DNA from: Burkholderiales bacterium PBB3
GTDB taxonomy: Bacteria > Pseudomonadota > Gammaproteobacteria > Burkholderiales > Burkholderiaceae_C
NCBI GenBank assembly: GCA_002256115.1
Contig: NKIK01000009.1
Location: 1 to 64,000, forward strand
Direction of reading: 5' to 3'
DNA: 64,000 nt
Under the pieces are notes generated by a model. The model did no database searches. It saw only the letters and a program-made list of their open reading frames with translations, and was not told the origin of the DNA. The number at the start of each line of letters is the position of its first letter. The first letter of the stretch is position 1. This document shows, in pieces, positions 1-64,000 of this stretch. Made by a program: the position numbers and the translations under genes.

Positions 1-31
1 CGCTGCCTCCTGAAAATTTCAAGGTAACACC

Positions 32-1147
32 ATGAGTATCGCAATCCGTAACGTCAGCAAAGACTTCGGCACCTTCAAGGCCCTGCGCGATGTGTCGCTG
101 GACATCGAGTCCGGCGAGCTGGTCGCGCTGTTGGGCCCCTCGGGCTGCGGCAAGACCACCTTGCTGCGCATCATTGCGGGCCTGGAGACGGCCGACCAGG
201 GCAACATCCTGTTCAGTGGGGAAGACACCACCGATGTGCATGTGCGCGAGCGCAATGTCGGTTTCGTGTTTCAGCACTACGCCCTGTTCAGGCACATGAG
301 TGTGTTTGACAACGTGGCCTTTGGTCTGCGCATGAAGCCGCGTGCCACGCGGCCTTCCGAAGACGTCATTAAAAAGAAGGTCCACGACCTGTTGGGTCTG
401 GTGCAGTTGGACTGGCTGTCGGACCGCTACCCAGCGCAGTTGTCGGGGGGGCAACGTCAGCGTATTGCCTTGGCGCGCGCGCTGGCGGTGGAGCCCAAGG
501 TGCTGCTACTGGATGAGCCTTTTGGTGCGCTGGATGCCAAGGTGCGCAAAGAGTTACGCCGCTGGCTTCGCCGTCTGCACGACGACCTGCACGTCACCAG
601 CATCTTTGTGACCCACGACCAGGAGGAAGCGCTGGAAGTGGCTGACCGCGTGGTGCTGATGAACAGCGGCCAAGTCGAGCAAATTGGTTCCCCGCAAGAG
701 GTGTGGGACCACCCCGCCAGCCCTTTTGTGTATGGCTTTTTGGGGGATGTGAATTTGTTCCACGGTCGCGCTCACGAAGGCGAAATGTTGATCGGAGAAG
801 ACCAGCGCGGCGTGCGCCTGGCCAGCCCTGAGCACAGTGGTGTGAAAGACGCCAAAGCCTTTGCCTACGTGCGCCCGCACGATCTGGATGTGCGCCGTTA
901 TGTGGCAGGCGAGGAGTCGCATGTGGGGGGGTACCAGGCCGAGCGTGGCATCCCCGCCAAGCTGGTCCGCGCGATTGTCGTGGGGCCTATCGCCCGGCTG
1001 GAGTTGTTGCCCCAGGACGCTTCTGCGGCGGGCAGTGGCGACATCATTGAAGCCCAGATTGGTGCCCAACAGTTCCGCGAAATGGGGCTCAAGGACGGCG
1101 AAATATTGGTGGTCACGCCACGCAAGGCCAGGGTGTTTGTGGCCTAG
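32..1147 (+). CDS. cysA: Sulfate/thiosulfate ABC transporter ATP-binding protein CysA
   Basis: This 371-residue protein is the cytoplasmic ATPase that powers sulfate/thiosulfate import by the CysTWA complex. Visible motifs are Walker [10 protein letters not shown] (about residues 35-43), the Q-loop [11 protein letters not shown], the ABC signature LSGGQRQR, Walker [13 protein letters not shown] and the H-loop [10 protein letters not shown]-terminal extension of about 130 residues forms the TOBE-type regulatory domain usual for CysA, and the length is normal. The stretch [11 protein letters not shown]-like after the ATPase core ([10 protein letters not shown]) is typical of CysA rather than other MalK-type ATPases. 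The start is set by the ribosome site AAGGTAA just upstream. The bases before it (1-13) could be the last codons of cysW, which would fit the usual cysTWA order, but this is too short to prove. Confidence 0.95.
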
Positions 1148-1230
1148 CGCACGGACGTTGCGCAATTCAGGCCGCAAGCTCCGCTCTTTGCCTGACACGG
1201 TGTCGGGCCAAGCACCCAAGGAGCCTTGCG

Positions 1231-1389
1231 ATGAGCCTGATGACCATACTGTTGATTGTTCTGATTTTGATGCTGGTAGGGGCCATTCCCGCATGGTCAC
1301 ACAGCGCCAGTTGGGGATATGGCCCCAGTGGCGGAATCGGACTGGTGGTACTTGTATTGGTAATTTTGTTGCTCATGGGGCGGATCTAG
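1231..1389 (+). CDS. DUF3309 family small membrane protein
   Basis: A 52-residue protein with two hydrophobic segments: residues about 3-20 (LMTILLIVLILMLVGAIP) and 36-50 (GIGLVVLVLVILLLMG). Between them lies WSHSASWGYGPSGG. This matches the DUF3309 family of tiny bacterial membrane proteins, whose members share the pattern of a first hydrophobic helix, a W-x-H-S-x-x-W-G-Y-x-P-S-G-G loop and a second helix. The function is unknown. The ribosome site AAGGAG at 1218-1223 lies 7 nt before the ATG and strongly supports the call. It sits alone between cysA and an AraC regulator on the same strand. Confidence 0.88.
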   Translation: MSLMTILLIVLILMLVGAIPAWSHSASWGYGPSGGIGLVVLVLVILLLMGRI

Positions 1390-1533
1390 CAGGCCTTCGC
1401 CATATGCGAGGCGCATCGTTCTAAAGGACGCGGGTGAGTCTCTATCCGGCTAGCTGCAACGAAAGCAGGGTGGGGGCTTAAAAAACGCACACCCGGACAC
1501 GACGCAACCAGAGACGCGCAGGACAATCTCTGC

Positions 1534-2493
1534 ATGTCTCTGCCTAACGCTGTAACTCTGTCACCCAAGCCTCCGCGTGCCGTGGAGCGTGCATTGGGCT
1601 ATGTGGACGCTCACTTGGGTGAACCGATGACTGCATTGGCGTTAGCCAACCACGCCGCCTGCTCACCCCACCACTTTCACCGCTTGTTTGCCGCACATTT
1701 GGGCTGTAGCGTGGGCACCTACATCATCGGGCGTCGCTTGCAGCGCGCTGCAGCGCTGCTGGTGAGCGGGCGTGAGACCGTGTTGCACATTGCTCTGGAG
1801 GTCGGTTTTGACTCTGGTCAGTCGATGGCCAAAGCCATGCGGCGGGAGTGGGGCACCACGCCCACAGCGATCCGGCAGGGCCGGGCTCACCCATCCACCG
1901 TCCTCCCCCCTCCGTGGCAGTCGGGGCGGGGACCCCTACCCACCCGCTATTCTGAAAAGGAGATTGTTATGGTTACCCTTACGCGGCTAGACCAATTACC
2001 CCATGGACTTGTGGCGCTCACCACGACCGCTCGTGGAATGGTCAACAACACGATGCAGCGCGCAGCCCGCCAAGCTTTTGGCGAGCTGACTGGCGCAGTG
2101 GCACAGGCGGGCCTGATGGACCAAGCCTGGAGCTGGCTCGCCCTCTGCCCGGATGACCCGCAGGGGCCCGATGATCCCCACTGCCGGTATGTGGCGGGTG
2201 TGCTCTTCGGTTACGCAATGCACATGGGTCAGGGGGTATGCACCCAACCAGCTCAGATTGCACTTGACGGTTCGTTGGAGTGGCAACACTTGGCGTCCGG
2301 CCGCTATGCAGTCTTCACCCATCAGGGGTCGTATGCCACCCTGTACCTGACGTGGGCTTCCATCTACCGAGATTGGTTGCCGGCTTCCGGGTTGACGCTT
2401 CGCGATGTCCCGCCGCTGGAGTTGATGCTCAATGACGCGCGCATCACGCCGGAAGATCAACTGCTGACGGAGATCTGGATGCCGGTGGAGTAG
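1534..2493 (+). CDS. AraC-family transcriptional regulator with GyrI-like effector domain
   Basis: A 319-residue two-domain regulator. Residues about 17-115 form an AraC/XylS helix-turn-helix domain (VDAHLGEPMTALALANHAACS, then the second helix pair ending in MRREWGTTP). Residues about 145-319 form a GyrI-like/SOUL-type effector-binding domain; LEMML-like DVPPLELML and the closing EIWMPVE are characteristic of GyrI domains that bind small hydrophobic ligands. In known relatives (Rob, SoxS-like regulators) such proteins control multidrug or stress genes. No target gene can be named from context. The start is preceded by AGGACAAT. An intrinsic terminator follows the gene. Confidence 0.9.
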   Translation: MSLPNAVTLSPKPPRAVERALGYVDAHLGEPMTALALANHAACSPHHFHRLFAAHLGCSVGTYIIGRRLQRAAALLVSGRETVLHIALEVGFDSGQSMAKAMRREWGTTPTAIRQGRAHPSTVLPPPWQSGRGPLPTRYSEKEIVMVTLTRLDQLPHGLVALTTTARGMVNNTMQRAARQAFGELTGAVAQAGLMDQAWSWLALCPDDPQGPDDPHCRYVAGVLFGYAMHMGQGVCTQPAQIALDGSLEWQHLASGRYAVFTHQGSYATLYLTWASIYRDWLPASGLTLRDVPPLELMLNDARITPEDQLLTEIWMPVE

Positions 2494-2523
2494 GGCGCTT
2501 AGGCACACAGCGCAGCCCAAAGA

Positions 2524-2556
2524 AAAGCCCCGCCAGTCTTGCGACTTCGGGGCTTT
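2524..2556. terminator. Bidirectional intrinsic terminator between convergent genes
   Basis: A 9-bp perfect stem AAAGCCCCG / CGGGGCTTT with a 15-nt loop, followed by TGTTCT on the plus strand and preceded by AAAGAA, which gives U-rich tails in both directions. It lies between the AraC regulator (plus) and htpG (minus), so it probably ends both transcripts. Confidence 0.75.
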
Positions 2557-2571
2557 GTTCTATTGCCTTGA

Positions 2572-2634
2572 TGCTATGAATTAAGGAGCTTCTCCCGCAC
2601 TATCCATGGCCTAGACGGCGTATTTGGCTTAAAG
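2572..2634 (+). repeat. Interspersed repeat, copy 1 (GCTGCTCCCGCACTATCCA family)
   Basis: About 63 bp matching a family found eight times in this window. The shared order is TGCTAT, a short A-rich stretch, the core (here slightly diverged, CTTCTCCCGCACTATCCATGG), CCTAGACGGCGTATTTGGC and TTAAAG. It ends 11 bp before the stop codon of htpG. Confidence 0.85.
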
Positions 2635-2645
2635 CCAGTTTAGCG

Positions 2646-4637
2646 TCACACCAGCAGCGCATTCACCCGTTTCACATAGGCGGCAGGGTCGGTGGGCAGT
2701 CCGCCTTCGGCCAGCAGCGCCTGGTCAAACAGGATGTGGGCCAGGTCGTTGAAGTGGACCGAGCCGTCCAGCTTTTTCACCAGCGCGTGTTCGGCGTTGA
2801 CTTCCAGCACCGGCTTCACTTCGGGGGCGGTCTGGCCAGCTTGCTTGAGCATGCGCGCCAGTTGGGTGCTCATGCCGTGGTCTTGCACCACCAGGCAAGC
2901 GGGGCTGTCCACCAGGCGTGTGGTCACGCGCACGTCTTCGGCCTTGTCCTTCAGCGCTTCCTTGAGCTTGGCCAGTAGCGGCTTGAAGGCTTCGGCAGCC
3001 TCTTCGGCGGCTTTCTTCTCGGCGTCGTCTTGCAGGCTGCCCAAATCGACTGCACCCTTGGCGACGGACTGCATCGATGTGCCGTCAAAGTCGTGCAGGT
3101 AGTTCAGTGCCCACTCGTCCACGCGGTCGGTCATCAACAGAACTTCGATGCCCTTCTTCTTGAACACTTCCAGTTGGGGGCTGTTCTTGGCGGCGGCCGC
3201 GTTGTCGGCGGTGATGTAGTAGATGGCCTCTTGGCCTTCCTTCATACGCGCCTTGTAGTCGGCCAAAGATACGCTCACGCTGTCGGTCGTGCTGCTGGCA
3301 AAACGCAGCAGTTTGGCCAGACGGTCCTTGTTGGTGAAGTCTTCACCCAGGCCTTCTTTCAGCACCGCGCCAAACTCTGAGTAGAACTTGCTGTACTTGC
3401 CAACGTTGGCTTCCTGCTCGGCCTTTTCTTCAGCGCTAAGGACATCAGTCACGCCGTCAGCGGATTCGGGCAGCTTGTCGTTCTTGGCCAGCGTCTCCAG
3501 CATGGAGAGCACACGTTTGGTGTTGCCTTCGCGGATGGCTTTCACGTCGCGGCTTTCCTGCAGCAGTTCGCGGCTCACGTTCAGCGGCAAGTCGACGGAA
3601 TCGACCACGCCCTTCACAAAGCGCAAGTAGGTGGGCAGCAGGGCTTCGGCGTCGTCCATGATGAACACGCGCTTCACATACAGCTTCACGCCCGCAGACT
3701 TCTCGCGGTTGTACAGGTCCATCGGCGCCTTGCCGGGGATGTACAACAGCTGGGTGTACTCGGTGCTGCCTTCCACGCGGTTGTGCGTGTGGGCCAGCGG
3801 CGCTTCAAAGTCGTGGCTGATCTGCTTGTAGAAGTCGTCGTACTGCTCTTGGGTGACGTCCTTCTTCGCGCGCGCCCAGATGGCGTTGGCTTTGTTGACG
3901 GTTTCCCACTCGCCGGTCTTGACCATGCCACCGGGCTGGCGGCCGCCGTTCTCGTCGCTTGGGTTGATCAGCTCGCCGTCTTTCCACTCTTCCTTTTCCA
4001 TCTGGATGGGCAGGCTGATGTGGTCGGAGTATTTGTTGATGATGCCCTTGACCTTCCAGGCCTGGGCGTAGTCTTGGGCGTCTTCGCGCAGGTGCAGTGT
4101 CACACTGGTGCCGCGCGCTTCGCGGGTGATGCTTTCCACTTCAAACGCACCGCCGCCACTGGCACCGCCGTCGCTGACCCAGCGCACAGCTTGGTCAGCA
4201 GGCAGGCCGGCTCGGCGCGATTCGACCGTGATCTTGTCGGCCACGATGAAGCCGGAGTAGAAGCCCACGCCGAACTGGCCGATGAGTTGTGAGTCGGCCT
4301 TCTGGTCGCCGCTGAGCTTGCTGACAAAGTCCTTGGTGCCGCTCTTGGCGATGGTGCCCAGGTTGTCGATGGCTTCTTGTTGCGAGAGGCCAATGCCGTT
4401 GTCGGTGATGGTCAGCGTCTTGGCGTCTTTGTCGAAGGTGACCTTGACCTTCAGCTCAGGGTCGTTCTCATACAAGCCGCCATTGTTGATCGCTTCAAAA
4501 CGCAGCTTGTCGCAGGCGTCCGAAGCATTGGAGATCAGCTCGCGCAGGAAAATTTCCTTGTTGGAGTACAGCGAGTGGGTCACCAGGTGCAGCAGCTGGG
4601 CCACTTCGGCCTGGAAATTCATAGTTTGTTTGGTCAT
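2646..4637 (-). CDS. htpG: Molecular chaperone HtpG (Hsp90)
   Basis: A 663-residue cytosolic Hsp90 ATPase that helps fold and protect proteins under stress. The N-terminal GHKL ATPase domain shows [16 protein letters not shown], the DNGIGL box and [11 protein letters not shown]. The middle domain carries the client and gamma-phosphate region ([13 protein letters not shown]). The C-terminal dimerisation domain follows. Bacterial HtpG is usually 620-640 residues, so the length is normal. The N-terminal [27 protein letters not shown] is almost invariant in this family. A sigma-32 type promoter lies about 75 nt upstream of the start, so heat induction is expected. The terminator at 2524-2556 is downstream. 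Confidence 0.98.
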
Positions 4638-4709
4638 GGGATGTCAGTCTCTTAATAAAGCCTAGGAAATGCGAGCAGGCGGCATGGGCTGCGACCTGCG
4701 AAACCCTCA

Positions 4710-4736
4710 ATTATGGGCGACGCCCTGGTTTTCAAG
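4710..4736 (-). promoter_or_regulatory. Predicted sigma-32 (RpoH) heat-shock promoter of htpG
   Basis: Read on the minus strand, CTTGAAA (complement of 4730-4736) is followed after 12 nt by CCCATAAT (complement of 4710-4717), preceded by a G. The RpoH consensus is CTTGAAA, a spacer and CCCCATnT. The match and its placement upstream of an Hsp90 gene make this a good assignment, leaving a leader of about 65 nt. Confidence 0.75.
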
Positions 4737-4779
4737 AGAAGCAGGTCGTCGGCTAAAAAGCTTGCGTGCCAAGAAGTGC

Positions 4780-4819
4780 TTGTAATGAACTGTCTAGGTG
4801 TACTATAGTACTGGTACAC
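4780..4819 (+). promoter_or_regulatory. Promoter with overlapping palindromic operator for the GntR/ABC operon
   Basis: A -35 element TTGTAA (4780-4785) and -10 element TATAGT (4804-4809) are 18 bp apart. The -10 lies inside an inverted repeat GTGTAC (4798-4803) / GTACAC (4814-4819), which also contains the palindrome TACTATAGTA. The arrangement predicts direct repression by the GntR protein encoded 13 bp downstream. GntR proteins of the YtrA type commonly repress their own ABC operon this way. Confidence 0.7.
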
Positions 4820-4831
4820 ACAGACACATCA

Positions 4832-5230
4832 ATGCCCACCGATCTTCCATTCAGTATCAACACCGGCTCCACCGAGCCGATATACCGCCAGCTCATTGAG
4901 CAGGTGCGTCGGCGTATTGCCAGCGGCCAGCTCAGCGCGGGGCAAGAGATTCCGTCGGTGCGCGAGCTGGCCCAAACCTTGGCCGTGCACCCCATGACGA
5001 TTTCCAAGGCCTTCAGTTTGCTGGAGGCCGAGGGCCTGCTGGAGCGCCGCCGTGGCCTGTCGATGGTGGTGGCGGCGCAGCACACGCAGGCCAAGTCATC
5101 GGCATCGCGCGTAGAGCTGCTGCGCCCCGCATTAGAGAAAGCGGCGGCAGAAGCCCGCCAACTGGAGCTGCCCGCAGCCCAGGTCTTAAAACTGTTTCAA
5201 CACATCTTGAACGAGGGAGAAAAACCATGA
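4832..5230 (+). CDS. GntR-family (YtrA-type) transcriptional repressor
   Basis: A 132-residue regulator. Residues about 12-80 are a GntR winged helix (PIYRQLIEQVRRRIASGQL, IPSVRELAQTLAVHPMTISKAF, LEAEGLLERRRG). The remaining 50 residues are helical and too short for a ligand domain, which is typical of the YtrA subfamily. Members of that subfamily repress adjacent ABC transporter genes. The stop overlaps the next gene's ATG by 4 nt, so this is the first gene of a four-gene operon. The chosen ATG at 4832 fits the family N-terminus; an upstream in-frame extension to 4766 would run through the promoter and operator, so it was not used. Confidence 0.9.
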   Translation: MPTDLPFSINTGSTEPIYRQLIEQVRRRIASGQLSAGQEIPSVRELAQTLAVHPMTISKAFSLLEAEGLLERRRGLSMVVAAQHTQAKSSASRVELLRPALEKAAAEARQLELPAAQVLKLFQHILNEGEKP

Positions 5231-6108
5231 ACGCAACGAATCCATCCACCACCGTGACCGCCGACTTGCGCGGCTTGGAGCTGTCTTACGGCAAGCAGCC
5301 GGTGCTCAAGGCCTTGGACTGGCAACTGCAGCCCGGCCAAGTGGTGGGCTTGCTGGGCCGCAATGGCGCGGGCAAAACCACCTTGCTGGAAGCCATGCTG
5401 GGCCTGCGTGATTTGCAGAGCGGCAGCGTGCAGTTGTTTGGTGAAACCGGCCCGATGCTGAGCGACGCGGTGCGCGCCCGCATTGGCTATGTGCCCCAGC
5501 GCAGTGATTTGTTTGAAGGCTTTACGCCCGCGCAACTGCTCGCCTACTTTCGCAGCTTTTACCCGCGCTGGAACACGGCCAAAGTAGACGGCCTGATGTC
5601 GCGCTGGGACATCCCGCGTGACCAGCCCATTGCGCGCCTGTCGGGCGGGCAGCAGCAGCGCCTGTCCATCATCCGCGCGCTGGCGCATGAGCCTGATTTG
5701 CTGGTGTTGGATGAGCCGGTGGCCAGCCTGGACCCGGCGGGGCGGCGGGACTTTTTGCGTGAGCTGGTGGATCAGGTGCTGGACCGAGGGACTACGGTGG
5801 TGCTGTCCACCCACATCCTGTCGGACCTAGAGCGCGTGGCATTTAACGTGGCATTCATGCGCGAGGGAAAGATTGGGGTGCAGGCGCCGCTGGATGAGTT
5901 GCTAGAGAACACGTGGCAAGCCACGGGCAGCAGCGCCTATGTGCGCGCGCTGGTGGCGCGCCACAGTGCACAGGTTTTGCAGCGCCGCCCGCTGGCAGGT
6001 GATCAAGAGCTGGCCTTGGTCAAGTTCGCGCCCGGCAGCGCTTTGGGTGACGACGCGCAGCAGCTGCAGCCTGTGAACCTGGAAGAGTTGTTCATGGAGT
6101 TGGCATGA
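5227..6108 (+). CDS. ABC transporter ATP-binding protein (YtrB-like)
   Basis: A 293-residue ATPase with Walker A GLLGRNGAGKTT (residues about 43-54), the signature LSGGQQQRL, Walker B LLVLDEPVASLDPAG and the H-loop STHILSDLE. It belongs to the group of exporters related to antibiotic or lipid export. Its start overlaps the GntR stop (ATGA at 5227-5230) and its stop overlaps the next gene (ATGA at 6105-6108), so translation is probably coupled. With the two following membrane proteins it forms a complete ABC exporter under control of the GntR repressor. The substrate cannot be told from sequence; cell-wall-active compounds are the usual inducers of YtrA-type systems. Confidence 0.92.
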   Translation: MNATNPSTTVTADLRGLELSYGKQPVLKALDWQLQPGQVVGLLGRNGAGKTTLLEAMLGLRDLQSGSVQLFGETGPMLSDAVRARIGYVPQRSDLFEGFTPAQLLAYFRSFYPRWNTAKVDGLMSRWDIPRDQPIARLSGGQQQRLSIIRALAHEPDLLVLDEPVASLDPAGRRDFLRELVDQVLDRGTTVVLSTHILSDLERVAFNVAFMREGKIGVQAPLDELLENTWQATGSSAYVRALVARHSAQVLQRRPLAGDQELALVKFAPGSALGDDAQQLQPVNLEELFMELA

Positions 6109-7580
6109 ACTGGCGGCAAACGCCTGATGCGCAGATTGCGCAGGTTCTGCTGCGCAGCGTGAATCCGCAGGATGCGCGGTGGCTGTATTTCGCGATCAGC
6201 TGTGTTGTGGTGCTCGCAGTAGCAGGTGGGGGCATTGCCTCGCAATGGGGTACCGCGGCCTTGATCAAGTCGATCATCGGACTGATCATCTTTTGTCTGC
6301 AGTTTGTCGGGGTGGGGGCCTTCACTGTTCTTATGCGGCTGAACCATTCCATTCCCTCTCGGCTGGTTCCGGGCTATGTGTCTGCCTTGCGGCGCACTGC
6401 GATTGCCACTTGGTTGGGTGTTTGCCTGATCACTGGTCTGGCAGGAATGCTAGATGAAGCGTCATGGGGACAGACCCTCTCCCAAGCGTTTGGTGCCGGT
6501 GCAGTCATGCTGTTGATCAGCACACCCATGCGCTGGCCGCTGCGGTGGTGCATTTTCATGGCCGGACTTGTTTGGTTCGCGCGCCATGGTGACGCAATTT
6601 TTAACTGGGCCCCACTCCATTCGCTGCTAATGAGTCGGCTGGGCTTGCTGATCGTGTTGGTCTTGATTTATCTGAGCATGGCCTGGGTGGTGACCCGCAT
6701 GATTGCGAGAGACGGCAACGCTTACGCCTCCGTGTTCTCACGCTTTCTGGGCAGCCAAGAGAGCCAGCGCACCATTGACAAGCCCGCGACCTTGAAGCTC
6801 AATCATTCGAGCCCTTGGCTCCAGACTTTTCTTCGCATTACGCAATGGGTGGCGCTGCCGTGGATGCGCTACTCCCGCTACTTCTTAGCCCACCCCACGC
6901 CTGGGCCATCTAACGCGCTAGCCCGAGGAGAGCTGGGCTTTGGCCCGCTGGTGCACTGGGTGACACAGAGTAGCCTTTGCTTCGGTTTTTCAACACTGCT
7001 TGCTGTAGTTTGGTGGCTCTATCCGAATCTCTTGTTGGAGGAGGGCGCAGGCGCTACGCCCTTGACAGTTTTCTACATTGCTTTGGTTAGTGTTGCCTGC
7101 GCCGCCATCTCAGTGCTTGAAATCGCTGGCACCATGCAAATCAGCCAAGGTGAGCAACGGCTCATGTTGCTGCTGCCCGGCATGCCACAGGGCAACCTAC
7201 TCAGCCGAATGTTGGCAGTGCGCCATTTGCGAATGGCCTTTGCCGCTTGGCCTTTTGCTACCGCATGGGCGCTGGTGCTACCTTACCCGGACAACATCGC
7301 CCAGTATGTGGCGGCGTTCTGCTGGGGCACGCTGCCGCTGATTCCGTTTGTGATTCAAGACTGGGCCACTGTGCGTCCACCAAGCGCTGATCGCGCAATA
7401 CTGTCGCTGGTGTTCGCGATGCTTATGCCCATCAGCGCCTGGGCCGCGCTGCGGTGGCTGCATTTGCCAGTTGAGTTGCTGGCCGCGATTGCGGTGGGCG
7501 CTTGCTTGTTGGTGCTGCGGATTCGGTGGAGTCGTCTGGCGCACTTTGCGCAAGCCTTGCCAGCCGGGAGGTTGGCATGA
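6105..7580 (+). CDS. ABC transporter membrane protein, first of two paralogues
   Basis: A 491-residue polytopic membrane protein with many hydrophobic segments, for example residues about 29-45, 53-75 and 95-115, and a cluster near the C-terminus (LSLVFAMLMPISAWAALRWLHLPVELLAAIAVGACLL is one helical pair). No clear named permease domain was recognised. It shares layout and recurring phrases with the next gene: EQRLMLLLPGMPQGN here versus EQGLLMLVPGMPSGN there, and PFVIQDWATVRP versus PFVVRDWAQARP. The two are therefore tandem paralogues that probably pair as a heterodimeric transmembrane unit for the ATPase upstream. Both ends overlap their neighbours by 4 nt. Confidence 0.82.
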   Translation: MNWRQTPDAQIAQVLLRSVNPQDARWLYFAISCVVVLAVAGGGIASQWGTAALIKSIIGLIIFCLQFVGVGAFTVLMRLNHSIPSRLVPGYVSALRRTAIATWLGVCLITGLAGMLDEASWGQTLSQAFGAGAVMLLISTPMRWPLRWCIFMAGLVWFARHGDAIFNWAPLHSLLMSRLGLLIVLVLIYLSMAWVVTRMIARDGNAYASVFSRFLGSQESQRTIDKPATLKLNHSSPWLQTFLRITQWVALPWMRYSRYFLAHPTPGPSNALARGELGFGPLVHWVTQSSLCFGFSTLLAVVWWLYPNLLLEEGAGATPLTVFYIALVSVACAAISVLEIAGTMQISQGEQRLMLLLPGMPQGNLLSRMLAVRHLRMAFAAWPFATAWALVLPYPDNIAQYVAAFCWGTLPLIPFVIQDWATVRPPSADRAILSLVFAMLMPISAWAALRWLHLPVELLAAIAVGACLLVLRIRWSRLAHFAQALPAGRLA

Positions 7581-9073
7581 GCCTCGCACTGAACCCCTAC
7601 TGGCAAACCTTTTCTGCGCCATGGCGCCAGCGTAAAACCGAGAAGGCTTTTGGTTTCCTGATTGCGATTGCGGTTCTGATGAGTGCCTGCTGGTTGCTCT
7701 TATTGTTTATCACTCAATTCGACCGCAAGGCCATATTGACGGGCGTTGGCGTGACGCTGGTGTTTGTATCGCATGTTTTCTTGTTCTTGTATGTGGCCTC
7801 GGCCATGGCCTACAACCGACCGGTGTGCGTGTTGACCGTGCCTGGCTTTTTGAAAGTACAACGTCGCACGCTGATGGCTACGTGGAGTGTGGCCGTGCTG
7901 GTGCAGTGCCTGGGCTTGATCTTGCAACGCGAGATGAGCTTCGCGCGCTTCAGTGAAAACAATGGGCTGCTGCTGGTGATCTGTGTTGCCTGCAGCCTAC
8001 TGGGGCCGTTGATGCTGCGTTTTCATGGCTGGCTGGTCGTACCTTTCATGACCACGGGGTTTTGGTTGCCAAGACTGGAGGCCCTTTGGCCGCATGCCTT
8101 GGATAGCGCCAACCTGTGGCCGGTCTGGAACGCCTTTGATTGGGCATTGGCCCCGGTGTTGCTTGCCACCACAGCCTGGGTCGTGAGTCTCTGCGTCTTG
8201 CGCCCGGGGGACGCGCGGCATCGCGCAAGTGTGCAAGTGCTCACGGGATTGCAGGCGGCCATGCGCGGGAATTATTGGGATTTCGAGACCAAGCAAGCCC
8301 AAAGCCAGTCGAGGTTGGACCAATGGTTGGGTTTACAGGCGGGCAACGACTGGGCGTTCAATAGCCGAATGGCCGCGGCGCAACCCACGGCCGATTCCGT
8401 GCTGGACCGGGCTGAGCTTGCGTTTGCGCCCGAAATTCATTGGCGCAGGCGACTAGTCATGGCAGCCGTTGCTGTTGTGTTTGGGGCTTTCGTTGTTTGG
8501 TTCGTGAGGTTGGGCAGTGATTCCGTAGACCCCAGCCTTGCCAGTCCCATGCTGTATGTGTCGGCGATGCTCATCGGATGGACTCCGTTCGTGCAGTGGC
8601 ATCAATCCATGCAGCGCACGCACCGGGAGCAGGGCTTGTTGATGCTAGTGCCTGGCATGCCCAGCGGCAATGACCTGGCGCGCAGAATCGCTCGGCGCGT
8701 GCTGCAAAGTGCTGCGGTGACCTGGGTGTTGATGGCGCTGGTTCTGGCGATCACCGTGCAACTGTGGCCGGGTCGACCGTTGTTCACCTGGCTGGCCTGG
8801 GGGCTGGCATTGGCCAGCCTGCTGAGTTTGCCGTTTGTGGTGCGCGATTGGGCCCAAGCGCGGCCTCAAGCTGGACCTTCTAAATTACTTCTTTTGGGCT
8901 TGCCCTTGTTAGCAGGTGCTGTGGCGCTGGCGGTTGCGATGGCTTGGTCGGACTGGCCGATGGCACTGTGGGTCGTTTTGGCGTTGGCTGCGACGCTGGC
9001 CCACCTGGCGTGGCGGTGGCGTCGGCTGGCCAGAATGGGGCAGCCCTTGCCGGTTGGGCGCAGTGTGACCTAG
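7577..9073 (+). CDS. ABC transporter membrane protein, second of two paralogues
   Basis: A 498-residue polytopic membrane protein and tandem paralogue of the preceding gene; both share the LVPGMPSGN-type motif and a DWAQARP-type motif about 80 residues later. The ATG at 7577 overlaps the upstream stop (ATGA), a better choice than the in-frame codon at 7502 inside the upstream gene. It ends the GntR/ABC operon. No terminator with a clear U-run follows at once; the next strong hairpin is at 9465-9497. Confidence 0.82.
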   Translation: MSLALNPYWQTFSAPWRQRKTEKAFGFLIAIAVLMSACWLLLLFITQFDRKAILTGVGVTLVFVSHVFLFLYVASAMAYNRPVCVLTVPGFLKVQRRTLMATWSVAVLVQCLGLILQREMSFARFSENNGLLLVICVACSLLGPLMLRFHGWLVVPFMTTGFWLPRLEALWPHALDSANLWPVWNAFDWALAPVLLATTAWVVSLCVLRPGDARHRASVQVLTGLQAAMRGNYWDFETKQAQSQSRLDQWLGLQAGNDWAFNSRMAAAQPTADSVLDRAELAFAPEIHWRRRLVMAAVAVVFGAFVVWFVRLGSDSVDPSLASPMLYVSAMLIGWTPFVQWHQSMQRTHREQGLLMLVPGMPSGNDLARRIARRVLQSAAVTWVLMALVLAITVQLWPGRPLFTWLAWGLALASLLSLPFVVRDWAQARPQAGPSKLLLLGLPLLAGAVALAVAMAWSDWPMALWVVLALAATLAHLAWRWRRLARMGQPLPVGRSVT

Positions 9074-9104
9074 CGCGCAGCTTAGGTCGTCAAGGCTTGA
9101 CGCT

Positions 9105-9460
9105 GCGCGCCAAGTCATCGAGCATGGAGCGCAGGCTTTGCATACAGTCGGATTTATGGGGCGCGAAGCTTGCTTCAGTGACCCCCGGTTCAGGCGCCGG
9201 GGGCCATGCCGATACCGTCCTTCTGTTAGTCCGTGACACCATTTACTTGCCCGATATCAACAAACGCCTGTTGGCGGGCGACATGCTGGGCGAGGTGGCC
9301 ATCTTCTCGGACCATGCCACGCGCAGTACAACGGCCGTCTGCGAAGACGAATGCGAACTTTTGCGCATTAAGGGTGAAAAGGTGTTGGAGCTTTTTTATC
9401 AAGACAAGACAAATGATCGCATCCGGCCGCTTCCGGTTGGTGTATCAGCTGCAGTAGCTT
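9105..9460 (+). pseudogene. Remnant of a cyclic-nucleotide-binding (CAP_ED) domain protein
   Basis: An open frame reads TVLLLVRDTIYLPDINKRLL, then GDMLGEVAIFSDHATRSTTA, then CEDECELLRIKGEKVLELFYQ. This is the second half of a CAP_ED fold: the G-D-x-x-G-E-x-x-x-F turn, the R-(S/T)-x-(S/T)-A strand and the C-terminal helix of the domain. The first half is missing, and no complete start region or DNA-binding domain is present. After FYQ the frame loses similarity while the next frame gives GRFRLVYQLQ, which suggests a frameshift. It is best read as a decayed gene fragment, not a functional small protein. Confidence 0.6.
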
Positions 9461-9464
9461 GCCA

Positions 9465-9497
9465 CGGCTGATTTGGCTTTCAGTGCCAAATCAGCCG
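9465..9497. terminator. Strong hairpin, probable bidirectional terminator
   Basis: A 13-bp perfect stem CGGCTGATTTGGC / GCCAAATCAGCCG with a 7-nt loop TTTCAGT. It lies between the plus-strand remnant and the minus-strand DUF4198 gene. The right arm is also the outer end of interspersed-repeat copy 2, so the hairpin looks built from repeat sequence. There is no long U-run. Confidence 0.6.
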
Positions 9498-9544
9498 TTC
9501 AGGCCGTGGATAGTGCGGGAGCAGCTACTTTATTGATAGCAAAT
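9485..9544 (-). repeat. Interspersed repeat, copy 2 (reverse orientation)
   Basis: On the minus strand this reads ATTTGCTATC, an A-rich stretch, AGTAGCTGCTCCCGCACTA, then TCCACGGCCTGAACGGC and a TTTGGC end. It matches the family consensus along about 60 bp and lies 13 bp beyond the stop of the DUF4198 gene. Confidence 0.88.
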
Positions 9545-9557
9545 CTGTTTGCTGTAT

Positions 9558-10439
9558 CTATCTGGCAGTTGAGTGGAATGCCGCTGCACCGCGTGCAGCG
9601 GGGCGTTCTGGAATATGAAATGACAGATTGCCCCACAGGCTCTCCCAGTCCACGCCGTCCTCATCGGTCACCGGAATCATGTGTACCACGCTGATCATCC
9701 AATCACCCGCGTAGGGCAGATTGAACTCCACCTGTCCCTGTGCCGACGTGGTGGCCCGAATCGTCAGCAATTGGTCTTTGTGTTTGTGCCAAGCTTTGAC
9801 CAAGGCACCCACCAGGGGTTTTTTGTCAAACTCGATGCGTAGTGGCAGTGTTGCACCGGGTGCCTGCGTCAACGGGTTCCGCAGGGGAAGGATCTCCAGG
9901 CGCTGGCCCACCCGGGTGGCATAGGTTGCGTCCGTGGCTTGCCCGGCCCTTGATGGCGGACCGACCTGGACCAGGGTTTTGATGTGGCGGCGATAGCGTT
10001 CGCGGCCTGGTTGTTGGTCGGTTCCGGCCTTCTCCCTGAGCACTTTGATAAAGTCCAGGCCTTCATCATGCAGGTAGGCTTGAAATTTATGCGCGTCGAG
10101 CGTGATGTGTCGGGCCGTGCTGTCGTAGGCCAGTAGATGGGTGCCGGGTACTTCCAGCGCCAATGCGACTTCCGCCTCGGGGGCATCGGCTGGCAAAAAA
10201 GGGCGCAGGTCCTGCTGGGCTTGGGGCGTGATGTGGCGTAGGCCTTGAGTCGTCGCGATGGAAAAGCCAGCCGCTTCGCCCACAAAGAACTCACCCACTT
10301 CCAGCCTGAGATTCGCCGTAGCGCCCCTGGCCTGCGGCGAGGCGATGGGTTTGAACCAAAACTCGTGGGCCTGCAATGAGGGCGTGAGCCACAGCAGGCA
10401 AACCAGGAGCGCAATACGGACGAGAGATGGGGGGTGCAT
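9558..10439 (-). CDS. Periplasmic DUF4198 family protein
   Basis: A 293-residue exported protein. The N-terminus has a signal peptide (VRIALLVCLLWLTPSLQAHEFW), cleaved after QA, leaving a mature start HEFWFKP. The H-E-x-W/L start and the later repeated beta-rich sections (LRLEVGEFFVGE; PLRIEFDKKPLVGALVKAW; GDWMISVVHM) match DUF4198, a family of periplasmic proteins often linked to metal uptake or handling. The conserved N-terminal His after cleavage could be a metal ligand; that is inference. It lies downstream of a DUF4331 gene and a small lipoprotein on the same strand, separated from them by a hairpin terminator. Confidence 0.8.
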   Translation of the reverse strand: MHPPSLVRIALLVCLLWLTPSLQAHEFWFKPIASPQARGATANLRLEVGEFFVGEAAGFSIATTQGLRHITPQAQQDLRPFLPADAPEAEVALALEVPGTHLLAYDSTARHITLDAHKFQAYLHDEGLDFIKVLREKAGTDQQPGRERYRRHIKTLVQVGPPSRAGQATDATYATRVGQRLEILPLRNPLTQAPGATLPLRIEFDKKPLVGALVKAWHKHKDQLLTIRATTSAQGQVEFNLPYAGDWMISVVHMIPVTDEDGVDWESLWGNLSFHIPERPAARGAAAFHSTAR

Positions 10440-10450
10440 GGCTTGTCTAA

Positions 10451-10484
10451 GAAAAGAGAAAGGCCACCGCTAGGCGATGGCCTT
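10451..10484 (-). terminator. Intrinsic terminator between lipoprotein and DUF4198 gene
   Basis: On the minus strand an 11-bp stem AAGGCCATCGC / GCGGTGGCCTT (one G-T pair) with loop CTA is followed by TCTCTTTTCTT. It lies just 12 bp before the DUF4198 start, so DUF4198 expression would depend on readthrough or on a start site inside this short gap. Confidence 0.75.
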
Positions 10485-10505
10485 CCAGGGTCGAACTATG
10501 CAGGC

Positions 10506-10787
10506 TTACACGTCCGAGGGTTCAGCCGTGTCGTCGACTGCCAGTTTGGCTTCTCCAACCACCAGTGGATCAGTGGTTTCGCTGGTGGCCGTGAGTTGCG
10601 TCTTGGCAAAATCCACCAAACTCATTGCGCTTTGCTCTACCGTCGTTGGCAAGTCAGTCCCCATCACCAGTACCGGGCCAGGCATGGGGGTGGGTGTCGC
10701 TACATAGTCGGTGCCGCCACCGCACGCTGTCAATGCAAGCAGGGTGACCATGGCCAGTAGCGACCGGGTCTTCAGATTTTTAGTCAT
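10506..10787 (-). CDS. Small lipoprotein of unknown function
   Basis: A 93-residue predicted lipoprotein. The N-terminus MTKNLKTRSLLAMVTLLALTACGGG carries a positively charged n-region, a hydrophobic core and the lipobox LTAC, with lipidation expected at Cys22. The glycine run after the Cys and the Pro/Thr-rich linker (ATPTPMPGP) are common in outer-membrane lipoproteins of this family of bacteria. The rest is short, acidic and has no recognised domain. It starts 23 bp after the stop of the DUF4331 gene with an AGGAAT ribosome site, so the two are probably co-transcribed. A terminator follows. Confidence 0.75.
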   Translation of the reverse strand: MTKNLKTRSLLAMVTLLALTACGGGTDYVATPTPMPGPVLVMGTDLPTTVEQSAMSLVDFAKTQLTATSETTDPLVVGEAKLAVDDTAEPSDV

Positions 10788-10810
10788 ATTGAATTCCTAG
10801 TTGCGTGGGT

Positions 10811-12445
10811 TCAATAGCTGTCAGAGCCGGCATTGGGGGTGTTGAGGTAGGGGAAGCGTGTCAAGAAAGGCACGGTAGCCTGGTCAACCGCATCATGGAT
10901 GTTGGCCGAAGTGCCGCCTAGTGGCACGCTGGAAGGCTTGCACGCCGACGTCAACGATGGAACTCCAGGTACGCCATTCAGGGCCAAGGCATTGTTGTCG
11001 CCGTTAATCACACACAGGCCACCCAAAACGGCGACTAAGGCGATATCCACTACGTCGTCTTTAGGGCGACGGCCATTCGGGAATCCGGCCAAATCTTTGG
11101 CATTGGCCAGATTGGCAACACCACCTACGCGCAGCACTTCACCAGCCACACCCAGACGGTTTTGGTCGGCAAATTGAACCGGTGCAATGCCAGTGTTCAA
11201 GCGCAGCACTTCAGACGGAGTTGGCGTGGTCGGCTTGTTGACACCAGTGATGCCGGTCAAAAAGACCGTTGCCAAGTCGGTACGGGGCAGGTTGGTGGGG
11301 GCCAATGCCGTCGTGTTGCCAGACAACACCAAGCCCAGCAAGGCAGGCAGTGTCGGGTTGGTCACATAGGTCAGGAACTGGGTGTCGTCCTGCGGCTTGG
11401 AGGCATTGAACTTGTCCTTGTCAGGCAAGCCGATGACCAGCTCGTTGACCAGAGGGTTGCCCAAGCGCGAAACCTGCACCCATGCACCGCCAGCCTTTTC
11501 GCTGGTCTGGTGGCCCGATGCGGGCTTGCCATTGAGTAGCCGTGTTTGGCGCATGCTGGCCGTGGTCCAGCCACCTACCACGGGGTCGGTGCCAGCGGTC
11601 AGGCAATCCTTGTGCACTTCCAGTGCGATGGACGTTACATTGCTCTTCTGGATGTAATGCTTGCCGCCCATGCCGGCCGCGTCTTTGTTGGCAGGGTCCA
11701 GCAAGAATGCGGCGGGTGCGTTAACGAGGTCAAACACCGGGCCTAAATTGACAGCAAAACCTTCTTGGCGCTGCCCCACAAACACGTAGCCCGTGTCTTT
11801 GCCAGCAGGGCAACCCGGAATCTTCACCGCATGAACGTGTTTTTGGGCGTAAGACTCATAAGCAGCAGCATCACCCAATGTCTTGGTGCCGATGTAATCC
11901 ACCGGTTTTTCAAAAACTTTGGTGCTTCCATCGCTCTTGGTGATGGACTGGGACGCACCCTTGCGACGGTCACCCCGCACCACGGCAACCGAGTAGGTTT
12001 CATTCAAATTCAAATTGGGGTCCGTCAGCTTGCTGACGGCACCGGCTTGTATCAGGGGGATTGCAACACTGGCCGTGCCAATGGGCAGCGCGACGCTATT
12101 GAGTTTGTTGGTGAAACGGAACTGGAAGGTGATGTCTTCTTTGGCATCGCCGTTGTTATCCAAATGGATTTCATACAGCGCGTTCGGGTCCATAGAGAAA
12201 TAGTTGGGGCCACCGTAAGGGCCTTGCAGTGGCTGGTAGTTGGCGATCATGGTGACATAGTCACTGCGGCCCCCGGTGCCGGTGGCGCTTACGCCTTCGT
12301 AACTGCGAAACATGTAAAAGTCAGTGCCATCGACCTTGGGGCTGGTGGTGATGAAGGGCGCTTCACGGTGGCTGGATGCCATGGCCGCGCTGGCCGCTAC
12401 CAACAAAAAGCAAGCTTTTGCCACATGGCCAAATTTGAAATGCAT
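10811..12445 (-). CDS. Exported DUF4331 family protein
   Basis: A 544-residue secreted protein with a signal peptide (ACFLLVAASAAMASSHREAP). The mature N-terminus SSHREAPFITTSPKVDGTDFYMFRSYE is the hallmark of DUF4331. Further family blocks are visible: YVTMIANYQPLQGPYGGPNYFSMDPNALYEI-type text (residues about 62-95, given here only in part) and a C-terminal section listing RPKDDVVDIALVAVLGG. The family has no proven role; members are periplasmic or surface proteins that often occur with small lipoproteins and sigma-factor operons. A good ribosome site, AGGAG, precedes the ATG. It heads the group with the small lipoprotein and possibly DUF4198. Confidence 0.9.
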   Translation of the reverse strand: MHFKFGHVAKACFLLVAASAAMASSHREAPFITTSPKVDGTDFYMFRSYEGVSATGTGGRSDYVTMIANYQPLQGPYGGPNYFSMDPNALYEIHLDNNGDAKEDITFQFRFTNKLNSVALPIGTASVAIPLIQAGAVSKLTDPNLNLNETYSVAVVRGDRRKGASQSITKSDGSTKVFEKPVDYIGTKTLGDAAAYESYAQKHVHAVKIPGCPAGKDTGYVFVGQRQEGFAVNLGPVFDLVNAPAAFLLDPANKDAAGMGGKHYIQKSNVTSIALEVHKDCLTAGTDPVVGGWTTASMRQTRLLNGKPASGHQTSEKAGGAWVQVSRLGNPLVNELVIGLPDKDKFNASKPQDDTQFLTYVTNPTLPALLGLVLSGNTTALAPTNLPRTDLATVFLTGITGVNKPTTPTPSEVLRLNTGIAPVQFADQNRLGVAGEVLRVGGVANLANAKDLAGFPNGRRPKDDVVDIALVAVLGGLCVINGDNNALALNGVPGVPSLTSACKPSSVPLGGTSANIHDAVDQATVPFLTRFPYLNTPNAGSDSY

Positions 12446-12631
12446 ATCGGACTCCTAGTAATATTTAGACGGTGTAGGGGGCCAGTACATCAACGCGATG
12501 AACAGTACCTGCATGCAAATACGACCGAATTCAGCAAATGGATTCAACGGAATCGAAAATAATTGGATGGATGGGGAAAATTTCATAGACAAGTTGCGAG
12601 ACTTGTGATCGATTTCCGTATCGATAGGGCC

Positions 12632-12659
12632 AAAAAAAAGAGGCACAAATGTGCCTCTT
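12632..12659 (-). terminator. Intrinsic terminator of the RND efflux operon
   Basis: On the minus strand a 9-bp stem AAGAGGCAC / GTGCCTCTT with a 4-nt loop is followed directly by TTTTTT. It lies 65 bp beyond the stop of the RND permease gene and upstream of the DUF4331 gene, so it isolates the two units. The rest of the 12446-12723 gap holds the DUF4331 leader and repeat copy 3. Confidence 0.85.
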
Positions 12660-12662
12660 AGC

Positions 12663-12705
12663 TTATGGATAGTGCGGGAGCAGCTATAAAAATAATAGCT
12701 ACTTG
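12663..12705 (-). repeat. Interspersed repeat, copy 3 (short, reverse orientation)
   Basis: On the minus strand AAGTAGCTATTATTTTTATA runs into the core GCTGCTCCCGCACTATCCA and then TAAGC. The GGCCTAGGCGGC tail is missing, so this is a truncated copy that ends at the terminator. Confidence 0.8.
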
Positions 12706-12723
12706 CCGCGCCTCATCGTTCCA

Positions 12724-15700
12724 TCAGGTCATGCCTTTGATACTGGGGGTGCCCAGCATCACCTTGGGTTTGCGGCCGAACTTGTACTCGCCTCGCACCA
12801 GCTTCATCACGATGCGGAAGAAGAAGCGGACAAAGGTCAGCGTCAGCATCGCCTCGCCAAAGGTGATCAGGAAGGCGAACACGCCGTTCATGCGATCAGC
12901 CCGTGCGTTGAACTTGGCCACCATGCGGTCACGCGCAATTTCAATGCTGTCGTAGAACGTGGGCACGATCAGCAGTGTCAGTAGGGTGGAGGTGATAGTG
13001 CCGCCAATGATGGCAATCGCCAGGGGGCGGTAGAACTCGCCGCCTTCACCCAGGCCAATGGCCACCGGCATCATGCCGGCAATCAGCGCAAAGGTGGTCA
13101 TCAGAATCGGGCGCAGGCGCACACGACCGGCGTGCATCAGGGCCTCTTCGCGGTCTTCACCTTCACGCTCTTTGGCACGCGCTGCGTCCAGCAACAAAAT
13201 GGCGTTCTTGGCCACCAAGCCCATCAGCATGATGACGCCGATCATGCTCATCAGGTTGATGGTGCTGCGGGTAATCAGCAGCGCCAGCACCACACCAATC
13301 AAGCTCAACGGCAGCGACAGCATCACTGCCAGCGGCGCGGTAAACGAGCCAAACTGCATGACCAAGATCAGGTACATCAGGCCGATGCCAGACACCAGCG
13401 CGATCACCATTTGCGTAAACAACTCGTTCTGGTCTTGGCCTGCGCCGCCCAGTTCCAGGCCGTAGCCCGGTGGGTAGTCAAAGCTCTTGGCTAGCTTCAT
13501 GGCGTCGGCGGTTACTTCGCCGTTAGAGCGGCCCTGGGCGTTGGCAGATACGGTAATCGTGCGCTTGCCGTTGGAGTGCTCAATGCCGGAAGGCCCCTTG
13601 CCCATGGTCAATGTGGCGATTTGGTCCAGCGGCACCATTTGGTTGGTGCCAGCTACGGTGATGGGCAGGCGCTCAATGTTTTCCTTGCTCATGCGGTCAT
13701 CGGGGTGCAGGCGCACGGCCACATCGCGGGTTTCGCCGGTCGGGTCTACCCAATCACCCACCTCAATACCGGCAAAGGCTACGCGCAGGGCTTGGGCCGC
13801 ATCACCCGCCGATATACCCATGGAATTGGCCAAACCGCGGTTCAGTTCAATCTTCAGCTCTTTCTTGGGGTCTTGTTGCGACAGACCTACATCCACCGCG
13901 CCGGGCACTTCACGCAGTTTGTCCATATAGGCACTGGTGATTTCCAGCAGCTTGCGCGAATCCGGGCCGGTGAATTCAATCTGAATCGGCTTGCGTGCGC
14001 CGTTGTTCAGGTCGTCAAACACCACGTATTCCGCGCCCACCAGGGGCTGAATTTTTTCGCGCAGGTCTTTGGCCACTTCTTTGGCTGAACGCTCGCGGGT
14101 ATTGCGCTTGCCGATGTCCACATAAATGCGGCCACCATTGGCGTTGATGTTGCTGTTGGTCTCTTTGGTCTCAGGCAGCGTGCGGGCAATGTCCGCGGCG
14201 CGCTCCATCTTAAGGCGGGCGTATTCCACCGATGAAGACGGCGGCGTGCGCACTTCAATCATGATGTTGCCGGAGTCAGAGGCGGGCAGAAAGCTGGTGC
14301 CACCAAACTTGACTTGCAAGGCAATGGCCCCAACCAAACTGAGCAGCGCAATGATGCCCATCCAAGTGCGGTGGTGCAAAGCCCAGGCAATCACATTGCC
14401 GTAGCGGTCCGCCTGGTGATCAAACCAGTCGTTAAAGCGCCCCAGCACTTTGCTGATGCCCGTTTTGGGCGCACTGTGGTGGTCTGGTGGGTCACCCCAG
14501 AAGGCGGACAACATCGGGTCCAGCGTGAACGAGATCACCAGGCTCACCAGCACGGAGCAGGTCACGGTCAGCGCAAAGGGCCGGAACCATTCACCCGACA
14601 CGCCGGGCATAAACGCTACGGGGATAAACACCGCAATGATGGAGAAGGTGGTGGCGGCCACGGCCATGCCAATTTCAGCCGTGCCCTCAAGCGCCGCCGT
14701 GCGCCGGTCTGAGCCGCGCTGCATGTGGCGCACGATGTTTTCTCGCACCACAATGGCATCGTCAATCAGCACGCCGATGGCCAGTGACAGGCCCAGCAAG
14801 GTCATGAAGTTGAGCGTAAAGCCACACAGCCACACGGCAATGAAGGCGGCAATGACGGACGTGGGCAAGCTCAAAGCCGTAATCAGCGTGGAGCGCCACG
14901 AGTTCAGAAAGGCGTAGACCACGAAGATGGTGAGCACCGCGCCCAAGACCAAAGATTCGATCACGTTGTTCAAGCTGCGTTGGGCGTCTTTGCCGCCGTC
15001 ACGGGTGATTTCCAGCTTGGTGCCGGGCTCGTCTTTAGCCAGCTCATCATTCATCTCTTTGACTTTGTCGGCAATGGCCTTGGCCACCGACACCGTGCTG
15101 GCATCGCGGGAGCGGGTCACAAACATGCCGACATTCGGCTTGCCGCTGCGGATGCTGAAGCCGTTGACATCGGCAAAGCTGTCTTGGATGGTGGCCACCT
15201 GCGACAGGCGAACCACTTGGCCATTCACGCGTTTGACGACGATGTTTTCAAACTCTTGGGGCGATTCAATGCGCCCAACTAGGCGAATACTTTCTTCTTC
15301 CAGGTTGCCACGCACTTTGCCCACGGGGGCGTTGGTGTTTTGGGCGCGCAGGGCGTTGACCACTTCACCGGCAGATACGTTGTACTCGCGCAGCTTGTCC
15401 GCCCGCAGCAGTACCGACAGCTCGCGCTTCAGGGCACCGCTCACATTGACGTTGGCCACACCGGGAATGCCGCGCAGCCTGTCGGCCAGCACGTCTTCGG
15501 CCAGGCGCGAAATCTCGGCATGGCTTTGGCTGCTGCTAGACAGCGCCAGATTCATGATGGGCTGGGCCGAGGGGTCGTAGCGTTGCACGATGGGTTCGCG
15601 CATCTCGGTGGGCAGCTTGTAGCGCAGGCCGGAGATCACGTTACGCACCTCGTCCGAGGCCTCGATCATGTTTTTCTTGAACGAGAACTGGATATCAAAA

Positions 15701-15969
15701 CGCGCACCACCTTCAAAGGCGCTGGAGTAGACCTCGGTCGCGCCGGATACGGTCATCAGCGCTTTTTCCAGGCGGTTGACGATCTCGCGCTCGGCGGTGT
15801 CAGGTGATGCGCCAGGGTAGGTGAGTTGGACGTAAAGGCCCGGAATCTCCACATCGGGGTTTTGGTTCACCCGCAGCTTGCTCATGGCCAAGAGGCCCAT
15901 GGCCATCAGCGCCAGGATCAACACGATCGTGGGGATGGGGCGTTTGATACTGAAATCAGACAGGAACAT
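12724..15969 (-). CDS. RND multidrug efflux pump inner-membrane permease (AcrB/HAE1 type)
   Basis: A 1081-residue proton-driven transporter of the HAE1 family. It begins MFLSDFSIKRPIPTIVLILA, the usual first helix. The TM4 proton-relay aspartate pair is present in GVLIDDAIVVREN, and the second half contains the mirrored segment LMGLVAKNAILLLD. Two large periplasmic loops follow TM1 and TM7. The length is slightly above the usual 1030-1050 because of a C-terminal extension of about 40 residues. It forms a tripartite pump with the adaptor encoded 12 bp upstream. No outer-membrane channel gene or local repressor is present here, so a TolC-type channel must come from elsewhere. Confidence 0.95.
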   Translation of the reverse strand: MFLSDFSIKRPIPTIVLILALMAMGLLAMSKLRVNQNPDVEIPGLYVQLTYPGASPDTAEREIVNRLEKALMTVSGATEVYSSAFEGGARFDIQFSFKKNMIEASDEVRNVISGLRYKLPTEMREPIVQRYDPSAQPIMNLALSSSSQSHAEISRLAEDVLADRLRGIPGVANVNVSGALKRELSVLLRADKLREYNVSAGEVVNALRAQNTNAPVGKVRGNLEEESIRLVGRIESPQEFENIVVKRVNGQVVRLSQVATIQDSFADVNGFSIRSGKPNVGMFVTRSRDASTVSVAKAIADKVKEMNDELAKDEPGTKLEITRDGGKDAQRSLNNVIESLVLGAVLTIFVVYAFLNSWRSTLITALSLPTSVIAAFIAVWLCGFTLNFMTLLGLSLAIGVLIDDAIVVRENIVRHMQRGSDRRTAALEGTAEIGMAVAATTFSIIAVFIPVAFMPGVSGEWFRPFALTVTCSVLVSLVISFTLDPMLSAFWGDPPDHHSAPKTGISKVLGRFNDWFDHQADRYGNVIAWALHHRTWMGIIALLSLVGAIALQVKFGGTSFLPASDSGNIMIEVRTPPSSSVEYARLKMERAADIARTLPETKETNSNINANGGRIYVDIGKRNTRERSAKEVAKDLREKIQPLVGAEYVVFDDLNNGARKPIQIEFTGPDSRKLLEITSAYMDKLREVPGAVDVGLSQQDPKKELKIELNRGLANSMGISAGDAAQALRVAFAGIEVGDWVDPTGETRDVAVRLHPDDRMSKENIERLPITVAGTNQMVPLDQIATLTMGKGPSGIEHSNGKRTITVSANAQGRSNGEVTADAMKLAKSFDYPPGYGLELGGAGQDQNELFTQMVIALVSGIGLMYLILVMQFGSFTAPLAVMLSLPLSLIGVVLALLITRSTINLMSMIGVIMLMGLVAKNAILLLDAARAKEREGEDREEALMHAGRVRLRPILMTTFALIAGMMPVAIGLGEGGEFYRPLAIAIIGGTITSTLLTLLIVPTFYDSIEIARDRMVAKFNARADRMNGVFAFLITFGEAMLTLTFVRFFFRIVMKLVRGEYKFGRKPKVMLGTPSIKGMT

Positions 15970-15981
15970 GGTGGGGTGTCC

Positions 15982-17151
15982 TTAAGCGGCTTTGGCTGCA
16001 GATGCGGGGGCCGCTGGGGCGGGTGCGCCGGGCGTGGGTACAGCCGCTACTGGCTTGTTGGCCACCAGTTCGACAGCTTGGCCGACTTTGAAGCCGGAGC
16101 TGGGTCTGCGCACAATGATGTCGCCAGCGGCCAAGCCACTCTTGACTTCATAGTTGCCGGTGCGGGGGTCCCGCGCGCCCACGGTCAGTTCTACCAAATC
16201 CAGCTTATTGTCTTTTGCACGCCAGACGGTCACCTTGTCACCAGCGCGCATCAGCACGGTTTCGGGCAGGGCCAGCGCAGTCACCTGGCTGGATTCGACC
16301 ACGCCTTCGGCGTACAGGCCCGACACTTTGGGTTGGTTTTTATCGGCAAAGCTCACCAGTACTTCCACCTGGCGGGTCACCGCGTTGGCGCTGGGGTCCA
16401 GGCGGGTCACTTTGCCGCGGAACTCTTGTCCAGCGTAGCCGTTGATGCTGAAGCCCACCGCTTGGCCGACCTTGACGGTGCTGACCTTGTCAGACGACAC
16501 GCGGCCTTCAAAGCGCAGGCTGCTGGGGTCTAGCACCTTGAGCAGCTCTTTGCCTATCGATGCGGTGTCGCCTGCGGAGACCTTGCGGTCGCTCACCACG
16601 CCGTCAAACGGGGCGCGAATCAGCGTGCGCTGCAGTTGTTGGCTGGCTTGTGCAGAGCGCGCATTGGCGGCAGACAGCTCGCTTTGGGCGGCGTTGCGGC
16701 GCACTTCGGCTTCATCCAGGGCTTGCAAGGAGGTCATGCCCGATGCGCGCAGGGTCTTGAGGCGCTCTACATTGCGCTGGGCTTGGTCTACCGCCAGCGT
16801 AGCGTTGCGGGCCGCGTCTTGTGCAGAGTTCAGATTGTCGCGGATGGCGGTCTCGTCCAGACGCACCAGCACGTCACCACGGCGCACCACGTCGCCATTT
16901 TCTTTGAGCACCTGCAGCACCACGGCAGACACCTCCGCCCGCAGGTCGGCCTTGCGCTCCGGCTGGATAGAGCCGGTAATTACCGGGCCCGACGTCATGG
17001 CGCTGCCCTGGATGGTGAGGATGTCTTCTGGCGCGACCACCAGCTTGACGGGGGCCGCATCGGCCTCTTTTTTGTCGCCTTTGGCGGACGAATTGTTGCA
17101 GGCGGCCAGCGTGGTGGACAGTGCAATGACGAGAAGCAGGGGGCGCAGCAT
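15982..17151 (-). CDS. RND efflux periplasmic adaptor (membrane fusion protein)
   Basis: A 389-residue adaptor that links the RND permease to an outer-membrane channel. It has a lipoprotein-type signal peptide (LLLVIALSTTLAACNN, lipobox LAAC, Cys18). Next come a beta-barrel/lipoyl section (AEVSAVVLQVLKENGDVVRRGDVLVRLD), a helical hairpin (about residues 100-175, NLNSAQDAARNATLAVDQAQRNV and so on) and the second lipoyl half (IRAPFDGVVSDRKVSAGD). A C-terminal Ala/Pro-rich tail (PTPGAPAPAAPASAAKAA) is unusual but harmless in appearance. It is the first gene of a two-gene operon with the permease. Confidence 0.94.
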   Translation of the reverse strand: MLRPLLLVIALSTTLAACNNSSAKGDKKEADAAPVKLVVAPEDILTIQGSAMTSGPVITGSIQPERKADLRAEVSAVVLQVLKENGDVVRRGDVLVRLDETAIRDNLNSAQDAARNATLAVDQAQRNVERLKTLRASGMTSLQALDEAEVRRNAAQSELSAANARSAQASQQLQRTLIRAPFDGVVSDRKVSAGDTASIGKELLKVLDPSSLRFEGRVSSDKVSTVKVGQAVGFSINGYAGQEFRGKVTRLDPSANAVTRQVEVLVSFADKNQPKVSGLYAEGVVESSQVTALALPETVLMRAGDKVTVWRAKDNKLDLVELTVGARDPRTGNYEVKSGLAAGDIIVRRPSSGFKVGQAVELVANKPVAAVPTPGAPAPAAPASAAKAA

Positions 17152-17287
17152 CGTGGAGATCTCCAGGGGGAAAAGAGGGGGTCGGCGGATTATCGCGTGA
17201 CTGTAACCAGATAACCACTGCTGCGCACCCCCGGTGTGACCAAGCTACCCAAAACGCGATGACTGGTTGAAATCGGGGGCTGAGTTG

Positions 17288-18589
17288 CTAGGGCTGTGCA
17301 GGCTGAGCACTCAGCCAGGCCAGCACTTGGGCATAGACGGTGCGGCTGCTGAGCAATTGCATGTGGTGGGTGCCGTAGGCAATGTGCTGCTGCGCTTTGG
17401 GAAAAACCAGGCAGCGCTGCGGGTCGGGGTGCTGGCCCAGGGCGCTGTCTAAGGGCACCAGGCCATCGCCCAAAATACGCTCGGCCAGCGGGCTGCGCTG
17501 GCGCGCTGTGGTGGCCGCTACGGTAAAGCAGGCCACACCCTGGGGCAGTGGCACATGCGTGCGCCGGTCAGGCTGGCGGCGAAAGCGATCTCGGCCTTCC
17601 CAGTCGCCCGGCAGTAAAAAGCCGTAGCGCAGATCGGTAATGCCGACGCTGCGCAGTTGCCCCAGCTTAGCAAACGGTCGGCTGAAGGGGGTGGCACCCA
17701 ACACCACATCAATCCAGTTACCCGCCCGCTCCAGCGGCGCGCCGTGGTGGGGTGTGCCCAAAAACACGACGGCTTTAAGTTTGCCCGGCCATTGCAGGCC
17801 GTTTTGCTGCGCGTGGTGCAGCGCGCTGCGGGTGATCAGGCCACCCATGCTGTGGGCCAAGACGCGCAGCTCTCGCAGGCCAGGGGGCCAGTGCTGGGCC
17901 AGAAGCTCCAGCTGTGCACTTAAGAGTGCGCCGTTTTCGGAGGTGTGCAGGCCGGTGTTGTAGCGCAAATACAGCGGGGTGTAGCCTAGGGCCTGGGCCA
18001 ACGCTATACCTTGGTCAAAAGGGGCATCGCCTTCTGTAAGCCCAGGGCTGCGCCACTGCAAATCGTTCATACACAGGCCGTGAATCACCAGCAGCACCTG
18101 GGGGCGCAAGGGCGTTGCAGCGGATGCTTGGGGCGGGGTCTGCCAGTCCAGGGCCTGGCCATTCAGGCGCAGGGTCATGGGCGTGGCCAGCGGGTTGTGT
18201 TGCCGGGCCAACCGGTCGCCCAGCACACCGTTGAGCGCCGCCAGCACGGCTTCACGCTGCGGCGTCTCGGGCGGTGCATCTACCAAGTTGCCAAGCAGCG
18301 GTTCCAGCCGGGTGAAGCTGGCCTCTAGCGCATGCCCCACCAGGGTGGTGACGCCATGCACCGCGCGGTAGACAAAGCCGGTCAGCCCCCGGGTTTGGCC
18401 CGGTACGGGGCCACCCGGCACCGCCATGCTGCCCCATACCGCCTGGTGCACGCCCTCCGCCATGGTGGCTACGCCATGGGTGGCCTGCACGGCCAACTGC
18501 GCTGCGGCGCGTAAATCGCTGGGGCGCAAGTGGCGGGTGGCCGGTTTGGCGGCGGGCGCGGCCTTGGGGGTATCCATTTTTTTGGTCAT
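17288..18589 (-). CDS. Alpha/beta hydrolase, lipase-like (PGAP1/DUF676-like)
   Basis: A 433-residue predicted cytosolic hydrolase. About 165 N-terminal residues are helical and Ala-rich without a known domain. The catalytic part starts at PQVLLVIHGLCMNDLQW, which holds the oxyanion His-Gly. The nucleophile elbow is LAHSMGGLITRSAL (GxSxG variant A-H-S-M-G-G, serine near residue 246). FLGTPHHGAPLERAGN is a hallmark of lipase/PGAP1-like esterases. An acid and a final His (YGTHHMQLL) complete a likely triad. No signal peptide was seen. An alternative start 12 nt inside (second Met) is possible, as no ribosome site marks the first. Confidence 0.85.
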   Translation of the reverse strand: MTKKMDTPKAAPAAKPATRHLRPSDLRAAAQLAVQATHGVATMAEGVHQAVWGSMAVPGGPVPGQTRGLTGFVYRAVHGVTTLVGHALEASFTRLEPLLGNLVDAPPETPQREAVLAALNGVLGDRLARQHNPLATPMTLRLNGQALDWQTPPQASAATPLRPQVLLVIHGLCMNDLQWRSPGLTEGDAPFDQGIALAQALGYTPLYLRYNTGLHTSENGALLSAQLELLAQHWPPGLRELRVLAHSMGGLITRSALHHAQQNGLQWPGKLKAVVFLGTPHHGAPLERAGNWIDVVLGATPFSRPFAKLGQLRSVGITDLRYGFLLPGDWEGRDRFRRQPDRRTHVPLPQGVACFTVAATTARQRSPLAERILGDGLVPLDSALGQHPDPQRCLVFPKAQQHIAYGTHHMQLLSSRTVYAQVLAWLSAQPAQP

Positions 18590-18696
18590 TCAATATTGTG
18601 GCGCGTCAGCCCCGTTTTCCCTAGGTCCTTTGCGTTGCATCCGCAGTGGGTGGGCCGCAGCTGCGCCACAATTTGTACGCTTACGTGAGGATGGAT

Positions 18697-19077
18697 ATGA
18701 AAATTTTGCTGTGGGTGACCGTTTTGTTGTTGGCGGCGGTGTGGACGGGTGGCATTGCGCTGCTGGCATCGTTGGCCAACTGGCTCGCGGGTGCAGGTGG
18801 CCAGGTGGTGGGTGCGGTGCAAACGGTGGCCGAATGGCCCGTGCCTGGCTGGGCGGCGGTGTGGATGGACCCCGCCTGGCTGGATGGCGTGCGCGCCGTG
18901 CTGACCTGGACGATTGATGCGTCTGCGACCTATGCACCTTGGCTGTTTGCAGCACTAGGCTGGATCGCGCCACTGCTCTGGGTGCTGTGGGGGCTGGGTA
19001 TGGCGGTGCTGCTCGGTATCGCGGGGGTGGGGCATGTGTTGATAGGGCGGGTGCCGCCGGCGGGAGCGCAGGGGTAG
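18697..19077 (+). CDS. Small integral membrane protein, unknown function
   Basis: A 126-residue protein with two or three hydrophobic segments: ILLWVTVLLLAAVWTGGIALLA near the N-terminus and YAPWLFAALGWIAPLLWVLWGLGMAVLLGIAGV near the C-terminus. The middle is Trp- and Ala-rich. No family was recognised. The start at 18697 has GAGG 6 nt upstream; the ATG two codons earlier is too close to that site. It is divergent from the alpha/beta hydrolase, with which it may share a short promoter region (18590-18696). Confidence 0.7.
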   Translation: MKILLWVTVLLLAAVWTGGIALLASLANWLAGAGGQVVGAVQTVAEWPVPGWAAVWMDPAWLDGVRAVLTWTIDASATYAPWLFAALGWIAPLLWVLWGLGMAVLLGIAGVGHVLIGRVPPAGAQG

Positions 19078-19103
19078 CTGGACCGGGCAGCCGCACGGCT
19101 GGG

Positions 19104-19133
19104 TTGACTGCATGGTGTCATTAGTGGCACCAT
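19104..19133 (+). promoter_or_regulatory. Candidate promoter/operator of hicAB
   Basis: A -35-like TTGACT (19104-19109) is followed by an imperfect inverted repeat ATGGTG (19112-19117) / CACCAT (19128-19133), just upstream of hicA. HicB-type antitoxins usually autoregulate by binding such sites. The -10 element is not clear. Confidence 0.4.
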
Positions 19134-19142
19134 ACGACAACT

Positions 19143-19391
19143 ATGGCACAAGTCGAAAAAATCCTGGAAATGATGCGCCGGGAGCCAGGAAATGTAAGTT
19201 TCAATGACTTCAAGAAGGTATGCGAATCCTATTTTGGTGCGCCTAGGCAAGACGGTAGTAGCCATGCGATTTTTAAGACTCCGTGGCCAGGAGATCCGCG
19301 CGTCAACATCCAAAATGCGAAAGGCAAGGCCAAGCCCTATCAAGTCAGACAAGTCCTTCAAGCTATTGAGAAATTGGGAGACAAACAATGA
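19143..19391 (+). CDS. hicA: HicA family toxin (mRNA interferase)
   Basis: An 82-residue protein with the HicA double-stranded-RNA-binding fold: an N-terminal helix pair (VEKILEMMRREPGNVSFNDF), then GAPRQDGSSHAIFKTPW with the catalytic histidine (His41) in the S-H-x-x-F motif, and a C-terminal helix (KPYQVRQVLQAIEKLG). HicA toxins cleave mRNA and stop translation until neutralised by HicB. The gene overlaps hicB by 4 nt (ATGA at 19388-19391), the standard toxin-first order for this family. No mobile element flanks the pair. Confidence 0.9.
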   Translation: MAQVEKILEMMRREPGNVSFNDFKKVCESYFGAPRQDGSSHAIFKTPWPGDPRVNIQNAKGKAKPYQVRQVLQAIEKLGDKQ

Positions 19392-19711
19392 ACATCCAAC
19401 ACTACACCTACCGCGTCACCTGGTCGCCAGAGGATGGCGAACATGTTGGCCTGTGTGCCGAGTTTGCCTCGCTGAGCTGGCTGGCGAAAACACCTGGGGC
19501 GGCGCTCAAAGGAATCCAGAAGGTGGTGGGCGAAGTGGTGGCCGACATGCAGGCGAATGGAGAACCCATTCCAGTGGCGCTGGCCGAAAAAAGCTACAGC
19601 GGAGAGTTCCGTGTCCGCATCCCTCCGTTGGTCCACCGCAATCTCGCACTTACGGCTGCTGAGCAGGGCGTGAGTCTCAATCGACTTGCTAGTGCGAAAT
19701 TAGCGGCTTAA
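19388..19711 (+). CDS. hicB: HicB family antitoxin
   Basis: A 107-residue antitoxin. The N-terminal part is a degraded RNase-H-like HicB fold (YTYRVTWSPEDGEHVGLCAEFASLSWLAKTP is its first half, shown in part). It is followed by a C-terminal ribbon-helix-helix-like segment (FRVRIPPLVHRNLALTAAEQGVSLNRLASAKLA) that binds DNA. The L-x-A-E-x-x-x-x-S-L-N-x-x-x-x-x-K-L pattern is typical. It should bind and block HicA and repress the promoter. Translation is coupled to hicA through the 4-nt overlap. Confidence 0.9.
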   Translation: MNIQHYTYRVTWSPEDGEHVGLCAEFASLSWLAKTPGAALKGIQKVVGEVVADMQANGEPIPVALAEKSYSGEFRVRIPPLVHRNLALTAAEQGVSLNRLASAKLAA

Positions 19712-19723
19712 GCCACCTAATCT

Positions 19724-20752
19724 CTAAAACTTCTCATGCGGCGCCAGGTAGCGCCACTGCCCCACGGGCAAATTGCCCAACATCACATTACCAACCCGCA
19801 CGCGCTTCAGGCCCACCACCTTCAGGCCCACCAGCTCGCACATGCGGCGAATCTGGCGTTTTTTGCCCTCGGTCAGCACAAAGCGCAATTGCTCGGGGTT
19901 TTGCCATTCGACCTTGGCGGGTTTGAGTGCCTGGCCGTCCAGGCTCAGGCCGTGGCGCAGTTGGCGCAGCTTGTCCGCTGGGAATACGGACTGCACATCC
20001 AGGCTGACGGGGTCGTCATCGTCAATGCGCGTGAGCTGTGTGACTTGGCCGGGCTGCGCCGCACGCGGCAAAGGACGGGCGGCGTGGGTGGCGGCAGCGG
20101 ATGTGGCAGCCGCCGCATTGAGCACGCCGGTGTAAATCACCCGCACCAGGTACTCCTTCTCCATTACCGAATCTTCGCCAATCAGCTGGCGGGCAATGCG
20201 CCCGTCTTGCGTCAGCACCAGCAGGCCGGTGGAATCAATATCCAGCCGTCCAGCGGGCACCAGGCTTTTGAGCTGGCTGCCATGGAAGAAAAAGCGGGCG
20301 TTGTCCTCGGCCCAGCGGTTTTGCGGCTGCACCAGCGTGATGGCGGGTTCGTGCCTATCTTCGGCCTGGCCGCTCACCAGGCCCAGTGGCTTGTTGATCA
20401 GGATGGTGACCTGGTTGGCCTGCTGGCCCTGGGCGATTTTGTCGATCTCAATGCGCACATTGGGCAGCACTTGCATGCCCATTTCTGCCACCTTGCCGTT
20501 GACCTTGACCCAGCCTTTGCCAATCCATTCGTCGGCCTCGCGGCGCGAGGCCATGCCTAGCTCGGCCATGCGCTTGTTGAGCCGCACCGTGCCATTGACG
20601 CCATGGGCTGATGTATTGCTTTGGCCTGCAGGCAAGGGCGCGCTGCCTGCGCGATCGGCGCGTGCAGGTGGCGGCGCAGCGCGGCGGAAGGCGGTGGGCA
20701 GCTTCAGGGGGGCGGTGGGGGCGGGGGGCTTGGGGGGTGGGGAAGTGGTCAT
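19724..20752 (-). CDS. 23S rRNA pseudouridine synthase, RsuA/RluF family
   Basis: A 342-residue RNA-modifying enzyme. Residues 1-50 are a Pro/Ala-rich low-complexity extension. An S4 RNA-binding domain spans about 56-105 (VRLNKRMAELGMASRREADEWI). The catalytic domain follows, with the active aspartate Asp171 in GRLDIDSTGLLVL. The C-terminal EGKKRQIRRMCELVGLKVVGLKRVR is the RsuA/RluB/RluF signature. The arrangement and the PLGLVSGQ loop best fit RluF (U2604 of 23S rRNA), but RluB-like specificity cannot be excluded. An insert rich in Ala (about 208-228) separates two catalytic blocks. Its start codon abuts repeat copy 4. Confidence 0.88.
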   Translation of the reverse strand: MTTSPPPKPPAPTAPLKLPTAFRRAAPPPARADRAGSAPLPAGQSNTSAHGVNGTVRLNKRMAELGMASRREADEWIGKGWVKVNGKVAEMGMQVLPNVRIEIDKIAQGQQANQVTILINKPLGLVSGQAEDRHEPAITLVQPQNRWAEDNARFFFHGSQLKSLVPAGRLDIDSTGLLVLTQDGRIARQLIGEDSVMEKEYLVRVIYTGVLNAAAATSAAATHAARPLPRAAQPGQVTQLTRIDDDDPVSLDVQSVFPADKLRQLRHGLSLDGQALKPAKVEWQNPEQLRFVLTEGKKRQIRRMCELVGLKVVGLKRVRVGNVMLGNLPVGQWRYLAPHEKF

Positions 20753-20803
20753 TTGCTATCTCTTTTGTAGCTGCTCCCGCACATTTTACGGGCCGGGCGG
20801 CCC
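20753..20803 (+). repeat. Interspersed repeat, copy 4 (diverged)
   Basis: TTTGCTATCTCTTTTGTAG leads into GCTGCTCCCGCAC, then the sequence diverges (ATTTTACGGGCCGGGCGGCC). The head matches the family well and the tail poorly. It begins directly at the start codon of the rRNA pseudouridine synthase gene. Confidence 0.7.
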
Positions 20804-20845
20804 AAAAGGCTCTTGAAAGCGTGGCTGGGGCTGGTTTTGCAAAAA

Positions 20846-20922
20846 GTAGTGAAACTACCTATTTAATGCACTACATATTGATGAATAATCGCATAAATAT
20901 GGCATTTATGTAGTAATACTAC
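20846..20922 (+). promoter_or_regulatory. Twin palindromic sites upstream of the pullulanase gene
   Basis: Two near-identical 13-bp palindromes lie in an A+T-rich leader: GTAGTGAAACTAC at 20846-20858 and GTAGTAATACTAC at 20910-20922. Their centres are 64 bp apart, about six helical turns, which would suit a DNA-looping regulator. A starch- or maltodextrin-responsive repressor is a plausible partner, but none is encoded nearby. Confidence 0.55.
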
Positions 20923-20969
20923 TTAAACGCACTAACCATTCTTTTGTGCTGTTCCTTGATCGACTACCC

Positions 20970-23900
20970 ATGAAACACCCCGCCTCACCGCTTGCCCGGC
21001 TCTTCTGCGCTGCTGCGCTCAGTCTCATCGTGTCAGCCTGCGGCGGAGGAGGCGGCGGTGCCAGCCCGGTCACCCCAGGCGGTGGCGCGGTGGAGCCCGC
21101 GCCGGTGGTGAATGCCGCGCTGGAGGTGGGTAACACCGCCGTGGCGTCCGCCGTGTTGGTGGGCGTGGCGGCCAACAACGATGGCGGTGGCACAACGACT
21201 GGCGGCACGGGTGGCACGGTAGGCGACGCCACCTCGCTCACTATCCACTACAAGCGCCTGGACGCCAACTACACCGATTGGAAGCTGCACCTGTTTGGCT
21301 CCGCCCAAGAGACGACCTGGGAGGCAGGCTTGGTAGCGGCTCGCGCCGACAGCTTTGGTGGTGTGTTTACCGTGCCCCTGAAAACCCCCAATGGCTCGGT
21401 CGGCTACATCTTCCACAAGGGCGACAGCAAAGACCACGGCGGAGCCGACCAAAGCTACACGCTCAAGGCCGGTGCCAATGAGATCTGGCGCATAGAAGGC
21501 GACAACGTGACTTACACCGCCAACCCGGCGGGCCTGACCGCACCCGACATCAGAACCGTGCGCGTGCACTACCAGCGCTATGGCGCGGATTACGCCGCCT
21601 ACGGCCTGCACCTGTGGCCCAGCAATGGCATCGACACGGCGCGCTTGCCCAGCGGTGTGGCTATCGACGACTGGAACAACGCCGTACCCTTTGCCAAGAT
21701 GCCCGGGTACGCCGCAGGCACGGGCGAGGTGGTGTTTGACATTCCCGTGCTTAATCCGCAGGCTGACGCCAGCCGCAAGGCCCTGGAGTTCATCATCCAT
21801 GGCCAGGCCCCCAAACAAGACGACAAAGACGGCCGCACCGACAACATCCGCATTGACTTTGGCAACCTGAAGGTGACAGGCCAGGTAGGCGAGGTGTGGC
21901 TGGTGCAGCAAGACCCGATGGTCTACATCGCGCAGCCCGATCTGCGTTCCTCGTCGCTGTCGCAAGCGCGGGCCGTCTGGCTCACCAAGCAGGCCATCCA
22001 ATGGCCGCGTGTGAATACCTCGGGCACCATCAAGCTCTACCACTCGGCCACCGGCCAGATCAAGGCGCGCAAGGACGAAGCGGTCACTGGGGCCGATGGC
22101 TTCATCACGCTGGATGCCAACACTGCGGCACTGCCCGCTGCGGTAAGTACACGCTTCAAGTGGGTCACGCCAGGCGCCGTGTTTGCGGTGAAGCCCGCCG
22201 ATGTGGCCCAACTGCCCGATCTGCATAAGCGCCAATTGGTGATCGTGCAAGAAGACGCTAGTGGCAAGGTGCAAAACGCCGCTGCCACGCAAACTGCCGG
22301 TGCGCTGGACGACCTGTATGCCGCAGCCGCCAACGTGAGCGACTTGGGTGCCACCATTGCGGGCGGCAACACCAGTTTCAAGCTGTGGGCCCCCACGGCG
22401 CAGAAGGTGAGTGTGTTTACCTATGACACCGCGCTGGGCAATGCCGTCACGGTGGATGACATGGTTTTCAGTGCCAGCACCGGCGTGTGGAGCGCGACCA
22501 AAACCGGCGACTTGTCGGGCAAGTACTTCCGCTACAGCGTGGAGGTGTTTGTGCGCGGCGTGGGCGTGGTGCGCAATCTGGTGACCGACCCGTATTCGCT
22601 GAGCCTGTCCACCGACTCGAAGCGAAGCTATATCGCTAACCTGAATGCCGCCAACCTCAAGCCTGCGGGCTGGGACGCACTGGCTTTGCCTGCCAAAGTA
22701 GCCGCCACCACCGACATGTCGATCTATGAGCTGCATGTGCGGGATTTCTCGGCTAACGACACCACGGTGACTGCCGCTAACCGGGGCAAGTATCTGGCCT
22801 TCTCAGAGGCCAATTCCAACGGCATGAAACACCTCAAGGCTTTGGCGGATGCCGGTTTAACGGATGTGCATTTGCTGCCCGTGTTTGATATGGCCAGTGT
22901 GCAAGAGGGCGGCTGCAACGCGGCCCAGCCATCGCCCGGCACACCGGGTGATGACTTGGGGCAGGCGGCTTTTGTGATGGGCTTGGCCAGCAGCGATTGC
23001 TTTAACTGGGGCTACGACCCGCTGCACTACACCGCGCCTGAAGGCAGCTACGCCAGCGATGCGCAAGATGGCGCCAAGCGCATCGTGGAGTTCCGCAGTA
23101 TGGTTAAAAGCCTGACCGACGCAGGCCTGCGCGTGGGCATGGACGTGGTCTACAACCACACCAGCGCCTCGGGCCTGAGCGCCACCGCTGTGCTAGACCG
23201 CGTGGTGCCCGGCTACTACCACCGCCTGAATGACAACGGTGCCATCTTCAAAGACACCTGCTGTGAAGACACCGCCACTGAGAACCTGATGATGGGCAAG
23301 CTGATGATTGACTCGGTCAGCACCTGGGCGCGCGACTACAAGATCAGCTCCTTCCGTTTTGACATCATGGGCTTCCAGCCGCGCGCGGCCATGAAAGAGC
23401 TGAAAACCAAAGTGGCCGCTGCCGCCGGGCGCGATGTGCAACTGCTGGGCGAGGGCTGGAACTTTGGCAGCGTGGCCAACGGCGCACGCTTTGAGCAGGC
23501 CGCCCAAGGGACCATGCCCGGTGACGGCATTGGCACCTTTGGCGACAAAATGCGCGACGCCGTGCGCGGCGGTGGCTGCTGCGACAGCGGCGATGCACTG
23601 GTCAAAAGCCAGGGCTTTATCAACGGCATGTTTTATGACCCCAACCCCAGCAGCCCGGCACGCGCTTTGAACGATTTGCGCTACCAGGGCGACCTGATCA
23701 AGGGCGGGCTGGCGGGCTCGATCCGCGACTTCTCTCTCAAAACCCATTGGGATGCGACGCTGAACTTGAGCGAGCTGGGAGGTGGTGGTGGTTCGGTGCC
23801 GGTGGGCTACGCCACCCAACCCGACGAGGTAGTGAACTACGTCGAGAACCACGACAACCAAACCCTGTTTGACGTGAACGCGATGAAGCTGCCCCCCGCC

Positions 23901-24572
23901 ACCAGCCGCGAAGATCGCGCACGCGTTCAAATCTTGGGCGCGGCCACCGTGGCCTTTGCCCAGGGCATTGCCTATTACCACGCCGGGGTGGACACGCTGC
24001 GCAGCAAGAGCCTGGACCGCAATAGCTACAACAGCGGCGACTGGTTTAACCGGCTGGACTGGACCTATGCCGACAACAACTACGCGGTAGGCTTGCCGAA
24101 CGACGGTGATGCGGCCACGCGCGCCCTGATGAAGCCCTTTTTGGCCAATGCCTCGATCAAACCCACGGCCGCTGACATTGCCTGGACGCGCGATGCCTTC
24201 CGCGATCTGATCAAAATCCGCGCTAGCACCACGCTCTTGCGCCTGCGCACAGCGGCAGACATCAAGAGCCGCCTGAGCTTCCACAACCTGGGCTCAGCCC
24301 AGGTGCCTACGGTGTTGGTGGCGCAGATTAACGGCAGCCAGCCCAGCGCCTACGCTGGTGCGGGCTTCAAGGAGTTGGTGTACTTTTTGAACGTCGACAA
24401 AGTGCCGCAGACCTTGACGTTGGATGCCCTCAAATCCAAAGCGCTGGTGCTGCACCCGGTGCACACTGCCGCAGGTGCAGCCGACAAGCGCGCCGTCACG
24501 GCCACCTATGCGGCGGGCACGGGTACCTTCACGATTCCGGCGCGTACGGCGGTGGTGTTTGTGGTTAATTGA
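20970..24572 (+). CDS. pulA: Secreted lipoprotein pullulanase (GH13, PulA type)
   Basis: A 1200-residue surface lipoprotein that cleaves alpha-1,6 branch points in pullulan, starch or glycogen. The signal peptide ends in the lipobox VSAC (Cys24), followed by a Gly-rich linker. Two CBM41-like starch-binding modules come next (about 90-190 and 195-310, starting [19 protein letters not shown] and [19 protein letters not shown]). A CBM48-like domain follows ([18 protein letters not shown], about 470). The GH13 catalytic domain has region I MDVVYNHT (about 724), region [10 protein letters not shown] (nucleophile Asp near 798), region [12 protein letters not shown] (acid/base Glu near 827) and region [12 protein letters not shown] (about 960). 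A pullulanase C-terminal beta domain ends the protein. The start at 20970 gives the proper signal peptide. It stands alone, with no glycogen genes beside it. Confidence 0.95.
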
Positions 24573-24606
24573 GGGGGGAGTTGGAGGGTGTGGTTTTAGG
24601 AGTGAT

Positions 24607-24666
24607 TTGCTATTGAAATAGTAGCTGCTCCCGCACTATCCACCGCCTGAATGGCCTATTTGGCTC
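24607..24666 (+). repeat. Interspersed repeat, copy 5
   Basis: TTGCTATTGAAATAGTAGCT leads into the core GCTGCTCCCGCACTATCCA, then CCGCCTGAATGGCCTATTTGGC. A good full-length copy located downstream of the pullulanase gene. Confidence 0.9.
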
Positions 24667-24729
24667 GCAATCGCTAACAGCGCTGTCGGCCTTCGGTGGC
24701 ATGCATGCTTTTCTGGGTGTTTTGAGATT

Positions 24730-24767
24730 ACTCAATGCGTTGAGTAAAATATCTCAATCGATTGAGT
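24730..24767 (+). promoter_or_regulatory. Tandem palindromic operators upstream of the DUF4143 ATPase
   Basis: Two 14-bp palindromes CTCAATGCGTTGAG (24731-24744) and CTCAATCGATTGAG (24753-24766) have centres 22 bp apart, two helical turns. A third half-site TTGAG lies at 24722-24726. They cover the promoter region directly before the ATPase gene at 24787. The regulator is not known and is not adjacent. Confidence 0.6.
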
Positions 24768-24786
24768 AATTTTAAAAACACCACGT

Positions 24787-25986
24787 ATGTCCACCGAGAT
24801 CTCCCGCCAGCAACTTCCCGCTTTCACGGCCCGCTTGGCTGAGAAACGCCGCTTCATGCAGGTGCTGGCAGGCCCCCGGCAAGTTGGCAAGACTACGCTG
24901 GTGCGCCAAGCACTGTCGGCTTTGGATGCTGGCATTGCCAGGCACAGCGTAAGTGCGGATAACCCCGGCCTAGTGGGGCGGTCTTGGCTTCAAACGCAAT
25001 GGGAAACAGCCCGCATGCTGGCGGTGCAAGCTGGCAGCTGCGTGCTGGTGCTGGACGAAGTGCAAAAACTCCCCAATTGGACGGAAGACATCAAACGCTT
25101 GTGGGACGAAGACACCCGCGACGGACGCGATGTGCGAACCGTCATTCTGGGCTCGGCTCCCTTGTTGATTGCCAAGGGTCTTACGGAGAGCATGGCGGGC
25201 CGTTTTGAAGTCACGCGCATGGGGCATTGGCAGTTCAATGAAATGCGTGAGGCCTTTGGCTTTAGCCTGGACCAGTTCATCTACTACGGCGGCTACCCCG
25301 GTGCGGCGCAGCTGGTGGGGGATGAGGCGCGCTGGGCCGCGTATGTGCGTGACGCGCTGATCGAGACCACCATCAGCAAAGACGTGCTGCTACTAACCCC
25401 GGTGCAAAAGCCCGCGTTGTTGCGCCGCGTGTTTGACCTGGCCTGCCGCTACAGCGGCCAGGAGCTGAGCTACCAAAAGATGATGGGCCAGCTCAGCGAT
25501 GCGGGCAACACCACTACGCTGGCGCACTATCTGGAGCTATTGGAGGGCGCGGGCATGGTCTGTGGGCTGCAAAAGTATGCGGGCCAAGCAGTGCGCCAGC
25601 GCGCCTCTAGCCCCAAGCTGCAGGTTTTCAATACTGCGCTGATGGGAGCCATTGCAGCAGGTGAGGGTTTTGGTTTTGAGCGCCTGCGCACCACGCCCGA
25701 GCTGTGGGGCCGCATGGTGGAGAGTGCTGTTGGTGCGCAGCTACTGGCCAAAACCCTGACCCACAGTAGCGCCACGCCGATGCTGCACTACTGGCGCGAT
25801 GGCACCCGCGAGGTGGACTTTGTACTGCGCGACAAAGCGGAGCTGTTTGCCCTGGAAGTCAAAAGCGTTGCAAGCAGTCCCAATCAGCCGGGCCTGGATG
25901 CGTTTTGCAGCCAATTTCCGCAAGCCCGGCCATTGGTTCTGGGGCCAAGCGGCGTGCCATTGGAGATGTGGTTCACACTGCCCTGA
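24787..25986 (+). CDS. AAA-family ATPase with DUF4143 C-terminal domain
   Basis: A 399-residue protein with an N-terminal AAA_14 ATPase: Walker A GPRQVGKTT (about residues 31-39) and Walker B CVLVLDEVQKL, then a sensor-like VILGSAPLL. The C-terminal half is DUF4143: YQKMMGQLSDAGNTTTLAHYLELLE winged-helix part, then a nuclease-like end with YWRDGTREVDFVL and FALEVKS. The R-D/E-V-D-F...E-V-K-S residues resemble a PD-(D/E)xK nuclease core. Proteins of this family are scattered singletons, often transferred between genomes, with no settled role. No ribosome site precedes the ATG, so translation may be weak. Two palindromes upstream suggest tight control. Confidence 0.88.
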   Translation: MSTEISRQQLPAFTARLAEKRRFMQVLAGPRQVGKTTLVRQALSALDAGIARHSVSADNPGLVGRSWLQTQWETARMLAVQAGSCVLVLDEVQKLPNWTEDIKRLWDEDTRDGRDVRTVILGSAPLLIAKGLTESMAGRFEVTRMGHWQFNEMREAFGFSLDQFIYYGGYPGAAQLVGDEARWAAYVRDALIETTISKDVLLLTPVQKPALLRRVFDLACRYSGQELSYQKMMGQLSDAGNTTTLAHYLELLEGAGMVCGLQKYAGQAVRQRASSPKLQVFNTALMGAIAAGEGFGFERLRTTPELWGRMVESAVGAQLLAKTLTHSSATPMLHYWRDGTREVDFVLRDKAELFALEVKSVASSPNQPGLDAFCSQFPQARPLVLGPSGVPLEMWFTLP

Positions 25987-26045
25987 GCCGCGTAGCTCAA
26001 ATGCACGAAAATCCTCGCATTCCAATTCAACGAGCTTTGACCGTT

Positions 26046-26336
26046 ATGACCGAAACAACCACCACTCCTGCTACCCCTGCTACGACTCCCGCTGCGACGC
26101 CCGACCGCCCCGCCTTGCCGGACCACCTGTCTATCGACCCGCGCAGCCCGCACCATGTGGCCCAGGTGTTTGAGCACGGCATTGGCATCCACTTCAATGA
26201 AAAAGAGCGTTTTGACGTAACCGAATACTGCGTCAGCGAAGGCTGGATCAAAGTGCCCGCAGGCAAAACCCTGGACCGCCGGGGCCAGCCGCTGACCATC
26301 AAGCTCAAGGGCAAAGTGGCGGCGTTTTACAAATAG
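26046..26336 (+). CDS. DUF3297 family protein
   Basis: A 96-residue protein. After a Thr/Ala/Pro-rich N-terminus of about 20 residues the DUF3297 core is clear: LPDHLSIDPRSPHHV, then GIGIHFNEKERFDVTEYCVS, EGWIKVPAGKTLDRRGQPLT and the end IKLKGKVAAFYK. The family is a short, highly conserved proteobacterial protein of unknown function. The ATG at 26046 was chosen because the sequence upstream is only an in-frame extension without similarity. It lies 59 bp after the ATPase gene and 33 bp before the next gene. Confidence 0.88.
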   Translation: MTETTTTPATPATTPAATPDRPALPDHLSIDPRSPHHVAQVFEHGIGIHFNEKERFDVTEYCVSEGWIKVPAGKTLDRRGQPLTIKLKGKVAAFYK

Positions 26337-26369
26337 GCCTGGCCTCAGGTTTCCTGAACTCAGCGCGCA

Positions 26370-27143
26370 ATGGACCACACCTCGCCCATCCTCATTACAG
26401 GTCTGAATGGCAGCCTGGCTCCGCGCGTGGCGCAAGCCGCAAAGCAGCGCGGCTACGCGGTGGCTGGCTGGGATCGCAATGCTGTGCCGCCCGATGTACC
26501 CGCAGCGGGCGATGCATTTCTGGCCCAGTTGCAACCGCGCGCCATATTGCACTTGGCCATAGGCAGTGAGGCCTGGGCTGGGCAGCTAGCCAGCTACGCC
26601 GCCCAGCAGGGCATCGCGGTTGTATTCACCAGTACCGCCATGGTGTTTGACCATGTGCCGAACGGCCCGCATGCGGTGGGTGACACCCGCACCGCCAAAG
26701 ACGACTATGGCCGCTCCAAAATTCGCAGCGAAGACGCCGTGTTAGCCGCCAACGCTGCCGCCATGGTGGCGCGCATCGGCTGGCAAATCGACCCGGAGGT
26801 AGTGGGCAATAACATGCTGCGCGCGCTGGACGACTGGCAATTGCGCGAAGGCTGCGTGGCCGCAAGCCAAGCCTGGCGGCCGGCATGCTCTTTCATGACC
26901 GACACGGCCACGGCTTTGTTGGACCTGATCGAACAGCCGCAGCCCGGCGTGCACCATCTGGACAGCAACGCCGAGGAAGGTCATAGTTTTGACCGCATCG
27001 TGGCCGCGCTCCAAACGCAGCACCAGCGGGCGCATTGGCAGATTCGCGTTCATGCCGACTATGCGCATGACCAACGGTTGGTGGGTGGGGCGGGGCGCAT
27101 GCCCAAGTTGTCCGAGCGGCTGGGCGCTCTACGGCCACGCTAG
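26370..27143 (+). CDS. NAD(P)-dependent sugar-nucleotide reductase/epimerase-like protein (RmlD-like)
   Basis: A 257-residue extended short-chain dehydrogenase. The Rossmann nucleotide-binding motif is ITGLNGSLAPRV (residues about 8-19; TGxxGxxG pattern). VVFTSTAMVFD is the catalytic strand ending in the S/T residue. DDYGRSKIRSED carries the Y-x-x-x-K pair. The size and the SMTD-like insertion (CSFMTDTATALLDLIE) fit the RmlD substrate-binding group (dTDP-4-dehydrorhamnose reductase-like). The partner rml genes are absent here, so the true substrate is unknown. It lies in a series of closely spaced plus-strand genes. Confidence 0.8.
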   Translation: MDHTSPILITGLNGSLAPRVAQAAKQRGYAVAGWDRNAVPPDVPAAGDAFLAQLQPRAILHLAIGSEAWAGQLASYAAQQGIAVVFTSTAMVFDHVPNGPHAVGDTRTAKDDYGRSKIRSEDAVLAANAAAMVARIGWQIDPEVVGNNMLRALDDWQLREGCVAASQAWRPACSFMTDTATALLDLIEQPQPGVHHLDSNAEEGHSFDRIVAALQTQHQRAHWQIRVHADYAHDQRLVGGAGRMPKLSERLGALRPR

Positions 27144-27176
27144 CCGACCGGGAGGTGGGCGCAGGATAATGCCGCC

Positions 27177-27863
27177 ATGATCACCGTTCACCACCTTGAA
27201 ACCTCGCGCTCTCAGCGTGTCCTTTGGCTCTTGGAAGAGCTGGGCATCGACTACAAAATCAAAGTCTATGCACGCGACCCCAAGACCAAGCTCGCCCCAG
27301 CGGCGCTCAAAAAAGTGCACCCGCTGGGCAAGTCGCCCGTCATCACCGATGGCGATGAGACCATTGCCGAGTCCGGTGCGATTCTGGAATATTTGGCTGA
27401 GCGCTACGGCAGCCGCGTCAGCGGTGATTTAGCCCAGTTGCAGCCCACGGTGGGCACCCCCGCACACCGCCAAGTGCGCTTCTGGATGCACTACGCCGAA
27501 GGCTCGTTGATGAACTGGCTGGTGATGAAGCTGGTGTTCAAAACCATACCCACGCAGCCCATGCCTTTCTTGGTGCGGCCCATTGCCCGCGCGCTGTGCG
27601 GCACCGTGCAAGCCAAGCTGATCGACCCGAACCTGGCCACGGCGCTGGCCTATATCGAAGACCATTTGAGCCGCAACGCCTGGTTTGCGGGCGAGCACAT
27701 CAGCTTGGCCGATTTCCAGATGAGCTTTGCCGTGGAAGCCGCGCTGAGCCGTGCGGCAAAAGGTGCCGATTTTCCCCACCTGGCGGCGTACCAAGCACGC
27801 ATGGTGGCACGGCCTGCCTACCAGCGCGGTGTGGCTAAGGGTGGGCCGGTGGTGATGGGGTAG
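27177..27863 (+). CDS. Glutathione S-transferase family protein
   Basis: A 228-residue cytosolic GST. The N-terminal thioredoxin-like domain begins MITVHHLETSRSQRVLWLLEELG, with Ser10-type active residue, followed by cis-Pro in KSPVITDGD and the glutathione-binding ESGAILEYLAERY. The C-terminal helical domain contains the N-capping box (SLADFQMSFAVEAALSR). It may detoxify electrophiles or reduce peroxides; the substrate is unknown. The ribosome site AGGA precedes the ATG. Repeat copy 6 follows the stop codon. Confidence 0.92.
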   Translation: MITVHHLETSRSQRVLWLLEELGIDYKIKVYARDPKTKLAPAALKKVHPLGKSPVITDGDETIAESGAILEYLAERYGSRVSGDLAQLQPTVGTPAHRQVRFWMHYAEGSLMNWLVMKLVFKTIPTQPMPFLVRPIARALCGTVQAKLIDPNLATALAYIEDHLSRNAWFAGEHISLADFQMSFAVEAALSRAAKGADFPHLAAYQARMVARPAYQRGVAKGGPVVMG

Positions 27864-27886
27864 CGAGTCATCTGCGTGCAACGGCC

Positions 27887-27947
27887 TGCTATCAAAACAG
27901 AAGCTGTTCCCGCACTATCCACGGCCTAGGCGTCCGATTGGACTTAA
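27887..27947 (+). repeat. Interspersed repeat, copy 6
   Basis: TGCTATCAAAACAGAAGCT leads to GTTCCCGCACTATCCACGG, then CCTAGGCGTCCGATTGGACTTAAG. It lies at the left edge of the GGDEF/borosin block, in the same orientation as copy 7 at its right edge. Confidence 0.88.
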
Positions 27948-28042
27948 GAAAAATGCTGCCACACGCAGGCCCACCGGTTCTATACTGCGCCGTAATAGGT
28001 TCGCCCCGCAGACCCCTTCACCCGCCCCAAGAAAAACACGCT

Positions 28043-28972
28043 ATGGAATCTGGCCAAACCCTGCTCATCATTGATGACAACGCGCAAACCATCCATCTGC
28101 TGACATCGCTGATGGAGGGGCAAGCCGCCGTGCACTTTGCCAAGGGCGGACTAGAGGGTATTCAGTTGGCCAAAACACTACGCCCAGACGTGGTGCTGCT
28201 CGACCTGGATATGCCCGCTAGGTCTGTCCCGCCCGGCATGAGCGGGCTGGATATTTGTAAACAACTCAAGGGCGATCTGCTGACCCGCGACTGCGCGGTG
28301 CTGATGGTGACAGGACACAACAGCGATGCCACCGAGCTCGCGGCCATGCGCGCGGGTGCGGTTGACGTATTGGCCAGACCCCTGCATGGCCCGATGGTGC
28401 AGATGCGGGTGCAGACCCAACTGACGCTGCAGCGCCAAGCCGCGGCGCTGCACAAGTTGGGACACTTGGATGGGCTAACGGCTTTGTTCAACCGCCGTTA
28501 CTTTGATACGCAATGGGATGTGGAGTGCCGCCGTCACCGCCGGCAGAACCAGCCCTTGGGGCTGGCGCTGGTGGATGTGGACCATTTCAAGCCGTTCAAC
28601 GATACCTATGACCATCTGCAAGGAGACGACGCGCTCAACCGGGTGGGGCAGTCTTTGCAGTCCACCGCGCGCAGGCCTGGTGAGGTGGTGGCCCGGTTTG
28701 ATGGTGATGAATTCGCCATCATCATTCCGTATGCATCGGCAGAAAACCTGGTGTCTTTGGGTGACCGCATTTGCGACAGTGTGGAAGGCATGGCGCTACC
28801 GCACGCCAGCTCAGATACCGCCCCGGTGGTCACCGTGAGCGTGGGTCTGGTTTCGGGCGTGCCCGCTGACGATGATTCAGGCCAGCGCATGCTGGACTTG
28901 GCGGTGCAGGCGTTGCAGCGTTCTAAAAGCCAAGGGCGTAACCGCGCGGTTGCCAGCATGTCGGACCGTTAG
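28043..28972 (+). CDS. Response regulator with GGDEF domain (predicted diguanylate cyclase, variant motif)
   Basis: A 309-residue two-domain signalling protein. The receiver domain (about 1-125) has the acidic pair Asp11/Asp12, phospho-acceptor Asp54 (VLLDLDMP) and Thr in MVTGHNS; the usual Lys of the K-P motif is Arg (LARPL). The GGDEF domain (about 147-305) begins LDGLTALFNRRYFD. Its active-site loop reads FDGDEFA, so the signature is DGDEF at 220-224 rather than GGDEF, and the inhibitory-site position reads RPGE instead of R-x-x-D. Variants at the first Gly can be active in known cyclases, so activity is uncertain. The stop lies 7 bp from the stop of the convergent borosin methyltransferase gene. 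The ATG at 28043 gives the correct receiver start. Confidence 0.9.
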   Translation: MESGQTLLIIDDNAQTIHLLTSLMEGQAAVHFAKGGLEGIQLAKTLRPDVVLLDLDMPARSVPPGMSGLDICKQLKGDLLTRDCAVLMVTGHNSDATELAAMRAGAVDVLARPLHGPMVQMRVQTQLTLQRQAAALHKLGHLDGLTALFNRRYFDTQWDVECRRHRRQNQPLGLALVDVDHFKPFNDTYDHLQGDDALNRVGQSLQSTARRPGEVVARFDGDEFAIIIPYASAENLVSLGDRICDSVEGMALPHASSDTAPVVTVSVGLVSGVPADDDSGQRMLDLAVQALQRSKSQGRNRAVASMSDR

Positions 28973-28979
28973 GCGGTCC

Positions 28980-29771
28980 TTAGGCTGCAAGTTGCGCCAG
29001 CACCGTCGCATCGGGCTTCAAAGGGCTGGCTGCAGGAATGACCAGGGTGGTGATGCCGTTTAACACCGCGTGGGGCAGGTCGCACAGCTTCAGTGATTCC
29101 ATGCGCGGGACTTCAAACGGGGTCGTGGCGGCCTCGTACAAGATGACCGTGTGCTCGCGCGGGTAGTCCCGGGCCAGCTTGTCCACCAGCACTTGCAGCT
29201 TGGCCGGGCTGGTTTCAAAGCGTTTCAGGGTCAGCTCACCTGCCAAGTAAGGCTGCCACAGAATCAGCAATGCGCTGGGGTCTATGTGGCGCTCGTAGAT
29301 CATGAACTGGGTGGTTTCCATGGACTGCATACCGGTGCGCCCGGGGTCTAGCCCCAAGTCGGCCACCAGGCAATCCTCGGTAGAAATGCCGGGCAACATT
29401 TCCGCGCTGTAGCCCTCTGCGCGAGCGTCCTGAATGGCAAGGTGCGCGATGCAAGCGAAGATGCCTGGGTGCCCGTAAAAGGCGGCGCACACGGTCTTGC
29501 CAGCGCGCACCTCGGTCAGCACTGTGTCGGCCATGCGCCGGTAGGTGTCGCGCCGGTCTTTGCCGTCCACATCGCAGTCTTGGTAGTAGCCCAGGAGGCA
29601 CGTGTACTCTTTGGCGATCTCTTGCAGCCACTTGCGGGCAAAGTTGTTGGGGATGGCCCCCACCACAATGTCCGCTGTCTTGATATAGCTCAGGGCCAGT
29701 GGCGTCATTTGTCCGGCCATGCGCAGCCCGGTGCCCACGCAGATCAGTTTGCCTGCCTTTGTGGTGTTCAT
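28980..29771 (-). CDS. Split borosin peptide alpha-N-methyltransferase (tetrapyrrole-methylase fold)
   Basis: A 263-residue SAM-dependent methylase of the tetrapyrrole methylase superfamily. The SAM loop is CVGTGLRMAGQMT (11-23). Residues expected for peptide backbone methylation are present: Tyr62/Tyr63, then RRDTY (73-77) with Arg and Tyr, and YGHPG (99-103). Recalled family knowledge: the fungal OphMA and Shewanella SonM borosin methyltransferases use the same Tyr, Arg and Tyr and the YGHPG turn, and the sequence resembles SonM along its whole length (PGISTEDCLVADLGLDPG, FMIYERHIDPSALLILWQ). The enzyme is free-standing, so it should act in trans on the 72-residue peptide encoded at 31564-31782. 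It overlaps the upstream gene by 4 nt. A role in cobalamin or siroheme synthesis is unlikely. Confidence 0.88.
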   Translation of the reverse strand: MNTTKAGKLICVGTGLRMAGQMTPLALSYIKTADIVVGAIPNNFARKWLQEIAKEYTCLLGYYQDCDVDGKDRRDTYRRMADTVLTEVRAGKTVCAAFYGHPGIFACIAHLAIQDARAEGYSAEMLPGISTEDCLVADLGLDPGRTGMQSMETTQFMIYERHIDPSALLILWQPYLAGELTLKRFETSPAKLQVLVDKLARDYPREHTVILYEAATTPFEVPRMESLKLCDLPHAVLNGITTLVIPAASPLKPDATVLAQLAA

Positions 29772-31567
29772 TCTTGGGTCTGCGGGTCTTGTGCAGGCTG
29801 GTAAACGCTGACGCGGTTGCGGCCCGCGTTTTTGGAGCGGTACAAGGTCTTGTCGGCGGCCACCAGAGTTTCTTCGTAGGTGTGTGGTGTGGGGCTGTTG
29901 CGCGTCGCAATGCCAAAGCTGGCAGTCAGCGCAAAGTCAAAGCCGCTGGGGCCGCTGTCGATGGCGGCAATAGCGGCGCGACAGGCTTCAGCCAGGGCAC
30001 GTACGTCGTCTTCGGTCTGGCCTACGGATTGCACTGCGCAAATGGCAAACTCTTCACCGCCCAATCGGCCGATGAGGTCGCCCTTGCGCAGTTGCGCCTT
30101 GACGGTGTGGCACACCGTTTTGAGCACCCAGTCTCCCGTCGCATGACCATAGGTGTCGTTGATGCGTTTGAACCAATCCATATCAAACAACACCAGGCTG
30201 ACTGGTGTTTTTGCCTGGGCGAAGCAGTTTTTTGCGCAGGCCGTAAAGTGCGTTCGGTTGCTGACCTGGGTCAGCCCGTCCACCTCGGCGGTGATGCGGA
30301 ATAGGTTTTTTTGGCGCAGCGTTTTGATGAGCCAGGCCCCCAAAATGGTCAACACCACTGCCCCCAGCGTCAGCAGCAGCACCAGGTTTTGGTAGCGGCG
30401 TTGTTGCAGCTCCTTTTCAATGCTCAGGGTCTTGCTTTGCTGTTCCAGCAGGGCCATTTGGTTGGCCTTGTCCCGGGTTTCAAACCTCACCCTCTGGTAG
30501 GCCAGGTTCTTTTGCTGTTGCTCGTTCAGCGCCTTCTTCTTCAGCGTCAGATTGATATCGTAGTAATTGATGGCGCTGGCCAACTGGTTTTGGGCGCGCT
30601 GGATGGTGGCCATGGTTTCGCTGGTTTCCTGTTGCAGTTGCAGCACTTTTCCCGCTTGGGCGCGCTGGTAGGCCAGTAGCCCATAGTGGTGGGCACGCTG
30701 GGTGTTGCCCAGCTTGAGGTAGGCGCGGGCCACCGCCTCTTGCAATCCGGTCAGGAAGTCAGAGCTATCTGCCATCACCGTAAATTGCTGCATGAGCGGC
30801 AGGCTGGCCTCCAGCCCGCGCGCATACTGGCCCGAGTCAATCAGATGGATGGCTACATTGGTCCGGACGATGAGCGAGAAGAACAGGTTCTTGTCGGCAT
30901 CGCAATCCCGAATGGCATCCGGGACCAAGGCCAGCGCCGCCGTGCTGTTACCACGGATAAAGTTCAACTCCACCTTGTCCGTCAAGCCCACGCACTTGGC
31001 GTAGGCATTGTTTTGGGTGATGCCCAAGTCATGAATGCGGTCGGCAAACTCCAGGGCCTCGTCATAGGCGCGAAACGAGTGCAGCAGCGCCAGCGCCCCT
31101 TGCAATACGGCGATTTTTTCTGTGGTGTGTTGCAGGTCTGGTAGCAGCAGAATGGATTCATTCATGGCCTGCAAAGCGCTTTCAAAGCGACCCAGTGCGG
31201 CGTTGCCGTCAATCAGCTCATACAGCAGCCGGGCTCGATTGGCCGGGCTTTGGGGTTTCTGGACGATGGACTCAACCAGAGCCACGCGCTCTTCGTGCCG
31301 ACCTTGGTATCCCAATGAACTCGCCAGGTAGCGCTGGTATTTGTCGTTCTGCACCGCATTGAAGCTGGGCTGCAGAGTGCGCAGGCGCTCCAGGGGTTGT
31401 TGCGCTTTGGTCGGTTCCGAAGTCAGGTATTTGGCCGATTCAGCCAGCAAGGCGTCTACGGTGACTGGGTCTTCCGCGGGTGCAGCGCCGCAGTGGCCAA
31501 AGCCCAGTAGAGCCAGGACAGGGATGGCGCGACCGAGTAACAGCACTTTGCCGCGCAAGGCCTTCAA
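29768..31567 (-). CDS. TPR-repeat membrane sensor with GGDEF domain (diguanylate cyclase)
   Basis: A 599-residue protein. The N-terminus has a signal sequence (LLLGRAIPVLALLGFGHCGAAPA). Residues about 35-340 are helical tetratricopeptide-like repeats expected in the periplasm. A coiled stretch follows (TLKKKALNEQQQKNLAYQRV), then one membrane helix at about 398-418 (LVLLLTLGAVVLTILGAWLI). The cytoplasmic GGDEF domain begins DGLTQVSNRTHF; the active-site motif is intact (RLGGEEF, GGEEF at 503-507) and the inhibitory site R-x-x-D is intact (RKGD at 494-497). It should make cyclic di-GMP in response to a periplasmic signal or partner. It is the middle gene of the operon, overlapping both neighbours by 4 nt, between the borosin precursor and its methyltransferase. 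That placement is not one I know from other borosin loci. Confidence 0.9.
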   Translation of the reverse strand: MKALRGKVLLLGRAIPVLALLGFGHCGAAPAEDPVTVDALLAESAKYLTSEPTKAQQPLERLRTLQPSFNAVQNDKYQRYLASSLGYQGRHEERVALVESIVQKPQSPANRARLLYELIDGNAALGRFESALQAMNESILLLPDLQHTTEKIAVLQGALALLHSFRAYDEALEFADRIHDLGITQNNAYAKCVGLTDKVELNFIRGNSTAALALVPDAIRDCDADKNLFFSLIVRTNVAIHLIDSGQYARGLEASLPLMQQFTVMADSSDFLTGLQEAVARAYLKLGNTQRAHHYGLLAYQRAQAGKVLQLQQETSETMATIQRAQNQLASAINYYDINLTLKKKALNEQQQKNLAYQRVRFETRDKANQMALLEQQSKTLSIEKELQQRRYQNLVLLLTLGAVVLTILGAWLIKTLRQKNLFRITAEVDGLTQVSNRTHFTACAKNCFAQAKTPVSLVLFDMDWFKRINDTYGHATGDWVLKTVCHTVKAQLRKGDLIGRLGGEEFAICAVQSVGQTEDDVRALAEACRAAIAAIDSGPSGFDFALTASFGIATRNSPTPHTYEETLVAADKTLYRSKNAGRNRVSVYQPAQDPQTQE

Positions 31568-31782
31568 TTGAACGGCGTGTTGGATATTTGGGGTGGGGGT
31601 AGCAAACTCGGCTCGACGCCACAGAGCTTAGCGATGGCCTGGGTGTCACCGGAGGCCAAGGCCAGTTGTTCTTCTTCGGTCAGGCCAAACTGGGTCATGG
31701 CGGCTTTGGGGTCTGCGGCATGGGCTTGGCGCGCGGCGGCATCACTGTCGATGGTGTTCAAGTAATCTAGAAGTTTGGACAT
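31564..31782 (-). CDS. Predicted borosin precursor peptide
   Basis: A 72-residue peptide. The first part is a helical leader (LLDYLNTIDSDAAARQAHAA), followed by DPKAAMTQFGLTEEEQLALA, SGDTQAIAKLCGV and a 16-residue tail EPSLLPPPQISNTPFN (57-72). The segment D/N-P-x-A-x-M-x-x-x-G-L-T-x-E-(E/Q) and the following SGD/TGD turn match the borosin-binding domain of the Shewanella precursor SonA as recalled. The tail is the likely core peptide, where the backbone N-methyl groups would be placed; Q65-I66-S67 aligns with the methylated hydrophobic stretch of SonA. It overlaps the GGDEF gene by 4 nt (ATGA at 31564-31567), so the operon starts here. The ribosome site is weak. Confidence 0.85.
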   Translation of the reverse strand: MSKLLDYLNTIDSDAAARQAHAADPKAAMTQFGLTEEEQLALASGDTQAIAKLCGVEPSLLPPPQISNTPFN

Positions 31783-31860
31783 GGCGCAGTTTTGGATGGT
31801 CTGAGTTTGTGAAAATTTGCAACAGCAAACGATTCTAAAGCCTGAGCATGACGCAGCAGT

Positions 31861-31921
31861 TTTGCTATCAAAAAAGAAGCTGCTCCCGCACTATCCACGT
31901 CTTCAAAGACGCTTTTGCCTT
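31861..31921 (+). repeat. Interspersed repeat, copy 7
   Basis: TTTGCTATCAAAAAAGAA precedes the core GCTGCTCCCGCACTATCCA and then CGTCTTCAAAGACGCTTTTGCC, an altered tail that forms a hairpin GTCTTcaAAGAC. The tail overlaps the last codons and the stop of the Crp/Fnr gene on the other strand (stop at 31903-31905), so the repeat supplies the end of that protein. Confidence 0.82.
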
Positions 31922-32628
31922 GTAAATACTTGGGAGCGTAAGGCGGCTAAGTCCAGCACCCGCAGGCCGCCATATTCCACCCGGATCGACCCCTGCGCGG
32001 CCAGCGTCGTCAGGGCCTCGTTCACCCGCTGGCGCGACAGACCCACCAGGTAGGCCAGCTCCTGCTGGGTGATGCTGAGCAGCTCGCCCACGCCGGGGTA
32101 AAGCACCGGGTTGAACAGCGCAGCCAAGCTGCGGGCCACGCGGATATCGGGGTTGGTCATGCGGTCAATCTCGCGCGCGGCGATGAATTGGCCCAGGCGC
32201 TCATTGAGCTGGTTCATCACAAAGCGGTTGAAGCCGATGGAGTGGTCCAGTAACCAGTGGAAGGTGTCCACGTGCAGTCCGGCGACCAAGCTCTTGCGCA
32301 GCGCCTGGATGTTGTAGCGGTAGACCTCGCGTTTGAGCGCCGTGCCTTCGCCAAACCAGCCGCCAGGTGGCACACCGGTGAAGGTCATGGTCTGGCCCTG
32401 CTCGTTGTCCGAACTCATTTTTAGCAGACCATCCACCACGCCAAACCAGTAGGTCACGGGTCGACCCATGCGGCATACGTAGTCGCCGGGGCTGGCGTCG
32501 GCAATGCGCAAATCGTCCACCGCGCGCTCGCGCTCCGCTGGGGCCAGCAGATGAATCCACGGGATGGCGTCCAGCTCGGCCACCGTAAGCGGGCGGCGGC
32601 GCTGGTGTAGAGGAAGGTCGAGGCTCAT
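31903..32628 (-). CDS. Crp/Fnr family transcriptional regulator
   Basis: A 241-residue regulator with an N-terminal CAP_ED sensor domain (DYVCRMGRPVTYWFGVVDGLLKM, GGWFGEGTALK) and a C-terminal Crp-type winged helix (LLSITQQELAYLVGLSRQRVNEAL, then LAAQGSIRVEYGGLRVLDL). There are no N-terminal cysteines for an iron-sulfur cluster, so it is not FNR-like. The ligand is unknown. Because it lies directly upstream of the borosin operon on the same strand (120 bp), it could regulate that operon or be read through into it; this is inference. A truncated, nearly identical N-terminal copy occurs at 38378-38569. Its extreme C-terminus lies in repeat copy 7. Confidence 0.92.
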   Translation of the reverse strand: MSLDLPLHQRRRPLTVAELDAIPWIHLLAPAERERAVDDLRIADASPGDYVCRMGRPVTYWFGVVDGLLKMSSDNEQGQTMTFTGVPPGGWFGEGTALKREVYRYNIQALRKSLVAGLHVDTFHWLLDHSIGFNRFVMNQLNERLGQFIAAREIDRMTNPDIRVARSLAALFNPVLYPGVGELLSITQQELAYLVGLSRQRVNEALTTLAAQGSIRVEYGGLRVLDLAALRSQVFTRQKRL

Positions 32629-32814
32629 TCAGGCTGATTCCCGAGGAGATTGGGTTTGTCAGTGCATTGTTTGTACATCCGAAAATCAGGATTCATAGTT
32701 TTCTAGTTCTATAAAAATGAGTTTTTTGATTTTTGCGCGTATTCGCCGCAGACAACAGAAAGCCGCTTTTCAGCGGCTTGGGCAATGGCTCAGGAAGGGT
32801 TTGTGGGTTTATCG

Positions 32815-35043
32815 CTATTTTTGAACCGCGAAATCCTGTGTGGCGGTTTCCCGCACTGTCACATCTACCTTGATCGGGTCACGCAGCAGAGGGTTCCATG
32901 GCAAGGGCACGTTGTCGGCAGATATCTCTATCAAATGAGTACCTGCGGCAAGGTAGGCAAATGAGTATTTGCCTTGGGCATCGGTGCGGGTGACGTAGCG
33001 ACGGTCCAAGATGACGGTGATGTTGGGTACGCCGCTTTCCGATGCCTCTCGTCTGCCATTGGCATCCGCATCAAAAAAAACCGAACCACTTAGGCCTCCA
33101 GCGGCAGCGCCCGGCAGGCCACCCAATGGTGCAGTGGCACGGCCTGCGCGACCGCTGTAGCTCAGTGTCATTTGCAGGCTACTGCTCGCGGGGGTTGACA
33201 CCAAAGCGGGTTGCAGTGCTGTTGTCAGGGCGGATACCAATACCGGCTGCAGCGGTTCTTTGCCGCGTGATTCGGTATACCGCAGCGAGAGTAACCAACC
33301 GTTCTTAACCTGCAGGTTCAGGCCGATATTGGCATTGAGTGAGGCACCACCATCACTGCGGCTTGCGCCGCGCACGGAGGAGTCGAGTGACCAGCCTGGC
33401 AGGGGTGACCAGGTTCCGAGTACGCCCCAGATCAGCCCCGTGCCGGGGGTGCTGCCACTGCTGGTGCGCTCCCAGGCCAAGGATGTGCCCAGGGTGGTGG
33501 GTTGTGCAACGGGCCAGCTGTTATCCATGCTGTAACGCTGGGTGTGTCCCTCCACGGTGTGGGCGAAGTCACCGCGCCACTGGGTCTGGCCCCAATCGCC
33601 AACCCTGTCCCAGTTCAGTGACAGGGATTGCCCAGACCCAGACAAGGCCTTAGCGCTTAGGGTGCCGCCCACCGCGTTTCGACTGTCCAGGCGGTACCGC
33701 GCGTTGGCGGTGAAAAAGGCGCTGCGGCCTGACACGTTTGGGCTAGCAGGCTGGACGCTATCGCTGAACTCTGATGAAAAACTGGCCTGCCACTGGCGGG
33801 TAGCGGTGTCGGCCTGCCAATAAACCCCTTTTAGGTCGCTGGCCAGAGCGGCGGTGCCCCAGCGCAGCAAGGGTTCAAGCCGGTAAACGCCCGCCGCGTT
33901 GCGCCAGCGTTCCGTGCGCCAGGTGGCATCGGCCCACAAGCCAAGCGCGTCGCCCTCCCGTGTGCTGCTGCTCTGGATGATGTTGCCTTGTACCCGCAGC
34001 CCGCCCGGCCTGTCGCTGGGTGTGCCGAAGCCTTTAGCTAGCGAACTGTTCCACGGGGCAACACCCTCCCAGGCGCTGGAAACCCACAGGCCCTGCGTGT
34101 TTTGGGTGGTTCCGCCGCTTCCACTGTAGGTTATCGCGCGCCCGTCAATCAACTGAAAAGCCACGTCGCTACGACTTGCCTGCGGATCCCGGCTGCTATT
34201 TGCAAGCCTGAATTGACCGCCCAACGACGAGAGTTGCCCTTCAAGCTTCTCAAAACCGGCTACATCCAGCCCATTGAAAAGACCTGCGGGGCCTTTGGCC
34301 ACATTGATTTCTGCAATGTCGCCCAACGCCAGCTGCCCGGTTGCACCGCGGATTTGGGTGGAAGGTATGGAAATACGACCACTGGCGCGCCCCATGGGGA
34401 CAATGCCGGTGTTGATGTCGCCTGCACCGAGGTTGGCGCGCCAGCCGCCATCGAGCGGAATAGCCCGTTGGTCTATCCGCCAGGTGGTGCCGCGACCCAG
34501 TGTTTGAGTAGACTGTAAGTCCAGCTTTTGTTCAATCGTGCTGGAATTGACGGAAAAGGTGCCGTAGTTGGGTGTATCCAGAAAGCCGCTGAAGTTGATG
34601 GTTTTTGACTGCGTATCGCTGCTGCCCTTTTGCGAAAAAAGCGAGTAGTCCACACGCCAGCTGCGCGGCCAGCCGCTGGCGTTGAAATCATCGAACTTGA
34701 GTTCCAGGGGCTCATCGGTGGCTGAAAACCCATCGATGACCCGGTCTACATACGCGAGTGCGGGCGTGGCCTGAGCAGGCGCGGTATTCGGCGCACTTTG
34801 GACCGCCGTGCTCAACAGGCCACCGGTGATCGCTGTCAGGCAAAGTCGCAGCGAAGTAAACAGCGGATCAGCACTGCAGACAAACCACCTCGGCTGCCGT
34901 GCCGACAACTGCTTTGAAGCCCCCCTGCCTTGCCACGCTTTCGTCGTATTGGCGTGGTTTGCGGTTGACCATCGTGCCGGGGCATTTTTTGGGAGGTCCT
35001 TTGCTTGTGAGGGGGGTGAAGGGCTATTGCAGGAGCCACTCAT
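32815..35043 (-). CDS. Usher-like outer-membrane protein with C-terminal SdrD-like/carboxypeptidase-regulatory domain
   Basis: A 742-residue predicted outer-membrane protein. About 60 polar residues precede a signal-like hydrophobic stretch (LFTSLRLCLTAITGGLLSTAVQSAP), a long leader like that of some large exported proteins, or a start further in (a TTG gives M-SARQPRWF). The body is made of alternating short amphipathic strands and Gly/Ser turns typical of a beta-barrel. The C-terminal 90 residues form one beta domain: GSVFFDADANGRREASESGV, then GKYSFAYLAAGTHLIEI. This fits the end domain of fimbrial ushers. No classic FimD/PapC domain was recognised, and 742 residues is shorter than most ushers. 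The 4-nt overlap with the chaperone gene places it last in the operon. An usher role is inferred from context. Confidence 0.6.
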   Translation of the reverse strand: MSGSCNSPSPPSQAKDLPKNAPARWSTANHANTTKAWQGRGASKQLSARQPRWFVCSADPLFTSLRLCLTAITGGLLSTAVQSAPNTAPAQATPALAYVDRVIDGFSATDEPLELKFDDFNASGWPRSWRVDYSLFSQKGSSDTQSKTINFSGFLDTPNYGTFSVNSSTIEQKLDLQSTQTLGRGTTWRIDQRAIPLDGGWRANLGAGDINTGIVPMGRASGRISIPSTQIRGATGQLALGDIAEINVAKGPAGLFNGLDVAGFEKLEGQLSSLGGQFRLANSSRDPQASRSDVAFQLIDGRAITYSGSGGTTQNTQGLWVSSAWEGVAPWNSSLAKGFGTPSDRPGGLRVQGNIIQSSSTREGDALGLWADATWRTERWRNAAGVYRLEPLLRWGTAALASDLKGVYWQADTATRQWQASFSSEFSDSVQPASPNVSGRSAFFTANARYRLDSRNAVGGTLSAKALSGSGQSLSLNWDRVGDWGQTQWRGDFAHTVEGHTQRYSMDNSWPVAQPTTLGTSLAWERTSSGSTPGTGLIWGVLGTWSPLPGWSLDSSVRGASRSDGGASLNANIGLNLQVKNGWLLSLRYTESRGKEPLQPVLVSALTTALQPALVSTPASSSLQMTLSYSGRAGRATAPLGGLPGAAAGGLSGSVFFDADANGRREASESGVPNITVILDRRYVTRTDAQGKYSFAYLAAGTHLIEISADNVPLPWNPLLRDPIKVDVTVRETATQDFAVQK

Positions 35044-35885
35044 AGAGCAAAACGTTGCGCTATGGCCTGGGTTTTACCTTTGCCCCATTCCAGTTTTCCG
35101 GTTATCGTGACGGGGAACTTCACATCGACTAAGGTGTCTGGGTCGCCAACCCGGGTGGCACTCAGGGGAATGGGCCGGGTTTCACCCGCAAGAATCGGAG
35201 ACGTGGCCGCCGTGAACTCCAGCGCGCTTTTGCTGGCATCCGTGCCTGATAAAAAGCCAGACAGCCTGCCATGCGCCGTGCCCGTGTTGCGAACCATTAA
35301 TACAGGAGTGGGTTTTCCATTGATTGTCTGTATTTCAGCGCCAATAATGGACAGATTGGGCTCGGCACCGCCCACGGCGATATACACAATCACGCCGATG
35401 CGCGCGGAAAACGGAATGTCCAAGCCACCGGCTGCCTTGGTGACCTGCTCCTGGCCCTCCAGCATGATGGCGGCACGGCATTCTTGTGGTTTTGCATCTG
35501 CCGGAACACTAACTTCAAATCGAAAGCGATAGGGTTTGCCGCCTGCAACGCTCAACTCCCGGCGCTCTATGGCAATCCAGGGGCGGCAACTTTCTGGCTG
35601 CAACTCGTCATAAAACGTGACGGAGTTGTCGGCACCCAAGGACCAGTCAGCAGTCTTAACAGTCAGTGCGGTGGTTTCTGCGGATGCATTGGTAATTTCA
35701 AGCACATTGCGGCTGCGTTCGCCAGGCTTGATCTGGAGTTCAAAACGGGGGGGTGATATTGCCAGCGCAAATTCGCTCGCCACGGCATTGTCGGCCAATA
35801 CAAACAGGCCTGCGGCCAAGACTACCGCTGCGCTGTAGTGCAATATAGAAAATAGCCTGACTGATGTAGGAAGCAGTTTTTTCAT
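35040..35885 (-). CDS. PapD-like periplasmic pilus assembly chaperone
   Basis: A 281-residue exported protein with an N-terminal signal region (ILHYSAAVVLAAGLFVLADNAVA). The mature part starts SEFALAISPPRFELQIKPGE, matching the first strand of PapD-like chaperone domains (S-P-x-R-x-x-x-x-P-G). Next come VLEITNASAETTALTVKTADW and YRFRFEVSVPADAKPQ, the G1-type donor strand region. A second immunoglobulin-like domain follows (about 170-281). In chaperone-usher systems such a protein shields subunits in the periplasm and hands them to the usher. The gene overlaps its neighbours by 4 nt on both sides, which ties it to the usher-like and small exported proteins. Confidence 0.75.
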   Translation of the reverse strand: MKKLLPTSVRLFSILHYSAAVVLAAGLFVLADNAVASEFALAISPPRFELQIKPGERSRNVLEITNASAETTALTVKTADWSLGADNSVTFYDELQPESCRPWIAIERRELSVAGGKPYRFRFEVSVPADAKPQECRAAIMLEGQEQVTKAAGGLDIPFSARIGVIVYIAVGGAEPNLSIIGAEIQTINGKPTPVLMVRNTGTAHGRLSGFLSGTDASKSALEFTAATSPILAGETRPIPLSATRVGDPDTLVDVKFPVTITGKLEWGKGKTQAIAQRFAL

Positions 35886-36364
35886 GGGGAATCTATCTCA
35901 AAATAAAATTGCAGCCCCTGGGTCGAGACCAGCGAACGCCCGTCAGTTTTAAGTGCCAGTTCTATCGTCTCTTCCATAAAAGCAGATGTCACCGTGCCGT
36001 TGAAAATGAGCGCCCGCCCGCCAGAGCGAATGGACCCCGGCAACAAATGGCCCTGGGTACGCCAACTGGCATACATGGGCTCTCCTGCTGCCGGTGCTAA
36101 TGCCATGTAAAGGCGGACAGGTTGCTTGATCCAGCGCATTACATTCAACCGCAATGCTACTGTGACATTCCCTTCTACAGAGTGATCTGCACCTTTTCCT
36201 GGTACCAACTGTTTCCAACGCATGGGCAAAACACTCTGACCTACAACGGTCCCGCTGTCATCGACACGGGTTGTTTCCGCATGGGCACAGGCTACGCCGC
36301 AAAGCAGGGCAATACACAAGGTGCAACAGAGCAAGTGGGTCAAGTTAAGGCGGCAGGGCGGCAT
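35882..36364 (-). CDS. Small exported protein of the chaperone-usher-like cluster
   Basis: A 160-residue protein with a Cys-rich signal peptide (LTHLLCCTLCIALLCGVACAHAE, cleavage after HA). The mature 130 residues are beta-rich (NVTVALRLNVMRWIKQPVRLY, ALIFNGTVTSAFMEETIELALK) with no cysteines and no known family. It could be a minor or tip subunit, or a periplasmic accessory. The gene lies 24 bp after the second subunit gene and overlaps the chaperone gene by 4 nt (35882-35885). Confidence 0.7.
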   Translation of the reverse strand: MPPCRLNLTHLLCCTLCIALLCGVACAHAETTRVDDSGTVVGQSVLPMRWKQLVPGKGADHSVEGNVTVALRLNVMRWIKQPVRLYMALAPAAGEPMYASWRTQGHLLPGSIRSGGRALIFNGTVTSAFMEETIELALKTDGRSLVSTQGLQFYFEIDSP

Positions 36365-36388
36365 GTTGAGCGGGGAGGGTCTGGCGTT

Positions 36389-37066
36389 CTAGGGTGATGT
36401 CAGGGTGTAGGTGACGCGCCCGGTAAATGTGCCTGAGGCCACCACCAGAGAGTTGGCATAGTTGAATCGCAAGCAGCTTTCAAACCATGTATTGCGAGCC
36501 ACACTCAGGAGGGTTTGAGCTGCACCACCCACAAAGGTTCCGCTCGGGATGGTGCTTGTTGCATCACCAATGCCGCCAGAAATCCAAGAAATATTGTTGA
36601 AGGCTATCGTGCTGCCGGCGACGCTGGTGAGATTGGTTGGAGCAGTAACGGTCAATGTTGCGTTGGCTGATGCGCCAGGGGTGCGAAAAAACCCTCCCAC
36701 ATAAACTTCCGCAGGCGTGGCGCAATAGGTAAACCCGTCCCATGGGCTGGTGACTACCGTGCTGTTGCTTGTCATGGCCAAGGCACCGGTACCCAGGCTT
36801 GCGGCCGGCACAGTCACGCTGACGGTATTGACCGTGGCATTGTTACCGGGCACGCCGCCAGCGTTGAAATTTCCGCCTGTCATGGTGCCGACACCCACTT
36901 GCAAAAAAATGGCCTTGACGCCGGCCGTGATGGTGACAACGTAGGCTTGGCTATCGCCCCCAACGCATGCCATCATAAGACCCAGAAGTGAAACGGTGTA
37001 GCGCCCCCAAGCACGGTGACAAAAAGCAGTCAATTTTTTCAAGCGCGATTCACTCAGAAAAGACAT
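36389..37066 (-). CDS. Putative surface subunit 2 of the chaperone-usher-like cluster
   Basis: A 225-residue exported protein with a long N-terminus (signal core YTVSLLGLMMACVGGDSQA, about residues 23-41). The mature part starts YVVTITAGVKAIFLQVGVGT, and matches the start of the first subunit (KLDFTIVIPAVLYVRIGTG) in layout: a short strand, then a hydrophobic strand ending in (I/V)G(V/T)G. Both proteins also share the NNATV(D/N) block, a TVPA block and a Gly/Ala/Thr-rich beta body. Two cysteines (TYCATP and ESCLRF) could form a disulfide. It is probably a paralogue with a minor role. Nothing like a classic FimA or spore-coat-U subunit is visible. Confidence 0.7.
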   Translation of the reverse strand: MSFLSESRLKKLTAFCHRAWGRYTVSLLGLMMACVGGDSQAYVVTITAGVKAIFLQVGVGTMTGGNFNAGGVPGNNATVNTVSVTVPAASLGTGALAMTSNSTVVTSPWDGFTYCATPAEVYVGGFFRTPGASANATLTVTAPTNLTSVAGSTIAFNNISWISGGIGDATSTIPSGTFVGGAAQTLLSVARNTWFESCLRFNYANSLVVASGTFTGRVTYTLTSP

Positions 37067-37106
37067 GGTGTTGACCTCGTCGGTGCAAGCACTTCAGAAA
37101 CAGAAA

Positions 37107-37125
37107 ACCCCGCAATATGCGGGGT
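37107..37125 (-). terminator. Hairpin between the two subunit genes, probable partial terminator
   Basis: An 8-bp perfect stem ACCCCGCA / TGCGGGGT with a 3-nt loop, followed on the minus strand by TTTTCTGTTT. It lies 31 bp after the stop of the first subunit gene and before the second. It would cut transcription so that the first subunit is made in excess over the assembly proteins. Confidence 0.72.
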
Positions 37126-37156
37126 CTTACTCCGACGCCGAACAATAACGGAAGGC

Positions 37157-37807
37157 TTAGACCTGCGTGGCAGTGTAGGTCAGGCGGCCATTGGTACCGG
37201 TACCTGCACCGTACGAGCCCGCAGGCTTAACCGTAGTGTTGAGGTAGGTAAAGGTCCATTTCGTTTCCTGTCTGACCAGACGGCTGACGGCCGCAATGGG
37301 CACGGAAGTACCTACACCGGCAGCTGTCAGCGCGGGATGTGCCAGCGTGCCATTGGTGTAACCGGCGGTTGTTGCCGCCAGGGCCGCAGTTGCCACGGAA
37401 ATGTCAGTCCAGGCAATGGTGTCACCACCGCTGCTGGTCAACTGGCCGCCGGCTGCGGCATTCAGGCCGACACCTGTGCCGAAATTACTGAAGACACGCA
37501 CTGTCACCGAACCTGGTGTAGTGGCATTCAGATCGCCGCCTACACCAGCCACTACCGTACTGTCACCGATGTTGGTAGCTGGTACGGTGAAGGTGATGCC
37601 ATCGACGGTGGCATTGTTCGCAGCACCAATGCCGCTACCAGTGCCGATGCGCACATACAGCACGGCCGGAATAACGATGGTGAAGTCAAGCTTGGCAGTT
37701 GCTGTTGAGCCGCTGATGGCCGGATTGATCGTGGTCGATTCCGCATGGGCGGCCATTGGGGCACCAAAAGCTGCGGCGATTGCGCCAACGAGGAGTATTT
37801 TTTTCAT
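37157..37807 (-). CDS. Putative major surface subunit of the chaperone-usher-like cluster
   Basis: A 216-residue exported protein with a classical signal peptide (KKILLVGAIAAAFGAPMAAHAE, cleavage after HA). The mature protein is acidic-poor and rich in Ala, Thr, Gly and Val: KLDFTIVIPAVLYVRIGTG near the N-terminus, then ATVDGITFTVPATNIGDSTV, and the end YGAGTGTNGRLTYTATQV. The pattern (one hydrophobic N-terminal strand and one terminal beta strand) is what donor-strand-exchanged subunits look like, but no Pfam pilin was recognised. The terminator-like hairpin after it suggests the most abundant product of the operon. It is the first gene on this strand after the IS remnant. Confidence 0.7.
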   Translation of the reverse strand: MKKILLVGAIAAAFGAPMAAHAESTTINPAISGSTATAKLDFTIVIPAVLYVRIGTGSGIGAANNATVDGITFTVPATNIGDSTVVAGVGGDLNATTPGSVTVRVFSNFGTGVGLNAAAGGQLTSSGGDTIAWTDISVATAALAATTAGYTNGTLAHPALTAAGVGTSVPIAAVSRLVRQETKWTFTYLNTTVKPAGSYGAGTGTNGRLTYTATQV

Positions 37808-37949
37808 GATTTGATCTCGAAAAGAAGAAGTGAAGTAGGCACTTAACTGTATCGAAATGTTTCAAGCTTGTGTAGCTGTCGTACTCCCGCTGATCTGAAA
37901 TAGTCAGCCACTTGTCCACTTTTTGGCATATTTTTCCAAAGTTTTCAGC

Positions 37950-38345
37950 GCCATGGCCGAGTGATCCTCCAAAGCACCAAGGCTCTGTGGAACATCAGCT
38001 TGATGGCTTGGCCTTGTGTCCAGTCCGCGTGGATGGTGGCGAGCGTTTCGGGCAGTTTTTTCCCCACTCCTCTTGAGCCAATGGATCACTTTGGGGGTTG
38101 GCGCTTGTCAGGTGCGAGCTTCCTCCAATTGTGGCGGTGTAGCAGGTTGTAGGCCGATGCCCGTGCCACCTGACGTCCCAAACGTGCATCCAATGCCGCC
38201 TTGACCTGGCCGACTACGAGTAAACCGCCTGCAGCAGCCTGCTCAAGAAAGGGGCCAGGAACTCCCGCGCAGGCTCATGTTCTCACGTTTGCGTCCCCCT
38301 GCGGTTGGGGCGTCAGGAGCGCCAGCGAGTTGCCCGTGCATGAAT
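37950..38345 (-). mobile_element. Degenerate IS630-family transposase fragment
   Basis: On the minus strand, frames pieced together read GGRKRENMSL, FLAPFLEQAAAGGLLVVGQV, KAALDARLGRQVARASAYNL and LHRHNWRKLAPDKR, followed by DPLAQEEW and KKLPETLATIHADW. This is the N-terminal winged helix-turn-helix of IS630 transposases (S-x-x-Y-x-L-L-H-R-H-x-W-R-K-L-A-P). Frameshifts at several places and absence of the DDE catalytic domain show it is dead. No clean inverted repeats were found. It abuts the truncated Crp/Fnr copy. Confidence 0.75.
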
Positions 38346-38377
38346 CGTCGGCGCAATTGACACGCCCAACCCGGCGA

Positions 38378-38569
38378 CACGCCAAACCAGTAGGTCACGG
38401 GCCGCCCCATGCGGCACACGTAGTCGCCAGGGCTGGCGTCAGCAATGCGCAAATCGTCCACCGCGCGCTCGCGCTCCGCTGGGGCCAGCAGATGGATCCA
38501 GGGTATGGCATCCAGCTCCGGCGGGGTGAGCGGCCGGCGGCGTTGGTGCATGGGTGCATCAGGTGTCAT
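38378..38569 (-). pseudogene. Truncated duplicate of the Crp/Fnr regulator gene
   Basis: The minus strand encodes MHQRRRPLTPPELDAIPWIH and then residues up to RMGRPVTYWFGV, matching the first 60 or so residues of the intact regulator at 31903-32628 with only a few changes; the DNA is almost identical over about 150 bp. After WFGV the frame runs into IS630-derived sequence and stops at 38243. No effector or DNA-binding domain remains. It looks like the 5' end of a second Crp gene cut by the IS630 insertion. Confidence 0.85.
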
Positions 38570-38644
38570 GTCGGTGGTGGGCGTTCTGTAATTCTGTAAG
38601 TTAGGAATAAGCGAAGGGAAAACACCTATCAACTAAGACTCAAA

Positions 38645-38662
38645 TTGTCGTCCAAACGACAA
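38645..38662 (+). promoter_or_regulatory. Inverted repeat upstream of the acyl-CoA ligase/liv operon
   Basis: TTGTCGT (38645-38651) and ACGACAA (38656-38662) form a perfect 7-bp inverted repeat with a 4-bp spacer. It lies about 110 bp before the ligase start, a likely operator for the uptake operon. A regulator cannot be named. Confidence 0.5.
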
Positions 38663-38769
38663 CTTAACGTCAAATGGAGTTCTACTATCCGGGCCACGAC
38701 ACAGCGTTGCACGGCCCACAAGCCTGCTGCGCCCAGCAAAGAGACAACAGACCACCTGTGAGGATTGGG

Positions 38770-40716
38770 ATGCAAACGACTTTTCCGCAACTGCTTCAAA
38801 AGCACGCTACAGAGCGCCCTGCCGCGCCTGCCATGCGTGAAAAGGAGTACGGTATCTGGCAAGCCCTGACTTGGGGCCACCTGGCTACGCTGGTGGAGCA
38901 TTTGGCTTGCGGCTTGCACCAGGCCGGTTTGCGCCGCGATGACCACATAGTGGTGGTAGGTGCCAACCGGCCTCGCCTGTACGCCACCATGCTGGCCGCG
39001 CAATCTTTGGGTGCAGTGCCCATTCCGCTGTACCAAGACGCCGCTGCACCGGAATGCGTTTTTCCCATCCACAACGCCGATGTGCGTTTTGCCTTTGCCG
39101 AAGACCAGGAGCAGGTCGACAAGCTGTTGGAGATTCAGCCGCAATGCCCACAGCTGCGGCACATTTATTACGACGACCCGCGCGGCCTGCGCAACTACGA
39201 TGCGCCGGGGCTGGCGTCCCTGGATACCTTGTTGGCATCGGGCAAAGCCTTTTCGGCACAGCACCCGGATTTTTTCAAGACCGAAGTGACCAAGGCTGTG
39301 CCCAGCGATGTCGCGGCTATGTTTTTTACATCGGGCACCACGGGCAACCCCAAGGGTGTGGTGCACACGCACAACTCGCTGCTGGACCGCGCCCGCGTGG
39401 GGGCTGCGTTTGACAAGCTCACGGGTGATGAAGAGGTGCTGGCCTATTTGCCGCCAGCCTGGATTGGCCAAAACATCTTCAGCTATTCGCAGTGGCTGGC
39501 TTGCGGCTATGTGGTCAATTGCCCCGAGTCTGCGGCCACGGTCACCATCGATTTGAAGGAAATTGGTCCGACCTATTACTTTGCGCCACCCCGGGTGTTT
39601 GAAGGCCTGCTGACCAGTGTGATGATCCGCATGGAAGACGCGGGGGTTATCAAGCGGGGGCTATTTCATGCATGCATGCGGGTGGCCAAGCGCGTAGGCC
39701 CGGCGCTGATGGACGGCAAGGTCGTGTCTCTGGTCGACCGTCTGCTGTATGCGGCGGGTAATGTGCTGATTTACGGGCCATTGCGCAACACGCTCGGCCT
39801 GAGCCGGGTGCGTGTGGCCTACACCGCAGGCGAGGCGATTGGCCCGGATTTGTTCAGCTTCTTTCGCAGCATCGGTATCAACCTGAAGCAGCTTTACGGC
39901 TCCACAGAGACGGCGGTGTTCGTCTGCCTGCAGCCTGACAACCAAGCGCGCGCCGACACCGTGGGCGTGCCCTGTGATGGCGTGGAGATCAAGGTGGCCG
40001 ACAACGGCGAGATCCTGGTCAAGTCGCCCGGTCTGCTCAAGGAATATTACAAAAACCCGACCGCTACGGCTGAAGTGCTGACCGCCGAGGGCTGGTACCA
40101 CACCAGCGACGCGGGCTTCATTGATGCGCAAGGTCACTTGAAGATCATTGACCGCGTAAAGGACGTAGGCCGTATCAAGGGCGGACGCTTTGACGGTGCC
40201 ATGTTCGCGCCCAAGTATGTGGAGAACAAGCTCAAATTCTTCTCGCATATCAAAGAGGTCGTGGCCTACGGCGATGGCCGCGACCAGGTTTGCGTGATGA
40301 TCAATATCGATTTTGATGCCGTGGGCAACTGGGCCGAGCGGCGCAATCTGCCCTACGCGGGCTACACCGATTTGGCGCAGAAGCCCGAGGTGTATGCGTT
40401 GATCAAAAACTGCGTGGAGCAAGTGAACGCCGACCTGAGCGTTGACACGCTGCTGGCGGGCAGCCAAGTCAGCCGTTTCCTGGTGTTGCACAAGGAGCTG
40501 GATGCGGATGATGGTGAGCTGACCCGCACCAACAAGGTCCGTCGCGGCTTCATTGCCGAGCGTTATGACGTGCTGATTGACGCGCTGTATGGCGGCAAGA
40601 CATCGCAGTTCATTGAAACCCAGGTCAAGTTTGAGGATGGCCGCATTGGCAAAGTCAGTGCCACCCTGAAAATTGAAGACACCAAGACCTTTGCACCCGT
40701 GAAGGCGGCAGCATGA
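38770..40716 (+). CDS. AMP-binding acyl-CoA synthetase (FAA1/long-chain type)
   Basis: A 648-residue adenylate-forming enzyme that activates a carboxylic acid to its CoA thioester with ATP. The P-loop-like motif A3 is FFTSGTTGNPKGVVHTHN (about 186-203). LYGSTETAVF is motif A5, GWYHTSDAGFID is motif A7 and DRVKDVGRIKGGRF contains the hinge region. The length and order fit the FAA1 group (COG1022). It is first in an operon with livGHM (overlap ATGA at 40713-40716), so its substrate is probably the organic acid brought in by that transporter. The ATG at 38770 has GAGGAT upstream; the longer frame from 38674 has no homologous sequence. Confidence 0.9.
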   Translation: MQTTFPQLLQKHATERPAAPAMREKEYGIWQALTWGHLATLVEHLACGLHQAGLRRDDHIVVVGANRPRLYATMLAAQSLGAVPIPLYQDAAAPECVFPIHNADVRFAFAEDQEQVDKLLEIQPQCPQLRHIYYDDPRGLRNYDAPGLASLDTLLASGKAFSAQHPDFFKTEVTKAVPSDVAAMFFTSGTTGNPKGVVHTHNSLLDRARVGAAFDKLTGDEEVLAYLPPAWIGQNIFSYSQWLACGYVVNCPESAATVTIDLKEIGPTYYFAPPRVFEGLLTSVMIRMEDAGVIKRGLFHACMRVAKRVGPALMDGKVVSLVDRLLYAAGNVLIYGPLRNTLGLSRVRVAYTAGEAIGPDLFSFFRSIGINLKQLYGSTETAVFVCLQPDNQARADTVGVPCDGVEIKVADNGEILVKSPGLLKEYYKNPTATAEVLTAEGWYHTSDAGFIDAQGHLKIIDRVKDVGRIKGGRFDGAMFAPKYVENKLKFFSHIKEVVAYGDGRDQVCVMINIDFDAVGNWAERRNLPYAGYTDLAQKPEVYALIKNCVEQVNADLSVDTLLAGSQVSRFLVLHKELDADDGELTRTNKVRRGFIAERYDVLIDALYGGKTSQFIETQVKFEDGRIGKVSATLKIEDTKTFAPVKAAA

Positions 40717-41498
40717 GCAGTAAAAAGATCGGCGACGTCATCCTCGACGTCAAAAACATCAGCCTGAGCTTTGGCGGCGTGAAGGCGCTGACCGACATCA
40801 GCTTCGACGTGCGTGAGCATGAGATTCGCGCCATCATCGGCCCCAATGGCGCGGGAAAGAGTTCGATGCTGAACTGCATCAACGGCGTCTACACACCGCA
40901 GCAAGGCTCCATTGCATTCCGCGGCCAAACCTTCAAACACATGAACAGCCACCAGGTGGCCGTGATGGGGGTGGCGCGTACCTTTCAGAACCTGGCCTTG
41001 TTCAAAGGCATGAGCGTGTTGGACAACATCATGTCGGGCCGCAACCTGAAGATCAAAAGCAATATCTTGCTGCAGGCCCTGCGCTGGGGCCCGGCTGAGC
41101 GCGAAGAAATCATGCACCGCGAGGCGGTGGAACGCATCATTGATTTTCTGGAAATTCAGGCCTACCGCAAAACGCCGGTCGGCCAATTGCCTTACGGCCT
41201 GCAAAAGCGCGTGGACCTGGGCCGCGCCCTGGCCATGGAGCCTCAGGTGCTGCTGCTGGACGAACCCATGGCGGGTATGAACGTGGAAGAAAAGCAGGAC
41301 ATGTGCCGCTTTGTGCTGGACGTGAATGACGAGTTTGGCACCACAGTCGTATTGATCGAGCACGACATGGGCGTGGTGATGGACATCAGCGACCGCGTGG
41401 TGGTGCTGGACTACGGCAAGAAGATTGGGGACGGCACGCCCGACGAGGTGCGCAACAACCCTGATGTGATCAGCGCTTACCTGGGGACTTCTCACTAA
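40713..41498 (+). CDS. livG: Branched-chain amino acid-type ABC transporter ATP-binding protein LivG
   Basis: A 261-residue ATPase. Walker A is IIGPNGAGKSS (about 43-53), the Q-loop VARTFQNLALF, the signature LPYGLQKRVDLGRAL (the L-P-Y-G variant usual in LivG) and Walker B VLLLDEPMAGMN. The C-terminal end GDGTPDEVRNNPDVISAYLG is a LivG/BraF hallmark. It partners with LivF to drive import by LivHM. The start overlaps the ligase stop and the stop overlaps the livH start (41498). Confidence 0.93.
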   Translation: MSSKKIGDVILDVKNISLSFGGVKALTDISFDVREHEIRAIIGPNGAGKSSMLNCINGVYTPQQGSIAFRGQTFKHMNSHQVAVMGVARTFQNLALFKGMSVLDNIMSGRNLKIKSNILLQALRWGPAEREEIMHREAVERIIDFLEIQAYRKTPVGQLPYGLQKRVDLGRALAMEPQVLLLDEPMAGMNVEEKQDMCRFVLDVNDEFGTTVVLIEHDMGVVMDISDRVVVLDYGKKIGDGTPDEVRNNPDVISAYLGTSH

Positions 41499-42427
41499 TG
41501 GCCTTCTTTTTAGAAACCCTGTTGGGCGGCCTGATGGCCGGCATGCTGTATTCGCTGGTCGCGCTGGGCTTTGTGCTGATCTACAAGGCCTCAGGTGTCT
41601 TCAACTTTGCGCAAGGGGCCATGGTGCTGTTTGCCGCGCTGGCGATGGCGCGTTTTGCCGAGTGGATTCCGGCGATGACCGGTATCACCGATCCCATCAC
41701 CGCTAACGTATTGGCTTTCATCGCCGCAGGCATCGTGATGTTTCTGGTCGCCTGGGTGATTGAACGCCTGGTGCTGCGCCACCTAGTGAACCAGGAAGGA
41801 ACCACCTTGCTGATGGCCACGCTGGGCATTACCTACTTTCTTGAGGGGCTGGGGCAAACGGTGTTTGGCAGCAATATCTACAAGATCGACATCGGCATGC
41901 CCAAAGACCCGGTGATGATTTTGGAGAGCACGTTTGAGGGCGGCATTCTGATCAACAAAGAAGACTGGTACGCCGCGCTGATTGCCGCCGCGCTGGTGGC
42001 GCTGCTCAGTGTCTTCTTCCAAAAAACGGCGACAGGCCGGGCTCTGCGTGCGGTGGCCGACGACCACCAGGCCGCGCAGTCCATCGGCATTCCACTGAAC
42101 CGTATTTGGGTGATTGTGTGGTGTGTGGCGGGTGTGGTGGCGCTGGTGGCCGGAATGATTTGGGGTAGCAAACTGGGCGTGCAGTTCTCGCTCACTACGG
42201 TGGCTTTGCGCGCTTTGCCGGTCGTCATTCTGGGCGGCCTCACCTCGGTGCCGGGCGCGATTGTGGGGGGCTTGATTATTGGCGTGGGCGAGAAGCTCTC
42301 TGAGGTTTACCTCGGGCCCTATGTAGGCGGCGGCATTGAGATTTGGTTTGCCTACGTGTTGGCGCTAGGATTTTTGCTGATCCGTCCGCAAGGTTTGTTT
42401 GGCGAAAAGATCATTGATCGCGTGTGA
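41498..42427 (+). CDS. livH: Branched-chain amino acid-type ABC permease LivH
   Basis: A 309-residue inner-membrane permease with about eight hydrophobic segments. It begins FFLETLLGGLMAGMLYSLVALG, the typical LivH start, and carries FNFAQGAMVLF and the later cytoplasmic coupling segment TGRALRAVADDHQAAQSIGI. It forms the channel with LivM. The start overlaps the livG stop by one base and the next gene follows after 9 bp. Confidence 0.93.
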   Translation: MAFFLETLLGGLMAGMLYSLVALGFVLIYKASGVFNFAQGAMVLFAALAMARFAEWIPAMTGITDPITANVLAFIAAGIVMFLVAWVIERLVLRHLVNQEGTTLLMATLGITYFLEGLGQTVFGSNIYKIDIGMPKDPVMILESTFEGGILINKEDWYAALIAAALVALLSVFFQKTATGRALRAVADDHQAAQSIGIPLNRIWVIVWCVAGVVALVAGMIWGSKLGVQFSLTTVALRALPVVILGGLTSVPGAIVGGLIIGVGEKLSEVYLGPYVGGGIEIWFAYVLALGFLLIRPQGLFGEKIIDRV

Positions 42428-42436
42428 GATAAAAAC

Positions 42437-43513
42437 ATGTTCTACAGAGAAAACGGCCAATTCAAAACCAGCTACCGGGCGGATCAGCAAATCTTTCCGA
42501 TTGCGCAAGATCGCATCGCCTTGTCCGTGCTGTTGCTCGTGGCTTTTGCCGCCGTGCCAGCCCTGGCCAGCGACTACTGGTTCACCAATATTCTGATCCC
42601 CTTCCTGATATTTTCTTTGGCGGCAGTCGGGGTGAATATTTTGGTGGGCTACTGCGGCCAAATCTCGCTGGGCTCGGGCGCATTTATGGCCGTAGGCGCC
42701 TATGCCGCGTACAACTTTTCAGTGCGCATTGATGGCATGCCCTTGTTGCTGTCGCTTATAGGCGGTGGGGTGTGCGCCATGCTGTTTGGCATCCTGTTTG
42801 GACTTCCCAGTTTGCGGGTCAAAGGTTTGTATCTGGCTGTCGCTACGTTGGCGGCTCAGTTCTTTGCCGACTGGATGTTTTTGCGCATTCAATGGTTCAC
42901 CAATAATTCGCCCTCGGGCTCGGTATCAGTGTCCAACCTGCAGGTGTTTGGCTTCGCTATTGAGAGCCCCACCTCCAAATACCTATTCTGTTTGAGCGTG
43001 CTGGCCCTCATCGCCTTGCTGGCTAAAAACCTGGTGCGCGGTGCCGTGGGCCGGGAGTGGATGGCGATTCGGGATATGGATGTGGCGGCCGCGGTCATCG
43101 GTATTCGCCCCATGTACGCCAAGCTGACAGCGTTCGCCGTTAGCTCCTTCATCGTCGGTGTGGCCGGGGCCTTGTGGGCCTTCATTTACCTGGGGGCCTG
43201 GGAGCCTGCCGCGTTCTCGGTGGACCAGTCATTCAAGCTCTTATTCATGGTGATTATTGGTGGCATGGGTTCCATCATGGGTAGCTTCTTTGGGGCGGCA
43301 TTTATCGTATTGCTGCCTATTTTCTTGAGCCAGTTTTTGCCTGGATTTGCCAGGCTGGTGGGGTTCGAGATCTCCACTGCGGGCGTGTCCCACGCCGAGC
43401 TGATGGTGTTTGGCGGCTTGATTGTTTGGTTCCTGATCGTGGAGCCGCATGGTCTGGCCAAGCTGTGGTCGGTGGCTAAGCAAAAGCTGCGTTTGTGGCC
43501 CTTCCCACATTGA
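42437..43513 (+). CDS. livM: Branched-chain amino acid-type ABC permease LivM
   Basis: A 358-residue permease of the LivM family. About ten hydrophobic helices; the conserved GYCGQISLGSGAFMAVGAYA and GREWMAIRDMDVAAAVIGI segments are visible, with the second contacting the ATPase. Its N-terminus (MFYRENGQFKTSYRADQQIF) is longer and more polar than usual but fits family variants. It pairs with LivH in the same operon. Confidence 0.93.
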   Translation: MFYRENGQFKTSYRADQQIFPIAQDRIALSVLLLVAFAAVPALASDYWFTNILIPFLIFSLAAVGVNILVGYCGQISLGSGAFMAVGAYAAYNFSVRIDGMPLLLSLIGGGVCAMLFGILFGLPSLRVKGLYLAVATLAAQFFADWMFLRIQWFTNNSPSGSVSVSNLQVFGFAIESPTSKYLFCLSVLALIALLAKNLVRGAVGREWMAIRDMDVAAAVIGIRPMYAKLTAFAVSSFIVGVAGALWAFIYLGAWEPAAFSVDQSFKLLFMVIIGGMGSIMGSFFGAAFIVLLPIFLSQFLPGFARLVGFEISTAGVSHAELMVFGGLIVWFLIVEPHGLAKLWSVAKQKLRLWPFPH

Positions 43514-43569
43514 TTTTTTGGTTGGTTTTTCCCCCGGTGCTTTTGATATTTATTACATAGGAGACAGAC

Positions 43570-44898
43570 ATGAAGCTTCGCAAACTCGTACTCGCGGCCA
43601 CCTTGGTGGCAGCCGGATCGTCCGTGCTGGTCACGGGCACTGCCTTTGCTCAGGCTAAAGAGCAGTTCATTCCGGTGCTGTCTTACCGCACCGGTCCTTA
43701 CGCACCCAACGGTGTGCCCTGGGCCAATGGCTATGTGGACTACATCAAGCTGATGAACGCCCGTGGCGGCATCAACGGCGTGAAGTTCAGCTTTGAAGAG
43801 TGTGAGACCGGCTACGACACTGCGCGCAGTGTGGAGTGTTATGAGCGCCTCAAAGGCAAGGGTGCCTCTTTTGTGCAGCCGCTGTCGACGGGCGCTACCT
43901 TTGCCATCACCGAAAAAGCCCCTGTGGACAAGATCTCTGTGGTGACCGTGGGCTATGGCCGCAGTGAGAGCGCAGACGGCACCGTCTTCAAATGGAACTT
44001 CCCCATTGCGGGCACCTACTGGGTAGCGGCAGATGCGATTTTGCAAGCCATCGCTAAAAAAGAAGGCGGTTTGGACAAGCTCAAAGGTAAAAAGCTGGCC
44101 TTGGTTTACCACGATAGCCCGTTTGGCAAGGAGCCCATTGCCTTGCTGCAAGAGCGCGCTGCCTTGCATGGCTTTAGCCTGCAATTATTGCCAGTGACCG
44201 CCCCTGGCGTCGAGCAAAAAGCCACGTGGCTGCAAGTGCGCCAAAGCAAGCCTGACTACACCTTGTTGTGGGGCTGGGGCGTAATGAACTCCACGGCCAT
44301 TAAGGAAGCGCAAGCGACGGGCTACCCGCGCGAAAAGATGTATGGCGTGTGGTGGGCCGGTGCGGAGCCTGATGTGAAAGACGTAGCAGAAGGTGCCAAG
44401 GGCTACAACGCGGTGACCATGCAGCACGGTGCTGAGCCGGACTCGCGGCTGGTGAAAGACATCATGGCTTTGGTGCATGGCAAAGGCCAAGGCACGGGAC
44501 CCAAGGAAGAAGTCGGCCAGGTGCTCTATATGCGCGGTGCTATGAGTGCCATGCTGGGTATTGAAGGCATCCGTGCGGCGCAAGACCGTTTTGGCAAGGG
44601 CAAGGTCATGACCGGCGAGCAAGTGCGCTGGGGCCTGGAGAACCTGAACCTGACCCAGCCCAAGCTGGACGGCCTGGGCTTTGCGGGTGTGATGCGCCCG
44701 ATCAGCACTTCGTGTGTGGACCATATGGGTTCATCCTGGGCGCGTATTCACACTTGGGACGGCAAGGCTTGGAAGTTCACATCTGATTGGCTGCAAGGCG
44801 ATGAGCAAATCATCAAGCCTCTGGTGAAAACGACTGCGGCCAAATACGCGGCCGATAAGAAGCTGACACCCCGCACCCCGGCGGATTGCCAGTCTTGA
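43570..44898 (+). CDS. Periplasmic substrate-binding protein of the Liv-type ABC importer
   Basis: A 442-residue type I periplasmic binding protein (Peripla_BP_6). The signal peptide is LVLAATLVAAGSSVLVTGTAFAQA. The mature protein contains the two-lobed fold, e.g. YVDYIKLMNARGGINGVKFS, VSVVTVGYGRSES-like text (ISVVTVGYGRSES) and KLKGKKLALVYHDSPFGKE. It captures the substrate for LivHMGF. It is longer than LivJ/LivK (about 370) and belongs to the branch often associated with aromatic or other organic acids; the ligand is not known. AGGAGAC lies 5 nt upstream of the ATG. Confidence 0.9.
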   Translation: MKLRKLVLAATLVAAGSSVLVTGTAFAQAKEQFIPVLSYRTGPYAPNGVPWANGYVDYIKLMNARGGINGVKFSFEECETGYDTARSVECYERLKGKGASFVQPLSTGATFAITEKAPVDKISVVTVGYGRSESADGTVFKWNFPIAGTYWVAADAILQAIAKKEGGLDKLKGKKLALVYHDSPFGKEPIALLQERAALHGFSLQLLPVTAPGVEQKATWLQVRQSKPDYTLLWGWGVMNSTAIKEAQATGYPREKMYGVWWAGAEPDVKDVAEGAKGYNAVTMQHGAEPDSRLVKDIMALVHGKGQGTGPKEEVGQVLYMRGAMSAMLGIEGIRAAQDRFGKGKVMTGEQVRWGLENLNLTQPKLDGLGFAGVMRPISTSCVDHMGSSWARIHTWDGKAWKFTSDWLQGDEQIIKPLVKTTAAKYAADKKLTPRTPADCQS

Positions 44899-44918
44899 TA
44901 GCACCCCCGTTGCCCGCT

Positions 44919-45017
44919 CACTGCGTGTAGCGGTCCTCCCCCCTCAAGGGGGCAACACCAGCGGCCCGGCTGAGCCGGTTCCGCGGTGTTTCTGGAGGGG
45001 TGGCTTGCTTCGCTCGC
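44919..45017 (+). repeat. GC-rich interspersed repeat, copy A
   Basis: About 100 bp (CACTGCGTGTAGCGG..., CCCCCTCAAGGGGG hairpin, ACACCAGCGGCCCGGC, CCGCGGTGTTTCTGGAGGGG, GGCTTGCTTCGCTCGCC) with a second copy at 45954-46049. The inner hairpin could end transcription after the binding-protein gene. Confidence 0.85.
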
Positions 45018-45050
45018 CACTTCTCAGGGCGCGGCGTAGTAGGGCACTTC

Positions 45051-45109
45051 GATTAGCGGCTCTTCGGAGCCGCCAATCGACAGGTTTGCAGTGCAGTCTT
45101 GTCGATTGG
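45051..45109 (+). promoter_or_regulatory. Leader with mutually exclusive hairpins upstream of livF
   Basis: Three segments can pair two ways. GATTAGCGGCTC (45051-45062) pairs with GAGCCGCCAATC (45067-45078) across a TTCG tetraloop, with one mismatch. The overlapping CCAATCGACA (45073-45082) pairs perfectly with TGTCGATTGG (45100-45109), 7 nt before the ribosome site AGGAAA (45117-45122). This looks like a possible riboregulatory leader or a simple pair of hairpins; no ligand is known. Confidence 0.45.
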
Positions 45110-45125
45110 TGAAGGCTAGGAAATT

Positions 45126-45935
45126 ATGGAACCCAACAACATCGTTCTCAATGTGAATGGCATCGAGGTCATTTACAACCACGTCATCCTGGTGCTGAAG
45201 GGGGTGTCGCTGCAAGTGCCGCAGGGGCGGATTGTGGCCATCTTGGGTGGTAACGGGGCGGGCAAGACGACCACGCTGCGGGCGGTGAGCAACCTGCTGG
45301 CGGGGGAGCGGGGTGCCGTCACCAAAGGCAGCATTGAGTTACGTGGCGAGCGTATTGAAAACCTGAGCCCGGCCGACCTGGTGCAGCGCGGCGTGGTGCA
45401 GGTGATGGAGGGGCGGCACTGCTTTGCCCACCTGACGATTGAAGAAAACCTGCTGACCGGCGGCTACACGCGCAAGAGCAAGGCCGAAGTGGCGGCGAAT
45501 CTGGAGAAGGTTTACAGCTACTTTCCGCGGCTGAAAACCAGGGCGTCCAGCCAGGCCGCCTATACCTCGGGCGGTGAGCAGCAGATGTGCGCCATCGGCC
45601 GCGCGTTGATGGCCAACCCCAGCATGGTGCTGCTGGATGAGCCCTCGATGGGGCTGGCACCGCAGATCGTGGAAGAGGTGTTTGAGATTGTGAAAGACCT
45701 CAACGCCAAGGAAAAAGTGACCTTCCTGATTGCCGAGCAAAACACCAATATGGCGCTGAAGTATGCCGACTACGGCTACATCATGGAAAGCGGTCGCGTG
45801 GTGATGGATGGTGCTGCCGAAGACCTGCGCACCAATGAAGACGTCAAGGAGTTCTATTTGGGCGTGGGTGGCGGCGAGCGTAAGAGCTTTAAGGATGTGA
45901 AGAGCTACAAGCGTCGCAAGCGTTGGCTTGCTTGA
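45126..45935 (+). CDS. livF: Branched-chain amino acid-type ABC transporter ATP-binding protein LivF
   Basis: A 269-residue ATPase. Walker A is ILGGNGAGKTT (about 38-48), the signature YTSGGEQQMCAIGRAL (a variant of LSGGQ) and Walker B MVLLDEPSMGLAP, which is the LivF hallmark. The H-loop His is replaced: LIAEQNTNMALKYAD shows the usual LivF E-Q-N-T/A-x-x-A motif. The C-terminus (FLGVGGGERKSFKDVKSYKRRKRW) has a basic tail, slightly longer than usual. It is 190 bp apart from the binding-protein gene, separated by repeat A and the hairpin leader, and is followed by repeat B. Confidence 0.92.
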   Translation: MEPNNIVLNVNGIEVIYNHVILVLKGVSLQVPQGRIVAILGGNGAGKTTTLRAVSNLLAGERGAVTKGSIELRGERIENLSPADLVQRGVVQVMEGRHCFAHLTIEENLLTGGYTRKSKAEVAANLEKVYSYFPRLKTRASSQAAYTSGGEQQMCAIGRALMANPSMVLLDEPSMGLAPQIVEEVFEIVKDLNAKEKVTFLIAEQNTNMALKYADYGYIMESGRVVMDGAAEDLRTNEDVKEFYLGVGGGERKSFKDVKSYKRRKRWLA

Positions 45936-45953
45936 ACACCCCCCGGCTTGACC

Positions 45954-46049
45954 CACTGCGTGTGGCCGCTTTCCCCCTTGCAGGGGGCGACACCAGTGGC
46001 CCGGCGAAGCCGGATCCACGGTGCAACTGGAAGGGTGGCTCGCTGCGCT
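45954..46049 (+). repeat. GC-rich interspersed repeat, copy B
   Basis: About 96 bp matching copy A with scattered changes (CACTGCGTGTGGCCGC, CCCCCTTGCAGGGGG hairpin, ACACCAGTGGCCCGGC, GGATCCACGGTGCAACTGG). It ends about 35 bp before the start of the next gene. Confidence 0.85.
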
Positions 46050-46083
46050 TTGGCACCAACATACAAACAAGGAGGATGCGCTT

Positions 46084-47343
46084 GTGAATGATTTTTACGA
46101 CGATCTGGAGTCCCGATCCCCCGAACTGCGGGAAGCCGCCCAATTGGCTGCCTTGCCCGCGCAGGTAGCCCATGCCCAGACCCGCAGCGCGGCGTTTGCC
46201 GACATCATGCGCGGTGTGGATGCTGCATCCGTCACCAGCCGCGCTGCACTGGCGCGCCTGCCCGTCATCCGCAAGCACGAACTGTTGGAGCGCCAACTGG
46301 CGGCCCGCCAGGCGGGGGGCGCTGCCAATGTGTTCGGAGGCTTTAGCGCGGTGGGTTTTGGTGCGGGCATGCCGCGTGTGTTTGCCAGCCCAGGCCCGAT
46401 CTACGAACCTGAAGGCACAGCGCGGGACTACTGGCGCATGGCGCGTGCGATTTTTGCTGCGGGCTTCCGCCCCGGCGAGCTGATTCACAACAGCTTCAGT
46501 TACCACTTTGTCCCGGCCGGTTCGATGATGGAAACCGGTGCCCACGCCATGGGCTGCACCGTGTTCCCTGGAGGCACCGGCCAGACCGAGCAGCAGGTGC
46601 AAGCCATGCGCGACCTGCAGCCTGCGGGCTACATCGGTACCCCCAGTTTTTTGAAGATCATTCTGGAGAAGGCGTTCGAGATGGGTGTGGCCCTGCCCAG
46701 CGTGCAGAAGGCCATGTTTGGTGGTGAGGCATTTCCGCCCAGCCTGCGCGATTGGTTCATCGCCCACGGTATCGATGGTTATCAGTGCTACGCCACGGCA
46801 GACTTGGGATTGATTGCCTATGAAACCCCAGCCCGCGAAGGCCTGGTGCTGGACGAAGGCGTGATCGTGGAGATCGTGCGCCCCGGTACCGGTGACCCGG
46901 TGGCTGAGGGCGAAGTGGGCGAGGTGGTGGTGACCACTTTGAATGCGACTTACCCGTTGGTCCGTTTTGGCACGGGAGATTTATCTGCCGTGCTACCGGG
47001 CCATTGCCCCACCGGCCGAACCAACACCCGCATCAAAGGCTGGATGGGCCGGGCCGACCAGACCACCAAGGTGCGCGGCATGTTTGTGCACCCCAAGCAG
47101 GTGGACGATATCGTCAAACGCTTCCCTGAGTTGGGCCGCGCGCGCCTGGTGGTGAGCGGGGAGATGGCCAACGACCAGATGGTGTTGCGCGCCGAAACTA
47201 CGTCCAGCAACACAGGGCTGCTGGAGCGCGTGGGTGAGGCCATCCGAGATGTCACCAAGCTGCGCGGCCAGGTAGAGCTCTTGCCGCCGGGGAGTCTGCC
47301 TAATGATGGCAAGGTTATTGAAGATGCCCGCAGCTACCAGTGA
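46084..47343 (+). CDS. Phenylacetate-CoA ligase-like adenylate-forming enzyme
   Basis: A 419-residue protein of the PaaK group, which activates aromatic or other carboxylic acids to CoA thioesters. The N-terminus has the PaaK-like DFYDDLESRSPELREAAQLA. The central part has VFGGFSAVGFG and GAGMPRVFASPG (adenylate loop), then GYQCYATADLGLIAYETPAREGL-type region (motif Y-x-x-x-(D/E)). The C-terminal AMP-binding domain contains RADQTTKVRGMFVHPKQVDDI. A GTG start at 46084 was chosen because AGGAGG lies 8 nt upstream. Paired with the FAA1-type ligase and Liv transporter, it suggests uptake and activation of two related acids or of one acid at different steps. It is 148 bp from livF across repeat B. 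Confidence 0.87.
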   Translation: MNDFYDDLESRSPELREAAQLAALPAQVAHAQTRSAAFADIMRGVDAASVTSRAALARLPVIRKHELLERQLAARQAGGAANVFGGFSAVGFGAGMPRVFASPGPIYEPEGTARDYWRMARAIFAAGFRPGELIHNSFSYHFVPAGSMMETGAHAMGCTVFPGGTGQTEQQVQAMRDLQPAGYIGTPSFLKIILEKAFEMGVALPSVQKAMFGGEAFPPSLRDWFIAHGIDGYQCYATADLGLIAYETPAREGLVLDEGVIVEIVRPGTGDPVAEGEVGEVVVTTLNATYPLVRFGTGDLSAVLPGHCPTGRTNTRIKGWMGRADQTTKVRGMFVHPKQVDDIVKRFPELGRARLVVSGEMANDQMVLRAETTSSNTGLLERVGEAIRDVTKLRGQVELLPPGSLPNDGKVIEDARSYQ

Positions 47344-47441
47344 GTAGGCGCTTCAAAATCGTCCCGGCTATCTAAGTAGTTTCCGCCATGCCCAAATGTG
47401 GCGAAGCCTCTAAACTGACTTGACTAACAACAGGAGACGCC

Positions 47442-48413
47442 ATGAAAAAACTCGTCGTTGCAGCAGCGGCCCTTTCTGCCATGCTGGCATTCGCAGATAC
47501 CTTTCCCGCCAAGCCCATCACCATTGTGGTGCCCTTTACCGCAGGCGGCCCCACTGACCGTGTAGCCCGCGACTTGGCTGAAGCGATGCGCAAGCCCCTG
47601 GGTGGCGTAAGCATCTTGGTGGACAACGCAGCCGGAGCCGGTGGCTCCATCGGTGCCAACAAGGTGGCTAAGGCCACGCCGGATGGCTACACACTGTTGC
47701 TCCACCACATCGGCATGGCCACCATGCCCACGTTGGTGCGCAATATCCCCTTCAAGGTGGAGAGCGATTTTGAATACCTGGGCGCTGTCAATGACGTGCC
47801 CATGACGCTGATTGGTCGACCCAGTCTGCCTGCCAAAAACTACAAGGAACTCGCCACCTGGATCGAACAGAACAAAGGCAAGATCAACCTGGGCAATGCC
47901 GGAATTGGCTCTGCATCCCACCTATGCGGCTTGCTGTATCAAAACGCAGTGGGCGTAGACATGGTCACCGTGCCTTACAAGGGCACTGCCCCCGCGATGA
48001 CCGACCTGATTGGTGGCCAAATTGATTTCATGTGCGACCAGACCACGAACACATCAGGTCAGATTGAGGCCAAGAAAGTGATTGCCTATGCCGTCACCAC
48101 GGCTAAGCCACTGACCACACCCGCGCTGAAAGACTTGCCAACGCTGCAGGCTTCGGGCCTGAAGGGTTTTGAAGTGACGATCTGGCACGGCCTGTATGCG
48201 CCCAAGGGCACACCGGCGGATGTATTGGTCAAACTCAATGGCGCACTGAAAGTGGCGCTGAAAGACCCCGAATTCATCAAGAAGCAAGAGGGTCTGGGTG
48301 CCGTGGTGGTATCCGACAAGCGCGTGGAGCCCGCAGAGCACAAGAAATTTGTCGCCGCTGAAATCGCCAAGTGGAGCCCGATCATCAAGGCCGCTGGCGT
48401 TTACGCCGACTGA
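47442..48413 (+). CDS. Bug-family tripartite tricarboxylate receptor (periplasmic binding protein)
   Basis: A 323-residue periplasmic protein of the Bug/TctC family. A short signal peptide (KKLVVAAAALSAMLAFA) precedes DTFPAKPITIVVPFTAGGPTD, the Bug hallmark. The rest contains GAGGSIGANKVAKATPDGYTLLL and QTTNTSGQIEAKKVIAYAVT. Such proteins bind carboxylates, amides or aromatic acids for TctAB import, but no tctA or tctB is nearby. Bug receptors of this lineage are often orphans. The ribosome site AGGAGAC precedes the ATG. Confidence 0.92.
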   Translation: MKKLVVAAAALSAMLAFADTFPAKPITIVVPFTAGGPTDRVARDLAEAMRKPLGGVSILVDNAAGAGGSIGANKVAKATPDGYTLLLHHIGMATMPTLVRNIPFKVESDFEYLGAVNDVPMTLIGRPSLPAKNYKELATWIEQNKGKINLGNAGIGSASHLCGLLYQNAVGVDMVTVPYKGTAPAMTDLIGGQIDFMCDQTTNTSGQIEAKKVIAYAVTTAKPLTTPALKDLPTLQASGLKGFEVTIWHGLYAPKGTPADVLVKLNGALKVALKDPEFIKKQEGLGAVVVSDKRVEPAEHKKFVAAEIAKWSPIIKAAGVYAD

Positions 48414-48455
48414 CCGACAGACTGAGCGAGGCCATGCCGACCCATCGACTGCGGG

Positions 48456-48767
48456 CTAAACACCCCAGACGATGGGAGTGTCTTCTGCCTGGCAGCGTTG
48501 CATCATTTTTAGCAACGGGGCCGCGCGCTGGCGCAGTGATACAGCAGTGGCAGGCTCGGTTTCGGGTGTTTCCCGTTGCTTTGCCTCTTCCTCTTGGGTA
48601 ATGGCGTGCTGCAGTGCTTGTATCGCCGCCGGTATGTCAGCCGGGATAAGTATGCCTTTGATCAGGCTTTCGGCATCGCCTTTGCCAATGAGCGTCAGCA
48701 TTTGCCGCCCGTTGGGCTCTAGCATGATGAGATCACCGGTGGCTTGAGATTTGAATTTGTACAGCAT
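48456..48767 (-). CDS. DUF1840 family protein
   Basis: A 103-residue protein with the DUF1840 core: MLYKFKSQATGDLIML, then GRQMLTLIGK and LIKGILIPADIPAAIQALQHA. The C-terminus contains RQRAAPLLKMMQRCQAED and the end VWGV. The family is a common small betaproteobacterial protein without a known function. The chosen ATG at 48767 matches the family start; upstream residues do not. It converges with the Bug receptor gene. Confidence 0.85.
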   Translation of the reverse strand: MLYKFKSQATGDLIMLEPNGRQMLTLIGKGDAESLIKGILIPADIPAAIQALQHAITQEEEAKQRETPETEPATAVSLRQRAAPLLKMMQRCQAEDTPIVWGV

Positions 48768-48876
48768 GGTGAATTTGGGGTGTGCAGCGGGATGCGTGCG
48801 TTTTATGATCTCGCAGTATGTCCGTTTTGTGGTGCGCTGCACTGCGCGCTACCCCACTTAGTCTTGGAGATTTTGC

Positions 48877-49236
48877 ATGGCCAATTTACACATACTGCGC
48901 GAGCACTCTCTGGGTTTACCCGCAGCCCGAAAAATTGCATTGGCCTGGGCCGAGCAGGTCGAGTCAGATTTCGATATGCAATGCACTTACGAAGAGAGCA
49001 AGACCGCAGACGCAGTGGCTTTTTCTCGCTCTGGTGTCAGCGGTACATTGCATGTGACCAGCGATCGTTTTGAACTGGACGCGAAACTGGGTTTTCTGCT
49101 GGGCGCTTTTAAAGGCCGGATCGAAGCTGAAATCGTTAAAAATCTGGATGACTTGCTGGCACCGAAATCAGCCGCCAAGGCTGGGCCCAAGTCGGCCGCT
49201 AAATCCGCCGCAAAGAAAGCTGCCGCCAAAAAATAA
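48877..49236 (+). CDS. Polyhydroxyalkanoic acid system family protein
   Basis: A 119-residue protein of the PHA-system (PHA_gran_rgn) family. The core is HSLGLPAARKIALAWAEQVE, then MQCTYEESKTADAVAFSRSG and FELDAKLGFLLGAFKGRIEA. The last 25 residues are a Lys/Ala repeat (SAAKSAAKKAAAKK) that resembles the basic tail of PhaF-like phasins and could bind DNA or granules. The family is found beside PHA genes. GGAG precedes the ATG. A perfect hairpin terminator follows. Confidence 0.85.
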   Translation: MANLHILREHSLGLPAARKIALAWAEQVESDFDMQCTYEESKTADAVAFSRSGVSGTLHVTSDRFELDAKLGFLLGAFKGRIEAEIVKNLDDLLAPKSAAKAGPKSAAKSAAKKAAAKK

Positions 49237-49250
49237 GCCTACTTGCAAAC

Positions 49251-49277
49251 AACAATAGCGCCTATGGCGCTATTGTT
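49251..49277. terminator. Strong intrinsic terminator
   Basis: A 12-bp perfect stem AACAATAGCGCC / GGCGCTATTGTT with a 3-nt loop TAT, followed by TTAG on the plus strand and preceded by GCAA on the other. It lies 14 bp after the PHA-system gene and merges into repeat copy 8, whose CTATTGTTTTAG head is part of the right arm. Confidence 0.8.
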
Positions 49278-49330
49278 TTAGTAGCTGCTCCCGCACTATC
49301 CACGGGCTCAGCGGCGAATTTAGCTTAAAG
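49268..49330 (+). repeat. Interspersed repeat, copy 8
   Basis: CGCTATTGTTTTAGTAGCT leads to the core GCTGCTCCCGCACTATCCA, then CGGGCTCAGCGGCGAATTTAGCTTAAAG. Its right end overlaps the last two codons and stop of the acyl-CoA-binding protein gene on the minus strand (stop at 49320-49322). Confidence 0.88.
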
Positions 49331-49574
49331 ATTCGATCAGATCGACGTATTGCTGCATAGCGTCTTTTGGGGCGGTGCCTTTGAAGCCATTCCATGCATC
49401 CCATTTGGCGCGACCCACCATGTCGGTAAAGCCAGGCTTCTTTTCCGTGTTGTCACCCGTAGTCGCTTGTTTGTAAAGCGCATAAATCTTCAGCAAGGTG
49501 CTGTTGTCGGGGCGATCGCTCAGATTTTTGGAATTGGCAACAGCAGCTTCAAATTGTTTTTTCAGGTCAGCCAT
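49320..49574 (-). CDS. Acyl-CoA-binding protein (ACBP)
   Basis: An 84-residue four-helix protein that binds long-chain acyl-CoA esters in the cytosol. Helix motifs are clear: LKKQFEAAVANSKNLSDRPD, NSTLLKIYALYKQATTGDNT and RAKWDAWNGFKGTAPKDAMQ, with the K-W-x-A-W acyl-CoA-binding core. The length equals the family norm (about 86). It fits the lipid and PHA context around it. The last two codons and stop lie in repeat copy 8, so the repeat end contributes coding sequence. Confidence 0.95.
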   Translation of the reverse strand: MADLKKQFEAAVANSKNLSDRPDNSTLLKIYALYKQATTGDNTEKKPGFTDMVGRAKWDAWNGFKGTAPKDAMQQYVDLIESLS

Positions 49575-49688
49575 GGAGTTCTCCGGTCTAGTTGGTACAC
49601 ATTGTGATCTGTAGAGAGCACCGCATTCACCGCGGGTGCCTAGTGCGTATCTTAGCGCCCTGGTGCGTCCCCGGTGCTGCCTTGGCGG

Positions 49689-50465
49689 CTAGTCAGCAAG
49701 CTCGGCGATGGCCATATCCACATCCAGTCGCTCGGCCGCGTCTTGCGGCGGTATTTGGGTGGCGCGTTCATAAAGTGCCGTGGCTTCGTCCATGCGCGTA
49801 TCACCTTCCAGCATGACCAAGGCATTGGCGTACTCCATCAACGCCAATTGGGATTGCGGTGTAAGTGCCAGCGCACGGGCAAATAGCGCCAGGCTCGTAC
49901 TCTTTTTGGCACCGTAAGTCATGTTGCCAATCAGGGTTCCGACCTTGTCAATCACCTCGGCATGAAAGGCACCCAGTGCCACATGCGCGTCGGCATGCTC
50001 GGGCTGCAATGCAATGGCGGTTTCCAGCGCAGTTTTGACTTTACCCCCCAGCCCTTGGGCGAGTGCTTTGGCGACGCTAATCCCCTGGCTGTAGCGCGCC
50101 AGAGCGTAGGCTTGCCAGTAGAAGGCATTGGCGTGTGTCGGGTCCGCCGCCGCTTGCTCAGCGCCGCGTTGCGCTACTTGCAGGAACAGCTCGCGCCGTG
50201 ACTTTTCACTGGGCTCCAGGTAATTGGCATACATGCAAGTGGCTTTGTTGGCGACGGTAAACCCGGCCGAACCTGCTTGGAGTCCTGCTTGGGCTGCCTT
50301 TTCAAACTCGCCGCGATGGAACAACACCCAGGCGGCCACCACTTTGGCGTCCGTGGGCCAGGGCTCCCGGTCGCCAGCGTGCAGTTTTGCCCATCGCCTG
50401 CGCAGATTGGTCGCAGTGATGGCGTATTCGCCAACGTAGGAAAATGGAGTCCAAAGCGCTGCCAT
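49689..50465 (-). CDS. TPR-like repeat protein
   Basis: A 258-residue protein built of helical repeats (VVAAWVLFHRGEFEKAAQAG, HANAFYWQAYALARYSQGIS, HADAHVALGAFHAEVIDKVG, ALFARALALTPQSQLALMEY). No signal peptide is visible with the chosen start. The ATG at 50465 was chosen because an earlier in-frame start would overlap the TetR gene by 40 bp. It follows the TetR gene by 16 bp on the same strand and is probably its operon partner. The function is unknown; it could be a regulator-associated or PHA-related scaffold protein. Confidence 0.8.
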   Translation of the reverse strand: MAALWTPFSYVGEYAITATNLRRRWAKLHAGDREPWPTDAKVVAAWVLFHRGEFEKAAQAGLQAGSAGFTVANKATCMYANYLEPSEKSRRELFLQVAQRGAEQAAADPTHANAFYWQAYALARYSQGISVAKALAQGLGGKVKTALETAIALQPEHADAHVALGAFHAEVIDKVGTLIGNMTYGAKKSTSLALFARALALTPQSQLALMEYANALVMLEGDTRMDEATALYERATQIPPQDAAERLDVDMAIAELAD

Positions 50466-50481
50466 AGGGCGGTTTTCTCTC

Positions 50482-51147
50482 TCAGGTGGGGTTGGTGGCG
50501 TGGTACGCCTCCACCAGGCCAATAAGGTGGTTGCGCTGCCCGGCTTCCAGATAAGGTACTAGCAGGTTCAGCACGTGGTGCGCGCCGCGCATCAGGGCCG
50601 CCTGCGCGCTTTCGGGCTCCAGAGCCTTGCGTGGGTCGCGCACATATTCGTAGCTCAGCCAGTAGGTCAGTACCACTACCATACTGGTCGCAGTGGGCTC
50701 CGCTTCACGGGAATCAATGCTGACAGCCCCGGCGCGGCTCATGCTGTCGAGCATGGTCTTCACTGAGCGGGTTTTGTTTTTTAGCACCCACTGAAAGTGG
50801 GTTTCCAGGCGCCGGTTTTTGCTCAACAAGTCGTTCAGGTCGCGGTACAAGAACCGGTATTGCCAAATGAGCTCAAACAAGGTGTGCATGAAGAACCAGG
50901 CGTCTTCTACGTCGCGTACCCCATCGCTGGCGTTGAGTAGCTCGTTGAGCGACTTCTCGTAGCGGTCAAAGAGGGAGTTGATCAACTCGTCTTTGGCGGG
51001 GTAGTGGTAATACAGGTTGCCAGGACTGATGCCCAACTCTGCAGAGATCAGGGTGGTGGAGACGTTGGGTTCTCCAAAACGATTGAACAGCTCCAGTGTG
51101 ACCTCTAGGATCCGCTCTGCGGTACGACGTGGGGCTTTTTTAACCAT
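50482..51147 (-). CDS. TetR-family transcriptional regulator
   Basis: A 221-residue repressor. The N-terminal helix-turn-helix is TAERILEVTLELFNRFGEPN, then VSTTLISAELGISPGNLYYHYPAKDELI, where the G-N-L-Y-Y-H-Y recognition helix matches TetR. The C-terminal ligand-binding half is helical. Many such proteins of this subfamily sense fatty acids or acyl-CoAs. The gene is 10 bp after the patatin gene and 16 bp before the TPR gene, so patatin, TetR and TPR form an operon. Confidence 0.9.
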   Translation of the reverse strand: MVKKAPRRTAERILEVTLELFNRFGEPNVSTTLISAELGISPGNLYYHYPAKDELINSLFDRYEKSLNELLNASDGVRDVEDAWFFMHTLFELIWQYRFLYRDLNDLLSKNRRLETHFQWVLKNKTRSVKTMLDSMSRAGAVSIDSREAEPTATSMVVVLTYWLSYEYVRDPRKALEPESAQAALMRGAHHVLNLLVPYLEAGQRNHLIGLVEAYHATNPT

Positions 51148-51157
51148 AGCTGACCTA

Positions 51158-52405
51158 TCAATGGAGGCGCGCGCGAGAAGCCGCCGCTACCGCATCACCC
51201 AGGTCGTCCATGACCTCTTGGAGTGTTGCAATGGCACGCCCAACCCGTGTGATCGCTTTGGGGGGAGCCGAAAGGTGTCTCTTGTGATCGTCCAGAGCTT
51301 CGTGGTTCAGACTGATGCCGTGGCGTGCCAGTTTGGCGGACAGGCCCGTCTTGCGCGAGCGCAGCATTTGTCGTGTTTGCTGGTAGGCATGCTCTGCCAG
51401 GTCGCGCCTTTGGGCATAGCTGAACGTGTTGGCCAAATAGAGTTCCGGATCGCGGTGGTCAGGCTCAATCAATACGATGTCAGTGTTGGGGTAAGTGTGG
51501 GCGTAGTGCTTCATACCCAGCTCCATGCGGGAGTGGATCATGGAGCGAAAGGTCTGACTCAGCACCGCGGGCAGGCCACCATCCACAATGCGGGGAATCT
51601 TACGCTTCTCGGAGGGGATTCCGCGCTGCATGACCTTGGCCACTTGGGGGGAGGTCGCATCAAAGGGAACCAGCGGGTTCAGGCAAATCATCAAGTCCAC
51701 ACCATCATCCAGCGCTACGGAGGCGTGCATGGTCTTTTTGAGCGCACCGTCTACATAGTATTGATCGTCAATTTCTACAGGGGGAAACAGCCCAGGAAGC
51801 GCAGAGCTGGCTTGCACGGCTTGCGAAATAGGCACATGGTCCCAACCCGGGCGGCCAAATAGCGCCGCTTCGCCGCTATCGAGATTGGTGGCCACCAGCG
51901 TGAGCTTGGTTTTGAGTTTGCGGAAGTCGTTGGTGCGACCGTCGCGGCTGAAGAGGCGGGCCAGCTGGGTGTCGATGGCTTTGTTGGAGAAAACCCCGGT
52001 TGGCAAGCCGGGGCTGAGCCGCTCTAGGGCGCTGAGTATGGATTTTCGCCCCAAGGTGAAATGCCACAAGGCAGAAAGTACCAGTCCCGGCAGCATGATG
52101 CCGCGCCGTGCAAATTCGCTGTAGGCGGGCTCCATCAGCCAAGACGGGTCAAAAGTCTCTGAAGGCTCGCTGTCATTTTCAATGAATGAAGCGCAAAGTT
52201 CCCGCGGCGTCATGCCGTTGGCGAGTGCCGCCACAATGAAACCACCGGCCGATACGCCTACGTAATGGTCCAGCTTGCTGAAGTCCAAGCCATTCAAGGA
52301 TTCTTCCAGTGCGCACATCGCGCCGACCTCGTAAATAGCCCCTAAAGGTCCACCACCGGCGAGTGCCAGCGCTATTTTGGGAGAGGCTTTTTTGTTAGCT
52401 TTCAT
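51158..52405 (-). CDS. Patatin-like phospholipase
   Basis: A 415-residue acyl hydrolase. The oxyanion loop is ALALAGGGPLGAIYEVGAMC, the nucleophile elbow YVGVSAGGFIVAA (G-x-S-x-G, serine near residue 52), and the catalytic Asp in YVDGALKKTMHA (D-G-A motif). This is a complete patatin catalytic dyad. The C-terminal 150 residues are an extra helical part. Its presence beside phasin, PHA-system and acyl-CoA-binding genes suggests a role in lipid turnover or PHA granule work. It may be cytosolic, as no signal peptide is seen. Confidence 0.92.
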   Translation of the reverse strand: MKANKKASPKIALALAGGGPLGAIYEVGAMCALEESLNGLDFSKLDHYVGVSAGGFIVAALANGMTPRELCASFIENDSEPSETFDPSWLMEPAYSEFARRGIMLPGLVLSALWHFTLGRKSILSALERLSPGLPTGVFSNKAIDTQLARLFSRDGRTNDFRKLKTKLTLVATNLDSGEAALFGRPGWDHVPISQAVQASSALPGLFPPVEIDDQYYVDGALKKTMHASVALDDGVDLMICLNPLVPFDATSPQVAKVMQRGIPSEKRKIPRIVDGGLPAVLSQTFRSMIHSRMELGMKHYAHTYPNTDIVLIEPDHRDPELYLANTFSYAQRRDLAEHAYQQTRQMLRSRKTGLSAKLARHGISLNHEALDDHKRHLSAPPKAITRVGRAIATLQEVMDDLGDAVAAASRARLH

Positions 52406-52494
52406 AGGGCAAAGTGTAGAGGGATGGGAGCTTGTTTTATGTTGCGCCGCAATATGCTTGCGGGCTAGCTAAAGCGGGGGATTGAAAGGGGCGT

Positions 52495-52516
52495 AAAAAA
52501 GGGCGCCAATGCGCCC
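52495..52516 (-). terminator. Intrinsic terminator of the phasin gene
   Basis: On the minus strand a 6-bp stem GGGCGC / GCGCCC with a 4-nt loop is followed by TTTTTT. It lies about 35 bp after the phasin stop and would end the phasin transcript upstream of the patatin gene. Confidence 0.75.
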
Positions 52517-52551
52517 CTATATGGCTTATGGCGCTGAGCGCCGCGCTTTGA

Positions 52552-53160
52552 TTACGCTTGGCTAGGCGCTGTTTCGGTGGTTGGGCTTGCTTCTGCTTTT
52601 GCCGTTGGGTTTGCAGTGGTTTTGGCAGGAGCCGCCTTCGCTTTTGGCGCTGCAGGCTTGGCTTTAGCTGATTTCGGGGCAGCAGCTTTCTTTGCTGCGG
52701 GGGCTGCAGCTTTCGGCTTGGCCGCAACGGCCTTTGCAGTTGGGGCTTTTGAAGCCGGGGCATTGACTGACAGCTTTTGAACGGCCTTGTTCAGATCGTC
52801 AATGCGTGCAATCAGAGCATTGACATCTTTGGCGGAAGGTACGCCCAGCTTGTTTAGGGCTTTGGCAACACGTTCTTCAAAGATATTTTCAAGTTTGTCC
52901 CACTGCCCGGTCGCTTTGGACGTAATGTCCGTCGCCATCGTCGACATCTTGTTGGTCGCTTCCGAAATCTTCTCTTCTGCGGCAGCAGCTGTCTTGCGCT
53001 GAATGCTCATGCTTTCTTTGACCAAAGACTCAACGGCTTTGGTTCCTTCCACTTGCGCGCGCGTCAACGCGCCCAAACCGGCCTGCCAAATTTGCTTTGC
53101 GGAGCCTTTCACTGCACCGGCTGTTGCTGGGGATGATTTCTTTTGTAGTTTCTTGACCAT
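52552..53160 (-). CDS. Phasin (polyhydroxyalkanoate granule-associated protein)
   Basis: A 202-residue granule-coating protein. The phasin core (about 15-120) starts SAKQIWQAGLGALTRAQVEG, the typical family opening, and continues VESLVKESMSIQRKTAAAAE and QWDKLENIFEERVAKALNKL. The C-terminal 75 residues are a Lys/Ala/Pro repeat (AKPKAAAPAAKKAAAPKSAK and so on) as in PhaF-type proteins that also bind DNA. The ATG at 53160 has GGAGAA upstream. It supports PHA storage together with the PHA-system protein at 48877. Confidence 0.92.
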   Translation of the reverse strand: MVKKLQKKSSPATAGAVKGSAKQIWQAGLGALTRAQVEGTKAVESLVKESMSIQRKTAAAAEEKISEATNKMSTMATDITSKATGQWDKLENIFEERVAKALNKLGVPSAKDVNALIARIDDLNKAVQKLSVNAPASKAPTAKAVAAKPKAAAPAAKKAAAPKSAKAKPAAPKAKAAPAKTTANPTAKAEASPTTETAPSQA

Positions 53161-53334
53161 GATGTTCTCCGAAAAATGCGTTATACGAGTGCTTGCCAAT
53201 TGCAAAAAAGGCACTCCCGCGACTCTACTTGGAGCTTGGTATTGTGTGTAGGTGAGCTCGTCTAACTGAGCCACGATAATGAATGTTTTGGTCGGCAGCG
53301 GATCACTTTTCCATTTTGTAGCTGAGGTGCGTTT

Positions 53335-54276
53335 TTGAATTCTGGTCATTCAGTCGAATCGGGCAACGATAAAAGTATCTTCCCGATTTGGGCCTGTGTA
53401 GTTTGCTACCTCCCAGATCTGCAGACGCTTGAGCGCTTGGTGTCAGTCCTTTCGCCACAAGTGGAAAGAGTCCTGCTAATGGACAATTCGCCAGGTCCAC
53501 TCATCGGCGTCGAGAGTTTGCTGGCCCCCAAAGTCGCTTACCTGAAGATGCCAGGCAATCTTGGAACCGCTGGTGCACTGAATCGGGGATGGGCGTTGGC
53601 CATAGAGGCCGGGGCTGGTGCCGTGGTAAGTTTTGACCAGGACAGTACGGTGACGGGCGACTTGGTGACAGAGCTTGCCCGAAATTATCAGAAGCTGTGT
53701 TCGGATGGCCAGGTGGTCGCCGCCATCGGGCCACGAATTGTGGATCCCAGGAGCGGGCGACCCGCAAGGATTCGTCATCCACAAAAGCTATTTAGATTTC
53801 ACAAAGTCGCATGCGTCGGCCCCCCGGTGGCCGTTGATCATTTGATTTCGTCAGGTAGCCTCGTTCCGGCATCGAGTTTCAGGGCCGTTGGTGAGTTTTC
53901 GGAACTGCTTTTTCTGGACTACGTTGATATAGAGTGGTCTCTGCGGGCGCGCATGGCTGGGTACTCTGTCTACGTTGTCCCCGGTTTATTCATGAACCAC
54001 ACGATTGGTGACAAAATATTGTCCTTGGGTGGCCGATCTTTGCCGATTCATAAACCATTCCGAACATATTTGTTGATCAGAAATCACTTGCTGCTGTGGC
54101 GATCGCCGGCGGCAAAGTTATTCTGGCTGCTAAGTGATTTTCGGCAATTGGTGGCTAAATTAATCATTTTGCTCATTATTCAACCTCAAAGGTTGTTGAG
54201 GCTCAGGTTGGTACTTTTGGGGATGTGGCATGGCATCGCTGGGTTGGGCGGCGGGCCCAAGAACTTCGGCGAATGA
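53335..54276 (+). CDS. Family 2 glycosyltransferase (rhamnosyltransferase-like)
   Basis: A 313-residue glycosyltransferase of the RfbF-like GT2 group. Residues about 22-45 carry the nucleotide-binding strand (CVVCYLPDLQTLERL, VERVLLMDNSPGPL); GNLGTAGALNRGWALA and VSFDQDSTVT hold the D-x-D-type acidic motif; DYVDIEWSLRARMAGY is the usual acceptor-side E-W motif. The final 60 residues contain hydrophobic helices (IILLIIQPQRLLRLRLVLLG). A TTG start was chosen because GAGG lies 7 nt upstream and no ATG exists nearby in frame. It opens a glycan locus and probably adds a deoxysugar to a surface polysaccharide. Confidence 0.83.
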   Translation: MNSGHSVESGNDKSIFPIWACVVCYLPDLQTLERLVSVLSPQVERVLLMDNSPGPLIGVESLLAPKVAYLKMPGNLGTAGALNRGWALAIEAGAGAVVSFDQDSTVTGDLVTELARNYQKLCSDGQVVAAIGPRIVDPRSGRPARIRHPQKLFRFHKVACVGPPVAVDHLISSGSLVPASSFRAVGEFSELLFLDYVDIEWSLRARMAGYSVYVVPGLFMNHTIGDKILSLGGRSLPIHKPFRTYLLIRNHLLLWRSPAAKLFWLLSDFRQLVAKLIILLIIQPQRLLRLRLVLLGMWHGIAGLGGGPKNFGE

Positions 54277-54659
54277 AAGATGTGTGCATAGCGTGGCGAT
54301 ACACCACTTACCTGTTCGTTCGGACGTGGTTGTAGTTGCCGTGTTGGATATCGTTCGCAAACCAACATTGATAGAGTCCAGGTTTATCAGCACCAGAGGA
54401 GTCGGCGACGTGAGGCTGTCCAAGGCGGAAGCGGATGTGATTGCGGCTTATCGCCTGGTTGACGGTGTTCGTTACGTGGCCGCGCAGATTTGTAGCGACG
54501 GTCTGTTTGGAGAGGACTATGCCACTCACCGCATCGCGCGGCGTCGGACGAGTCTTGCCAACAATTGCACCAAATATACTGAACACCGGTGAGCGCAGCT
54601 CAGACCAGGGAGCCTTACACTTTGCTCCTTATGTCACTATGAAAGAATGGCCGTTTGAT
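54277..54659. other. 383-bp gap without a convincing gene
   Basis: Open frames exist here in several registers, but none has recognisable sequence, a ribosome site or typical codon use, and the forward frame that runs into the PseC gene is unrelated to PseC N-termini. In other pseudaminic acid loci PseB would lie next to PseC; nothing like PseB is visible. The stretch could be a remnant or a leader region. Confidence 0.6.
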
Positions 54660-55838
54660 ATGAGCATGATTCCCTACGGTCGCCAAAATATCTCAGAGCA
54701 AGATATCGAGTCGGTTGTTGAGGTGTTGAGGTCCGACTTCCTGACGCAAGGCCCAAAGGTGCCCGAGTTTGAGAAAGCTGTTGCGACATATTGCGGTGCT
54801 GCCTATGCGGTTGCCGCCAATAGTGCAACCAGCGCGCTTCACATAGCTTGCGCAGCTCTAGGGGTTGGGGTTGGAGATCGAGTTTGGACCAGCCCCATTA
54901 CCTTTGTCGCCAGCGCTAATTGCGCGCTCTATTGTGGTGCCACGGTGGACTTTGTGGATATTGATGCGCGCACTTACAACATGAGCGTCGGCTGCCTAAG
55001 CGAAAAATTGAAAGAGGCGAGCAAAGCAGGCGTGTTGCCCAAGGTGGTGATACCTGTCCATTTGGCTGGTCAATCTTGCGAAATGGCAGCCATTGCCGAG
55101 CTCTCCAAGCAGTATGGTTTTCGAATCATTGAGGACGCTTCGCATGCCATTGGTGGCACCTATGCAGGAAAAAAAATTGGGGGATGTCAGTACAGTGATA
55201 TCACCGTCTTTAGTTTCCATCCGGTAAAGGTGGTCACTACGGGTGAGGGGGGGATGGCGCTCACCAACGATCCTGACCTGGGCAAAAGAATGGCGCGGTT
55301 GCGCAGTCACGGCATAACTAGATACCCCGCAGAGATGACCCATGCGCCTGATGGCCCTTGGTACTACCAGCAGATTGAGCTGGGTTTTAATTACCGCATC
55401 ACCGATCTGCAAGCCGCATTGGGGGTTAGTCAGATGCGCCGCATAGATGAATTTGTTGAGAGACGTCACATCATCGCCCGTCGCTACGATCAACTTCTTG
55501 AGGGCAGCGACTACATTGTGCCTTGGCAACACCCAGAAACCTACTCAGGCCAGCACTTGTACATCGTTCGCGTTCCTCGGCGCTTGGGTGCTGCTAGGCA
55601 CCAGATGGTTTTTGAAAACCTGCGTTCAGGGGGTGTGGGTGTCAATCTACATTACATCCCCGTCTATCGCCAACCGTATTACGAGGCTATGGGTTTCAAG
55701 CGCGACGATTTTCCAAATTCTGAGAGCTATTACGATGAAGCCATAAGTCTGCCGATGTTTCCTGATCTTACCGAAGATCAACAAACAGAGGTTGTACGCC
55801 TACTCAAGGCACCGACAGGCTATCAAACGCTATTCTGA
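54660..55838 (+). CDS. pseC: PseC-like UDP-4-keto-6-deoxy-sugar aminotransferase
   Basis: A 392-residue PLP-dependent aminotransferase of the DegT/DnrJ/EryC1 family. It begins MSMIPYGRQNISEQDIESVV, then VLRSDFLTQGPKVPEFEKAV, which is diagnostic for PseC. The PLP lysine is Lys190 in FHPVKVVTTGEGG. NYRITDLQAALGVSQMRRID holds conserved residues for dimer contacts. It should transfer an amino group to the 4-keto intermediate, giving UDP-4-amino-4,6-dideoxy-AltNAc in pseudaminic acid synthesis. The PseB dehydratase that supplies its substrate is not in this window. The ATG was chosen by comparison with family starts; the next in-frame Met lies two codons later. Confidence 0.9.
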   Translation: MSMIPYGRQNISEQDIESVVEVLRSDFLTQGPKVPEFEKAVATYCGAAYAVAANSATSALHIACAALGVGVGDRVWTSPITFVASANCALYCGATVDFVDIDARTYNMSVGCLSEKLKEASKAGVLPKVVIPVHLAGQSCEMAAIAELSKQYGFRIIEDASHAIGGTYAGKKIGGCQYSDITVFSFHPVKVVTTGEGGMALTNDPDLGKRMARLRSHGITRYPAEMTHAPDGPWYYQQIELGFNYRITDLQAALGVSQMRRIDEFVERRHIIARRYDQLLEGSDYIVPWQHPETYSGQHLYIVRVPRRLGAARHQMVFENLRSGGVGVNLHYIPVYRQPYYEAMGFKRDDFPNSESYYDEAISLPMFPDLTEDQQTEVVRLLKAPTGYQTLF

Positions 55839-55857
55839 TCTCAACTTTGGTTGCTCC

Positions 55858-56226
55858 ATGCCCCACTTCGCAATCATAAATCTCCCCACCTTTACGGATC
55901 CCAGTGGGACACTTACTGTGATGGAGGGGGCTTTGCCGTTTCCTGTGGTCAGGACATACTGGATTTACGGGGCCGATGGGCAACTGCGCGGTGGTCATAG
56001 ACACCGGCGTACCAGGCAGGCACTGGTGGCGCTTAACGGCGACGTGCTCATCCATATGAACGACGGCATCTCTCGCGAAGACATTGTGCTTAATCGACCC
56101 GGTCAGTGTCTACTCGTTGAGCCTAAAGATTGGCACACTATGAAGTTTGGGGTCGGCAGCGTCCTCCTCGTCATGTCGTCGCATAGCTATGACCGTAGCG
56201 AATATATCGATACCCCCTATGAGTAG
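55858..56226 (+). CDS. fdtA: FdtA/WxcM-like sugar 3,4-ketoisomerase
   Basis: A 122-residue cupin of the WxcM/FdtA family, which isomerises a dTDP-6-deoxy-4-keto sugar to its 3-keto form. Visible motifs are DPSGTLTVMEGALPFPVVRT, YWIYGADGQLRGGHRH and RRTRQALVALNGDVLI, with the paired histidines in RGGHRHRR. The end LLVMSSHSYDRSEYI is typical. Its product is the substrate for the FdtB aminotransferase encoded next, whose ATG overlaps this gene by 8 nt. Genes making the dTDP-4-keto precursor (rmlA, rmlB) are not in the window. Confidence 0.9.
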   Translation: MPHFAIINLPTFTDPSGTLTVMEGALPFPVVRTYWIYGADGQLRGGHRHRRTRQALVALNGDVLIHMNDGISREDIVLNRPGQCLLVEPKDWHTMKFGVGSVLLVMSSHSYDRSEYIDTPYE

Positions 56227-57331
56227 GGCGTTGATCGAATACGAGAGCCTGTTTTGCTCCAATGCGGACTACATGGCAGAGCTTGAAGCAGCTGCATGTC
56301 GGGTTATCCGCAGCGGCTGGTACGTGCTGGGCCAAGAGGTCAGCGCCTTTGAGACTGAATTTGCCAGCTATGTCGGTTCAAAGCACTGTATCGGTGTTGC
56401 CAACGGTCTTGATGCGCTGATCCTATCTATCGAGGCGCTTGATCTGCCCAAGGGCAGCGACATTTTGGTGGCCTCCAATACTTATATCGCTACTATCCTT
56501 GCCATTGTGCGCACTGGTCACAAGCCGGTACTAGTGGAGCCCGAACTGACCACGTTCAATATGGACGCTGCCCTGCTGCCACAGGCGATAACGGCCAACA
56601 CTCGCGCCATATGCGTTACCCACCTCTTTGGCAAGACATGTCGCATGGACTCAATAGGTGCGTTTGCACGTGAAAATGGTCTGCGGGTAGTGGAAGACTG
56701 CGCTCAGTCACACGGTGCGCGACTGGGCACGCAAAGGACCGGTACTTTTGGCGATGCGGGCTGCTTCAGTTTCTACCCTACTAAAAACTTGGGCGCTGTA
56801 GGCGACGCAGGAGCGGTGGTAACCAACGACGATGCGCTGGCTGATCGCTTGCGCCATACCCGCAACTACGGATCCAAGCAGAAGTATGTCAACCGCTATA
56901 TCGGTGTGAATTCGCGGCTGGATGAGCTGCAGGCCGCGCTGTTGCGTGTGAAGCTGCGCCACCTGGATGCCATGACCGCACATAAACGCGCGTTGGCTGA
57001 GGTCTACTTTAGTGACTTGCCTGAGTGGGTGGCCAAGCCGGTGCGGAGCTCTGATGAGTTCGACGTGTTCCATGTCTATGGTATTCGCCATCCGCAACGC
57101 GAGGCACTGCGCAAGCATCTTTTGGACCATGGCGTGAAGACGGAGGTGCATTACCCCATCGCGCCACACCGGCAGCAGGCGATGGAGGGCATTCTTTCAG
57201 GCAGCTATCCCATAGCAGAGGAGTTATGCGGCACGGAGCTTAGTTTGCCGATATCAGTGGGTCATCAGGCAGCCGATGTTGAGCAGGTCGCCCGTATTGT
57301 TGGACGATTTGGTGCTGCTATTGGAAGCTGA
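56219..57331 (+). CDS. fdtB: FdtB-like sugar 3-aminotransferase
   Basis: A 370-residue PLP-dependent DegT-family aminotransferase that should convert the 3-keto sugar to dTDP-3-amino-3,6-dideoxy sugar. It has GVANGLDALILSIEALDLPK, the acidic pair in VVEDCAQSHGARLG and the PLP lysine Lys189 in FYPTKNLGAVGDAG, followed by RNYGSKQKYVN and NSRLDELQAALL. The length matches the family (about 370). The ATG at 56219 overlaps the FdtA stop by 8 nt; longer in-frame starts to 56147 would overlap FdtA by 80 nt. Together with FdtA it makes an N-3 amino sugar like Fuc3N or Qui3N. Confidence 0.88.
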   Translation: MSRALIEYESLFCSNADYMAELEAAACRVIRSGWYVLGQEVSAFETEFASYVGSKHCIGVANGLDALILSIEALDLPKGSDILVASNTYIATILAIVRTGHKPVLVEPELTTFNMDAALLPQAITANTRAICVTHLFGKTCRMDSIGAFARENGLRVVEDCAQSHGARLGTQRTGTFGDAGCFSFYPTKNLGAVGDAGAVVTNDDALADRLRHTRNYGSKQKYVNRYIGVNSRLDELQAALLRVKLRHLDAMTAHKRALAEVYFSDLPEWVAKPVRSSDEFDVFHVYGIRHPQREALRKHLLDHGVKTEVHYPIAPHRQQAMEGILSGSYPIAEELCGTELSLPISVGHQAADVEQVARIVGRFGAAIGS

Positions 57332-57406
57332 TGTCTTGCTCAAAGAAAAATCGATCACATTTAGCCAGCAGAATTGTGTTGTTGGCGTATTGAATGAGGA
57401 GCTCTC

Positions 57407-59038
57407 TTGAATAGTGTTGCTGTCATTCAGGCACGAACAAATTCTTCAAGACTGCCTGGCAAGGTCTTGCTCCCGATCGGTGGCGTCCCCTTGGCTGTAT
57501 TGGCGGCAAAGCGAGCTGCGAATACCGGGCGACAGGTCATAGTTGCGACATCATGTGAATGGAGTGATGATGGTTTGGCCTCGCTTGTGCAACGCCATGG
57601 GCTCGACTGTTTTCGCGGTAGCCTTAAAAATACGCTCGATCGTGTGGTCAATGCTCTGTCTGGACATGATGATCAGGCCATTGTTTTTCGCTTGACGGCC
57701 GACAACGTTTTCCCCGATGGGGGCTTGCTAGATGAATTGGAGGCCGAATTTCTGGCGCATAGCCTTGACTATTTATGCTGCAACGGGAAGTCATCGGGTT
57801 TGCCATACGGCATGAGCGTGGAAGTGACTCTTCTTGCCCATCTGCGCGAAGCAGCCCGTGAGAGCGTGGCTGCATATGATCAGGAACACGTCACCCCGTA
57901 TGTGATCAGAAAATTCGGTTATACGGTTTTCCAAAAGTACAAGCATCTGGGAAAAGGGCACTATCGCTGCACGATAGATTGCCTTGATGATTATCTTGCT
58001 GTGCAGCAAGTATTTTCTGATGTGGTCGAGCCGATACAGGAGCCGTCTCTTGAGTTGGTTCGCAGGCTGGAGAAGGCGCCATTTCAGCCGCTGGGCGACC
58101 TTCCGACGCCGAGGCTGGTATTCGGTACGGCCCAATTGGGCGGGCAATATGGGATTGCGAACAAAACAGGGCAGCCTGACAAGACGGCGTGCCAGGAGCT
58201 GATCAAGACGGCTATTGCGAATGGCGTCACTCATCTGGACACTGCCCGGGGTTATGGCAATAGCGAGGCGATGATTGGTCAGTCGCTGAAAAATGGCTGG
58301 CAGGGTCGAGTCAAAATCGTCACCAAACTATCGCCTTTACAAGACTGTCCTCCGGATGCATCAGTTTCAACCGTGCACGCTTTTGTCGATGCAAGCGTCT
58401 TCAAATCCTGCTCGGTGCTGGAAGTCCAGAAAATTGATGTGTTGATGTTGCATCGTACATCTCACCTCACTGACTGGAATGGTGATGTATGGCAACGGCT
58501 GTTGGAGCTGCAAGCTACTGGTGTCATTAGCGAGCTGGGGGCTTCCGTTCAAAGTCCGGATGAGCTTTCAAAGGCGCTGGATGTACCTGAAATTCACTAC
58601 ATCCAGTTGCCTTTCAATTTATTGGATTGGCGGTGGGATGCGATCATCCCCAAAATTCTGACTACCAAAGATTCGCGTAAGTTGATCGTTCATGTCCGAG
58701 GGGCGCTGCTGCAAGGCTTGTTGCCGAGCCTTGATGAAGAGCATTGGCGGCGGGCCAATGTGGAGCAGGCTTCTACTGTCATCAATTGGCTATTGGATCA
58801 GGTGACTACTTGCCAAAGGAGCAATGTCATTGACTTATGCCTAAGCTATGTCAACTCTTTAGCATGGGTGGATGGCATCGCCACGGGTATGGAAAATACA
58901 AGTCAACTGATTCAAAATATTAATTATTTTAATCGCCCTCCATTGATTGAGAAGCAAGTCGAAATCATACAAAAAATGCGTCCCAAATTAAGTGAAATCA
59001 CGCTTAATCCCTCTTTCTGGGGTAACAGCAGTTCATAA
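57407..59038 (+). CDS. Fusion: SpsF-like cytidylyltransferase + aldo/keto reductase
   Basis: A 543-residue two-domain protein. Residues 1-220 are an SpsF/NeuA-like nucleotidyltransferase: VAVIQARTNSSRLPGKVLLP, FRLTADNVFPDGGLLDE and DQEHVTPYVIRKFG. Residues about 235-530 form an aldo/keto reductase fold: LVFGTAQLGGQYGIANKTGQ, THLDTARGYGNSEAMIGQSL (Asp and Tyr of the catalytic set), KIVTKLSPL (Lys) and VLMLHRTSH. All four AKR catalytic positions D, Y, K and H appear. The fusion suggests linked reduction and nucleotide activation of a nonulosonic-type or amino sugar, but the substrate is unknown. It starts with an ATG-type context GAATAGTG; TTG-like starts are possible 5' of it. Local A+T content rises towards its 3' end. 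Confidence 0.82.
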   Translation: MNSVAVIQARTNSSRLPGKVLLPIGGVPLAVLAAKRAANTGRQVIVATSCEWSDDGLASLVQRHGLDCFRGSLKNTLDRVVNALSGHDDQAIVFRLTADNVFPDGGLLDELEAEFLAHSLDYLCCNGKSSGLPYGMSVEVTLLAHLREAARESVAAYDQEHVTPYVIRKFGYTVFQKYKHLGKGHYRCTIDCLDDYLAVQQVFSDVVEPIQEPSLELVRRLEKAPFQPLGDLPTPRLVFGTAQLGGQYGIANKTGQPDKTACQELIKTAIANGVTHLDTARGYGNSEAMIGQSLKNGWQGRVKIVTKLSPLQDCPPDASVSTVHAFVDASVFKSCSVLEVQKIDVLMLHRTSHLTDWNGDVWQRLLELQATGVISELGASVQSPDELSKALDVPEIHYIQLPFNLLDWRWDAIIPKILTTKDSRKLIVHVRGALLQGLLPSLDEEHWRRANVEQASTVINWLLDQVTTCQRSNVIDLCLSYVNSLAWVDGIATGMENTSQLIQNINYFNRPPLIEKQVEIIQKMRPKLSEITLNPSFWGNSSS

Positions 59039-59192
59039 GGATGAGCATAAGCTGTTTCTCCTTTTCGATAGTCTTATTTGATCACAGCTTTAGTCTGACT
59101 GAAGTCGGCATTTTTCTTCTGGGATCATGCTGCTATGCATGATGTGCGCACACGTGACGACGTAGATAATCCAATTTGAATAGGGTGCTGAG

Positions 59193-59732
59193 ATGCTGAT
59201 TGAGCTACCACACTTTCCTGAAAATTCGCTTGTCAGCCTGTTTGTATTGGAACCAGGGCATGTCACCGAAGACTATGTGTCTTGGCTTAATGCACCTGAA
59301 AGCAACCAGTACCTTGAGAGCCGATTTGTTAGTCATACGGTCGAATCAGTCCGGCTTTTTGTTGCTACGACTCTGGCATCATCCGACAACATATTTCTTG
59401 GAATAAATAGTCATTTATTGGATAGACATGTAGGTAATATTAAGTTGGGCTCGATAGACCGGTATCACCGGACTGGTGAAATTGGCATTCTTATCGGTGA
59501 TAAGGAAGCATGGGGCAAGGGTGTTGCCACTTCCGCTATCAGCATGATCTCCGAGATTGCCAGGGCGCAACTCAACTTGCGTAAGCTAACTGCTGGGTGT
59601 TATGCATCCAATATGGGTAGTCAGCGAGCATTCGAAAAAGCTGGCTTTCTGGTCGAAGGCGTGCGATCTGCTCAGTTCATATTGGATGGCAAACCGGAAG
59701 ATTTGGTGTTGATGGGGCGTGTTTTTCAATGA
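59193..59732 (+). CDS. GNAT-family acetyltransferase (PseH-like)
   Basis: A 179-residue RimJ/RimL-type N-acetyltransferase. It has the starting strand FPENSLVSLFVLEPGHVTED, then EIGILIGDKEAWGKGVATSA, where G-K-G-V-A-T is the acetyl-CoA-binding loop, and GCYASNMGSQRAFEKAGF. It probably acetylates the amino group made by the PseC- or FdtB-like enzyme. Its stop codon lies 10 bp before the next gene's best start. The gap 59039-59192 before it holds only a small hairpin ATCATGC/GCATGAT. Confidence 0.85.
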   Translation: MLIELPHFPENSLVSLFVLEPGHVTEDYVSWLNAPESNQYLESRFVSHTVESVRLFVATTLASSDNIFLGINSHLLDRHVGNIKLGSIDRYHRTGEIGILIGDKEAWGKGVATSAISMISEIARAQLNLRKLTAGCYASNMGSQRAFEKAGFLVEGVRSAQFILDGKPEDLVLMGRVFQ

Positions 59733-59742
59733 CGGAGATGTC

Positions 59743-61815
59743 ATGGCAAAGATGTTGATCCGACACAAGCATCGGGGATGCGCCAGCATGAAAATCGTGG
59801 CTGTCGTGCAAGCGCGCATGGGCTCAACCCGATTTCCCAATAAGGTCATGAAGCTGATGGGCGGCGTTCCCATGATTGAAGTGTTGCTGGCTCGTCTGGC
59901 GCGAGCTACAGAAATCAGCGAGGTGATGGTCGCCACCTCGGTGGACCCGGGTAACCAACCATTGGCCGATCATGTGAACTACCTGGGATACAAGTGCTAC
60001 CGGGGCAGCGAAAATGATGTGCTTGATCGTTACATTCAGGCCGCCAAGTCAGCCAATGCTGACGTTGTGGTGCGGATCACGGGAGACTGCCCACTGGTTG
60101 ATCCCGGGTTGGTTGATGAGGTCATTCGTCGGTTCAAATCCACCAATGTGAGTTATTTCAGCAACATATCGCCTCCAACTTTTCCTGATGGTCTGGATAT
60201 CGAGGTCTTCACCTTGGCGGCGCTGGGAAAAGCGGCAGAAGAAACCAGTAAGTCCTATGACCATGAGCATGTGACTCCTTACCTTCGCGAATCTGGCCGG
60301 TTCAAGCAAGCTGGCATGCAACACAGCGAAGACCTTTCGGGTCTGCGTTGGACCGTGGACGAACCAGCAGACCATGACGCGTTATCAAAAGTATTTGCAC
60401 AATTCGCTCCCGATATTCACTTCACCTGGCAGCAGGTTCTGCAATTGCAGCGCGCCAAGCCCGAAATTTTTTACTCCAACCAAAACCTGATTCGCAACGA
60501 AGGATCCACCATGGGCACTGGTCAAAAACTCTGGAAGCGCGCCAAGCAAGTCATCCCCGGCGGCAATATGCTGCTATCCAAACGTGCAGAAATGTTTTTG
60601 CCCGAGCAGTGGCCAGCCTACTTCAGCAAGGCCAAAGGGTGCAAGGTTTGGGACCTGGATGGCCGTGAATACATTGACATGTCCATCATGGGCATTGGCA
60701 CCAATATTCTCGGATATGGCCACCCTGAGGTGGATGCCGCCGTCCAGCAAACCGTGGTGGCCGGCAATATGTCCACCTTCAATTGCCCTGAAGAGGTTTA
60801 CCTGGCTGAGAAACTGGTTGAACTGCATCCATGGGCAGACATGGCCCGCCTGGCACGCTCGGGTGGTGAGGCAAACGCCATTGCCATACGCATTGCGCGC
60901 GCAGCCTCAGGCAAAGACAAGGTGGCTGTGTGTGGTTATCACGGCTGGCACGACTGGTATTTGTCCGCCAACCTGGAGGGTGGAGAAAATTTAGCTGGCC
61001 ACCTGTTGCCGGGGCTTGATCCCAAAGGCGTACCGCAAAGCCTGCGTGGCACGGTGTTTCTATTCAACTATAACAACTACGCAGAGCTTGAGACTCTGGT
61101 AAACACGCAAGATATAGGCGTCATCAAAATGGAAGTTGTGCGGAACAAAGGGCCGGAAGACAATTTCCTGCACAAAGTGCGCAAACTTGCCACAGATCGT
61201 GGCATTGTCTTGATTTTTGATGAATGCACCTCGGGCTTTCGTCAGACCTATGGGGGCCTGCATAAAATATATGGCGTGGAGCCTGACATGGCCATGTTTG
61301 GCAAGGCGCTAGGCAATGGCTACGCCATCACGGCCACCATTGGCCGGCGCGAAATCATGGAGGCAGCGCAATCCACATTCATTAGCAGTACTTTTTGGAC
61401 AGAACGCATTGGCCCAAGTGCAGCACTAAAAACACTAGAAGTCATGGAGCGCTTGCAGTCTTGGGACACCATTACGCAGACCGGAATGCAAATCCGTCAG
61501 CGTTGGCAGCAACTGGCTGATAAACATGGCCTTAATATTGACCATTGGGGTTTGCCTGCTCTCACCGGCTTTACCTTCCAGAGCCCCAATGCGTTAGCCT
61601 ACAAGACCCTTATCACTCAGGAGATGCTTACCAAAGGCTATCTGGCTGGCAACAGTGTTTACGTTTGCACCGAACATACGCCAGAAGTAGTGGCAGTCTT
61701 CTTCGAGGCGCTCGACTCGGTGTTTGGGCTAATTAAAGAATGTGAAGAAGGGCGCAACGTGATGAGCCTGTTGAGGGGGCCGGTATGTCATGACGGATTT
61801 AAACGCCTGAATTGA
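59743..61815 (+). CDS. Fusion: SpsF-like cytidylyltransferase + class III aminotransferase
   Basis: A 690-residue two-domain protein. The N-terminal 240 residues are SpsF-like: MKIVAVVQARMGSTRFPNKV, VRITGDCPLVDPGLVDEV, DHEHVTPYLRESGRF. A linker NLIRNEGSTMGTGQ leads to a class III aminotransferase of the glutamate-1-semialdehyde aminomutase group: VWDLDGREYIDMSIMGIGTN, LARSGGEANAIAIRIARAAS, IFDECTSGF and the PLP lysine in MFGKALGNGYA. The start at 59743 has GGAG 5 nt upstream; family alignment would put it at 59788. Inside the frame, GAAGGA (60499-60504) precedes an in-frame ATG at 60511 by 6 nt, so the aminotransferase may also be made alone. The protein should both aminate and cytidylate a sugar, probably in nonulosonic acid synthesis. 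Confidence 0.85.
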   Translation: MAKMLIRHKHRGCASMKIVAVVQARMGSTRFPNKVMKLMGGVPMIEVLLARLARATEISEVMVATSVDPGNQPLADHVNYLGYKCYRGSENDVLDRYIQAAKSANADVVVRITGDCPLVDPGLVDEVIRRFKSTNVSYFSNISPPTFPDGLDIEVFTLAALGKAAEETSKSYDHEHVTPYLRESGRFKQAGMQHSEDLSGLRWTVDEPADHDALSKVFAQFAPDIHFTWQQVLQLQRAKPEIFYSNQNLIRNEGSTMGTGQKLWKRAKQVIPGGNMLLSKRAEMFLPEQWPAYFSKAKGCKVWDLDGREYIDMSIMGIGTNILGYGHPEVDAAVQQTVVAGNMSTFNCPEEVYLAEKLVELHPWADMARLARSGGEANAIAIRIARAASGKDKVAVCGYHGWHDWYLSANLEGGENLAGHLLPGLDPKGVPQSLRGTVFLFNYNNYAELETLVNTQDIGVIKMEVVRNKGPEDNFLHKVRKLATDRGIVLIFDECTSGFRQTYGGLHKIYGVEPDMAMFGKALGNGYAITATIGRREIMEAAQSTFISSTFWTERIGPSAALKTLEVMERLQSWDTITQTGMQIRQRWQQLADKHGLNIDHWGLPALTGFTFQSPNALAYKTLITQEMLTKGYLAGNSVYVCTEHTPEVVAVFFEALDSVFGLIKECEEGRNVMSLLRGPVCHDGFKRLN

Positions 61816-61985
61816 CGCTTTGATGAAAGTCGCCTTGCGCACCGACGCGTCGCTGCTAGGGTCGTGTGATGCGCTGTTTGAACTTGGCCGACTCATTTAT
61901 GGGGCTTGGATATTTCGGCAAAAGAGGATAGTGGCGATAGGGGTATTTCTCCTTTCGTCAGGGATAGGCTTCCTTGGAAGACGTG

Positions 61986-63086
61986 ATGAATATCGATAAA
62001 GAAGACTGGCGCCGTCTGGCGACCTACCGTGGATTGGCTGCACTATTGGTGGCATTCGGTCACATGGTGCAGATTTTTGTCTATCCCGTTTCAACTTGGC
62101 AGGCGTCGTATTCCGGCCTGTTGTCGCAAAGCGCGGTGATGATGTTCTTCGTTGTCTCGGGATGCTCCATTGCCGCATCTGCGCATCGGGTAATCGGTGA
62201 GCCCCGCCCGGTCCTTATGTACGCATTGAATCGTATGGGGCAGATTTTGCCGCCATTCGTTTTTGCCGTTGTACTCATGTGGCTATGCGGCGTGCTTGCC
62301 CCATATGTGTTCGCCAGCGGCAGCCACATGTTTCTTCCGCATCCGCGTGTGGTTCGTGAGGGCTTCCTATTTGATTGGGGCGAGGTTATGGGCGCGCTCG
62401 CATTTTTCAACGGATTTTTTTCGATCACCCCCTTGTCTAACGGCCCCCTGTGGAGTTTGTCGTTCGAAGTCTGGCTCTACATCGTTTTCTTTTGCTTCTT
62501 CTTGGCACTGAAGCGCCTGCAGTGGGGGTTAATGCTGGTGTCTATGGCGGTTTATTTAATACTTGTGCAGTACGACAACTCTGGTTCGTCCCTACTCTTC
62601 CTGAAGTATTCGCTCGTCTGGTTTTCGGGAGTGTTGTTGTTTTTTGCCCTGCTGCGAAGGCAAGCGCTATTCGGGGAAAATGCCGCATGGCTGCGTAGTG
62701 TAGGTGCTCTCGTTTTGTGTTTTTTGGTCGTTCTCGCGGCTTATTTCGGTTGGAGATTTGTGGCAACCGACATGGTGTACGACATTACCCGTTTCAACAT
62801 GAGCTTCGGGTTCGCCTTTTCCGTATATCTGTTGCTGTTCCGGCCTGCCATGTCGAGGGCGGTTCAGGCAGTGTTCAGGCCGGCTTCTCGTTTCGGCTAC
62901 ACACTCTATTTGATTCATTTTCCGCTTTATTTGCTCGCGTACGGCATCTTCCAGCCCCACATGTTGGACAGTCAAAGCGTGTCCTGGCTTGTTGGTCTGT
63001 CGGCAATGACGTTCAGTATCTTTTTGGCGTATTTTGCGGCCAAGTTTGTCGAGCGCCGAGAGCTTTTCATTGGCAGGGCGGCCTAG
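61986..63086 (+). CDS. Membrane acyltransferase (acyltransferase 3/OafA family)
   Basis: A 366-residue integral membrane protein with about ten hydrophobic helices. The N-terminus has the catalytic motif RLATYRGLAALLVAFGHMVQ, where R-G-x-A-A-x-x-V-x-x-x-H matches the OafA pattern (R and H). WSLSFEVWLYIVFFCF carries the conserved W-S-L-x-x-E. The family acetylates or otherwise acylates sugars of surface polysaccharides. The ATG at 61986 has GGAAG 5 nt upstream. It lies within the glycan operon. Confidence 0.9.
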   Translation: MNIDKEDWRRLATYRGLAALLVAFGHMVQIFVYPVSTWQASYSGLLSQSAVMMFFVVSGCSIAASAHRVIGEPRPVLMYALNRMGQILPPFVFAVVLMWLCGVLAPYVFASGSHMFLPHPRVVREGFLFDWGEVMGALAFFNGFFSITPLSNGPLWSLSFEVWLYIVFFCFFLALKRLQWGLMLVSMAVYLILVQYDNSGSSLLFLKYSLVWFSGVLLFFALLRRQALFGENAAWLRSVGALVLCFLVVLAAYFGWRFVATDMVYDITRFNMSFGFAFSVYLLLFRPAMSRAVQAVFRPASRFGYTLYLIHFPLYLLAYGIFQPHMLDSQSVSWLVGLSAMTFSIFLAYFAAKFVERRELFIGRAA

Positions 63087-63087
63087 C

Positions 63088-64000
63088 ATGGCGTTGTTTG
63101 TATTTCGTGCAGATGCTTCCTTCGCCATCGGTAGTGGACATGTCATGCGCTGCCTGACCCTGGCCGACGCACTCAAAGCCCAAGGCGCGGATTGTCACTT
63201 CATCAGCCGCGATCACCCCGGTCATCTGATGGAAGTCATTCGCCAGCGCGGTTATAAGGTAAATAGCCTTGCAGTGCCCGTACCACCTTCCCAAGAAGCT
63301 ATTAAAAGTATAGTAGAGCGCGCGCCCAGTTCGCAGCAAGAACCCGAACACACAGCCTGGCTAGGCAGTACCTGGCAGACCGATGCGCAAGAAACCACCG
63401 CCATCCTGGTCAACCTGCAACCCGACTGGCTTGTGGTCGATCACTACGCCCTTGACCAGCGCTGGGAAGAGGCGCTGGCACAGCATTACCGCAAACTGCT
63501 GGTGATTGACGACTTGGCGGATCGGCCCCACAGTTGCAACCTGCTGCTCGATCAAAACCTGGGCCGTCAGCCGCAGGACTATGCCGCTCTGGTGCCAGCG
63601 CACTGCCAGCTTCTCATCGGCCCGTACTTCTCGCTTTTGCGCCCCGAGTTTGCCGCGCTGCGCCCCTACAGCCTACAGCGCCGCCAGGCGCAGCCCGCCT
63701 TGCGCCAGTTGCTCATCACCATGGGCGGCGTCGATCAACCCAATGCGACCGGGCAGGTGCTGCAGGCTCTCAAAACCTGCGCTTTGCCAGCCGACTGCCG
63801 CATCACCGTGATCATGGGCCTAACCGCACCCTGGTTGCAGAACGTCCAGGACCTGGCGGCACAAATGCCCTGGTTCACCGAAGTGGTGGTCAATGTCAAC
63901 GACATGGCCCAGCGCATGGCCGACAGCGACTTGGCGATTGGCGCGGCGGGCAGTACGTCGTGGGAGCGGTGCTGCCTGGGCTTGCCGACTTTGATGGTGG
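63088..64000 (+). CDS. pseG: PseG-like UDP-sugar hydrolase (3' end cut by window)
   Basis: About 304 residues are in the window and the gene runs on. It begins ALFVFRADASFAIGSGHVMRCLTLADALK, the PseG opening (shown here as FRADASFAIGSGHVMRCLT), then WLVVDHYALDQRWEEAL, LLVIDDLADRPHSCNLLLDQ and LLITMGGVDQPNATGQVL. The final region (DLAIGAAGSTSWERCCLGLP) is the donor-side G-A-x-G-x-S/T-x-W-E motif of this GT-B-like fold. PseG removes UDP from UDP-2,4-diacetamido-trideoxy-altrose in the pseudaminic acid pathway. It starts 1 bp after the acyltransferase stop (ATG 63088). PseG is normally about 340-360 residues, so roughly 40-55 are missing. Confidence 0.9.
   Translation, partial: MALFVFRADASFAIGSGHVMRCLTLADALKAQGADCHFISRDHPGHLMEVIRQRGYKVNSLAVPVPPSQEAIKSIVERAPSSQQEPEHTAWLGSTWQTDAQETTAILVNLQPDWLVVDHYALDQRWEEALAQHYRKLLVIDDLADRPHSCNLLLDQNLGRQPQDYAALVPAHCQLLIGPYFSLLRPEFAALRPYSLQRRQAQPALRQLLITMGGVDQPNATGQVLQALKTCALPADCRITVIMGLTAPWLQNVQDLAAQMPWFTEVVVNVNDMAQRMADSDLAIGAAGSTSWERCCLGLPTLMV

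Follow-up and report, generated by a model that had tools for sequence, protein, structure and literature searches.

A split borosin operon encoding a predicted periplasmic TPR sensor with diguanylate cyclase output: a candidate peptide signalling unit in Burkholderiales

Why should the gene of a borosin precursor peptide share an operon with that of a membrane-bound diguanylate cyclase? The question is raised by three minus-strand genes at positions 28980-31782 of the window, the 64,000-nucleotide stretch of Burkholderiales bacterium PBB3 DNA analysed here. The SonA-like borosin precursor gene (31564..31782, minus strand; 72 aa, ATG start) is followed by a sensor-diguanylate cyclase gene (29768..31567, minus strand; 599 aa, TTG start) and by the gene of a SonM-like peptide backbone α-N-methyltransferase (28980..29771, minus strand; 263 aa, ATG start). 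A sequence-only reading had described this layout, with two 4-nt overlaps coupling the genes of a 72-residue peptide, a membrane diguanylate cyclase and a 263-residue enzyme, and the ORF calls confirm it: the precursor stop overlaps the TTG start of the sensor-cyclase (31564..31567, minus strand), and the cyclase stop overlaps the methyltransferase start as ATGA (29768..29771, minus strand). No promoter-like site was found in 28900-32000, and the six terminator-like sites in this region are at shuffle level (shuffle mean 4.1). An unrelated response-regulator GGDEF gene adjoins the locus (27938-28972). The three genes were also sought in relatives, as had been proposed, and precursor, sensor-GGDEF and enzyme occur together in 25/25 beta-proteobacterial loci, so the arrangement is not due to chance. 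Precursors were counted across loci by a search from curated seeds.

The enzyme was compared with PDB chain sequences, giving E-values of 1.1e-78 for SonM (7ltc), 1.8e-46 for dbOphM and about 1e-42 for OphMA. In the alignment with SonM, its residues Y63, R73, Y77 and Y99 coincide with Y58, R67, Y71 and Y93, the residues mutated in PMC8429565. They are kept in 112, 110, 110 and 108, respectively, of 114 aligned enzymes. The SAM loop, Tyr62/63, RRDTY and YGHPG, on which the borosin assignment had been based, are present. The TP_methylase fold is also common to tetrapyrrole methylases of the cobalamin/siroheme type, next to which the small ORF would be incidental, and a best match of the CobA/CysG type had been named as the result that would speak against a borosin enzyme. 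Instead, SonM matches best, while the best Cob/Cbi model among the cobalamin-type NCBIfam equivalogs reaches 26.4 bits, far short of its cut-off of 163.25, and the best NCBIfam model of all, YabN, 37.9 bits against 525. Together with precursor relatives in 25/25 beta loci, these values already contradict a tetrapyrrole methylase, whose probability is negligible.

The precursor matches SonA with E-values of 0.001 (8t1s_B) and 0.0013 (7ltc_B), gapless over residues 1-57 and 1-55, respectively, in agreement with the SonA-like leader recognised earlier. The Pfam LigA score of 25.8 bits is barely above the cut-off of 25.3. Residues 1-55 (31618..31782, minus strand), aligned without gaps to SonA residues 1-55, are assigned to the leader or borosin-binding domain, a name and role taken from PMC8429565. 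The remainder past the SonA-aligned leader, residues 56-72 (31567..31617, minus strand; VEPSLLPPPQISNTPFN), is the presumed core tail; its length, previously given as 16 residues, is corrected to 17 residues after Gly55. Within it, P62-P64, which are not N-methylatable, occupy and precede the positions that match the methylation register of SonA (L63, I65). The residues closest to that register are P63, P64, Q65 and I66, and only Q65 and I66 could accept a methyl group. Across loci, core tails are far more variable than the enzyme, and the motif PQ[AVISTG]x[NQHL] occurs in the tails of 37/112 precursors (shuffles: mean 2.5, maximum 7). Besides the catalytic residues, two further features of a type IV split borosin were found, namely a separate precursor with a borosin-binding domain leader and a borosin-type α-N-methyltransferase with no fused core. 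Judged by sequence, enzyme and precursor are thus a split (type IV-like) borosin pair.

The 599-aa protein consists of an N-terminal hydrophobic segment, a TPR sensor, one transmembrane helix and a GGDEF domain, with hydrophobic segments at residues 8-26 and 396-414. AlphaFold2 modelled the full sensor-cyclase with a pLDDT of 91.9 and a pTM of 0.64. The sensor region, residues 35-385 (30413..31465, minus strand), is predicted to be periplasmic and is modelled as paired helices (pLDDT 93.0); Pfam TPR gives no match in the protein, and the TPR name derives from the predicted fold. Cys192 (30992..30994, minus strand) and Cys222 (30902..30904, minus strand) are invariant in 101/101 sensor-bearing GGDEF proteins. 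In the model they are placed to face each other in adjacent helices (188-204 and 208-224), which suggests a disulfide. The transmembrane helix, residues 396-414 (30326..30382, minus strand), is indicated by hydrophobicity and by the model, where it lies inside one long helix (329-428). The GGDEF domain (29813..30289, minus strand; Pfam 1.5e-34) contains, on motif inspection, an RxxD I-site (RKGD) and an intact GGEEF, in line with the GG(D/E)EF active site of diguanylate cyclases. By domain and motif, the protein is therefore predicted to be a diguanylate cyclase with c-di-GMP as its product. Among 86 paired cyclases, GGEEF is intact in 85, the exception (L117) having no such motif, and the I-site pattern is present in 71 and absent in 15.

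A Foldseek search with the sensor model returned peptide-binding TPR proteins, LGN/Pins at the top, followed by the pheromone receptors Rap and NprR with TMq values of 0.52-0.59, and the list also includes the non-pheromone protein LapB. TPRs bind many partners, and in this model-based comparison TM-scores near 0.55 are to be read as shape likeness, not kinship. The RRNPP family is cytoplasmic and united by sequence kinship, whereas the sensor is predicted to be periplasmic with a transmembrane helix and a GGDEF domain, and no RRNPP protein is among its 11 sequence matches. The GGDEF part of the TPR/GGDEF sensor named in the sequence-only reading was borne out; what that reading missed is that the conserved part is the predicted periplasmic TPR sensor, with a swappable output.

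This sensor is closely associated with SonM-like enzymes. Ninety-four of 101 such enzymes lie beside a GGDEF protein bearing this TPR sensor and its two invariant cysteines; the other seven comprise three with a TPR-hybrid histidine kinase, one with the sensor cut by a contig end and three with neither. Twelve distant borosin enzymes, by comparison, have no GGDEF ORF of at least 500 aa within 4.5 kb. A SonM/SonA orthologue pair (L115) likewise has a sensor-GGDEF gene directly after the precursor. A GGDEF protein in a borosin operon had been regarded as an undescribed oddity, a view that does not hold given these loci and the Figure 1 legend of PMC11395268, which defines 'GGDEF' as a domain in a drawing of borosin architecture. 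As far as this 2024 legend goes, the gene association is therefore partly known. The association involves one specific sensor family (101/108). Enzyme (8/103) and sensor (8/149) fall in the same eight genomes, with all ten sensor copies at the locus, and among 398 genomes the enzyme is also present in 11 of the 12 with a strong sensor match. The association extends over Lysobacterales and Burkholderiales as well as eight GTDB family codes, which overlap with the named orders; in one code, f202, the output is a kinase. The receptor start lies at most 60 nt from the precursor, or overlaps it, for 85/113 precursors and in both gene orders. Precursor and sensor are jointly duplicated in L006, giving two pairs per enzyme, and L061 has seven precursors and one receptor.

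Exceptions occur on both sides. Enzyme loci L073, L078 and L082 have no receptor. Considering 3 kb, 2/36 cyclase-class enzymes are receptor-less, in the same genus in which 5/45 sensors occur without enzyme or precursor. A peptide partner for these five enzyme-less sensors was considered and rejected as a pattern, the sole candidate being at L130, where a possible double-glycine-leader peptide (NCBIfam ComC E 0.007, far under cut-off) lies upstream at a distance of about 0.75 kb, beyond an intervening gene.

A second locus class is found in one other genus, where the TPR sensor is kept and GGDEF is replaced by a kinase in 24/25 loci; in the 25th (L144) the kinase-type sensor is cut by the contig end. 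An HMM derived from the cyclase sensors matches 22/23 kinase-class sensors fetched in that genus, as well as those of L102 and L121; the TPR-kinase sensor of L119 is recognised by Pfam TPR only. The output of the TPR sensor can thus be replaced by a complete hybrid histidine kinase. Because the same peptide and TPR-sensor pair would drive a hybrid histidine kinase in these other bacteria, the pair is regarded as the constant part and the output as the variable one.

We propose that this operon forms a self-contained unit of peptide signalling. By homology, the methyltransferase would dock the precursor leader and methylate backbone amides of the C-terminal tail, as published for SonM/SonA. The tail would then be cleaved by a protease encoded away from the operon and reach the periplasm, with N-methylation presumably making it protease-resistant and perhaps membrane-permeant. 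There its binding partner would be the TPR superhelix of the sensor whose gene directly follows the precursor gene, and binding would be relayed via the single transmembrane helix to the GGDEF domain with its intact active-site motif, altering c-di-GMP. That the peptide is an N-methylated signal perceived by a dedicated periplasmic TPR receptor, with c-di-GMP as the output in this operon, is given a probability of about one half, the binding of peptide by the sensor being inferred. The recurrence of the peptide-beside-receptor layout in many bacteria, at times with another output, suggests that the peptides are bacterial signals.

The survey of neighbouring genes covered those common to at least 4/25 beta loci and chosen by a longest-ORF rule, which recovered the receptor in 25/25 and the enzyme in 24/25. 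The widest further neighbour is an M14 zinc carboxypeptidase gene (11/25 beta loci; Pfam 2.2e-12), located upstream on the precursor's strand; in 10/11 cases 89-405 nt separate its end from the first precursor found. An outer-membrane efflux (OEP) gene occurs in 5/25 beta loci with gaps of 54-660 nt. Both genes may serve maturation or export, or reflect local synteny; both are absent beside the window's operon. No exporter or protease gene common to all loci was found, nor an adjacent one in the window, whose other flank genes are common to no other beta locus. A Shewasin-like protease was sought with the pepsin-like Pfam model PF00026, which had no match in the organism's own genome and none in the controls either.

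Core tails and sensors covary. Partial Mantel correlations controlling for enzyme and GGDEF are r 0.36 and 0.33 in the two clades, and both become 0.34 once the leader is also controlled for, each with p 0.0005, the floor of 1999 permutations. The leader correlates with the sensor alike (0.30 and 0.34). Cores were simulated 100 times per setting, with two gamma rows of badly split tails (L074 and L083) dropped (n=49 of 51). On the sensor or cyclase tree, simulations near the observed divergence gave mean correlations of 0.25-0.38, and 6% to 62% reached the observed value depending on the setting. With the settings closest to the divergence observed, the share for beta was 56% on the sensor tree and 35% on the cyclase tree; for gamma it was 62% and 40% on the sensor tree and 36% and 6% on the cyclase tree. 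On the enzyme tree, 0-3% did so. Core tails therefore appear to track the history of the receptor gene, not that of the enzyme, a mismatch that may stem in part from the slower, less informative enzyme sequence. Change counts of core classes are nearly equal on the sensor, GGDEF and enzyme trees, and in sliding windows along the sensor the correlation peaks differ between clades. As proof of binding, the covariation was rejected because cores simulated on the sensor or cyclase tree, and the leader, behave much the same; it is largely explained by co-inheritance.

Since linkage alone would suffice for the covariation signal, the cyclase might be unconnected with the peptide and share its operon for historical reasons only, the more so as GGDEF genes are common (57 matches in the 4.76 Mb of its own genome) and an unrelated one adjoins the locus. 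This is very improbable, given an association that spans two orders and eight family codes, involves one specific sensor family, and outlasts changes of gene order and output domain. The sensor could also act as an input, its TPR region sensing some other periplasmic cue and, via c-di-GMP or a phosphorelay, switching on synthesis or release of an N-methylated peptide whose role lies elsewhere (as an antimicrobial, in metal binding or in defence against predation). RiPP clusters commonly hold co-transcribed regulators, core tails are much more variable than the enzyme, and the sensors without a precursor in 5/45 places imply other ligands of the sensor, past or present. A cue sensor, however, should require neither a place at most 60 nt from the precursor in both gene orders nor joint duplication with it, and the neighbours common to at least 4/25 beta loci (six of them searched with Pfam) included no recognisable c-di-GMP receptor, so that an input role is considered rather unlikely. 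Alternatively, the periplasmic TPR region might handle the peptide by capturing, maturing or sequestering it for immunity or delivery, with the cyclase or kinase merely reporting envelope load. TPR scaffolds often serve as adaptors, and the single receptor that L061 has for its seven precursors would suit such a role; yet the GGEEF motif intact in 85/86 cyclases and the replacement by a complete hybrid kinase indicate signalling and make peptide handling improbable.

More tentatively than for this operon, the peptide-signal reading may extend to SonM-type split borosins in general as backbone-N-methylated pheromones of Gram-negative bacteria, with adjacent periplasmic TPR receptors and interchangeable outputs (c-di-GMP or hybrid phosphorelay), methylation providing a stable signal that might need no dedicated exporter to pass the envelope. 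If so, backbone N-methylation would underlie a class of peptide signalling in Gram-negative bacteria, whose paired receptors would provide biosensors for engineered N-methyl peptides. The question of borosin function becomes concretely testable through the conserved receptor gene beside the precursor, with its swappable output.

Among known systems, SonM/SonA of Shewanella oneidensis (PMC8429565) is similar in its separate 263-aa α-N-methyltransferase and precursor of about 70 aa, in the LigA-like borosin-binding domain of the latter and in the catalytic residues of the former. Its orthologue L115 has the same sensor-GGDEF gene straight after the precursor, and the enzymes are identical at 126/262 residues. 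The gene order differs, being precursor-receptor-enzyme here and enzyme-precursor-receptor there, and the core tail here, unlike that of SonA, is proline-rich. The fused fungal borosins OphMA and dbOphMA share the enzyme fold and family, whereas here the precursor is on a separate gene and a receptor gene is present. With RRNPP systems such as Rap/Phr and NprR/NprX, as outlined in PMC10075063, the locus shares a propeptide gene beside a receptor gene, and, in the Foldseek comparison of the predicted model, a TPR superhelix comparable in size and shape. RRNPP receptors are cytoplasmic and their peptide unmodified, whereas the TPR region here is predicted to be periplasmic, membrane-anchored and tied to GGDEF or a histidine kinase, and the peptide is presumably N-methylated. 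Finally, periplasmic-sensor diguanylate cyclases have the same signal anchor, extracytoplasmic sensor, transmembrane helix and GGEEF with I-site; what sets the protein described here apart is a TPR sensor of a distinct family, marked by two invariant cysteines, and its tie to a RiPP precursor gene.

The minus-strand genes for a 72-residue precursor (31564-31782), a 599-residue sensor-cyclase (29768-31567) and a 263-residue enzyme (28980-29771) were confirmed in the window as the sequence-only reading had described them. In a search against PDB chain sequences, enzyme residues 7-261 align with SonM, the split borosin α-N-methyltransferase of Shewanella, at E 1.1e-78, and structures of the fused fungal borosins OphMA and dbOphM match at E 1e-42 to 1e-46. 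The cobalamin-pathway equivalogs scored far under their cut-offs, and the proposed borosin-type rather than CobA/CysG-type assignment is upheld. Y63, R73, Y77 and Y99 of the enzyme align with Y58, R67, Y71 and Y93 of SonM, which are residues mutated in PMC8429565. That paper also describes methylation of the precursor SonA by SonM at L63 and I65, and the SonA leader as a docking domain. The borosin-type leader of the 72-residue peptide was likewise borne out, its match to SonA being weak (E 0.001) and gapless over the leader; the Pfam model LigA is barely reached (25.8 bits against a cut-off of 25.3). The operon's peptide and enzyme are members of the split-borosin family.

The middle protein consists of an N-terminal hydrophobic segment, a helical repeat region, one transmembrane helix and a GGDEF domain, the only domain recognised by Pfam, in which GGEEF and RxxD are both intact. 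A full-length AlphaFold2 model (alignment of 50; pLDDT 91.9, pTM 0.64) predicts helices over residues 37-325, followed by a single helix (329-428) that crosses the membrane segment and continues into the GGDEF domain. The sensor modelled alone reached a pLDDT of 93.0. Foldseek ranked LGN/Pins complexes at the top; the bacterial proteins among the matches listed were Rap (pheromone-bound, and apo RapI) and NprR, with TMq 0.52-0.59, and LapB with 0.28-0.29. The modelled likeness to Rap and NprR is one of shape only. A sequence search with the sensor gave 11 matches, to pentatricopeptide and alpha-solenoid chains.

The genus search located the enzyme in 8 of 103 genomes; an even class sample had it in 10 of 369 genomes and an even phylum sample in 15 of 398, and a scan of genome contigs retained 80 of 161 encoding stretches. 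The suggested check for related loci was run on 101 enzymes, window included, at ≥41% identity (L114, a second copy of locus L067, was left out). Sensor and GGDEF lie within 4.5 kb of 94 of them, on the opposite strand in L113. One further enzyme (L121) has a sensor HMM match with a histidine kinase within this distance, and in another (L026) the sensor ORF is interrupted by the contig end. The HMM found nothing within 4.5 kb of five enzymes (L073, L078, L082, L102, L119); Pfam identifies a TPR-hybrid kinase in L102 and L119, leaving 3 of 101 without a sensor gene. Among GGDEF ORFs near enzymes, 101 of 108 bear this conserved sensor, and the seven that do not are exactly those lacking its cysteine pair. 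None of 12 distant enzymes (<41% identity) has such a GGDEF gene. A plasmid-borne borosin cluster that looks different is L124 (6986-11998; Bradyrhizobium sp. 155 plasmid p155_2), where two genes for SAM-dependent methyltransferases match the borosin enzyme and are accompanied by a small ORF and by genes for a TauD-like dioxygenase and a prolyl oligopeptidase. L126 (1306-9274; Azospirillum lipoferum 4B plasmid AZO_p2) encodes a 798-residue protein with a borosin-like methyltransferase domain, preceded by three hypothetical proteins of 569-632 residues.

Conversely, the sensor occurs in 8 of 149 relatives, the same eight genomes as the enzyme, and all ten copies lie at the locus. In the phylum sample of 398, a sensor match at E ≤ 1e-8 was seen in 18 genomes. 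The match is strong (E ≤ 1e-30) in 12, of which 11 have the enzyme and one, G739, does not. Four of the 15 enzyme-bearing phylum genomes lack a strong sensor match: G450, G826 and G793, which are of the kinase type, and G490, which is distant. A Dyella sensor used as query revealed, in eight further genomes, two new copies (L127, L128), each adjoining its own enzyme and precursor; the third locus fetched, L129, is the L076 locus. The same sensor-cyclase also occurs with neither borosin enzyme nor precursor, at L130 (6863-9529) and L154-L157; a possible double-glycine-leader peptide is encoded upstream of it in L130.

The output domain of the receptor is exchanged in some loci. In L102, L119 and L121 the precursor is followed by a gene for a TPR protein that carries HisKA, HATPase and two receiver domains, its signal peptide and transmembrane helix being assigned by eye; an Hpt domain scores above its cut-off in L121 and below it in L102, and L119 has none. 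The cyclase-built HMM matches L121 at 4e-12 and L102 at 4e-9, both over nearly its full length, and does not match L119. The L102 value comes from a four-protein search; in the large set L102 did not fall below 1e-5. In the genus of G450 the enzyme is present in 52 of 59 genomes, at 61 places. The kinase class accounts for 25 of these (L102, L121 and 23 fetched loci, 22 of which the HMM matches), with the kinase visible in 24; in L144 a kinase-type sensor is present and the contig then stops. Of the remaining 36 places, 34 have a cyclase sensor within 3 kb. Twelve kinase-class precursors (L131, L133-L135, L138-L141, L143, L145-L147) are very alike across species, ending RV(I/V)(N/S/H)Y, unlike the strongly variable cyclase-class tails.

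Gene order is precursor-receptor-enzyme in beta-proteobacteria and enzyme-precursor-receptor in Lysobacterales and most others; in both, the receptor comes after the precursor. It starts ≤60 nt from the precursor end, or overlaps it, for 85 of 113 precursors (the L114 copy included; some starts are longest-ORF choices and may be off), and lies within 3.5 kb of 97. Locus L006 has one enzyme with two precursor-receptor pairs, two precursors were detected in G023 (L093) alongside two enzymes and three receptors, and L061 (Luteibacter; 8492-11111) has seven tandem precursors, most tails sharing PQ(A/V/I)xQ, followed by one receptor gene. A second, diverged precursor lies between receptor and enzyme at about 7585-8004 in L018, L019, L021, L022 and L024 (Undibacterium, Solimicrobium).

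Distances between tails correlate with those between sensors even when enzyme and GGDEF are controlled for. Tails simulated on the receptor tree mostly give the same correlation, which therefore shows that precursor and receptor are inherited together, not that they make contact. The leader-enzyme correlation (0.33 and 0.39) is what a docking pair would be expected to give, within the same limit of co-inheritance.

A signalling role of the operon is the best-supported reading, though unproven. The peptide would be methylated by its enzyme, cleaved and passed to the periplasm, where it may bind the TPR sensor, and binding would change c-di-GMP. In this mechanism the steps of cleavage and passage are the least secure. 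No exporter or protease common to all loci was found. In 11 of 25 beta-proteobacterial loci the precursor is preceded on its own strand by a gene for an M14 zinc carboxypeptidase (for example L018 3511-5229), and in 5 by an outer-membrane efflux gene (for example L007 3849-5336). These are leads as candidates for maturation and export; neither adjoins the window operon. Two neighbours of the operon occur in none of the other beta loci: a response-regulator GGDEF gene (27938-28972, plus strand), which converges on the operon's 3' end and adds a second c-di-GMP gene, and a Crp/Fnr-type regulator gene (31906-32628, minus strand) 120 nt upstream on the same strand.

Full-text literature searches gave only PMC11395268 for borosin with GGDEF, nothing for borosin with "diguanylate cyclase" or for tetratricopeptide, GGDEF and peptide ligand, unrelated passages for borosin with "histidine kinase", reviews for RiPP precursor peptide with diguanylate cyclase, and only PMC8429565 for SO_1478-1480. 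Among the matches listed for borosin with tetratricopeptide, receptor or quorum sensing, none contained "borosin". A peptide-receptor role or kinase swap is not stated in the searched full texts; subscription papers could hold it. The sequence-only reading knew of no described borosin operon with GGDEF, a view that is not upheld, as the pairing is usual among the SonM-like loci (94 of 101) and the Figure 1 legend of PMC11395268 lists GGDEF among the domains of the borosin architectures drawn in that figure. The association had therefore been seen before, probably in the 2022 papers cited there. In L115, whose enzyme and precursor are orthologous to SonM and SonA (E 1e-138 and 7e-26), the same sensor-GGDEF gene (sensor HMM 7e-31) follows the pair; therefore, the prototype cluster type has this gene too. 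The system is a borosin variant in which a TPR receptor is the constant partner and its output can be exchanged.
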